IMG/VR virus record: IMGVR_UViG_3300000063_000049
Span: 1 to 30,602 of that record
Reading direction: 5' to 3' (one strand)
DNA from: a virus
DNA: 30,602 nucleotides
Below the pieces are notes generated by a model that had not been told where the DNA came from, ran no database searches, and saw only the letters and a program-made list of their open reading frames with translations. Shown piece after piece: positions 1 to 30,602 of the stretch (the stretch's first letter is position 1; each line of letters starts with the position of its first letter). Position numbers and translations under genes: made by a program.

Positions 1-897
1 ATGCCTAATTGGACTCAGGTTTTAGAAGAAATCGTTTTCAAAGCACAGTCGAGCACCAACGCTGTGGACGAGGTCCGGAGAAAGTACCTAGGGCTTTTAC
101 AGAAAAAGACAGGTCGAAATGTCATTGCCTATTACTCGGGATTTCTTCAGAAGCCAGGCTATGCATTCGGCCAAGTAAACGATGACGATAAAAACGGATT
201 CATGAATGCGGTCCATGGGCTGGATCGTTCCCAAGGCTTGGATTTGATCCTGCACACTCCTGGTGGTGATTTGTCTGCAGCGGAATCTATCGTTCATTAC
301 CTTCGTCAAATGTATGGCACCAATATTCGGGCTGTGATCCCTCAGTTGGCTATGTCCGCAGGTACCATGATTGCCTGTGCATGTTCTGAAATCGTAATGG
401 GTAAGCAGTCCAATATTGGACCGTTCGATCCACAATTCGGTGGGATTCCAGCGCACGGAGTGCTTGAAGAGTTTGATAGCGCCATCGAAGCCGTCAAGCG
501 CGACCCTCTATCAACGCCAATCTGGCAAGCCATTATTAACAAATATCACCCGACTTTTTTAGGGGAGTGTGAGAAGGCGATTGAGCTTGCAGATCTCATC
601 GTAAGGAATTGGCTTGTGAGCGGTATGTTTAAAGGTGAGGCGGATGCTGTCCATAAGGCTGATAACATCGTTCTTGCATTGAATGACCATGCTGGAACAA
701 AAACTCACTCTCGCCACCTGCATATCGAGGATGCGGTAAGTTTTGGCTTGAAGGTAGTGAAGCTCGAAGATGACGATGAGCTGCAGGATTTGGTTCTGAC
801 GGTGCATCATGCCTATATGCACACTTTTGCAAACTCACCGGCAGGCAAGATCATTGAGAACCACAACGGGAGTGCGATCGTCCTATTTTCTCAATGA
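1..897 (+). CDS. SDH-family Clp-fold serine proteinase
   Basis: The 298-residue product resembles the serine dehydrogenase proteinase (SDH) family, relatives of ClpP and SppA that hydrolyse peptide bonds with a serine nucleophile. The oxyanion-type motif HTPGGD lies at residues 85-90. The likely nucleophile is Ser119 in AMSAGTM, followed by the family-like stretch GPFDPQFGG at 140-148. A Lys is the expected partner in this group (K135 or K166 are candidates), but I cannot tell which. No signal peptide or clear membrane helix is visible, so it is probably cytosolic. The window starts exactly at the ATG, so its ribosome binding site, promoter and any upstream extension are unseen. It runs towards the integrase, and is more likely flanking host sequence than a phage core gene. 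The fold assignment is fairly firm; the substrate is unknown. Confidence 0.8.
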   Translation: MPNWTQVLEEIVFKAQSSTNAVDEVRRKYLGLLQKKTGRNVIAYYSGFLQKPGYAFGQVNDDDKNGFMNAVHGLDRSQGLDLILHTPGGDLSAAESIVHYLRQMYGTNIRAVIPQLAMSAGTMIACACSEIVMGKQSNIGPFDPQFGGIPAHGVLEEFDSAIEAVKRDPLSTPIWQAIINKYHPTFLGECEKAIELADLIVRNWLVSGMFKGEADAVHKADNIVLALNDHAGTKTHSRHLHIEDAVSFGLKVVKLEDDDELQDLVLTVHHAYMHTFANSPAGKIIENHNGSAIVLFSQ

Positions 898-946
898 CCG
901 AGTGAATGAAAGAGTTCCCTATCTCTCCGCCATAATGAATAAGACT

Positions 947-980
947 AAGCCCCGTAATCATTGAGGATCACGGGGGCTTT
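947..980. terminator. Probable bidirectional terminator between the proteinase and integrase genes
   Basis: AAGCCCCGT (947-955) pairs with ACGGGGGCTT (970-979) with one bulged G, enclosing a 14-nt loop; a short TTT follows. It lies 50 nt after the proteinase stop and just before the integrase stop on the other strand, so it could serve both converging transcripts. The T tract is short, so strength is uncertain. Confidence 0.6.
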
Positions 981-997
981 CCGTTATTGGGAGGCGC

Positions 998-2215
998 TTA
1001 GTCGGTTCGGAACCCAAGCATTTTCGACACGATCCCCGCCATGCTTTTGGTGTCCCTCGGTATCCATCTGCCGTAATGCTTTCTCACCATCGTTGTATCC
1101 GCATGTCCCAGTTGCCTGGCTACCCATTCGACCGGAACATAGCTCGACAGCATCTGGCTGGCGAAAGTGTGGCGACATTGGTTTGCGCCTCTGTGGCGCA
1201 CCGCCGCCTTTTTCAGATGAGCGGTGAACCAGTTGCTCAACGTCTTCCCACTCCAGAGCAATCCGCTGGTTGAGCTATGGAAGAGAAACCGGACTTTATG
1301 CTTTCTGGTGGTAATGTTATCTCGCTGAACAACTAGGATTTCCACTTCCGGTGACTCCTTTGCTGCGGCAATAATCTCGCGCATCAGCTCAAGTGCCGGG
1401 TCGATTAGTTCCACGGCTCGCACCCTGGATCGTTCTTTCGGTACTTTGAATTCCCCCACGACCAACGCCCGACGTACATGGACAATGCCGGCATCTAAGT
1501 CGACGTCTTCAACCGCGAGAGCAATCACCTCTGACAAGGAAAGTCCTGTCCAGCAGTTGAACTTTATCATCCTGGCATCGGCCATTCTGAGGGGGTCTGC
1601 GTTGCCGATCAATTCGATCTCATCTCTGCTGAACGGATCGGCATGTTCTAAGTCGGTATCCGATCCAACGTTGCTTATTCTGTCCAGCGGGTTGGTCTTT
1701 AAGATGCCATCCCCGAAGGCGTCGGCCCACACTCCACGCACGATCGTAAAAATATCGTTTACGGTTTTTGGGGCCAGGCCTTCCTTGAGCAACTGCGCCT
1801 GAAACAGCTCAAGATCGCTTTTGGCGATATCGACAATACGGTCTTTACCAAACTTCCTTTCAACATGCCCAGCCTTGCTGACGTAGTTCAGTACGGTACT
1901 AGATGCTCTGAGGGCGCGTTGTACTTCCAGCCAGCGGGTTATGCCTTCCTTGACTGTACGCTTGATCGAGGCCCCGCCAATGCCGCAGAACGTTTCGGCA
2001 CGCGGCGAGTTGGGGAAGTGAGCCGCGTAGTCGAAACGACCCTCTTTGATTTCAGCCAGGATGGTGCGGCGCTTGTTGTCGGCGTACGCGATTGAGGCCT
2101 TGTTAACCTTAACGATTCCATCAAGCGGCTCCCGGCATCGCTGTCCATTGAATATGAACCAGATGCGCAATTGCTTGCCGTTCATTTCCACGCCACGCGG
2201 CATCTTGTCGATCAC
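998..2215 (-). CDS. int: Phage tyrosine recombinase (integrase)
   Basis: This is a site-specific tyrosine recombinase of 405 residues that would integrate and excise the prophage. It has an N-terminal arm-binding region (about 1-65), a core-binding helical domain (about 85-170) and a catalytic domain (about 190-395). Catalytic-domain marks include Lys258/Lys260 in the beta-hairpin, RGANQCRHTFAS with R348 and H349, LGH at 369-371, and the nucleophile Tyr381 in KHYGRW. The first catalytic arginine, normally in a TGLRxSE box, is replaced by serine: TGLSLSE at 223-229, read directly as codon TCC. The start is a GTG overlapping the excisionase stop (GTGA), so it is translationally coupled; an ATG four codons later is an alternative. 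It is the last gene of the leftward operon, as expected at a prophage end. Confidence 0.93.
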   Translation of the reverse strand: MIDKMPRGVEMNGKQLRIWFIFNGQRCREPLDGIVKVNKASIAYADNKRRTILAEIKEGRFDYAAHFPNSPRAETFCGIGGASIKRTVKEGITRWLEVQRALRASSTVLNYVSKAGHVERKFGKDRIVDIAKSDLELFQAQLLKEGLAPKTVNDIFTIVRGVWADAFGDGILKTNPLDRISNVGSDTDLEHADPFSRDEIELIGNADPLRMADARMIKFNCWTGLSLSEVIALAVEDVDLDAGIVHVRRALVVGEFKVPKERSRVRAVELIDPALELMREIIAAAKESPEVEILVVQRDNITTRKHKVRFLFHSSTSGLLWSGKTLSNWFTAHLKKAAVRHRGANQCRHTFASQMLSSYVPVEWVARQLGHADTTMVRKHYGRWIPRDTKSMAGIVSKMLGFRTD

Positions 2216-2427
2216 GGCTTGCCTTCCATCCAGCGTTCAATGGCGGCGCGACTGTAAACGACGCGGCGTGCCGGATCCCAGCGCCAGTGCTTGCCCTCTA
2301 GCCAGAGCCCACCTGATCGATATTTGCGAGCTGCCTCAGTGGAAATACCGAAGGTCGGATAAAGCAGCTCTTGACGAAACCAAAGGCCGGGGGAGATGTG
2401 GAACTCAAGCTTTTCTGCGGCACTCAT
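2212..2427 (-). CDS. xis: Putative excisionase
   Basis: This small basic protein of 71 residues resembles phage excisionases with a winged-helix DNA-binding fold. Residues 20-45 carry the recognition region (LYPTFGISTEAARKYRSGGL), and the C-terminal WDPARRVVYSRAAIERWM matches the common end of this family. It would bend DNA at the attachment site and push the integrase towards excision. An SD-like AAGGAG lies upstream of the ATG. Its start overlaps the methyltransferase stop (ATGA) and its stop overlaps the integrase GTG, so xis and int are made from one message. The assignment rests on size, sequence style and position next to int. Confidence 0.8.
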   Translation of the reverse strand: MSAAEKLEFHISPGLWFRQELLYPTFGISTEAARKYRSGGLWLEGKHWRWDPARRVVYSRAAIERWMEGKP

Positions 2428-4169
2428 GCTGCTACTCCTTTCAATTCTGTTCCTTCAAAATCCATGTTTGCCCGTATCAGGGCCGCCATCGGCTGCGGTG
2501 ACACCGAATTACCAACCATGCGCACCTGGGCTTTCTTGCTGAACTTACGGCCGTCATGGCCGATATCAATGACGTAGTTATCAGGAAAGCCCTGAGCCCG
2601 GTACAGCTCACGTGGGGTGAGCATCCGCATGCCAATGTCAACGATCACGTACGGTGTGCCCTTGATCGTGACCGTAACCAGTGCGAGACGGTCGCGGGTA
2701 GTGATGGTGGCGGCCGGGTCACGCAGGTCGTAGATGTTGTCGCTGCCGTAGTAACCCATCATGAAGGCCGCAACGCGCAGGGCGCCGGCTTCTGCTTCGG
2801 GTGCGAGCTTGTACTGGACCAGTGCGTGATGCTCGGCGCCGGCAGTGATGGTCGGCACCAGTTCATCCATTGCCCGACCAACGCAGTTACGGCGCAGGGT
2901 AGTCAGGTGCGCCGTTACCACTTGCTGCTGACTACCTGTCGTGGTGACGGCCGTTAGCGGGCGGTGCGGATGGTGACCTGGTGTTTCGTTAAAGCCGCCA
3001 TTGTGCTGGGCGATGTAGGCCACGGTCAGGGCAAAGTGTCCGCCCTTCACTTGGCTGCAAATTGTCCGTAGCGGCACATCCCCTGGCATATTGCGCTGGC
3101 TGCTACCATTCGCGTGCTCGGTGATGAATGGCACCAGTTGCGGTGTGCAAAGGGCGAAGCCGTGAGAGCCGGTAATGGTTTTGGCCGGCTCATTGACTGA
3201 GTGGATACGGGACTGGTCGCTGCCCGAGGGGTTAACGCTCACGATGAACGGGTCGGCATGGTCAATGACGTAGCGTTTGGCGCCCTTGCGCAGCCGTTCC
3301 ATGGTCTTGTTCACCAGCGGTCGACGTACACCAGCTGCGCGTCCTTCTTCCTTGCTCAAGAAGATGCTCGGGCACGGTATCGACCAATCGATGGAACTCG
3401 CGGCAGTAAGGTGCGGTTTTTGACCTCTGGCTGGGGCCTTGAAGTGACTCTGCTCAGCCCATCGCAACGGCCTGCCGTCGCATCTGGCCACCATGTAGAG
3501 GCGTTCGCGGGTCGTGCCTGCGCCGAAGTCGCACGCCTTCAATTTGCCGTGCATAAGGTCGTAGCCAAGGCCGCGCAGCTGGCTTTCGAACCGACGCCAT
3601 GTCCGACCTTTACGCTTAGGATCTGGCACCAGGTACTGGTCTTTTACCGGCACTCGTTCGCCCGGCTCTGCAACAGACAGGTCCCTGCGGATCACTCTAC
3701 TGGTTTTAGGGCAGCGCTTGGCAATCAGCGGACCCCATTGCAGCACCTGCAGGACGTTCTCCATGGTGATCTTGCGCGGACGGACCTGGCCCGCCCACTT
3801 CTTGATGACCCACGACAGCGACCGGCTGCTGGTGCTGCGCGGTTGACCACCAGCTGCGAGGCTGTGATGTGTGCATTCCGGGCTGGCATGCAGATGGCCC
3901 ACTCGACGCCCGCGTGTCGCTTTGTGCGGGCACACCTCGTACACATCGGTGATGTAGTGCTCGGCGTTGGGGTGATTGCGCTTGTGCATGCTGATGGCAT
4001 CGGGGTCGTGGTTGATCGCGATGTCCACGGGCATGCCGGTCGCCATCTCCTGGCCCATTGTTGCGCCGCCACCGCCGGCGAAGAGGTCGACGCGGATCTC
4101 ATCTTCGAGATTGAGCCCGAACTGGGTGTTGATTGCCTTGGTGATCGGAGTCAGATTGAACGAAGTCAT
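2424..4169 (-). CDS. DNA cytosine-5 methyltransferase
   Basis: The product (581 residues from the chosen start) transfers a methyl group from S-adenosylmethionine to C5 of cytosine. Motif I is DLFAGGGG (28-35), the catalytic loop is ASPECTHHS with Cys99 as nucleophile, and motif VI is ENV (137-139). A motif VIII-like GTTRERLYMVARCD and C-terminal motifs LTPRELYRAQGFPDNY and MVGNSVSPQP (motif X) follow. The usual PC dipeptide is replaced by SPEC. I chose the ATG at 4169 because it has an SD (AAGGGGGAG), overlaps the upstream gene's stop as ATGA, and begins just before motif I. A further in-frame ATG at 4337 would run back over two other genes. No restriction partner is visible, so it is probably an orphan enzyme protecting phage DNA. 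The long middle segment likely includes the target recognition domain; specificity cannot be read. Confidence 0.95.
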   Translation of the reverse strand: MTSFNLTPITKAINTQFGLNLEDEIRVDLFAGGGGATMGQEMATGMPVDIAINHDPDAISMHKRNHPNAEHYITDVYEVCPHKATRGRRVGHLHASPECTHHSLAAGGQPRSTSSRSLSWVIKKWAGQVRPRKITMENVLQVLQWGPLIAKRCPKTSRVIRRDLSVAEPGERVPVKDQYLVPDPKRKGRTWRRFESQLRGLGYDLMHGKLKACDFGAGTTRERLYMVARCDGRPLRWAEQSHFKAPARGQKPHLTAASSIDWSIPCPSIFLSKEEGRAAGVRRPLVNKTMERLRKGAKRYVIDHADPFIVSVNPSGSDQSRIHSVNEPAKTITGSHGFALCTPQLVPFITEHANGSSQRNMPGDVPLRTICSQVKGGHFALTVAYIAQHNGGFNETPGHHPHRPLTAVTTTGSQQQVVTAHLTTLRRNCVGRAMDELVPTITAGAEHHALVQYKLAPEAEAGALRVAAFMMGYYGSDNIYDLRDPAATITTRDRLALVTVTIKGTPYVIVDIGMRMLTPRELYRAQGFPDNYVIDIGHDGRKFSKKAQVRMVGNSVSPQPMAALIRANMDFEGTELKGVAA

Positions 4170-4330
4170 GAGCGCTCCCCCTTGCACGAGCACGGCAGGC
4201 GGCCTTGGTTGCAGGCGCACATGTTGATCGAGGGTGAACTGCTGGTCTGCGAGCGAAGACGTGGACCTAGGTACAGAGCTGCTGGAAAGGACAGGACGGC
4301 CCAAAGGGTCAAGAAGGTTGTCCAGATCAT
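4166..4330 (-). CDS. 54-residue membrane protein, function unknown
   Basis: This is a small ORF joined to both neighbours by ATGA overlaps: its ATG shares bases with the HD gene stop, and its TGA overlaps the methyltransferase ATG. Residues 1-24 (MIWTTFLTLWAVLSFPAALY and on) form one hydrophobic segment, suggesting an N-terminal membrane anchor or very short inner-membrane protein. The C-terminal half has three Cys in CAC and CSC pairs and several basic residues. The exact double overlap is the main reason to believe it is translated. No family was recognised. It may be needed chiefly to couple translation of the methyltransferase. Confidence 0.6.
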   Translation of the reverse strand: MIWTTFLTLWAVLSFPAALYLGPRLRSQTSSSPSINMCACNQGRLPCSCKGERS

Positions 4331-5424
4331 GCCGCACCGCCTTCGGCTTCGGACACCATCAGGTGCCCGCCGCACGAGTGGCAGAATTTCATGCCGTTTT
4401 CTGTGGGGCCTTCGTCGGTGAAACCCCAGTCCTTCCCGCAACCGGTACGCCACAAGAAGGCGTCTTCGTGGTATGTCCAGCTGCAGGCGGCACCCGGGCG
4501 AGCGACATACGCAGTGTGGTCACTGAGACGAATGACTTCAGTCCCCTCGGTGATGTGTTGGGCACCAACGATTTCGAATGCCACCAGGTCATCAGCCAAT
4601 ACGATGAGTTTGCCAATCACCTGCGGCTTATCGCCCGGTTCTGCGGGGTGCCTATACCCCTGAGCAAGCTGCGCGGGCGGGCAATTCTCAGCGAGTAGCG
4701 TTGCATCAGGGAGAGCTGCCTCGCGCAGCTTTTCGTGGGGTATAAGCGCCTCTGTGGTGGCGCTTAGAGGTTTAGTAATGCCTGCTGCTTCGCAGCAGAG
4801 GCTGTTTGTTACCGGCGCGGTGACCCCGGTGACGTTGCAGAGCAAAGCGGGATCAGCAATGCGTTTGTTGAGGGTGATTGATGCGCCCGCTTTCCTCCGA
4901 TGTTCGATGGCGAGTTGGTCCATCAGGCGCTGAAAGTAGATTGTCCGGGCTTCGATGGCACCCCAAGGTCTGATGCGTTCGGCCATGGGATCGATGCCGT
5001 TCAGGCAATCCCAGATAGCCGAGTCGGTTGGCATCAGATCGCGGCGTTCGGTGGCGAGCGCAATCATGTCGGCCTGGCGAACGGATGCTGGCGTTTCAGC
5101 GTCGAGATCAAACCGCGTGCAAATGTGCTTCCAGATCAGGCTCTCGACATCTTGGTACGCCGGCATCCACTCCTTAAGAGGCCGTACCATGTCACCGACG
5201 TATGCCTCGGTGGCGTCATGGAGCAGGGCGTCCAGCTTGTGCTCTTCCGGTACCAGGTCAGCAACAATGCAACTGTGTTGCGCAACGCTGTAGAACTCGC
5301 GGCAGTGGCCATTGAAACGGCACAAGTGTGCGAGCGAGTGGGCAATATCCCTCGGGTCGATCAAGTCCGTGTCGGGTGCGAAAACGTCAAAGCGCTTGCC
5401 GGTATGGGTAAGAATCTGAGTCAT
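4327..5424 (-). CDS. HD-domain phosphohydrolase with C-terminal zinc-ribbon-like tail
   Basis: The N-terminal 190 residues form an HD hydrolase domain of the kind that binds a divalent metal and cleaves phosphate from nucleotides (YfbR-like). Metal-ligand candidates are His50 (VAQHS), His69-Asp70 (LLHDATEA) and Asp119 (RQADMIALATERRD). The C-terminal 120 residues are unrelated to that domain. They include a possible small beta domain and finish with spaced cysteines (GCGKDW, then FCHSCGGH) that look like a zinc ribbon. Total length (365) is well above a lone HD nucleotidase. The gene overlaps its neighbours at both ends by ATGA. A role in nucleotide-pool control or in preparing modified nucleotides, alongside the downstream methyltransferase, is an inference. 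Confidence 0.8.
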   Translation of the reverse strand: MTQILTHTGKRFDVFAPDTDLIDPRDIAHSLAHLCRFNGHCREFYSVAQHSCIVADLVPEEHKLDALLHDATEAYVGDMVRPLKEWMPAYQDVESLIWKHICTRFDLDAETPASVRQADMIALATERRDLMPTDSAIWDCLNGIDPMAERIRPWGAIEARTIYFQRLMDQLAIEHRRKAGASITLNKRIADPALLCNVTGVTAPVTNSLCCEAAGITKPLSATTEALIPHEKLREAALPDATLLAENCPPAQLAQGYRHPAEPGDKPQVIGKLIVLADDLVAFEIVGAQHITEGTEVIRLSDHTAYVARPGAACSWTYHEDAFLWRTGCGKDWGFTDEGPTENGMKFCHSCGGHLMVSEAEGGAA

Positions 5425-5642
5425 GCTGCCTCCTTGACCAGATCGGCCAGCAACAGGGCGTTCTCGGTGGCTTTGTGCAACTTGCGCAGGGCGTCATAAC
5501 CGATCAGTGTTTTCAACTGGCGGTCGAACTCGTTGCGAAAACGGTTGACTTCACGCAGTTCTGAGGTGGCCTTGGCGTGCTGTTGTTGCAGTTCGCCAGC
5601 GGCTTGCGGGGTGAGGCGAAGCATCTTGGCTGCGCGGTTCAT
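5421..5642 (-). CDS. 73-residue helical protein, unknown
   Basis: The product is almost entirely predicted alpha-helix: rich in Ala, Leu, Gln, Lys and Glu, with a likely coiled-coil between residues 10 and 60 (GELQQQHAKATSELREVNRF). No motif was recognised. It overlaps the upstream gene stop and the downstream HD start by ATGA, so it is in register with a coupled operon, the best evidence that it is real. It could be a small DNA-binding or assembly-modulating early protein; nothing in the sequence decides this. Confidence 0.65.
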   Translation of the reverse strand: MNRAAKMLRLTPQAAGELQQQHAKATSELREVNRFRNEFDRQLKTLIGYDALRKLHKATENALLLADLVKEAA

Positions 5643-6055
5643 GCTGCACGCTCCGGCGTGATTGGCTCCAGCAGCGCGGCCATGCTCAAAGCTTCTTCTC
5701 GCAGTTCAAGCGCCTGTTGAGCCTGATTTTTCGAACTCATAGCGCGGAATGTGTCAGCAGCCAATTTCAGCTTTTCTGCGATGGACAAAAGTGTCTGGCG
5801 GTCTTTTTCTCCAAATGTGCAATTGGCTACTGCTCGAAGGTAGTGCTGAAAAAGCTCCCGGTGTTTCCTTTTCTCATGATCAAGCAGGTCACGAAGTGCC
5901 CTGATGCGTCCCGCGTTGTCGTAGCGCTCGGTATTCTTACCGTATTCTTCGCCGTCAGCCCGCCCATCAATTTTTCCAAACCGATATCCGGTCCAGTAAA
6001 TCGCGGCAGTTAATAACGTCAGGATGATCAGCGCATAGATTTGCTGAGTGGTCAT
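5639..6055 (-). CDS. Membrane-anchored early protein, unknown
   Basis: The product has 138 residues. A hydrophobic segment at residues 5-23 (QQIYALIILTLLTAAIYW) is followed by a long charged helical region, giving a single-pass protein with a mostly cytoplasmic soluble part. The start at 6055 was chosen for its SD (CAGGAG) and because the hydrophobic segment starts there; an in-frame upstream ATG at 6178 would overlap the PrtN-like gene and lacks that logic. The stop overlaps the next gene by ATGA. No family was recognised. Similar anchored helical proteins occur in early regions of temperate phages, sometimes as exclusion or lysis modulators, but that is only a possibility here. Confidence 0.65.
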   Translation of the reverse strand: MTTQQIYALIILTLLTAAIYWTGYRFGKIDGRADGEEYGKNTERYDNAGRIRALRDLLDHEKRKHRELFQHYLRAVANCTFGEKDRQTLLSIAEKLKLAADTFRAMSSKNQAQQALELREEALSMAALLEPITPERAA

Positions 6056-6107
6056 GTGGTGTGCTCCTGGTGGTTTCGTTGGGCTGGTGGTGGCAGCCGG
6101 CGTTTGG

Positions 6108-6428
6108 TTAATCTTTCTGCTCAGTTGGCATCGTTCGACACGCCAGCTCTTCGTCCGCCTTGTAGGCCCGGATATCAATCCAGGCGGCGAGGTGGCGGAT
6201 ATGGATGTACTTGAACGATTTGCGGCTGTCCTTGAGAGTGGTCATCGGTAACGGGATGCGACCGCTGTCGAGATCCGCGGCGAAGGTGGTCTCGTTCAGG
6301 TTGCGGAAGTACTGCACGCGCAGCTTTTCCAACGGAATCAACACGTCGCCGAAGGTGCGATAGAGCAATTCGACGGTGGCTGTTTCCGGTGCAGGCAGCA
6401 GGCGCAATGGGGTTTGATTTGCGGTCAT
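6108..6428 (-). CDS. PrtN-family (pyocin activator-like) regulator
   Basis: The core (residues 18-95) matches the pyocin activator PrtN family: TVELLYRTFGDVLIPLEKL, then YFRNLNETTFAADLDSG, then IPLPMTTL, KYIHIRHLAAWID and a charged tail. In P. aeruginosa, PrtN activates pyocin genes and is itself repressed by PrtR. Here the gene sits inside the leftward operon under the phage repressor rather than next to tail genes. It overlaps the upstream gene by ATGA and is separated by 52 nt from the downstream membrane protein gene. It could activate a phage promoter or a host bacteriocin promoter; no target sites were identified. The family call is firm, the target is not. Confidence 0.85.
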   Translation of the reverse strand: MTANQTPLRLLPAPETATVELLYRTFGDVLIPLEKLRVQYFRNLNETTFAADLDSGRIPLPMTTLKDSRKSFKYIHIRHLAAWIDIRAYKADEELACRTMPTEQKD

Positions 6429-6805
6429 GCTGCCGCTGCTTCCTTTCCAATACTGGGGAGGTCAGCGCGCAGCTTTTCAAGGACTTCTGCGGCGGTTCTG
6501 CCTGAACCGTATGCTTGATGTCGGAGGTCGGCATCAAGATAAACGAAGGCGCAAAGAGACGGATTACCGACGCTAGGTATCCTGAGAGAGGTAGTGTACC
6601 TATCGAGCGCCAGTTCTTTGGACAGTAGTACCATTGCGGCCTCCAGCTTGAGTTGTTCGTACTGAATCGAAACCGGTAATCCCAGTTCGACACCGGCAGC
6701 CTCACAGATAAAACTGAGCCAAATTAGAAGTCGTTCAGGTGTGCGTTGGTCGTGAGTCAGGTCCTGCAGCTCGGCGAGCGAGCGATCGATCAGGTCGTTA
6801 TTCAT
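6425..6805 (-). CDS. 126-residue hypothetical early protein
   Basis: This is an acidic, mostly helical protein without recognised motifs. The start at 6805 is preferred: an AAGGAAA SD lies upstream, and the upstream 53-aa gene ends just inside this one. An in-frame ATG 33 nt earlier is possible. The stop overlaps the PrtN-like gene start by ATGA. The central part (ALDRYTTSLRIPSVGNPSL) may be a beta-hairpin between two helical blocks. Function unknown. Its translation is probably coupled to prtN, so the two may be needed together. Confidence 0.6.
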   Translation of the reverse strand: MNNDLIDRSLAELQDLTHDQRTPERLLIWLSFICEAAGVELGLPVSIQYEQLKLEAAMVLLSKELALDRYTTSLRIPSVGNPSLCAFVYLDADLRHQAYGSGRTAAEVLEKLRADLPSIGKEAAAA

Positions 6806-6959
6806 GGACTTTTTTCCTTTTAGGATGATTCCAGGCATTCAGGCAGTGGCGCTTCGTCAGGTCTCGCAGGTGTTCTGGCACTTCGAGGAGCGCTGCATTG
6901 CGCTCCTCGCGTGTCCTCATGGCGACGATCTGGCGGGCGTATTCCCTAGGCCACGTCAC
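6798..6959 (-). CDS. 53-residue hypothetical protein, GTG start
   Basis: A short ORF starts at a GTG inside the end of the KilAC gene and ends just inside the next gene, so it is embedded in the operon's overlapping pattern. The product is basic and helical, with the stretch REERNAALLEVPEHLRDLTK, a pattern I associate with small conserved proteins of Pseudomonas phages. The start is uncertain: an internal ATG (MRTREERN) also exists, and the GTG has only a weak SD. No function is assigned. Confidence 0.55.
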   Translation of the reverse strand: MTWPREYARQIVAMRTREERNAALLEVPEHLRDLTKRHCLNAWNHPKRKKVHE

Positions 6960-7230
6960 GGTTGTCTGTCGGGATGGCTGGCATTTCGAGGCCCAACTGT
7001 TCGGCCAACCAGCGCATGCCGGCCTGCCGGACCTTGGTCGACTGGCTGTATTGCATGCCGGATGTCTCGTGATACCAAGTGCCGTTCTTGACCCGCAGAA
7101 ACTCGCGATCACGGACGGGGTAAGCCGGCAGTTTGCGGTCGTTGAGCAGACCTTTCTCGCGCATGAGCGCAATCAGCTTGGGTCGGGTGAGGCCGAAGTA
7201 CTTGGCGGCTTTTGCGAGGTCGCGTTCCAT
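6946..7230 (-). CDS. KilAC-domain protein (antirepressor C-terminal type)
   Basis: The 94-residue product is essentially a lone KilAC (ANT) domain: AKAAKYFGLTRPKLIALMRE, then RDREFLRVKNGTWYHETSGM, QYSQSTKVRQAGMRWLAEQL. In larger phage antirepressors this domain follows a BRO or Rha N-terminal domain and contains a helix-turn-helix. Here no N-terminal domain is present, so it may act as a stand-alone DNA-binding protein. A strong SD (AGGGGG) precedes the ATG. It lies in the leftward operon shortly after PL, a fitting place for a regulator of the lysis-lysogeny decision. The domain call is good; antirepressor activity is an inference. Confidence 0.8.
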   Translation of the reverse strand: MERDLAKAAKYFGLTRPKLIALMREKGLLNDRKLPAYPVRDREFLRVKNGTWYHETSGMQYSQSTKVRQAGMRWLAEQLGLEMPAIPTDNRDVA

Positions 7231-7239
7231 CTTGACCCC

Positions 7240-7830
7240 CTAGGCTGCCTGCGCTGCGGGAGTCGCAGCGGCAGCCATATGTTCGATTGATTCCACCAAC
7301 GCGTTGAATGTGCATTGGAGGTTGTCGTGGACGGTGAAGCACTGGGTACGAGGTCGAGAGACGCCGATGGTCAGGATCGCGGTGATACCTGGGCGAGTAG
7401 CGGTGCGATGAACTGCAACTTTGATGGGATGCTCGAAGCCCAACTCAACGTCGAACGAGCCGCCCCTGCGCACCAGGTCCCGGAGCTGTTGTTCCTGGTT
7501 GGAATCCAGCAACGTAAGCGGGGCTTTGGATCGGGCGGGAGCTCGCGGAGCTGTCTCTGCGGAGTCCATTCGGCCGTTGGCTATGGTCTCGATAAAGTCG
7601 ACCAGTTTCTGGTGTATACCCTTCGACCTGTGATCGACGGTGAGGCTGTGCTTTTCGATGCCCGTCTCGACGGTGAACGTGGAGCTGTTGGTACCGCGCT
7701 CGGCGATCAAACGGAAGCTTAGCGTGTGCCCAGTCATTGCGGCCCGGCAAACGTGGTTGAACGTACCGTTCAAATTGACCTGAGCGGCCAGCCGTTGCAC
7801 GGTTTGGGAAGACAGGATGAAGTTGTTCAT
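7240..7830 (-). CDS. 196-residue early protein with two similar halves, unknown
   Basis: The start has a good SD (GGAGGG) and overlaps the preceding stop by ATGA. The protein seems to consist of two related domains of about 80 residues joined by a Pro/Ala-rich linker (about 94-106). Both halves begin with a helix, run through beta strands, and share the ordered pattern [FI]T[VI], then [LF]TV, then LV[DE]xIExxA at the end (residues 53-83 and 150-188). I do not recognise the family. A duplicated alpha/beta domain could bind nucleic acid or a host protein as a pseudo-dimer, but no active-site motif is evident. Confidence 0.65.
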   Translation of the reverse strand: MNNFILSSQTVQRLAAQVNLNGTFNHVCRAAMTGHTLSFRLIAERGTNSSTFTVETGIEKHSLTVDHRSKGIHQKLVDFIETIANGRMDSAETAPRAPARSKAPLTLLDSNQEQQLRDLVRRGGSFDVELGFEHPIKVAVHRTATRPGITAILTIGVSRPRTQCFTVHDNLQCTFNALVESIEHMAAAATPAAQAA

Positions 7831-8003
7831 GCTGCACGCCCTCCGTCGTTCGGGTCGAAGGGGGCAGGCGTGGGCCGTGCTTGCGATTTGGGTTTGGTGG
7901 CGATGTACGCGCAGCCGAATTCGCGCGCCAGGCGGCGGACTTCGAAAATGCGGAACGGATCAGCAGCGGCCGGATGGACGTGCAGGGTTGCTGTGGTGTG
8001 CAT
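7827..8003 (-). CDS. 58-residue first protein of the leftward operon
   Basis: The ATG at 8003 is preceded by GAGG at a good distance and lies 36 nt downstream of the PL -10 element, making this the first gene of the early-left transcript. The protein is small and basic with a likely helix (FRIFEVRRLAREFGCAYIAT) and a Pro-rich end. Its stop overlaps the next gene by ATGA. No family was recognised. First genes of PL operons often encode host-takeover or antitermination factors, but there is no sequence support for either here. Confidence 0.6.
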   Translation of the reverse strand: MHTTATLHVHPAAADPFRIFEVRRLAREFGCAYIATKPKSQARPTPAPFDPNDGGRAA

Positions 8004-8038
8004 GGTGTTGCCTCGCTCTGTGGTGGAAGAGTGAGGCA

Positions 8039-8067
8039 AATATCACGCAATGTGTTTGTTATGTCAA
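8039..8067 (-). promoter_or_regulatory. Promoter PL of the early-left operon
   Basis: On the minus strand a perfect -35 TTGACA (8062-8067) is separated by 17 nt from GATATT (8039-8044; 4 of 6 consensus bases). It points at the 58-aa gene 36 nt downstream and overlaps two repressor-type operators, as expected of a lysogenically repressed early promoter. Confidence 0.8.
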
Positions 8068-8080
8068 CACGATATGTGAT
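8042..8080. promoter_or_regulatory. Left operators (OL), two sites
   Basis: Two 15-bp sites read ATCACGCAATGTGTT (8042-8056) and, on the minus strand, ATCACATATCGTGTT (8066-8080). Each matches the site under PR (ATCACGTTACGTGTT) at 12 of 15 positions. Their centres are 24 bp apart; one covers the PL -10 and the other overlaps its -35. A weaker 10/15 match lies at 8094-8108 inside the repressor's 3' end. Confidence 0.75.
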
Positions 8081-8086
8081 TTTTTG

Positions 8087-8800
8087 CTATTCGTGGACGA
8101 AGCGTGATGATTTTAGAATCCCCCCTACAAGGTGGACCTTCGTGACAACATCCTGGTTTATGTGCAAAGGACCATGATCTTGATTCACGCTGTCGAAGCG
8201 ATAAACACCATCACGAAGATAGATGAATTCTTTGATCATTGATCGGCCATCGTCCGTCTGGACCATAACCTCATCACCTGTGACAAACGATTTATTAGGT
8301 TCAATGAGCACGTATTCCCCATTTTTAATACGGGGGTGCATGCTATCTCCAATGACTCGCAGGCCATAAGATTCAGGGTCGTCACTGTGGATTAAAAGAT
8401 AACCATCGCCATGGCCGACCGGAAAATCGAGTGCTTCAAAATATCCATCGGTTCCTAGCTTTGCAGAACCCACCACGGGCACCCGTCCTGGCTTTATTGG
8501 ACCAACTGGTCTTAGAGCGGATTGATCTGATCCGGCTGGAGGCCTATTGACGACGCCCACGTCGAACTCGTTGATCGCCACCGGAAGTTCTTGAGATCCG
8601 ATGTCGCTGGTCAGTTCAGTAATAGACACGTCTAGTGCTGGAGCTATCAGCAACAAATCGCCAAGGCTTGGCACCCTAAGGTCCTTCTCGTAATTGCCAA
8701 TGCGTGACTGGGACGACCAGCCGCAAATCTCAGCCAAAAGCTGCTGACTGATGCCTTTCTTTTTTCTGTACCGCTTTATGCGGCTGCCTAAAGTATCCAT
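8087..8800 (-). CDS. CI/PrtR-like S24 phage repressor
   Basis: This is the lysogeny repressor, of 237 residues. The N-terminal helix-turn-helix covers about 1-65 (GISQQLLAEICGWSSQSRIG). The C-terminal S24 self-cleaving domain has Ser153 in VIGDSMHPRIKNGEYVL and general base Lys190 in GRSMIKEF. RecA filament-stimulated self-cleavage on DNA damage is established for the family. The hinge reads RVPVVGSAKLG, without the usual Ala-Gly or Cys-Gly, so the scissile bond may be Gly111-Ser112 or nearby. It is flanked by matching operator clusters. No clear SD precedes the ATG, so a weak or leaderless message is possible. It is closest in style to PrtR-type repressors, which is notable given the PrtN homologue in the operon it controls. 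Confidence 0.93.
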   Translation of the reverse strand: MDTLGSRIKRYRKKKGISQQLLAEICGWSSQSRIGNYEKDLRVPSLGDLLLIAPALDVSITELTSDIGSQELPVAINEFDVGVVNRPPAGSDQSALRPVGPIKPGRVPVVGSAKLGTDGYFEALDFPVGHGDGYLLIHSDDPESYGLRVIGDSMHPRIKNGEYVLIEPNKSFVTGDEVMVQTDDGRSMIKEFIYLRDGVYRFDSVNQDHGPLHINQDVVTKVHLVGGILKSSRFVHE

Positions 8801-8811
8801 GAGTATTTTTT

Positions 8812-8870
8812 ATCACGGTTTGAAATGTTTTTTTCTCACTTATCGTGTTGAAAAAATCACGTTACGTGTT
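8812..8870. promoter_or_regulatory. Right operators (OR), three spaced sites
   Basis: ATCACGTTACGTGTT (8856-8870) is the best site and contains the perfect palindrome CACGT-T-ACGTG. CTCACTTATCGTGTT (8835-8849) matches it at 11 of 15 positions. ATCACGGTTTGAAAT (8812-8826) keeps only the left half-site. Centres are 23 and 21 bp apart, about two helical turns, resembling lambda OR1-OR2-OR3. The first two cover PR; the third lies beside the repressor start, where it could autoregulate. Confidence 0.7.
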
Positions 8871-8876
8871 TATAGT
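8848..8876 (+). promoter_or_regulatory. Promoter PR driving cro and the rightward early genes
   Basis: TTGAAA (8848-8853), a 17-nt spacer and TATAGT (8871-8876) are close to the sigma-70 consensus. The -10 lies 26 nt before the cro ATG. The spacer is occupied by the best operator site. Confidence 0.82.
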
Positions 8877-8901
8877 GGCTCAGTCACATGGAGCTCTGAA
8901 C

Positions 8902-9126
8902 ATGAATCGAATCGCCAGCATTCGTAAGAATGCAAAAATCAAGCAGCGAGACCTAGGCGTACTGCTCGGTTGGGCTCAAGCCCGATTGAGCAATTATGAG
9001 TCTGGTCACCGAACACCTGGGTTGAACGATTGCCGAGCCATTACTGCCGCATTGAATCAATTGGGTGCTACATGCTCGCTTGATGACGTATTCCCATTGG
9101 AAGAAGTGGTCGCTCAAGCCGCTTAG
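8902..9126 (+). CDS. cro: Cro-like helix-turn-helix repressor
   Basis: The product (74 residues from the chosen start) is an HTH_3-type DNA-binding protein: IASIRKNAKIKQRDLGVLLG, then WAQARLSNYESGHRTPGLND. The start at ATG 8902 has a GGAG upstream and begins right at the fold; an in-frame ATG at 8845 lies upstream of the -35 and cannot be on the PR transcript. It is divergent from the repressor across the shared operators, the standard position of Cro, which competes for the same sites to block repressor synthesis. Residues after the HTH (LGATCSLDDVFPLEEV) form a short acidic tail. Confidence 0.88.
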   Translation: MNRIASIRKNAKIKQRDLGVLLGWAQARLSNYESGHRTPGLNDCRAITAALNQLGATCSLDDVFPLEEVVAQAA

Positions 9127-9175
9127 GAAAAGGCGACCCAAGGGCCACCCAGTTCCTCCCGGCACATACCACCAC
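9123..9175. repeat. Direct repeat, copy 1
   Basis: This 53-bp copy matches the copy at 9586-9639 at 48 positions with one single-base gap. It starts at the cro stop codon. On the minus strand it contains GGTGGCCC-TT-GGGTCGCC followed by TTTT: a compact hairpin using G-U pairs plus a T tract, which would stop leftward transcription before it enters cro antisense. Confidence 0.8.
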
Positions 9176-9196
9176 CTGCTTCACGAGGGCGAGTAA

Positions 9197-9418
9197 TTGA
9201 ATATTTACGCAGACAACTTTGGCACCGCGCCCGGGCTTGAGGTTTCCCTCAAGCACATCGAGGGGGGCCTTGTAGTGGTTTCATGCTCGTTGAATGGCCT
9301 TCGGTTTGAGGGCTACGCCCCTACAACACCCGCGCGAGCCGCTGAAGCTGCCAAGTACCTCATTCAAGGTTTACAAGCACCACGCGCCCTGTTTCGTCGC
9401 GGTGAACATGCTCGTTAA
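9197..9418 (+). CDS. 73-residue hypothetical protein, TTG start
   Basis: The ORF starts at TTG with a GAGGGCGAG SD 6-12 nt upstream and no closer ATG. The product begins NIYADNFGTAPGLEVSLKHI and looks like a small alpha/beta protein: N-terminal strands, a Pro-rich turn, then a helix (ARAAEAAKYLIQGLQ). No family was recognised. Its last 59 nt overlap tail-to-tail with the minus-strand gene at 9360-9563. It lies between two copies of a direct repeat, suggesting a mobile or shuffled cassette. Confidence 0.5.
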   Translation: MNIYADNFGTAPGLEVSLKHIEGGLVVVSCSLNGLRFEGYAPTTPARAAEAAKYLIQGLQAPRALFRRGEHAR

Positions 9419-9563
9419 ATTCGACTTGAACCAGCTTCGGTCCGTATGGTTTTACACGGTAGAACTCAAGGCCGCTGAAGCTGAGTTCGTAGTCATCGGG
9501 ATATCCAGCAAGTTCTTCTCGCAGGCGTCCGATGGAAATAGTAGGGACACGGCTATCTGGCAT
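9360..9563 (-). CDS. Small conserved phage protein on the opposite strand
   Basis: The 67-residue product has the style of a small conserved Pseudomonas phage protein: ISIGRLREELAGYPDDYELS, then FSGLEFYRVKPYGPKLVQVE. I associate this pattern with phage early regions but know no function. The ATG has a near-perfect SD (AAGGAG, 8 nt before), the strongest sign that it is translated even though it opposes every neighbour from cro to the primase. Its 3' end overlaps the 73-aa gene. The repeat at 9586-9639 lies just upstream, and copy 1 would terminate its transcript. Confidence 0.7.
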   Translation of the reverse strand: MPDSRVPTISIGRLREELAGYPDDYELSFSGLEFYRVKPYGPKLVQVEFNEHVHRDETGRVVLVNLE

Positions 9564-9914
9564 AGGTAGTTCTCCTTAAACGTAATTAGAAAAAAGGCGA
9601 CCCATGGGCCGCCCAGTTCCTCCCGGCACGCACCACCACAGCGCTGTCGGGTCGCGAGAAAGGTAGGCGGGCACACCACATGCAAACCGCCGAACTTTAC
9701 CGCGCTTTCAAGGCACGGATGCCTTGGGTTGCTGCCTTCTCCACCACAGATTGAGCAGCTGTTGCGCCAGAGGTAAACGACGGATCGTTTGCCTCGGCAC
9801 GGTGCCGGTGTTGATCCCAAAGATCTAGCCGGCGTTTGGGCCTTTCCAAGCCACGCGGCAAATGTATCACCACTGCATGTCGCGTGGCACTGGCAACCTT
9901 TAAGGATTAATGCC
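9564..9914. other. Non-coding stretch before the CII-like gene
   Basis: This stretch of about 350 bp holds repeat copy 2, the leader of the minus-strand gene, and the presumed CII leader. Open frames on either strand here do not look like genes; one 23-codon frame (MQTAELYRAFKARM and on) is too short to judge. I see no strong promoter for the leftward gene and no clear CII-site pair. Confidence 0.5.
9586..9639. repeat. Direct repeat, copy 2
   Basis: This is the second copy of the repeat at the cro stop. On the minus strand it carries GGCGGCCC-AT-GGGTCGCC followed by TTTTTT, a good intrinsic-terminator shape, 31 nt before the ATG of the leftward 67-aa gene. The complementary RNA has an A-C mismatch where this strand has G-U, so the hairpin favours leftward RNA. 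It could attenuate leftward transcription. Confidence 0.8.
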
Positions 9915-10433
9915 ATGAGCCGTATTGCTTTAAGTTGTGTCGACAGAGCCCAGCGGGAAGTCCTGCCGCTCGAATTGGCGCTTTACCATGCTGTCCGCGA
10001 TTACCCAGGTGGCGCTGCCGCCATCGCCGCCACCACCGGCCGTAACCCCACCACTTTGCAACACAAACTGTCACCTACCCATCCCAGCCATGTCGTCAAC
10101 GTCCAAGAGTTCGGCGAGATTCTGGAGCTGACCAAGGATCGGCGCATCCTCGATGCGGTACACGCCCTGGTCGGCGACACGATCTGGCAGGACCTGGCCG
10201 AGGCCTACACCGATGACATGCCCGAGACCCTTACGGTCGGCATAGCCATGTTCTTTCGGCACGTCGCGGATCTGGCGGACACCTGGGCCAAGAGTATTGG
10301 CGACGGAGTAGTCACGGACAGCGAGCTCGCGGAAATCAAGCTGCAGGTGTTCCGAGGCATTCAGGGATTGCTCGGCATGTACAACCGCGCCGCTTACGTC
10401 AACGGGGCAACGCGGGGTGCTGACCATGGCTGA
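9915..10433 (+). CDS. CII-like phage regulatory protein
   Basis: The 172-residue product resembles the phage CII regulatory family (CP76-type) of Pseudomonas and P2-like phages rather than the short lambda CII. The N-terminal part has an HTH-like region (ALYHAVRDYPGGAAAIAATT) and NPTTLQHKLSPTHPSHVV; the following helix (FGEILELTKDRRILDAVHAL) is also typical. The start at 9915 is preceded by AAGGA, while an in-frame ATG at 9789 would lie in sequence without gene character. The C-terminal half is helical and acidic. It lies between cro and the replication genes, as lambda cII does. It probably favours lysogenic promoters; its binding site was not found. Confidence 0.8.
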   Translation: MSRIALSCVDRAQREVLPLELALYHAVRDYPGGAAAIAATTGRNPTTLQHKLSPTHPSHVVNVQEFGEILELTKDRRILDAVHALVGDTIWQDLAEAYTDDMPETLTVGIAMFFRHVADLADTWAKSIGDGVVTDSELAEIKLQVFRGIQGLLGMYNRAAYVNGATRGADHG

Positions 10434-10644
10434 TATCGCTGATTTTGCGAACGACCTGGTGCAAGAGCGTATCGATCAAGCCCTTGCTGCGCGCAAGCCT
10501 GCGCCGGTACGACATTCCTTTATGTTCTGCGAGAGCTGCGATTCGCCAATCCCATCGGCGCGCCGTGTAGCTGTTCAGGGTTGCACTCAATGCGTGAGCT
10601 GCCAAAGTATTGATGAGTTGAGGAATGCTCGCCATGCTCGATGA
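10426..10644 (+). CDS. TraR/DksA-type zinc finger protein
   Basis: This 72-residue protein has a DksA/TraR C4 zinc finger: FCESCDSPIP with Cys35 and Cys38, and GCTQCVSCQ with Cys53, 56 and 59. The N-terminal helix (ADFANDLVQERIDQALAA) matches the family. Such phage and plasmid proteins bind the RNA polymerase secondary channel and alter promoter choice without ppGpp. The start overlaps the CII-like gene end by 8 nt, and its own end overlaps the primase start, indicating coupling. Confidence 0.88.
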   Translation: MADIADFANDLVQERIDQALAARKPAPVRHSFMFCESCDSPIPSARRVAVQGCTQCVSCQSIDELRNARHAR

Positions 10645-12850
10645 GGTTCTAGGGCAGTTTGCAGACTATGGGCTGGAGCCTGAGCAACCTCTGACGTTTG
10701 GCAAATTGACTCGCTGCAAGACCCAGCAGGACAAGGGCAAGGAAAAGAACGGTTGGTACGTGGTGCATGAACACCGCACCGAGAAAAACGAAACGCTGAT
10801 CTTCGGCAGCTTTGGCGATTGGCGTTCTGGCGAGTCGCAGAAGATTAAGGTCAAGGCCGGCCGCATGAGCGCCGAAGAGCGTGAAGTGATGCGTGCTCGG
10901 CAGGAAGAAGCCAAGCGTAGGGCGGCGGAGATCGCCGCCAATGCCTCGCGCAGGGCGGCCAATCGTGCCGCCGCGATGTTCAAGCGCATGCCGGTCAAAG
11001 GCCGCTCCGAGTATCTGGATCGAAAACAGATCGTCGGGCTTGGCGTTCGTTATGCACCGCGCTCCGGCGCGGTTTTGGTGCCGATGATCAATGTGCGGGA
11101 CCAGATTGTCGGCCTGCAGGTGATCTTTCCCGAAAAGCAGGAAGACACCGGCCGCGATAAGACCTATTGGCCTTACGGCATGTCGAAGGAAGGTGCTTTC
11201 CACCTGATCGGCCCGCACCCTGAACCGGGGGAGCCCGTGCTGGTGTGTGAGGGGTACGCCACCGGCGCCAGCTTGCACATGGCGACCTCGGCGACGGTGG
11301 CCATCGCCTTTGATGCGGGCAACCTGCGCGAAGTCGCCAAGGCCATGCGCGAACGTTTCCCGGGTCGACCGTTGATTGTTTGCCGTGACGATGACTGGAA
11401 GACCAAGAAGCCGAATGGCGAGCCCTGGAACCCCGGGGAAGAAAAGGGCAGCAACGCGGCGCTGATTGTCGGCGGTTCACTGGTCGCTCCGATTTTTTCG
11501 GGCGAGCGGCATGACAAATGGACAGACTTCAACGACCTGCACTGTGCCGAAGGGTTGGAGGCTGTACGGCGCCAAGTGCTCGCGGTGATCAAACCGCCTG
11601 CAGCGGGTGGCTGGAAGGACATGTTGGCGCGCACCGAAAGTGGCGCCTTGATCGCGCACATGCAGAACGTCGAGCTGATCCTTGGCAACGACGAACGCTG
11701 GGCAGGCGTCATCAGCTTCAGCGCGTTCAGTTCGAAGATCATCAAGCTGCGAGCCGCGCCCTATGGCGGCGGCATCGGCGACTGGGCAGACATCGACGAT
11801 ACGCGGGTGATGAAGTGGCTGGCACAGGAATACAACCTGCGGGTCAAGCCTTCCAGCGTGATCGAGGCCGTCAGCGTGGTTGCCCATGACCATGCGTTTC
11901 ATCCGGTGCGTGAGTACCTGCACAAACTCGAATGGGATCGCGTGCCACGGCTCGCCAGCTGGTTGACCGATGTGATGGGTGTCGTTGCCAGCGAATACAC
12001 CGCGAAGGTCGGTAAGCGCTGGATGCTCTCGGCGGTTGCCAGGGTGATGAGGCCGGGTTGCAAGGCTGACTCGGTCATGATCCTGGAAGGCGGGCAGGGC
12101 GAAGGTAAGTCCACCGCGATGAGCATCCTCGGCGGTGAGTGGTTCATGGATACGCCGTTTGCCCTCGGCGACAAGGATGGTTTTCAGGCGATCCGGGGCA
12201 AGTGGATCATCGAGCTGGGCGAGCTGGACAGCTTCAACAAGGCAGAGAGCACCAAGGCCAAGCAGTTCTTTTCCGCTTCGACTGACACCTACCGAGAAAG
12301 CTACGGCCGCAGAAGCAATGACGTGCCACGCCAGTGTGTGTTCGTGGGAACCACCAACCAAGACGAATACCTCAAGGATGCCACCGGCAACCGCCGCTAT
12401 TGGCCCGTCGCCTGTACCAAGGTCGATCTGGATAAGTTGCGCGAACTACGCGACCAGCTCTGGGCCGAGGCGATGTTCTGTTATGAGGCCGGCGATATCT
12501 GGTGGGTCAACCGCGAAGAGTCCGCGATGTTTGCGGAAGCCCAGGACGAGCGTTTTGTCGTGGACGAATGGGAAGGCCCGATTCTGGCCTGGCTGGAAGA
12601 GTCTCAGATCGGCGAAACCACCACCGGCAGCGAAGTGTTGGCCAGCGCGCTCAAGTTGGACTTTGGGCATTGGGGCAAGCCCGAACAGATGCGCGTCGGC
12701 GCGATCATGCATCGTCTCGGCTGGCGCCGTGTGCGCCTGCCAGCCCTGGCAAAGAGCGGACAGCGGCCATGGGCCTATAAGAAGCCGGCTGGCTGGGGCG
12801 GCGCCTCGCCATTGCAACGTCTCGAATTCGAGGAGCCTTGCTTTGATTAG
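10634..12850 (+). CDS. Toprim and VapE-type primase-helicase
   Basis: This 738-residue replication protein has an N-terminal primase-like portion and a Toprim-type segment (VLVCEGYATGASLH, with acidic VCRDDDW further on). A VapE/VirE-type P-loop ATPase follows, with Walker A GQGEGKST at 487-494, a WIIELGELD Walker B-like segment and a VGTTNQDEYLKD sensor region. This architecture is shared with P4-alpha-like phage replication proteins, which prime synthesis and unwind DNA. I chose the ATG at 10634 because the GAGG at 10619-10622 is well spaced from it; an ATG at 10625 lies too close. The gene overlaps the zinc-finger gene upstream and the Q-like gene downstream. The adjacent non-coding inverted repeats could be its origin. 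Confidence 0.92.
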   Translation: MLDEVLGQFADYGLEPEQPLTFGKLTRCKTQQDKGKEKNGWYVVHEHRTEKNETLIFGSFGDWRSGESQKIKVKAGRMSAEEREVMRARQEEAKRRAAEIAANASRRAANRAAAMFKRMPVKGRSEYLDRKQIVGLGVRYAPRSGAVLVPMINVRDQIVGLQVIFPEKQEDTGRDKTYWPYGMSKEGAFHLIGPHPEPGEPVLVCEGYATGASLHMATSATVAIAFDAGNLREVAKAMRERFPGRPLIVCRDDDWKTKKPNGEPWNPGEEKGSNAALIVGGSLVAPIFSGERHDKWTDFNDLHCAEGLEAVRRQVLAVIKPPAAGGWKDMLARTESGALIAHMQNVELILGNDERWAGVISFSAFSSKIIKLRAAPYGGGIGDWADIDDTRVMKWLAQEYNLRVKPSSVIEAVSVVAHDHAFHPVREYLHKLEWDRVPRLASWLTDVMGVVASEYTAKVGKRWMLSAVARVMRPGCKADSVMILEGGQGEGKSTAMSILGGEWFMDTPFALGDKDGFQAIRGKWIIELGELDSFNKAESTKAKQFFSASTDTYRESYGRRSNDVPRQCVFVGTTNQDEYLKDATGNRRYWPVACTKVDLDKLRELRDQLWAEAMFCYEAGDIWWVNREESAMFAEAQDERFVVDEWEGPILAWLEESQIGETTTGSEVLASALKLDFGHWGKPEQMRVGAIMHRLGWRRVRLPALAKSGQRPWAYKKPAGWGGASPLQRLEFEEPCFD

Positions 12851-13199
12851 ACGTATCGACGAAATGCTCAAGCTTTGGGCCGAGGATCTGCACAGCGAAT
12901 TCCAGGGCGGCGGATCAGGCGGCAACATGATCGCCATGCTGATGGCGTGCAAGGGCGAGCTGATCAGGGGCACGCGTGGCAGTCGGGTGTTGCTGGATGA
13001 ATCGGCGGACATTGAGCTGATCGTGAACAAGCACCTGGCACCGGATCTGTCGGTCATCGTTCGGGAGCACTACTGCAATCACGATAGCTTTCTATCCCAG
13101 AAAATCACCCACTGCGGCTGCAGTCGGAAAACCTATTACGAGCGCCTGCATGAGGCACACGAATGCATCGCCGGTCTGCTGGTGAGGAAGGCGGCTTGA
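12843..13199 (+). CDS. Putative Q-like late antiterminator, TTG start
   Basis: The 118-residue product overlaps the primase gene end. It starts at TTG with a strong SD (GAGGAG at 12830-12835, 7 nt away); an ATG at 12864 is the alternative. The C-terminal part (KITHCGCSRKTYYERLHEAH) looks like a sigma-region-4-type helix-turn-helix, and the protein has the size, layout and position of phage antitermination Q proteins: last gene before the lysis and packaging block. Cys134-type zinc ligands are not clear; cysteines occur in CGC and CNH contexts. If correct it would let RNA polymerase pass terminators in the late operon. An activator-type role is a possible alternative. Confidence 0.6.
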   Translation: MIRRIDEMLKLWAEDLHSEFQGGGSGGNMIAMLMACKGELIRGTRGSRVLLDESADIELIVNKHLAPDLSVIVREHYCNHDSFLSQKITHCGCSRKTYYERLHEAHECIAGLLVRKAA

Positions 13200-13218
13200 T
13201 TGCGCTACTGTCCGGCTT

Positions 13219-13248
13219 TGTCCCACTACGCCATGCCATGGTGGGACA
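13219..13248. repeat. TGTCCCAC inverted repeat A
   Basis: TGTCCCAC (13219-13226) and GTGGGACA (13241-13248) form an 8-bp perfect inverted repeat around a 14-nt spacer, shortly after the Q-like gene. Confidence 0.85.
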
Positions 13249-13438
13249 GGCGCAGGGCGCGTCTTTGTTGGGCTGTCCCACTGTCCCGTTAGTCGCTGCC
13301 CACCGCACATGTGAGCGTAGCGGGCAGCATCACACGCATGTTGCGCGCACGCGTGCTTTAGCTTTTCTCTCTTTACGGGAGAAGGAAGTAAAAAGAGTAG
13401 GACAGTGGGTCAAAGCCTTGAACTGCGCCGCTCTCACT

Positions 13439-13468
13439 TGTCCCACCTTTGAGTTGAATAGTGGGACA
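13439..13468. repeat. TGTCCCAC inverted repeat B
   Basis: The arms TGTCCCAC (13439-13446) and GTGGGACA (13461-13468) are identical to repeat A and again have a 14-nt spacer, although the spacer sequences differ. The shared arms and spacing argue for a protein site or RNA structure under selection. Confidence 0.85.
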
Positions 13469-13657
13469 GGGAAGACAGCGCCGGAGGCGCCGGGAGCCGG
13501 TGAGGTGTATTCACCGACATTCGCCAGACATTCGCTAGGCGTAGCAGGGATATTCGCCGATGGCATTAAATGGGGCTTGCTGCCAGTAAACTCGACCTGT
13601 AAAAAGTACACATCTTCGATAGGTGCGACCGCATAACGCGGCAGGCACCACACACTC

Positions 13658-13682
13658 AACCCGGCCTTCGTGCCGGGTTTTT
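13658..13682 (+). terminator. Hairpin terminator before the holin gene
   Basis: AACCCGGC (13658-13665) pairs perfectly with GCCGGGTT (13672-13679) over a 6-nt loop, followed by T residues. It ends about 20 nt before the holin start, so late transcription must read through it; this fits a Q-type antiterminator. Confidence 0.8.
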
Positions 13683-13701
13683 GCGTTTATGGGGTAGGGC
13701 A

Positions 13702-14049
13702 ATGACGAACGAGCAGCAGGCGTTAATAGATATGCCGATCTGGATGGTGATTGTGCTGTCGCTGGTCGGCGGGGTGTCCGGCGAGATGTGGCGAGCGGAC
13801 AAGGCCGGCGTGCGCGGCTGGTCATTGGTTCGCCGCCTGGCGCTTCGCTCCGGCGCCTGTGTGGTCTGCGGGGTGTCGAGCATGATGTTGCTGTACGCCG
13901 CCGGGGTTTCGATCATCGCTGCCGGAGCTGCTGGGTGTCTGACGGCAATGGCCGGTGCCGACGTGGCGATTGGGTTGTACGAACGCTGGGCCGCGAAGCG
14001 ACTAGGCGTGTCCGATGCGCCGCCGGCCAACGGCGAGCCTGGGCAGTAG
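13702..14049 (+). CDS. Phage holin (LydA-like)
   Basis: This is a 115-residue inner-membrane protein with about three hydrophobic segments: near residues 12-27 (PIWMVIVLSLVGGVSG), 48-70 (rich in Cys, Met and Leu) and 71-92 (IIAAGAAGCLTAMAGA). The charged loop WRADKAGVRGWSLVRRL separates the first two. Size and layout match phage holins of the LydA/class III type, which open the membrane to release endolysin. No endolysin gene is next to it, so lysis genes are split or lie beyond the window. The start was chosen at the ATG after GGGTAGGGC. Confidence 0.75.
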   Translation: MTNEQQALIDMPIWMVIVLSLVGGVSGEMWRADKAGVRGWSLVRRLALRSGACVVCGVSSMMLLYAAGVSIIAAGAAGCLTAMAGADVAIGLYERWAAKRLGVSDAPPANGEPGQ

Positions 14050-14089
14050 GGGCATGAGGTCGGGCGCATCGATCTGGGGCGCCAGAATC

Positions 14090-14150
14090 CGCCGGGGACC
14101 CTGGGGGTTTTTGACCCACACGGGGCATGAAACCCGCGGGACTGTGTTAG
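14090..14150. other. Candidate cos region
   Basis: The stretch around CCGGGGACCCTGGGGGTTTT (14092-14110), with CATGAAACCC further on, resembles the lambda cosN neighbourhood (GGCGACCT, then CGGGTTTT, then ATGAAA) in base pattern and in its place just before the small terminase gene. The large terminase is lambda gpA-like, so cohesive-end packaging is expected. No cut position can be proven by reading. Confidence 0.4.
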
Positions 14151-14170
14151 CGGCTGGGTTTACCCCGTTG

Positions 14171-14230
14171 GTTGACAGTGGTTGACAGTGGTTGACAGTG
14201 GTTGACAGGTTGACAGTCATTGGTTGACAG
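14171..14230. repeat. Tandem GTTGACAG repeats
   Basis: Six copies of GTTGACAG begin at 14171, 14181, 14191, 14201, 14209 and 14223. The first three are perfect 10-bp units (GTTGACAGTG); spacing then shortens to 8 and lengthens to 14. The array ends 8 nt before the small terminase ATG. It is a good candidate for terminase-binding sites. Each unit contains TTGACA, but none has a -10 element at the right distance. Confidence 0.85.
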
Positions 14231-14238
14231 AGGCTTAC

Positions 14239-14790
14239 ATGACATTTCTTACTCGGTCCGAATTTGCCAAGAGTAAAAATTGGTCACGGCAGTACGTAGG
14301 TAAATTGGCCCAACAAGGCCGCTTGATATACGCAGCAGACGGGCTCGTCGATGTCGACGCCACGGAGCAATATCTGGCGATGACGGCTGATCCCGCTAGA
14401 CGGGGTGCAGGAGAATCACTCTCTGCTGATGTGACGACGCAGGCTGCGCAGCCTGTGGTATCCCACTCCCAGCCAACTGGTGCATCCGGATATCAGCATG
14501 CGAAAACAAGGCTTGCGCTGGCACAAGCCGAGACAGCAGAAACCTCCCTTCGCGTCACCAATGGTTTACTGGTGGATGTGAGCGTAGTTGACGAGGCAGC
14601 TTTCTCAGCTGGCCGCATGCTCCGCGATTTGATTCTGTCTTTACCGGCTCAGCTTGCTCCTGAGCTTTCGATAATTTCTGACCCTTGGCAAATCGAGAGG
14701 CATCTCGCAGCAGCTTTACGACGTGTGTTGGATGATGCCGCCTCGATGACTGCTGCCGATTTTAACCACGCCATACATTCAACGAGCTGA
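14239..14790 (+). CDS. Terminase small subunit (Nu1-like)
   Basis: This 183-residue DNA-packaging protein has an N-terminal winged helix-turn-helix (LTRSEFAKSKNWSRQYVGKL, then AQQGRLIYAADGLVDV) like lambda gpNu1 and related small terminases. The C-terminal half (residues about 90-180) is a long helical region with a charged coiled-coil (KTRLALAQAETAETSLRV) that probably binds the large subunit. The start at 14239 has AGAGG upstream; a TTG at 14224 is in frame but lies within the last repeat. The large subunit follows after 4 nt. Repeats immediately upstream may be its binding site. Confidence 0.85.
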   Translation: MTFLTRSEFAKSKNWSRQYVGKLAQQGRLIYAADGLVDVDATEQYLAMTADPARRGAGESLSADVTTQAAQPVVSHSQPTGASGYQHAKTRLALAQAETAETSLRVTNGLLVDVSVVDEAAFSAGRMLRDLILSLPAQLAPELSIISDPWQIERHLAAALRRVLDDAASMTAADFNHAIHSTS

Positions 14791-14794
14791 GCCT

Positions 14795-16822
14795 ATGCCT
14801 TTCCCTTACGCAGACGGTGCAGCGGTTCACCATGATGCGTATAAGCGAGGGCTCAAGCCCGACCCTGACCTCTGGGTCGATGAGTGGGCTGATCAGCACA
14901 TGCGAATTCCGCGAGACAGCGGCGCTGCTGAGCCAGGCCAATATCGCACCGCGCGTACGCCGTATGCCCGTGAGCCTATGCGCTGCCTTTCACCCGCGCA
15001 CCCCTGCAAGCGCGTAGTCACCATGGTCGCTTCGCAGCTGATGAAAACCCAGATCGCCTTGAACTGGATCGGCGGTCTGATCCACATGGCGCCGTCGAAC
15101 ATCCTCACGCTGCTGCCCAGTCTGGGGCTGGCCAAGCGGGTGTCGTCGCGGATCAGCAAGACGATCAAGGCCACGCCGGTGCTGCGCGAGCGGGTAGCGT
15201 CGAGCCGTTCGCGGGACTCGCGCAATACGATGGACACCAAAGAGTTCGAGGGTGGCTCGCTGTATGTCACCACCGCTGGCTCTGCCGCCAACCTGTCGGA
15301 ACTCTCGGCCCGTTATGTTTACGGCGATGAGATCGACCGCTGGGAAGTCGACATCGGCGAAGAGGGTGACCCCATCGAGCTGGCGGAAACGCGGGGCAGT
15401 ACGTTTGGCCGGAACGCCAAGTTCTACTTCTCCAGCTCACCGACCATCAAGGGCGCTTCGCGGATCTCCGATCTGTTCGAAGGCAGCGACCAGCGTTATT
15501 ACTATGTGCCATGCCCGACCTGCGGGCACATGCAGACGCTGGAATGGGAGCGCCTGCATTACTCCAAAGACTACAGGGTGGTGCATTACCAGTGCGCCGG
15601 GCCTGATTGTGATGTGCTGATCGAAGAGCACCACAAAGGCGACATGCTCGCTCGTGGCGAATGGCGAGCCCACGCCGAAGGCGATGGCGAGACGGTAGGC
15701 TTCCACCTCAACGCGTTGTATTCGCCGCTGGGCTGGATGGACTGGAAGTCGCTCGCCAAGCAATTCGAGAAGGCGATAAAAGCCCAGGCCAAAGGCGACC
15801 TCGAACCCATGCAGGTGTTCTACAACACCCGTCTGGCCAAGGTTTGGGACAGCGCGCAAGAGCAAACCAAAGCCGACGTGCTGATCGCGCGGGCGCGGTT
15901 GGAAGTTTATTCCCTTGGCTCAATGCCGTCCGGTGTGCTGATGCTCACCGGCGCCGTGGACGTACAGGCCAACCGTCTGGAACTCATGGTGATGGGTTGG
16001 GGCGTGGGCATGGAACGCTGGGTGGTCGATCATCAGGTGATCGCGGGTGATCCTTCGGACCCACGCACATGGTCGGCGCTGGATGAACGGCTCAAGGCGC
16101 GGTATCGACATCCATGCGGCGTCGGTCTGGCGATTCTTGCCACGGCGGTCGACTCCGGTGGTCATCACACCGATGAGGTTTACCAGTTCTGCCGAGTGCG
16201 ACGCTGGCGAAACATCTTCGCGATCAAGGGGGCGAGCAAGCCTGGCAAACCGGTCATCGCTCAGCGGCCGTCCATGGTCGACGTGACATGGAAAGGTCAG
16301 ACCGAGCGTGGCGGCGCCGAGCTGTGGTTCGTTGGTACCGACACCGCGAAGGACTGGATCTACAACCGTTATCCGTTTGAAGACGGACCGGGTGCGCTGC
16401 ACTTCGCCAACGACCTGCCGGATGACTTTTTCGCCCAGTGCGTGGCTGAGCGCAAGATCACCCGCTACGTCAAAGGATACAAGCGAATCGAGTGGGTCAA
16501 GGGCAAGGCCGAGCGCAACGAAGCGCTCGACCTGATGGTGTACTGCCTGGCCATGGCTCATTACCTGGGTATCAACCGATACAACGAACATGACTGGGAT
16601 CGGGTTCGCCAGGCGATGGCGCAGTCCGGATTGTTTGACGAAGTGTTGGGCGTCAAACCTGTGCAGGGCGAGCGGCTCAGCGAAGACGAAACACCGGCTC
16701 CCACGGCCGCACGACAGGCTAAACTTTCGCCTCAACCCGCTGCAACAGCTGCATCAACGCGACCTATCACGCCGGTATCAGCACGTCGTAGCTCACAAAG
16801 CGTCTACTTGAAAAGACGGTAG
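14795..16822 (+). CDS. terL: Terminase large subunit (lambda gpA-like)
   Basis: This 675-residue motor and nuclease resembles the lambda gpA family. The ATPase has a Walker A-like VASQLMKT at 78-85 and Walker B ARYVYGDEIDRW at 172-183 (Asp178, Glu179). A zinc-ribbon-like insertion (YYYVPCPTCGHM, later CAGPDC) lies around residues 230-270. The nuclease half includes GAVDVQANRLELMVMGWG and ATAVDSGGHHTDEVY. It translocates DNA into proheads and cuts at cos. The C-terminal 60 residues are low-complexity (Ala, Pro, Thr, Gln rich), where portal contacts are expected. The gene stops 1 nt before the end of a converging minus-strand gene. Confidence 0.95.
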   Translation: MPFPYADGAAVHHDAYKRGLKPDPDLWVDEWADQHMRIPRDSGAAEPGQYRTARTPYAREPMRCLSPAHPCKRVVTMVASQLMKTQIALNWIGGLIHMAPSNILTLLPSLGLAKRVSSRISKTIKATPVLRERVASSRSRDSRNTMDTKEFEGGSLYVTTAGSAANLSELSARYVYGDEIDRWEVDIGEEGDPIELAETRGSTFGRNAKFYFSSSPTIKGASRISDLFEGSDQRYYYVPCPTCGHMQTLEWERLHYSKDYRVVHYQCAGPDCDVLIEEHHKGDMLARGEWRAHAEGDGETVGFHLNALYSPLGWMDWKSLAKQFEKAIKAQAKGDLEPMQVFYNTRLAKVWDSAQEQTKADVLIARARLEVYSLGSMPSGVLMLTGAVDVQANRLELMVMGWGVGMERWVVDHQVIAGDPSDPRTWSALDERLKARYRHPCGVGLAILATAVDSGGHHTDEVYQFCRVRRWRNIFAIKGASKPGKPVIAQRPSMVDVTWKGQTERGGAELWFVGTDTAKDWIYNRYPFEDGPGALHFANDLPDDFFAQCVAERKITRYVKGYKRIEWVKGKAERNEALDLMVYCLAMAHYLGINRYNEHDWDRVRQAMAQSGLFDEVLGVKPVQGERLSEDETPAPTAARQAKLSPQPAATAASTRPITPVSARRSSQSVYLKRR

Positions 16823-16823
16823 A

Positions 16824-17264
16824 TTAGGGTGTGAGGCCAACCAATGGACTGATAAGCCTGGTGCCAATTGAGAAAGCTTGTGACACCAAACCACGTGCGA
16901 TCTCCTTGCCGCCGCTCTTGGCGGTGGAAGCGAGTTGTTCACCGATGGTGGCTTTCGAACTCACGCTATCGGGTATCGCTTTGAGCACCTCAAGACCCTT
17001 GGCGGTCAGCACTGCGTAGTTAACACATACATATGGGTTAGGTTGGCCGTGTAGGTAGCCTGCTTGAATCAGCCATTGGGCTGTCGCGATAAAAAACTCA
17101 GCGTCATCGGTCGGGACTTCCACCTGGTAGGTCTCATCGAAACGCATGGCGGTGTCCATGAAATCCTCTGCTGGTAGCGTCTGTGGTACAGGAAAGCTTT
17201 GATAAAGCTCGGCAAATATCCTTCCCACGATGTCGTCAAATTTTTCGATATTGGAGACAGCCAT
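16824..17264 (-). CDS. Minus-strand insert gene, unknown (possible lysogeny moron)
   Basis: The 146-residue product starts MAVSNIEKFDDIVGRIFAEL. It contains a winged-helix-like middle (FFIATAQWLIQAGYL, then AVLTAKGLEVLKAIPDS) and a hydrophobic amphipathic end (IARGLVSQAFSIGTRLI). No family was recognised. It has its own SD (GGAG, 9 nt before the ATG). It fits between terL (stop 1 nt away) and the next late gene, and its start codon overlaps that gene's start in one CATG. Opposing the late operon, it would be expressed when late genes are silent, typical of a prophage moron. A candidate -10 (TTTAAT, 17305-17310) and an inverted repeat lie upstream. A superinfection-exclusion role is only a guess. 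Confidence 0.7.
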   Translation of the reverse strand: MAVSNIEKFDDIVGRIFAELYQSFPVPQTLPAEDFMDTAMRFDETYQVEVPTDDAEFFIATAQWLIQAGYLHGQPNPYVCVNYAVLTAKGLEVLKAIPDSVSSKATIGEQLASTAKSGGKEIARGLVSQAFSIGTRLISPLVGLTP

Positions 17265-17514
17265 GTCACAGAACTCCGAAGAAAAAGCACACCAGGTGCA
17301 GAAAATTAAAGCTGCTGCTGAGCTACAACACGAGCTACGTCGTGTTGTGGGGGATCAGTTGGCCGGCCGAATGGACTGGGTGCGTGCACGCATCTACTGG
17401 CGCACGATGCTGCCGGATATTCCCGCAGAAGAGCTTGCCGATGCACTGACCCATGTTTTGGCCGGCGGCAGCTTTCAAGCAGAAATACGGTCGAGAAACC
17501 AGAATTTCGTCTGA
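17263..17514 (+). CDS. 83-residue hypothetical late protein
   Basis: The ATG shares CATG with the divergent gene, and a GGAG (17253-17256) lies 6 nt upstream, inside the other gene's coding sequence. The product is helical and charged (QKIKAAAELQHELRRVV), with WVRARIYWRTMLPDIPAEEL and no recognised motif. It sits between terL and the head-tail joining gene, so it may be a small head-morphogenesis or regulatory protein. Its coding DNA also holds the likely promoter of the minus-strand gene, so its sequence may be constrained by both roles. Confidence 0.6.
   Translation: MSQNSEEKAHQVQKIKAAAELQHELRRVVGDQLAGRMDWVRARIYWRTMLPDIPAEELADALTHVLAGGSFQAEIRSRNQNFV
17325..17348. promoter_or_regulatory. 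9-bp inverted repeat near the promoter of the minus-strand gene
   Basis: ACAACACGA and TCGTGTTGT form a perfect inverted repeat with a 6-nt loop (GCTACG). It covers where the -35 of the divergent gene should lie if TTTAAT (17305-17310) is its -10. The half-sites AACACG/CGTGTT match the half-site in the phage operators but are 5 bp farther apart, so it is probably not the same kind of site. Confidence 0.5.
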
Positions 17515-17555
17515 CCTTTTATATCACCTCGCCTCACACCTCAAGAGTTCACCCC

Positions 17556-17762
17556 ATGGCCTTTACCCAGAAGCACCTCGACGCAGTCGAGGAGGCAATC
17601 GCGCGCGGTGAAAAAGTCGTGCGCTATACCGACCGCAACGTCGAGTACCGCACGGTGGACGAGCTGCTGCAGGCACGCGATCAGATCCGGACCTCGTTGC
17701 TCAGTTCCGCCGCGCCGCGCTCCCGCGTGGTTCGGCTTTACCATGGAGGCAAGGGACTGTAA
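17556..17762 (+). CDS. Head-tail joining protein (gpW-type)
   Basis: The 68-residue product (MAFTQKHLDAVEEAIARGEK, then VVRYTDRNVEYRTVDELLQA) has the helix-hairpin-helix style of gpW-type head-tail joining proteins and identical length to lambda gpW, with a basic end. The protein binds the portal ring and plugs it after packaging. The stop overlaps the portal ATG. Position between the terminase and portal genes matches lambda order. Confidence 0.85.
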   Translation: MAFTQKHLDAVEEAIARGEKVVRYTDRNVEYRTVDELLQARDQIRTSLLSSAAPRSRVVRLYHGGKGL

Positions 17763-19240
17763 TGGCACACTATCCGACGCTTACCCGTAACGGATTCCTG
17801 TTGCCGGATCGCATCAAGGCCAGTTACGAAGGCGCCGGTGAGGGTCGCAGATCGGCCAGTTGGGATGCGCCCGACAGCGGGATCAACAGCATCGTCATGC
17901 CGGCCTTGCGCAACCTGCGCGCCCGCTCCCGTGCGGCGGTGCGTAACGATCCGTATGCCTTCAATGCCATCGACAAACGCACCAGTAACCTGATCGGCAC
18001 CGGCATCAACCCTCGTCCACGCATCGACGATAATGTGTTGCGCAAGCTGCTGCAGGAACTCTGGGAGGATTGGGTCGAGGAGTCCGACGCCGATGGCCTG
18101 ACCGACTTCTACGGCCAGCAGGCGTTGATTGCGCGCACGGTCGAGACGGCGGGTGAGGCTTTCGTCCGCTTGCGACCTCGCAGCCGGGACGAAGGCCTCG
18201 CGGTGCCATTGCAGATTCAGGTGTTGGCCCCGGAGTTCGTGCCGCACGACAAATTCGAGACCACCAAAAACGGCAACATCATCCGGGCCGGCATCGAATT
18301 TAGCCCGGCCGGTAGGCGAGAGGCGTATTGGATGTATCTCTCGCACCCGCGAGATAACTCGTCGTTGAACAGTGGCTACAACCAATTGGTGCGCGTGCCG
18401 GCCAGTCAGGTATTGCACATCTTCGAACCTATCGAACCTGGTCAACTGCGTGGCGTTCCCCGACTGTCACCGGTGTTGAAGCGCTTGCGCAGCCTCGACA
18501 ACTACGATGACGCAGTGCTGTTCCGTCAGGAAGTGGCCAACCTGTTCGCCGGCTTCATCACCAAGCCGGCGCAGGACGCAGGCCAGATGCCTAGGGATCC
18601 GGTGACTGGCGCACTGTTGAACCCTGACCGCGACGGCTTCACGCCAATGGTGGCGCTTGAGCCCGGCACCATGCAGGAACTCGGCGTCGGCGAAGAGGTG
18701 GAGTTCTCCAAGCCGCCAGATGCCGGCAACAACTACCCGGACTTCATGCGGCAACAACTGATGGCCGCCGCAGCAGGGTCGGGCACGCCTTACGAAATCC
18801 TCACCGGCGACATGCGTGGGGTCAACGACCGGGCACTTCGGGTGGTGCTGACCGAGTTCAGGCGGCGCCTGGAGCAACTGCAATTCGGTGTTTACGTTCA
18901 CCAGCTCTGCCGGCCGGTGCGGGCCGCATGGATGGACATGGGCGTGCTCTCCGGAGCGCTGAACTTGCCCGACTACGCCAAGCGTCGCCGCGAATACCAG
19001 CGTACCCGTTGGGTGCCGCAAGGCTGGGCCTACATCCAGCCTGTGCAGGACGTGCAAGCCAAGATACTTGAGGTTAATGCGGGCTTCGGCTCCCGCAGCG
19101 AGATGGTCCTGCGCACCGGCTACGACGCCGAAACGGTCGATCTGGAAAACGCCGCCGATGCCGAACGGGCGCGGCGTCTGGGTCTCAATTACAAAACGCT
19201 CGCTGAAGTCGTCGAGCCAGAAGAAAAGGAACAACCATGA
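17762..19240 (+). CDS. Portal protein (lambda gpB-like)
   Basis: The 492-residue portal forms the dodecameric ring through which DNA enters and leaves the head. Landmarks include AVRNDPYAFNAIDKRTSNLIGTGI split over residues 59-82, GYNQLVRVPASQVLHIFEP and DNYDDAVLFRQEVANLFAGF. The ring-fold core is followed by a C-terminal helical part with QVLHIF-type and YEILTGD motifs typical of the family. It starts at an ATG overlapping the preceding stop (TAATG), and its stop overlaps the protease start (ATGA). Confidence 0.95.
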   Translation: MAHYPTLTRNGFLLPDRIKASYEGAGEGRRSASWDAPDSGINSIVMPALRNLRARSRAAVRNDPYAFNAIDKRTSNLIGTGINPRPRIDDNVLRKLLQELWEDWVEESDADGLTDFYGQQALIARTVETAGEAFVRLRPRSRDEGLAVPLQIQVLAPEFVPHDKFETTKNGNIIRAGIEFSPAGRREAYWMYLSHPRDNSSLNSGYNQLVRVPASQVLHIFEPIEPGQLRGVPRLSPVLKRLRSLDNYDDAVLFRQEVANLFAGFITKPAQDAGQMPRDPVTGALLNPDRDGFTPMVALEPGTMQELGVGEEVEFSKPPDAGNNYPDFMRQQLMAAAAGSGTPYEILTGDMRGVNDRALRVVLTEFRRRLEQLQFGVYVHQLCRPVRAAWMDMGVLSGALNLPDYAKRRREYQRTRWVPQGWAYIQPVQDVQAKILEVNAGFGSRSEMVLRTGYDAETVDLENAADAERARRLGLNYKTLAEVVEPEEKEQP

Positions 19241-20379
19241 GCAAGAAAGCGAAACCGCGCATTTACAACCGGGCCGGCAAGCGAGTTCAGGTGCAAGACA
19301 AAACCTGGTACGCCGTGCAAGCCGATGGCGAAGCCGCCGAGCGAGTCATCGAGGTCTTTGTTTACGGTGAGATCGGCGCATGGGGCGTCACGGCCAACCA
19401 GTTCGTGCAGGATCTGCGGGCCATGGATGACGGTGTGTCGCCGGTCATCGCGGCCTTCAACAGCATCGGCGGTGACCTGTTCGATGGCCTGGCAATCCAC
19501 AACGCGCTGTCCCGTTTGGGGGAGCGCTGCACCGGCCGCATTGATGCCTTGGCCGCCAGTGCGGCGAGCGTTGCGGTCTGCGGTGCCCACCGAGTAGTCA
19601 TCGCGGCCAACGCCATGCTCATGATTCACAACCCGTCGACCTACACCGGCGGCGATGCCGAAGACTTCCGCCGTGTTGCCGACGTGCTGGACCAAACCTT
19701 GGAGGCGATTATCGCGGCCTACAAGTCCAAGGCCCCTGACATTGACGAGGTCGAGTTGCGGCGTCTGGTCGATGCCGAGACCTGGTTGACTGCCAATGAA
19801 GCGGTGGCGCTGGGCCTGGCCGATGAAGTCGGCGACGGGGTCAAGGTCAAAGCTTGTCTCGGTCAGGGCTGGGTGATGCAGCGCTTTCAGAATGCACCGG
19901 CTGATTTGCTGGCCCAGCTCGACGAGCCTCCGGAGGCTGACCCGGAGGATCCTCCGCTGGTGCCGCCGGCGCCGGTGGTTGATTCCACCAAACTGGCATT
20001 GATGATCACCCAGAGCTGTACGCAAGCCGGCATCAGTAACCTGATCGAGCCGTTGATTGCGTCGACCAGGCTGGTGGATGAAGCCACGGTTCAGGCCGCG
20101 CTGACACGAGCCAAAGCGGTGAACGATTTGTGCGTCGCCGCTCGTTTCCCTGAGTTCGCACTGCAGTACGTCACGGCAGGTCTTGATGCCGAAGCGGTAC
20201 GCGGGCGCCTGTTCGACAAGCTCGTTGGCAGTGGCAAGGGCTTCGAGATCGACAACAGCCTGCCGCTACAAAACGACCCACCAGCGAAAGTACAGGCCAA
20301 ACAACCCGACCCGACATCGATCTGGGCGGCCCGCAAGGGCGCTCAGTCCGGGCAAACATCGTCCTCGAAAGGAGCTTAA
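19237..20379 (+). CDS. ClpP-like head maturation protease fused to scaffold
   Basis: The N-terminal 200 residues are a ClpP-fold protease: NSIGGDLFDGLAIHNAL (75-91), nucleophile Ser108 in ALAASAASVAV, and His131 in MLMIHNPSTY. The remaining 180 residues are low-complexity and then helical (TKLALMITQSCTQAGISNLI), like the scaffold segment of lambda gpC. It would cut scaffold and portal during head assembly. In lambda the Nu3 scaffold starts inside gene C; an internal start here is possible but unproven. It is translationally coupled to the portal. Confidence 0.92.
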   Translation: MSKKAKPRIYNRAGKRVQVQDKTWYAVQADGEAAERVIEVFVYGEIGAWGVTANQFVQDLRAMDDGVSPVIAAFNSIGGDLFDGLAIHNALSRLGERCTGRIDALAASAASVAVCGAHRVVIAANAMLMIHNPSTYTGGDAEDFRRVADVLDQTLEAIIAAYKSKAPDIDEVELRRLVDAETWLTANEAVALGLADEVGDGVKVKACLGQGWVMQRFQNAPADLLAQLDEPPEADPEDPPLVPPAPVVDSTKLALMITQSCTQAGISNLIEPLIASTRLVDEATVQAALTRAKAVNDLCVAARFPEFALQYVTAGLDAEAVRGRLFDKLVGSGKGFEIDNSLPLQNDPPAKVQAKQPDPTSIWAARKGAQSGQTSSSKGA

Positions 20380-20382
20380 CCC

Positions 20383-20727
20383 ATGTCCATCAAACAAGAG
20401 CCGATCCATGCCGGCGAGTTCCTCCTTTCTGAGGGGGCCGGCAAGATCTCGCGGGAGGCGATCGATGTCGCCGCCGGTCCCTCGCTGCATGCCGGGCAAG
20501 TCCTCGGGCTGGTCACCGCCACCGGCCACTTTGCGCCTTATGATCCGGTGGCTGAAGACGGGAGCGAAAACGCCGTGGCGATCCTGTACGCACCGTTGGG
20601 TGAATCCGACATCGTGCGTCGCGGCCGTGCTGTGGTGCGCCTGGCAGAAGTCAGCGAAGCACACCTGACCGGTCTGGATCTCGCCGCTGAGAAAGACCTG
20701 GCCACCCACTTTGTGATCGTCCGCTAA
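20383..20727 (+). CDS. Head decoration protein (gpD-like)
   Basis: This 114-residue protein resembles lambda gpD: GEFLLSEGAGKISREAIDVA, then AGQVLGLVTATGHFAPYDPV and AVAILYAPLGESDIVRRGRA. It forms trimers that cap the three-fold sites of the capsid and stabilise it. It starts 3 nt after the protease stop and precedes the major capsid gene, with a hairpin in between. It has no unusual features and matches gpD length (about 110). Confidence 0.92.
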   Translation: MSIKQEPIHAGEFLLSEGAGKISREAIDVAAGPSLHAGQVLGLVTATGHFAPYDPVAEDGSENAVAILYAPLGESDIVRRGRAVVRLAEVSEAHLTGLDLAAEKDLATHFVIVR

Positions 20728-20751
20728 GACCTTCACCTCAGCTTCCCCATT

Positions 20752-20773
20752 CCCCGTCGCGAGCGGGGTTTTT
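20752..20773 (+). terminator. Hairpin and T tract before the capsid gene
   Basis: CCCCG (20752-20756) pairs with CGGGG (20764-20768) around TCGCGAG, followed by TTTTTC. It lies 20 nt before the capsid ATG and just before its GGAG, like the elements near holin and sheath. It may partly terminate transcripts or stabilise the 5' end of the capsid message. Confidence 0.7.
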
Positions 20774-20791
20774 CATTTCTGGAGTGTACCC

Positions 20792-21787
20792 ATGGCCGAT
20801 ATCGCCATTTTTGATGATGAGGCGTTTACCGTCACTGCGCTGACCGCTGCCATCAACGACCAACCCTACCTGCCGGGCCGCATCAGCAGCCTCGGGCTGT
20901 TTCACGAGGAAGGCGTCGAAACCCTGACCATCCAGATCGAAAAGGATGGTGACACCTTGGCCCTGGTGCCCGCCGGCGAACGTGGTACGTCCGGCCTGGT
21001 TGTCGGTGCGAGCAAGCGCGTTTTGATTCCGTTTAACACCGTGCATCTGCCTGAGCGCTTCACCATCAAGGCCGACACCATTCAAGGCATCCGTGCGTTC
21101 GGTACCCGCACCGAATTGCAGGCGGTTCAGGACGTGGTGAACACCCGTTTGGCCAAAGCCCGACGTCAGTTGGATGCGACCCACGAATTCCAGCGCATGG
21201 GCGCCCTGAACGGCTTGGTGCTCGATGCCGATGGCCAAACCCCATTGCTCGACATCTATGCGCGGTTCGGCGTCCAGCGTCAGAGTCTTTCCATGGGGCT
21301 GAATGATCCGAACACTGAGCTGCGGGTTAAAAGCGGCGAAGCCCTGGACATGCAAGAGGACGCGCTTGGGAGTGTGACCAGCTCCGGATCCCGCGCTTTC
21401 TGCGGCAAGAATTTCTGGAACAAGCTGATCACTCACAAATCGGTCAAGGAGACCTACCTCAACACCCTGCAGGCGGCTGCCTTGCGCGGCGATGCGCGGG
21501 AAAGCTTCGAGTTCGGCGGCATTGTCTGGGAGCGCTATCGCGGCAAGGTCGCGGGCATCTCGTTCGTTAACGACGACAAAGCGTTGCTGATTCCTGAGGG
21601 CGTGCCCGAGCTGTACATGTCCTGGTTCGCGCCGGCGGACTACATGGAAACGGTCAACACTCAGGGCATTCCGTATTACAGCAAGGTTGAGCCGCTGCCG
21701 TTCGGCAAGGGCATCGCCGGCGAGGCCCAGTCCAACCCGTTGCACCTGTGCACTCGACCACGGGCGCAGATCCTGCTCGAACTCTGA
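20792..21787 (+). CDS. Major capsid protein (lambda gpE-like)
   Basis: This 331-residue HK97-fold shell protein has the lambda gpE style: DDEAFTVTALTAAINDQPYL, then PGRISSLGLFHEEGVETLTI, KADTIQGIRAFGTRTELQAV and later LELRVKSG-type strands. It is preceded by a strong SD (TGGAGTG) and by a hairpin with a T tract. High expression is expected. A full-length open frame on the opposite strand is a codon-bias shadow. Confidence 0.95.
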   Translation: MADIAIFDDEAFTVTALTAAINDQPYLPGRISSLGLFHEEGVETLTIQIEKDGDTLALVPAGERGTSGLVVGASKRVLIPFNTVHLPERFTIKADTIQGIRAFGTRTELQAVQDVVNTRLAKARRQLDATHEFQRMGALNGLVLDADGQTPLLDIYARFGVQRQSLSMGLNDPNTELRVKSGEALDMQEDALGSVTSSGSRAFCGKNFWNKLITHKSVKETYLNTLQAAALRGDARESFEFGGIVWERYRGKVAGISFVNDDKALLIPEGVPELYMSWFAPADYMETVNTQGIPYYSKVEPLPFGKGIAGEAQSNPLHLCTRPRAQILLEL

Positions 21788-21789
21788 TC

Positions 21790-22104
21790 ATGGGCTTTCG
21801 TGATCTGGTCGCCCGAGTTGATGCCACGGTCTTTGATGTGTTGGGCGATGTCGGTTACATCGAAGGCCGCCGAGTGCTGGGGATGTTCTCGGCGCCTTGG
21901 CTGCAGCCCAATATTGGGCGCCTGAACACCGGGCTGCGTGAGCCGACTTTCGTTATTCGTGTCAGCGATGCTGACGGGGTCGACAAAGGCCAAGCCGTCA
22001 GCATTGATCTGCCGCCTATGGATGGCGGTGGTAATTATACCCTCGTCAGACCGGAGCCTGATGGCGCCGGACTGGTCGCCCTGGTCTTGAGGTTGAATCC
22101 ATGA
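21790..22104 (+). CDS. Head-tail attachment protein (FII-like)
   Basis: This 104-residue small connector begins MGFRDLVARVDATVFDVLGD and contains PTFVIRVSDADGVDKGQAVS; both segments fit phage head-tail attachment proteins of the lambda gpFII group. The start at 21790 lies 2 nt after the capsid stop; an upstream in-frame ATG is inside the capsid gene. It would join the completed head to the tail. Confidence 0.75.
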   Translation: MGFRDLVARVDATVFDVLGDVGYIEGRRVLGMFSAPWLQPNIGRLNTGLREPTFVIRVSDADGVDKGQAVSIDLPPMDGGGNYTLVRPEPDGAGLVALVLRLNP

Positions 22105-22766
22105 GCATCGGGTCGTTTTATAAAACGTCATCCAGTAGCGGGCTGATCACCATTCAGCCTTCAGAGGTGGACCTCAAGGCATTTACCGATTTCGCCAAAC
22201 TGGTGCCCAAGGCCGCTGCCAATGCCCAGCGTCGAGCCATCAACAAAACGCTCGGCTGGCTGCGCACTCACATTGCACGCGCGGTCGGGCGCAAAGAGGG
22301 TATTGCCATGCGCGCCGTGCGGCAGCGTCTGCGGGCCTATTCGGTCAAGGCGGGCAAGCAGCAGGGCAAGCTTTGGTTCGGCATCAATCCGTTGGACGCC
22401 AGCCGAACCGGTCGGCCCAGGCAAACCCAATCAGGGGTGTCTGTGGGGCGCCGTCGCTACAGCGGCGCGTTCTACAAAAAGGTCTACGGCGGTAAGGCCG
22501 ATATCTGGATTCGAACGGCGAGTAAGCATTTCAAAGCCAGCGATTACCCGAATAGCGAAGTGTCCGGGGCCGGGGGCCCAAACTCTGGCTGGATCGCCGA
22601 GAACGACAGCCGTTTTCCATTGGCGAAAGCCAAGGTGTCACTGGAGGACGTCAGGCCACTGTTCGAGAGCTGGACGCGTCAGGCTGATGCCAGGCTGCTG
22701 GAGATCCTCAAACAGGAATTGAACTACGAACTGCAGAAGTACCTGCGAGGAAACGCCCGTGGATGA
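22101..22766 (+). CDS. Minor tail protein Z-like (gpZ family)
   Basis: The 221-residue product resembles lambda gpZ family proteins involved in tail completion. Residues about 30-75 are a helical, basic domain (AAANAQRRAINKTLGWLRTH), followed by GKLWFGINPLDASRTGRPR and YSGAFYKKVYGGKADIWIRT. It overlaps the attachment gene by ATGA and the next gene by 8 nt. Its presence before a contractile tail module marks the join between lambda-type and P2-type modules. Confidence 0.82.
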   Translation: MSIGSFYKTSSSSGLITIQPSEVDLKAFTDFAKLVPKAAANAQRRAINKTLGWLRTHIARAVGRKEGIAMRAVRQRLRAYSVKAGKQQGKLWFGINPLDASRTGRPRQTQSGVSVGRRRYSGAFYKKVYGGKADIWIRTASKHFKASDYPNSEVSGAGGPNSGWIAENDSRFPLAKAKVSLEDVRPLFESWTRQADARLLEILKQELNYELQKYLRGNARG

Positions 22767-23271
22767 TCAGCCCCTCACGCTTGATTTGTTTTTTTCAACG
22801 GTAGAGCGTCAGCTCGGCGAGCAACTGTCGGGGCTGCAGACAGTGGCCACATGGCCGGACATTCGTGACCGGGTCCACTTGCCTGCGCTGTTTCTGGAGC
22901 TGGCTGAACTTGAGCCAGGCACTGATCCTGGCAATGGTCGTGTCGGGTTGGTGTGCCGCTTCGAGGCGTACCTGATCGTGGCTGCGGAACTGCCTCGACA
23001 TCATCACCAAGCGGCGCAGCTGGCGACCCAGCTTGCGGTGCTGCTGCGTGCCCAGTATTGGGGGCTGGATGACGTGGACGTTGCCGAGTTCGTTCAGGCC
23101 GGCGCGGACTGGACCAAGCCGGAGCTGGATGGATACACCGTCTGGAAGGTGGAATGGACCCAGCAGATCTACCTGGGCGAGGAGCAATGGCCTTGGCCTG
23201 ATGTTGGGCCGACGTTTCTGGAGCCTGAGCTTGATCCTGGGCAAGTCGATATCGATGTGGTGCCCGGGTGA
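22759..23271 (+). CDS. Putative tail terminator or completion protein
   Basis: The 170-residue product begins GTG-coded MDDQPLTLDLFFSTVERQLG and includes a beta-rich middle (LVCRFEAYLIVAAELPRHHH) and KVEWTQQIYLGEEQWPWPDV. Position after gpZ and before the spike is that of a tail terminator (gpU/gp37-like), which caps the tube and binds the head. Sequence support is moderate, since such proteins diverge strongly. Its end overlaps the spike GTG start. Confidence 0.65.
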   Translation: MDDQPLTLDLFFSTVERQLGEQLSGLQTVATWPDIRDRVHLPALFLELAELEPGTDPGNGRVGLVCRFEAYLIVAAELPRHHHQAAQLATQLAVLLRAQYWGLDDVDVAEFVQAGADWTKPELDGYTVWKVEWTQQIYLGEEQWPWPDVGPTFLEPELDPGQVDIDVVPG

Positions 23272-23828
23272 ACGCTGTAGCGCTTGCGGAACATGACCGC
23301 ATGATAGGAGCCATGATCATGCCGGGACACGTCGTGGCGGTCGATACCATCACGGGGATGGTGCGTATCCAGTCGCGTGAATGGGTCAGCCCATGGGTGC
23401 GCTGGCACAGTATTGCGGCCGGCAAAGCACGGCATTGGCGCGCGCCTAGCATGGGCGAAAAGGGGACGTTACTCAGTCCGAGCGGTGTCCCTTCGCTGGG
23501 ACGCTTCATTCCGGGGCTGTACAGCGATGCCTATCCCCAGCCGGACAACCGTGATCATGTCGAGGTCTGGCGTTTCGACGATGGAGGTTCCCTTGTGTAT
23601 GACTGGGAGGCGAACACTTATGACATCACGTTGCCCACCGGAACCGGGACCATCAAGGTTGGCGGCTCGACGTTTGTCGTCACGGATGACGCGGTGACCG
23701 TGACCTCGGCGCTGATCAAACTGAGCGGCAATACGGAGATCGAAGGTACGTTACAGGTAACGGGTGACATCACCGGCCTCGGCAAGATCATCGACACCGC
23801 TGGCAATACCCCGAACCATAAACACTGA
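23268..23828 (+). CDS. V: Baseplate spike protein V (P2-like)
   Basis: This 186-residue cell-puncturing spike has an N-terminal OB-like fold (PGHVVAVDTITGMVRIQSRE, then GEKGTLLSPSGVPSLGRFIP), followed by a beta-helical shaft of repeating short strands (GTGTIKVGGSTFVVTDDAVT) and the apex TPNHKH. The last three residues, His-Lys-His, match the HxH apex motif of P2 gpV that holds an iron ion in a trimer. The start is GTG overlapping the preceding gene. A hairpin with T tract follows the stop. Confidence 0.9.
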   Translation: MNAVALAEHDRMIGAMIMPGHVVAVDTITGMVRIQSREWVSPWVRWHSIAAGKARHWRAPSMGEKGTLLSPSGVPSLGRFIPGLYSDAYPQPDNRDHVEVWRFDDGGSLVYDWEANTYDITLPTGTGTIKVGGSTFVVTDDAVTVTSALIKLSGNTEIEGTLQVTGDITGLGKIIDTAGNTPNHKH

Positions 23829-23846
23829 TTTTTACCGTCATTACAG

Positions 23847-23867
23847 CCCGCCAAGTGCGGGTTTTTT
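23847..23867 (+). terminator. Hairpin and T tract after the spike gene
   Basis: CCCGC (23847-23851), loop CAAGT, GCGGG (23857-23861) and then TTTTTT form an intrinsic-terminator shape. It lies 17 nt before the next ATG, with its GGAGAAA SD between. Its context matches the elements before holin, capsid and sheath. Confidence 0.75.
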
Positions 23868-23883
23868 CATGCCCGGAGAAAAG

Positions 23884-24102
23884 ATGGCCAAGCCCAATGT
23901 TCTACCCGAAACAGCCACCACGGTTGTGCCGCAGAGCGGCGAGATGACGTTTCGCGACAAGGTTTACACCTCGCGCACTTTGATTCTGCCGGATGACAGT
24001 ACGCGGGCCGTGACCAAGGGCCGCGTGACGGTAACGGCGATTGACGTTCAAGCGCTGGGTTACCTGCAGAGCAACGGCGAGTTCGAACCTTATCCGGAGT
24101 GA
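23884..24102 (+). CDS. 72-residue hypothetical protein between V and W
   Basis: A small beta-rich protein is preceded by a good SD (GGAG). Segments include GEMTFRDKVYTSRTLILPDD and VTKGRVTVTAIDVQALGYLQ, ending in an acidic tail. I do not recognise the family with certainty. Its place between spike V and baseplate W is often filled by a small protein in Pseudomonas phages, so it may be a baseplate or chaperone component. Confidence 0.65.
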   Translation: MAKPNVLPETATTVVPQSGEMTFRDKVYTSRTLILPDDSTRAVTKGRVTVTAIDVQALGYLQSNGEFEPYPE

Positions 24103-24107
24103 CCTAG

Positions 24108-24434
24108 ATGATCGGAATGGACCGCCGCACCGGCAAGCCGTTGACCGGCCTCGATCACCTGCGGCAGTCCATTGAAGACATCTTGTCGACGCCGCTAGGC
24201 AGCCGCCGGATGCGTCCGGAGTACGGCAGCAACCTGCGCCGTTATGTCGATCTGCCGGTTAACGAGGGCTGGAAAAGCGCCGTGCAGGCTGAAGTCGCCC
24301 GGGCGCTGCAACGTTGGGAACCGCGTGTGGATTTGAAGCGCATCAAGGTGGTGTCGGTGGTCGACGGACAGATTGGTTTTGAGATTGGTGTCGACTACCT
24401 GGGTGAAGGCAAGATTTTGGAGGTGTCTGCATGA
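24108..24434 (+). CDS. W: Baseplate wedge protein W (gp25-like)
   Basis: The 108-residue product belongs to the gp25/W lysozyme-like baseplate family: LDHLRQSIEDILSTPLGSRR, then MRPEYGSNLRRYVDLPVNEG, with ALQRWEPRVDLKRIKV near the end. It joins the sheath-side wedge of the contractile tail. It overlaps gene J by ATGA (shared at 24431). Confidence 0.93.
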   Translation: MIGMDRRTGKPLTGLDHLRQSIEDILSTPLGSRRMRPEYGSNLRRYVDLPVNEGWKSAVQAEVARALQRWEPRVDLKRIKVVSVVDGQIGFEIGVDYLGEGKILEVSA

Positions 24435-25312
24435 ATATCGTGGACCTTTCCGCGCTGCCTTTACCAGACGTGCTGGAGCCGCTGGACTTCGAGGCTATCT
24501 ACGCCGAAGAGCTGGAAAATTTCCGCTTGCTGATGGGCGATCAGTGGAACGCAACGCTTGAAAGCGATCCGGTCCTGAAGCTGCTGGAGGTGGCGGCCTA
24601 TCGCAAGATGGCGAACCGGGCCCGGGTCAACGATGCGGCCAAGGCCCTGATGTTGCCCTACGCCAAAGGCCCCGATCTGGAGCAACTGGCGGCGCGGGTC
24701 AACCTTCAACGGTTGGTCATTCAGGCGGCTGACGACACGACCGTGCCCCCGACGCCGGAAGTACGGGAAGAGGACGATGCGCTGCGCGAACGGATCCAGA
24801 TGCGTTGGGAAGGGCTGACCACGGCCGGGCCGCGTAACAGTTACATCCTGCATGCACGCAACGCCTCGGCGCTGGTGGCGGACGCCACGGCCGAGAGTCC
24901 ATCACCGGCGGTGGCGGTGGTTACGGTCCAGCACCTGAATGGGGATGGCGTGGCTGATGCGGCGTTACTGGCGCAGGTGGCTGCCTACCTGAGCGACGAC
25001 GACATTCGCCCGGTGGCTGATCGGCTGACGGTGCAAAGCGCCGAGGTCATCCCCTACAGCATTCAGGCGATTGTGCACATGGTCGGCACCGGTTCGGAGA
25101 ACGAGGCGATTCTAGCTGAATGCCGGGACCGGCTGGCGAAGTGGGTCAACCCACGGCGACGCCTCGGTGTCGAGGTGGCGCGTTCGGCGATCGATGCGCA
25201 GTTGCACATCAGCGGCGTTCGCCGGGTGGAGCTGGTGGATTGGGTGGACATTACGCCTACCTCCGCGCAGGCGGCTTATTGCACCGATTTCAGCGTGACG
25301 GTGGGGGGCTGA
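24431..25312 (+). CDS. J: Baseplate protein J
   Basis: This 293-residue wedge protein of the P2 gpJ / T4 gp6 family has LLEVAAYRKMANRARVNDAA, YAKGPDLEQLAARVNLQRLV and PAVAVVTVQHLNGDGVADAA. Such proteins form the baseplate ring that opens on contraction. It is coupled to W upstream (ATGA), and the next gene starts 2 nt after its stop. Length is typical (about 290-300). Confidence 0.93.
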   Translation: MNIVDLSALPLPDVLEPLDFEAIYAEELENFRLLMGDQWNATLESDPVLKLLEVAAYRKMANRARVNDAAKALMLPYAKGPDLEQLAARVNLQRLVIQAADDTTVPPTPEVREEDDALRERIQMRWEGLTTAGPRNSYILHARNASALVADATAESPSPAVAVVTVQHLNGDGVADAALLAQVAAYLSDDDIRPVADRLTVQSAEVIPYSIQAIVHMVGTGSENEAILAECRDRLAKWVNPRRRLGVEVARSAIDAQLHISGVRRVELVDWVDITPTSAQAAYCTDFSVTVGG

Positions 25313-25313
25313 C

Positions 25314-25919
25314 ATGACCAGTCTTTTGCCACTCAACAGCACGCTATTGGAGCGCGCTATCGAGGGCGCAACCGACGACCTCACGCCGGCGCCGTTGCGT
25401 AGTTTGTACAGCCCCCAAACCTGTCCGGCTCGGCTGCTCCCGTTTTTAGCCTGGGAGTGTTCAGTCGATCGCTGGGACGAATCTTGGCCCGAGGCGGCCA
25501 AGCGGGCGGCCATCAGCGCCTCGTATTACATCCATGCCCACAAGGGCACGATCGGCGCGTTGCGCCGCGTGGTCGAGCCGCTGGGTTACCTGATTGAGGT
25601 GTTGGAGTGGTGGCAGACGGTGCCGGAAGGCGTGCCTGGCACGTTCGCGTTGAAGGTCGGCGTGCTGGACACCGGTATTACCGAAGAGATGTACCAGGAG
25701 CTGACATGGCTGATTGACGATGCCAAGCCCCTGACCCGGCACCTGACCGGGCTGGCGATCAGCCTCGAAACCACGGGCGGCTTTTACGTTGCCGCGTGCC
25801 TCACCGAGGGTGACGAAATCGACGTTTATCCACCCGCGCCGCGTGACATCGAGGTCTCGGGTTTCTTTGGGCTGGGCGGACGTGAAACCACTATCGATAC
25901 TTTGGATGTCTACGCATGA
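25314..25919 (+). CDS. I: Tail protein I
   Basis: This 201-residue protein resembles P2 gpI: LLPLNSTLLERAIEGATDDL, then LLPFLAWECSVDRWDESWPE (Trp-rich) and HAHKGTIGALRRVVEPLGYL. It completes the baseplate wedge with W and J and links to the fibre. Its stop overlaps the fibre gene start (ATGA). Confidence 0.92.
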   Translation: MTSLLPLNSTLLERAIEGATDDLTPAPLRSLYSPQTCPARLLPFLAWECSVDRWDESWPEAAKRAAISASYYIHAHKGTIGALRRVVEPLGYLIEVLEWWQTVPEGVPGTFALKVGVLDTGITEEMYQELTWLIDDAKPLTRHLTGLAISLETTGGFYVAACLTEGDEIDVYPPAPRDIEVSGFFGLGGRETTIDTLDVYA

Positions 25920-27613
25920 TTAACTCGACCTCGCAGTTCTTTGCCATCTTGACCAACGTCGGTGTCGCCAAGCAGGCGAACGCCGACGCCCTGGGCGTGC
26001 CTTGGAGAATCGCCCAGATGGGGGTGGGTGATGCCAACGATACCGACCCTCTCCCGAGCGCTGCACAAACCAGACTGATCAACGAACGGCGCCGGGCGCC
26101 GCTGAATCAGTTGAGGGTGGACCCGGCCAATAACGCCATCATCATTGCCGAGCAGGTCATCCCGGCCGAGGTCGGCGGCTTCTGGATCCGTGAAATTGCC
26201 CTGTACGACGCGGATGGCGACATGGTGGCGGTGGCCAACTGTGCGCCGTCGTTCAAGCCGCTGCTGACGCAGGGATCCGGGCGCACGCAGGTCGTACGGG
26301 TGAACCTGCTAGTCAGCAATTCCAGCAACGTCGAGTTGAAAATTGACCCGTCCGTGGTGCTAGCGACGCGTGCTTACGTCGATCAGAAAGTGCTGGACGA
26401 GCTAAACAAGCTGGATTTCAAGTTTTCCGTGGTGGCCGCCACAACCGGCCCGATCGCGCTCAACGGCTTGCAAAGCGTCGACGGCGAACCCGGGGTTGCC
26501 GGGCTGCGGGTGTTGGTCTGGAAGCAGGCGCTGGCCAAGGACAACGGCATTTACCTCATGGCAGCCAATGGCTGGACGCGGGCGGCGGATGCTGACAGCA
26601 ACCTTGAGGTGACGCCGGGGCTGTTCGTGCATGTCGAGAAAGGCGCTTTGTACGGCGACAGCGTGTTCCAGCTGGTGACGGACGCGCCGATTGTCCTGGG
26701 CGCGACGGATCTGGTCTTTGAATCGCCGATCGGGCGTACGGGTATCGGCGCGGGCACGTACCGCAGCGTCACTGTCGACAAATACGGGCGCGTGGTCGGC
26801 GGCACCAATCCGACCACACTGGCTGCTTACGGGGTCGACTTTGCGAGCCAGGCCGAGGCCGAGGCGCAAGCCGATCAGGACAGCGCCAAGCCCATGAGTG
26901 CGCTGCGGGTCTATCAGGCCATCGTCAAGTACCTGAATCAGGCCACTGAAACGGCCTTTGGCTGGGCGAAGGTGGCAACGCAGACGCAGACCAACACCGG
27001 GGTGGATGACACTACGGTGGTGACACCGAAGAAGTTTTCGGCGGGTATTGCGGCGCTGGTCATTCAGGCCACCGAGGCAATCAAAGGCATTGCCAAGGTG
27101 GCGACGCAGGCGCAGACGAATTCCGGGGCCGATGACACCACGATCGTGACGCCCAAGAAGTTTTCGGCGGGACTGGCGGCGTTAATCGTCCAGGCCACCG
27201 AAGCTATAACAGGCATTGCCAAGGTGGCGACTCTTGCCCAGACGAGTGCCGGAACGGATGACACCGTGATGGTGACGCCTCGAAAACTGCGCTGGGGATT
27301 TTCGGCCAGCTTGGCTGCTGCCGGGCAGATCAGTTTCCCGACGTGGCTCGGGGGCCTGGTATTGCAGTGGTATCCGATCGGGAACACGGCGAACCAAGGG
27401 CCAACCAACGGGTTTTACTACGGCGAGGTGGTCACTACCTTTCCGATGGCGTTCCCGACGGCCTGCTGGGTGGTGCTGGCGACCCCGTTTGATACGGCGG
27501 GCGTCGAGGGTGGCACGGCTGCCAAAAACATGAGCCGGACCGGGGTCAACATCATTACGCAGACGACCTCTGCCGGTTCGGCATTTGCCTACGTTTTCGC
27601 CATTGGGAATTAA
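25916..27613 (+). CDS. H: Tail fibre protein H
   Basis: The 565-residue fibre starts with a tail-collar (DUF3751-type) domain at about 1-160: VPWRIAQMGVGDANDTDPLP, then GGFWIREIALYDADGDMVAV. A domain with KQALAKDNGIYLMAANGWTR follows. Residues about 350-460 hold three repeats of 42 residues (AKVATQTQTN, DDTTVVTPKKFSAG). The C terminus (PTWLGGLVLQWYPIGNTANQ, ending ASPF-like beta) resembles the gp53-like receptor-binding end. It attaches to the baseplate and recognises the host surface. The C-terminal half is expected to vary between strains. It is coupled to gene I. Confidence 0.92.
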   Translation: MINSTSQFFAILTNVGVAKQANADALGVPWRIAQMGVGDANDTDPLPSAAQTRLINERRRAPLNQLRVDPANNAIIIAEQVIPAEVGGFWIREIALYDADGDMVAVANCAPSFKPLLTQGSGRTQVVRVNLLVSNSSNVELKIDPSVVLATRAYVDQKVLDELNKLDFKFSVVAATTGPIALNGLQSVDGEPGVAGLRVLVWKQALAKDNGIYLMAANGWTRAADADSNLEVTPGLFVHVEKGALYGDSVFQLVTDAPIVLGATDLVFESPIGRTGIGAGTYRSVTVDKYGRVVGGTNPTTLAAYGVDFASQAEAEAQADQDSAKPMSALRVYQAIVKYLNQATETAFGWAKVATQTQTNTGVDDTTVVTPKKFSAGIAALVIQATEAIKGIAKVATQAQTNSGADDTTIVTPKKFSAGLAALIVQATEAITGIAKVATLAQTSAGTDDTVMVTPRKLRWGFSASLAAAGQISFPTWLGGLVLQWYPIGNTANQGPTNGFYYGEVVTTFPMAFPTACWVVLATPFDTAGVEGGTAAKNMSRTGVNIITQTTSAGSAFAYVFAIGN

Positions 27614-27615
27614 CC

Positions 27616-28035
27616 ATGTATGCACTCTGGGTTGCCGCTGACCAGCGTTATGCCTTTTCGCCGATCGACAACGGTGGTGTTGTTATTACCGCCGATGCGT
27701 ATTTGGCATTGTTTCAAGGGCAGGCCAAGGCCCGCCCCATCGTTGCTGGCGCGAACGGCATTCCTGTCTCGGGTGATATATCCCCATTGACCGCTGATGA
27801 CCTGTCGGCGAACGGCCGAAGCTGGCGTGATGCAGAAATCGCTCGCGTGGCCTGGTTACGCGATCGCCAGCGCGATGAGCTGGAGTTGGGCGGGGCTACA
27901 TCGATCACCGCCGAGCAGTACACCGAGCTGCTGGCCTACATTCAGGGTCTGCGCGACTGGCCGCTGACCCCAGATTTTCCGGTCGAAGCCTCACGCCCGA
28001 AAATGCCGGACTGGATTGCCACTCTCAACCCCTGA
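27616..28035 (+). CDS. Tail fibre assembly chaperone
   Basis: The 139-residue product resembles phage tail assembly chaperones of fibre loci: the N terminus (MYALWVAADQRYAFSPIDNG) and a C-terminal helical segment (RSWRDAEIARVAWLRDRQRD, then LLAYIQGLRDWPLTPDFPVE). These proteins help fold or trimerise the fibre tip. It starts 2 nt after the fibre stop, an arrangement typical of fibre/chaperone pairs that exchange as a unit. Two hairpins follow. Confidence 0.85.
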   Translation: MYALWVAADQRYAFSPIDNGGVVITADAYLALFQGQAKARPIVAGANGIPVSGDISPLTADDLSANGRSWRDAEIARVAWLRDRQRDELELGGATSITAEQYTELLAYIQGLRDWPLTPDFPVEASRPKMPDWIATLNP

Positions 28036-28065
28036 CGGCCCGCACTGACGGGGCGTTTTCTTTTT

Positions 28066-28079
28066 CGTTACGCGTAACG
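28066..28079. repeat. 14-bp perfect palindrome
   Basis: CGTTACGCGTAACG equals its own reverse complement. It lies between an imperfect GC hairpin with T tract (about 28038-28065) and the perfect hairpin that precedes the sheath gene. It could be a protein-binding site or part of RNA structure. Confidence 0.8.
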
Positions 28080-28093
28080 CAATACACCCACAC

Positions 28094-28120
28094 AGCCCCG
28101 CCTTTGCGGGGCTTTGTCTT
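28094..28120 (+). terminator. Terminator before the sheath gene
   Basis: AGCCCCGC (28094-28101), loop CTTT, GCGGGGCT (28106-28113) and TTGTCTTTT form a strong intrinsic terminator. It lies 17-24 nt before the sheath ATG, followed by the SD TGGAGAAAG. A weaker hairpin with TTTT lies about 50 nt upstream, so two stops may separate fibre and sheath genes. Confidence 0.85.
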
Positions 28121-28136
28121 TTCTGGAGAAAGCTTT

Positions 28137-29318
28137 ATGAGCACGGGTTTCTTTCACGGCGTCACGGTCACGAATGTGGACACCGGGGCGCGCACCATTT
28201 CGCTGCCGTCGTCCTCGATCATCGGCCTGTGCGATCTCTTCACCCCGGGACCGCTGGCCGATGGCACACCGAGCGCGGCAGCGAATGAGCTGAAATTGAT
28301 CACCAGCGAGCGCGAAGCGATCGCTGCATGGGGCCCGGATGCACCCATCACCAAGGCGTGCCAGGCGATCTACACGCGGGCCAAGGCGGTTATCGTCGGT
28401 TGCGGCGTGGCCACGCTGGCGGATGCCGCTGCACAAACGTCGGCGATCATTGGCGGCGTACTGGCATCCGGACAGCGTACCGGCATGCAGGCGTTGTTGG
28501 ACGGCAAGAGCAAGTTCAACGCCCAGCCGCGGTTGCTGATCGCGCCCAAGCATACGGCGACTCAGGCAGTCGCTACGGCGCTCGATGGTCTGGCCACCAA
28601 GCTGCGCGCCCTTGCCATCATCGACGGGCCGAACACCACGGATGAGGCCGCCATGGCGTACGCCGAAGAGTTCGGCAGCAAGCGGGTGTTCCTGGTTGAT
28701 CCGGGTGTTCAGCGTTGGGACACGACACTGAACGCCACCGTCGACGGTCCGGCCTCGGCCTACACCGCTGGCCTGTTCGCCTGGACCGACAGCGAATACG
28801 GTTTTTGGGCTTCACCGTCGAACAAGGAGTTTGTCGGCATCACCGGCACCACGCGCCCGGTCGAGTTTCTGGATGGCGACGAAACCTGCCGAGCCAACCT
28901 GCTGAACGCCGCGAACATCACCACGATCATCCGTGACGATGGCTATCGCCTGTGGGGCAACCGCACGCAATCGAGCGACCCGAAATGGTCGTTCGTCACC
29001 CGGGTGCGAACCATGGACATCGTGATGGACGCGATCCTCTACGGCCACAAGTGGGCGGTCGATCGCTCGATCACCAAGACCTACGTCAAGGACGTGACCG
29101 AAGGGCTTCAGAACTTCATGCGCGACCTGAAAAATCAGGGCGCGATCATCAACTTCGAGGTCTATGCGGACACTGAACTCAACACGGCCAGCCAGCTGGA
29201 GCAAGGCAAGGTGTATTGGCGCATCCGCTTCACTGACGTGCCGCCGGCCGAAAACCCGAACTTCCTCGTCGAAGTCACCAACCAGTGGCTGACCGAAGTG
29301 CTCGACACCAACGCCTAA
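28137..29318 (+). CDS. FI: Tail sheath protein FI
   Basis: This 393-residue contractile sheath protein of the P2 gpFI type has FHGVTVTNVDTGARTISLPS at the start, LITSEREAIAAWGPDAPI in the middle and a C-terminal region with WAVDRSITKTYVKDVTEGLQ and FRINFEVYADTEL-like strands. It polymerises around the tube and contracts during infection. The start at 28137 has a GGAGAAAG SD; an in-frame ATG 33 nt upstream lies in the terminator T tract. Confidence 0.95.
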   Translation: MSTGFFHGVTVTNVDTGARTISLPSSSIIGLCDLFTPGPLADGTPSAAANELKLITSEREAIAAWGPDAPITKACQAIYTRAKAVIVGCGVATLADAAAQTSAIIGGVLASGQRTGMQALLDGKSKFNAQPRLLIAPKHTATQAVATALDGLATKLRALAIIDGPNTTDEAAMAYAEEFGSKRVFLVDPGVQRWDTTLNATVDGPASAYTAGLFAWTDSEYGFWASPSNKEFVGITGTTRPVEFLDGDETCRANLLNAANITTIIRDDGYRLWGNRTQSSDPKWSFVTRVRTMDIVMDAILYGHKWAVDRSITKTYVKDVTEGLQNFMRDLKNQGAIINFEVYADTELNTASQLEQGKVYWRIRFTDVPPAENPNFLVEVTNQWLTEVLDTNA

Positions 29319-29330
29319 GGGGGCTGCGCA

Positions 29331-29834
29331 ATGATTCCGCAAACGCTGTTCAACACTAACCTGTTCGTCGACGGCATGAGTTTCGCCGGTGATGTGCCGG
29401 AGCTGTCATTGCCCAAGGTGTCGGTCAAGACCGAGGCTTACCGCGCAGGCGGCATGGACGCCGAGATCGACATGGACATGGGCCTGGAAAAACTTGAGGC
29501 CTCGTTCAGTACCAACGGCGTGCGCAAGGAGGCCATGAAGTGGTTCGGCCTGGCTGACGGTACGGCCTTCAACGCTTCGTTCCGTGGTTCGTTCAAGGGC
29601 CAGAAAGGCGAGTTCACCGGCGTCACCGCGACCCTTCGCGGGATGCTCAAAGAGCTTGATCCCGGCAGTTGGAAACCGGGTGACAAGGCCGAGTTCAAGT
29701 ACTCGATCAGCGTCACGTATTACAAACTCGAAATCGATGATGTCGTCATCTACGAACTCGATCCGGTCAACTCGGTTCGCGCAATCAACGGCGTCGACCA
29801 ACTTCAGCAGATGCGCAATCAGCTGGGTCTGTAA
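29331..29834 (+). CDS. FII: Tail tube protein FII
   Basis: This 167-residue inner tube protein (P2 gpFII type) contains NLFVDGMSFAGDVPELSLPK, MDAEIDMDMGLEKLEASFST and YKLEIDDVVIYELDPVNSVR. Hexamers stack to form the DNA channel. It starts 12 nt after the sheath stop; length matches P2 FII (about 170). Confidence 0.95.
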   Translation: MIPQTLFNTNLFVDGMSFAGDVPELSLPKVSVKTEAYRAGGMDAEIDMDMGLEKLEASFSTNGVRKEAMKWFGLADGTAFNASFRGSFKGQKGEFTGVTATLRGMLKELDPGSWKPGDKAEFKYSISVTYYKLEIDDVVIYELDPVNSVRAINGVDQLQQMRNQLGL

Positions 29835-29843
29835 GGAAAAGTC

Positions 29844-30173
29844 ATGAGTGACACAGTCTTGGATATCGCTACAAACGGTCCGAAGAAAGATCCGGCGTGG
29901 ATGGTCGTGACCGACGAGGGCGTAACCCTCACGCTGTCGACGGCCAGCGAATTGAACGGCGTCAAACAGAAGCAAATCACCATGCGTTCGCCGACCATTC
30001 GCGAGGTGCGGGTCTGTCAGGCGGCGCACCCAAAGGATGATCTGGCGGTCGACACCATGCTGTTTGCCAGCCTCGCCGGGATCGGCGAGAAAGACCTGGT
30101 GGGGCTGACGGTGAAGGACTACAACCGCGTCAAGGATGGCTATTTTCGTCTGGTCGAAGAGGACGAGCTTTAA
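29844..30173 (+). CDS. E: Tail assembly chaperone E
   Basis: The 109-residue chaperone (TAC_7-like) contains GVTLTLSTASELNGVKQKQI, then VDTMLFASLAGIGEKDLVGL and VKDYNRVKDGYFRLVEEDEL at the end. Such proteins coat the tape measure during tail assembly and are made with a frameshifted extension. The stop is in GAG CTT TAA C, where a +1 shift would add the 37-residue E' segment. The 146-residue fusion is close to P2 E+E' (142). It starts 9 nt after the tube stop. Confidence 0.9.
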   Translation: MSDTVLDIATNGPKKDPAWMVVTDEGVTLTLSTASELNGVKQKQITMRSPTIREVRVCQAAHPKDDLAVDTMLFASLAGIGEKDLVGLTVKDYNRVKDGYFRLVEEDEL

Positions 30174-30285
30174 CCCTTCGCTGTTGCGGCAGCTGGCAAA
30201 ACGTCTGGCCAAGGAAACGGGTTTCACCTTGGCCGACATCGAGACAATGCCGTTTTACGACATGGTGTGGTGGCTCAGGGATTGA
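30172..30285 (+). CDS. E': E' extension (GpE family), probably made by +1 frameshift
   Basis: This segment encodes NPSLLRQLAKRLAKETGFTL and ADIETMPFYDMVWWLRD, matching P2 GpE' (GFxLxEIExMPxxxxxWW pattern). It is in the frame one base ahead of E. It is joined directly to E if the ribosome reads CTT, skips the U and continues at AAC. An independent ATG in this frame (30136) exists but lies directly after AAGG with no proper SD spacing, so a frameshift is preferred. Confidence 0.8.
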   Translation, partial: NPSLLRQLAKRLAKETGFTLADIETMPFYDMVWWLRD

Positions 30286-30323
30286 GCCGTTATCCGTAAA
30301 GCAGCGATTCATGGGGCGACGAA

Positions 30324-30602
30324 ATGGCGAATGAATTAGCGCTTGGGCTGGTCATCGGCGGCGCGGTCAACAAGTCGGTGGGGACGGCCTTCAAGGATGT
30401 CGATGGCCGGGTTAAGCGGCTCGAAACCACGATGGGCAAGGCCAAGGCGCTGCAATCGGTCATCGGTGAAACCAAGCGCTTGCAGGATGAGTGGCGCAAG
30501 GCGCACCTGGCCGGATCTGCCATGGCTGACGGACTACGGCGCAAGCTGGACGCGAACCTTGACACCCTGCGCCGTCAGGGCGTCGAGGTGCGCAATCTGG
30601 GC
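30324..30602 (+). CDS. T: Tape measure protein, N-terminal fragment
   Basis: The frame is open to the window edge (93 residues). It begins MANELALGLVIGGAVNKSVG and continues as a coiled-coil (KRLETTMGKAKALQSVIGE, then TKRLQDEWRKAH), typical of tape measure proteins following chaperones E and E'. It determines tail length. The weak SD (GGGGCGACG) and an upstream ATG at 30311 out of frame leave the start slightly uncertain. The remainder lies outside the window. Confidence 0.88.
   Translation, partial: MANELALGLVIGGAVNKSVGTAFKDVDGRVKRLETTMGKAKALQSVIGETKRLQDEWRKAHLAGSAMADGLRRKLDANLDTLRRQGVEVRNLG

What the first reader, a model, noticed from the sequence alone, without database searches (positions are those of the whole stretch)
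30158..30180. prfB-like +1 frameshift site joining tail chaperones E and E'
E ends GAG CTT TAA C and E' continues in the +1 frame from AAC. CTT-stop-C is the same arrangement as the E. coli prfB site (CTT TGA C), and an SD-like AGAGGA lies 4 nt before the CTT, as the AGGGGG does in prfB. P2 and most relatives use a -1 shift at a T-rich slippery site. The fused product (146 residues) is close to P2's 142. A release-factor-sensitive stop as the control point would be an unusual solution for this chaperone.
Basis: partly seen in the sequence, partly recalled or inferred. Interest (0 to 1): 0.75.

Follow-up and report, generated by a model that had tools for sequence, protein, structure and literature searches.

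The report
Tail chaperone frameshift at UUU-C, not prfB-like
This Pseudomonas-type prophage almost certainly makes its long tail chaperone by letting ribosomes slip forward one base at a UUU-C sequence that is present at all of roughly 230 related junctions examined, including bacterial tail-weapon (pyocin) loci, whereas the release-factor-gene-like stop site first noticed is a by-product of overlapping genes.

Summary
The sequence is as described: E (29844-30173) ends GAG CTT TAA C, and E' continues in the +1 frame without its own start. The +1 direction and the 146-residue fusion are well supported. The proposed site is probably not the control point.

I compared about 230 unique E/E' junctions (viral contigs, one GenBank record, Pseudomonas-type genomes). 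CTT-stop-C occurs in 10 of 70 sequence clusters. E stops anywhere from 6 to 23 codons past a fixed point, often with no slippable codon there. That fixed point is UUU followed by a pyrimidine, window 30144-30147 (TAT TTT CGT), present at every junction (UUU_C in all but one, UUU_U in that one). tRNA-Phe can re-pair perfectly from UUU to UUC.

The +1 frame between UUU_C and the E stop has no stop codon in any junction and carries an excess tryptophan codon, so it is translated. In tandem E duplications, the first copy, which has no E' behind it, has lost UUU_C.

The mechanism resembles influenza PA-X (UUU_CGU) and bacterial UUU_Y sites. It is a switch from the -1 shift of P2-type relatives, shared with R-pyocin loci. 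No experiment has been done.

The parts
29331..29834 (+). tail tube (FII-type) gene; used to find relatives
   Evidence: one search finds 80 related loci with it
29844..30173 (+). E: short tail assembly chaperone, zero frame, 109 aa
   Evidence: PF10109 E=1.2e-15; phrog_166
30132..30139 (+). AAGGATGG: SD-like stretch upstream of the slip codon (anti-SD energy about -7.5 kcal/mol); not conserved beyond what synonymous coding gives
30141..30143 (+). TAT: E-site codon when UUU is in the P site; TAT used in 37 of 45 clusters although TAC dominates in the tube genes (141 to 40)
30144..30149 (+). TTT_CGT: inferred +1 slippery site, P-site tRNA-Phe re-pairs UUU to UUC (30145-30147), A-site CGU
   Evidence: invariant UUU_Y at all junctions:
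30148..30285 (+). E' part as translated after the +1 slip: VWSKRTSFNPSLLRQLAKRLAKETGFTLADIETMPFYDMVWWLRD, stop
   Evidence: conserved
30151..30153 (+). TGG (Trp) in the +1 frame, conserved in 67 of 70 clusters against 45 expected from E-frame coding; shows +1 translation upstream of CTT
30158..30163 (+).
30168..30174 (+).
30324..30602 (+). start of the tape measure gene (T), cut by the end of the record
   Evidence: phrog_794 weak, phrog_19282

Best explanation
E and E' are one tail assembly chaperone gene with two products. Most ribosomes read E and stop at TAA 30171-30173. A minority slip +1 at UAU_UUU_CGU (30141-30149): with tRNA-Phe on UUU in the P site and CGU waiting in the A site, the tRNA moves forward one base onto UUC, a perfect and stronger match, and translation continues GUC UGG UCG ... 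through the E stop into E'. The product is the 146-aa fusion ...VKDGYF-VWSKRTSFNPSLLRQ... The short form and the fusion then act as the two chaperone forms that load the tape measure and tail tube, as gpG and gpGT do in lambda. Shown by sequence: conservation of the site, +1-frame coding downstream of it, and loss of the site where E' is absent. Inferred: actual slippage, its rate, and the chaperone role. No downstream structure and no obligatory SD element was found.
For: (1) UUU then a pyrimidine at all 82 first-set junctions, found without selecting on the codon, and at all 127 unique junctions aligned by profile. In genome loci 100 of 105 have it at that column and the other 5 have TTT_C one or two codons downstream, with E' still in the +1 frame. 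(2) Phe codons in the tube genes are TTC 243 to TTT 92. The neighbouring Tyr codon varies TAT/TAC while TTT does not. (3) No +1-frame stop between UUU and the E stop at any of 230 junctions; in 70 clusters synonymous shuffling gives a mean of 5.6 junctions with a stop (lowest of 500 runs: 1). TGG in 67 of 70 against a mean of 45 and maximum of 57. (4) In loci with tandem E domains, all 49 first copies carry Ser or Ala codons where all 49 second copies, next to E', carry TTT_CGN. One relative with TTC_ATG at that place has no E' behind it. (5) L014 changes CGN to TGC but keeps a perfect +1 re-pairing (UUU_U). [quoted passage not shown]
Against: No protein or reporter data. The window's CTT_TAA_C could also slip. 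Sequences are related, so the binomial odds overstate independence. Third-position variability in the overlap is still E-like, so the +1 linker is only partly constrained (Trp, Thr, Phe, Pro).
Confidence: 0.87

Rival explanations
1. prfB-like +1 slip at CTT_TAA_C (30168-30174), stimulated by AGAGGA and slow termination, as the main route.
For: The sequence is there. CTT_stop_C occurs in 14 of 134 viral-set junctions and 30 of 105 genome junctions. CUU_U is the conserved slip site in prfB (PMC12421855).
Against: Absent in 60 of 70 clusters. In several loci E stops before this place or reads past it. The stop is TAA, which RF1 also reads, whereas prfB uses TGA in over 99% of genomes (PMC12421855). 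The SD-like element is weak and not conserved. It does not explain invariant UUU_Y, Trp conservation or the missing +1 stops.
Confidence: 0.07
2. -2 slippage (Mu-like) at or near the same place, giving the same frame with one extra residue.
For: Same net frame; phage Mu uses -2 for its tail chaperone (PMC5009743).
Against: At UUU a -2 move puts tRNA-Phe on AUU, or on ACU where Tyr is TAC, with mismatches; +1 gives a perfect UUC. No other -2 slippery run is conserved.
Confidence: 0.03
3. E' is made on its own from an internal start, for example ATG 30136.
For: ATG 30136 is in the E' frame.
Against: No start codon position in the E' frame is shared by a majority of clusters; AAGG directly abuts this ATG. 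Independent initiation does not explain UUU_Y.
Confidence: 0.02
4. Transcriptional slippage or a sequencing error creates the apparent frame change.
For: None found.
Against: The T run is only 4 long; the same frame relation is present in all independent genomes and contigs sampled.
Confidence: 0.01

Closest known systems
Influenza A PA-X frameshift site UCC_UUU_CGU (PMC3498833)
   Same: UUU_CGN, P-site tRNA-Phe UUU to UUC, +1, no evident downstream structure. 225 of 230 junctions here have CGN in the A site; locus L308 has TCC_TTT_CGA.
   Different: Bacterial ribosomes and tRNAs; E-site codon is UAU/UAC, not UCC; CGC and CGT are common codons in these phages, so a rare A-site codon is unlikely to be the cause.
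Bacterial UUU_Ynn +1 sites, including Y. pestis YopN-TyeA (PMC5009743)
   Same: Same slip codon and rule (pyrimidine next), no stop codon needed.
   Different: Here the site lies in a tail chaperone and is conserved across a large family of prophages and tailocins.
P2 E+E' and relatives (-1 at TTTTTTG; PMC3091744)
   Same: Same gene pair, same place between tail tube and tape measure, E of the same Pfam family.
   Different: Direction +1 instead of -1. Relatives L005-L012 have E' in the -1 frame and form a separate clade (99/98 support).
prfB +1 frameshift (PMC12421855)
   Same: Direction +1, single P-site slip; E. coli prfB also has UAU in the E site (from my own knowledge).
   Different: Slip codon is Phe UUU before a sense codon, not CUU before TGA; no release-factor control; no hyper-conserved AGGGGG.
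Listeria phage tsh +1 sites CCC_UGA (PMC5009743)
   Same: +1 shift in a phage tail gene.
   Different: Different gene (major tail protein), Pro codon before a stop.

Membership tests
E/E' tail assembly chaperone (P2 E, PF10109) | E domain matches the family profile | tested here: met
   PF10109 1.2e-15, above the curated cut-off
E/E' tail assembly chaperone (P2 E, PF10109) | Lies between tail tube and tape measure genes | tested here: met
E/E' tail assembly chaperone (P2 E, PF10109) | C-terminal extension in another frame with conserved protein sequence | tested here: met
   E' conserved to WWL in the 82-junction set
P2-type -1 frameshift | E' in the -1 frame after an X_XXY_YYZ or T-run heptamer | tested here: not met
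   E' is in +1; only distant relatives L005-L012 are -1
prfB-type +1 site | CTTT immediately before the stop, C after it, conserved across relatives | tested here: not met
   present in the window, but CTT_stop_C in only 10 of 70 clusters
prfB-type +1 site | stop is TGA, read by RF2 only | tested here: not met
   TAA in the window; TGA, TAA and TAG all occur in relatives
prfB-type +1 site | conserved purine-rich SD-like AGGGGG 3 nt upstream | tested here: not met
   AGAGGA at 4 nt, not conserved
UUU_Y (PA-X-like) +1 site | UUU followed by a pyrimidine, allowing perfect +1 re-pairing, invariant in relatives | tested here: met
   82/82, 127/127, 105/105 allowing 1-2 codons of drift
UUU_Y (PA-X-like) +1 site | CGN codon in the A site | tested here: met
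   225 of 230; exceptions are CTG 4 and TGC 1
UUU_Y (PA-X-like) +1 site | +1 slippage shown by fusion peptide or reporter | not testable with these tools
   needs the bench
Mu-type -2 site | tRNA can re-pair two bases upstream | tested here: not met
   UUU to AUU or ACU mismatches (sequences)

The most novel reading that the evidence does not exclude
UAU_UUU_CGN is the standing decoding device of contractile-tail chaperones throughout Pseudomonas prophages and R-type pyocins, a bacterial counterpart of the PA-X class in which the E-site UAU and A-site CGN matter. It arose by a switch from -1 to +1 in a shared ancestor, and could make tail and tailocin yield depend on tRNA-Phe (its amount and anticodon-loop modification).
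Probability: 0.35. Interest if true: 0.62.

Novelty: new variant of a known kind. Interest (0 to 1): 0.5.

Why it matters
Phage tail chaperone frameshifts are mostly catalogued as -1, and +1 sites are hard to recognise. One clearly conserved +1 site, with a paralogous loss as a natural control, gives a simple UUU_CGN rule for annotating E' in many prophages and R-pyocin loci, where E' carries no Pfam or NCBIfam match and is missing from the annotation I checked. It also offers a testable bacterial model for the UUU_CGN class known from influenza PA-X, and a case of related genes that differ in shift direction. I found no report of this site in the open-access library searched; subscription papers were not searchable.

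Tried and rejected
Searching for relatives with the E protein alone failed; the tail tube query worked. A downstream RNA structure: mean z about 0 for +9..+60 and -0.9 for +9..+90 across clusters, window positive; rejected as a required element. An SD-like stimulator upstream of UUU: strong in the window, but the family mean at 3 nt spacing is no better than synonymous shuffles (43 of 200 as low; spacings of 6-8 nt do exceed the null); left open, not claimed. Codon-position entropy as proof of the shift point: not clean, because E-frame constraint persists to the E stop; replaced by the stop-free and Trp tests. Internal starts for E': no shared position. The junction set was filtered on TTT, so UUU invariance is claimed, not. 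Pfam and NCBIfam for E' alone: no match. Structure prediction was not run, as it would not locate the slip.

Full report
What was checked. The window is a 30,602-base virus record. E (29844-30173, 109 aa) matches PF10109, the E-type tail assembly chaperone, and lies between the tail tube gene (29331-29834) and the start of the tape measure gene (30324). It ends GAG CTT TAA C exactly as reported, with AGAGGA 4 nt before CTT. The +1 frame is open from 30115 to 30285 and encodes E'.

Relatives. The E protein alone found almost nothing. The tail tube protein found 80 loci in viral contigs. A profile of fused chaperones added more, and genome searches added loci in one genus of 25 species (17 with the gene) and in 90 of 299 genomes of a second genus. 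Annotated phages at lower identity (L005-L012) have E' in the -1 frame instead. A tree of E domains puts the -1 users on one side of a well supported branch (99/98) and the +1 users on the other.

Where the shift happens. In the first 82 loci the motif search did not ask for any particular Phe codon, and every junction had TTT followed by a pyrimidine: TTT_CGC 48, TTT_CGT 31, TTT_CGA 2, TTT_TGC 1. Profile alignment gave the same for all 127 unique junctions. In the genome set 100 of 105 had TTT_C at that column. The remaining five have it one or two codons later: four read ACN TTT CTG and one TCC TTT CGA, with E' still in +1 and, in the four, Trp kept directly after the slip. In the same phages' tube genes Phe is TTC 243 and TTT 92, so TTT is not merely the favoured codon, and the adjacent Tyr codon does vary.

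The stop site, by contrast, varies. Among 45 clusters of the viral set E stops 6, 7, 9, 14, 15, 18 or 23 codons after TTT, with TGA, TAA or TAG. The last codon before the stop is GTT, CTT, ATT, CTG, GAC, GAT, GAA, CGC and others. In 70 clusters of the combined set CTT_stop_C occurs 10 times, and any slippable CTT or TTT before the stop 22 times. Where E stops 9 codons after TTT, the resemblance to prfB arises because the +1 frame encodes F-D or F-N: TTT GAC or TTT AAC, read one base earlier, gives NTT TGA C or NTT TAA C.

Is the stretch between the two candidate sites translated in +1? Yes, by two tests against synonymous shuffles of the E frame. No junction has a +1 stop between TTT and the E stop (0 of 230; in 70 clusters the null mean is 5.6 and the lowest of 500 runs is 1), whereas 11 of 230 have one in the 9 codons just upstream of TTT. 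And the second +1 codon after the slip is TGG, Trp, in 67 of 70 clusters against a null mean of 45 and maximum of 57. If ribosomes changed frame only at the E stop, this stretch would never be read in +1. The junction set was chosen to contain TTT, so this call is not used as evidence that TTT is invariant.

Natural controls. 49 loci carry two E domains in one open frame. The first copy, with no E' behind it, has Ser or Ala codons (TCG 37, TCA 4, TCC 3, GCA 3, TCT 1, GCG 1) where the second copy, next to E', has TTT_CGN in all 49. One relative (L208) with TTC_ATG at that place has lost E'. The Phe codon is therefore not needed by E itself; it is kept where E' follows.

Mechanism. tRNA-Phe on UUU moves one base forward to UUC, with perfect pairing. 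UUU_U in L014 keeps the rule. A -2 move would put the tRNA on AUU or ACU, which does not pair. [quoted passage not shown] The family here has the same UUU_CGN pattern at 225 of 230 junctions. The E-site codon is mostly TAT (37 of 45 clusters), although TAC is the common Tyr codon in the tube genes. Whether that matters is untested. No downstream structure was found. The window has a good SD-like stretch, AAGGATGG, 4 nt before TTT, but the family as a whole is no stronger at 3 nt spacing than synonymous coding predicts.

R-pyocins. L004 is OQ658366, filed as a Pseudomonas aeruginosa phage. Its 18.5 kb hold tail, lysis and regulator genes and no annotated head genes, flanked by two genes whose labels (nucleoside phosphorylase, carbamoyl phosphate synthase small subunit) are most likely TrpD and TrpG (this reading is inference). 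A genome relative (L218) has the same tail cluster directly upstream of a GATase and a Glycos_transf_3 gene, consistent with trpG and trpD. These fit R-type pyocin loci. They use TTT_CGC with E stopping 15-23 codons later and no CTT at the stop, so the prfB-like reading cannot apply to them.

Limits. There is no experiment. The rate of slippage is unknown. A minor share from CTT_TAA_C in this phage cannot be excluded. Sequences are related, so counts are not independent; clustering at 80-90% was used to soften this. Genome names are not shown by the tool, so the host genus is inferred from the pyocin loci and the P. aeruginosa record.

Noticed in passing
L057-L092, L111-L148, L163 (E region): Tandem duplication of the E domain within one open frame (about 199 aa E) in 49 loci; the first copy has lost the UUU_C site. 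Why a double chaperone is kept is unknown.
   Followed up: partly
L004 / L310 (OQ658366.1): Record named a Pseudomonas phage looks like an R-pyocin locus: tail, lysis and regulator genes, no annotated head genes, apparent trpG/trpD neighbours. Only E is annotated; E' is missing.
   Followed up: partly
L208 (genome G404, two identical copies): Tail cluster whose E has TTC_ATG in place of TTT_CGN and no E' behind it, apparently a decayed or re-purposed chaperone.
   Followed up: no
window 14795-20379: ORFs here look like a terminase large subunit, a portal and a ClpP-like protease of lambda type joined to a P2-type tail, so the record seems to be a head-tail mosaic rather than P2-like throughout (judged by reading translations only).
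   Followed up: no
L276, L278, L281, L282: The slippery UUU_C has moved one codon downstream (ACN TTT CTG) while the Trp after the slip is kept, a drift of the site that preserves the product length.
   Followed up: yes
L308 (genome G325): Divergent relative with TCC_TTT_CGA, close to the influenza PA-X context UCC_UUU_CGU.
   Followed up: no
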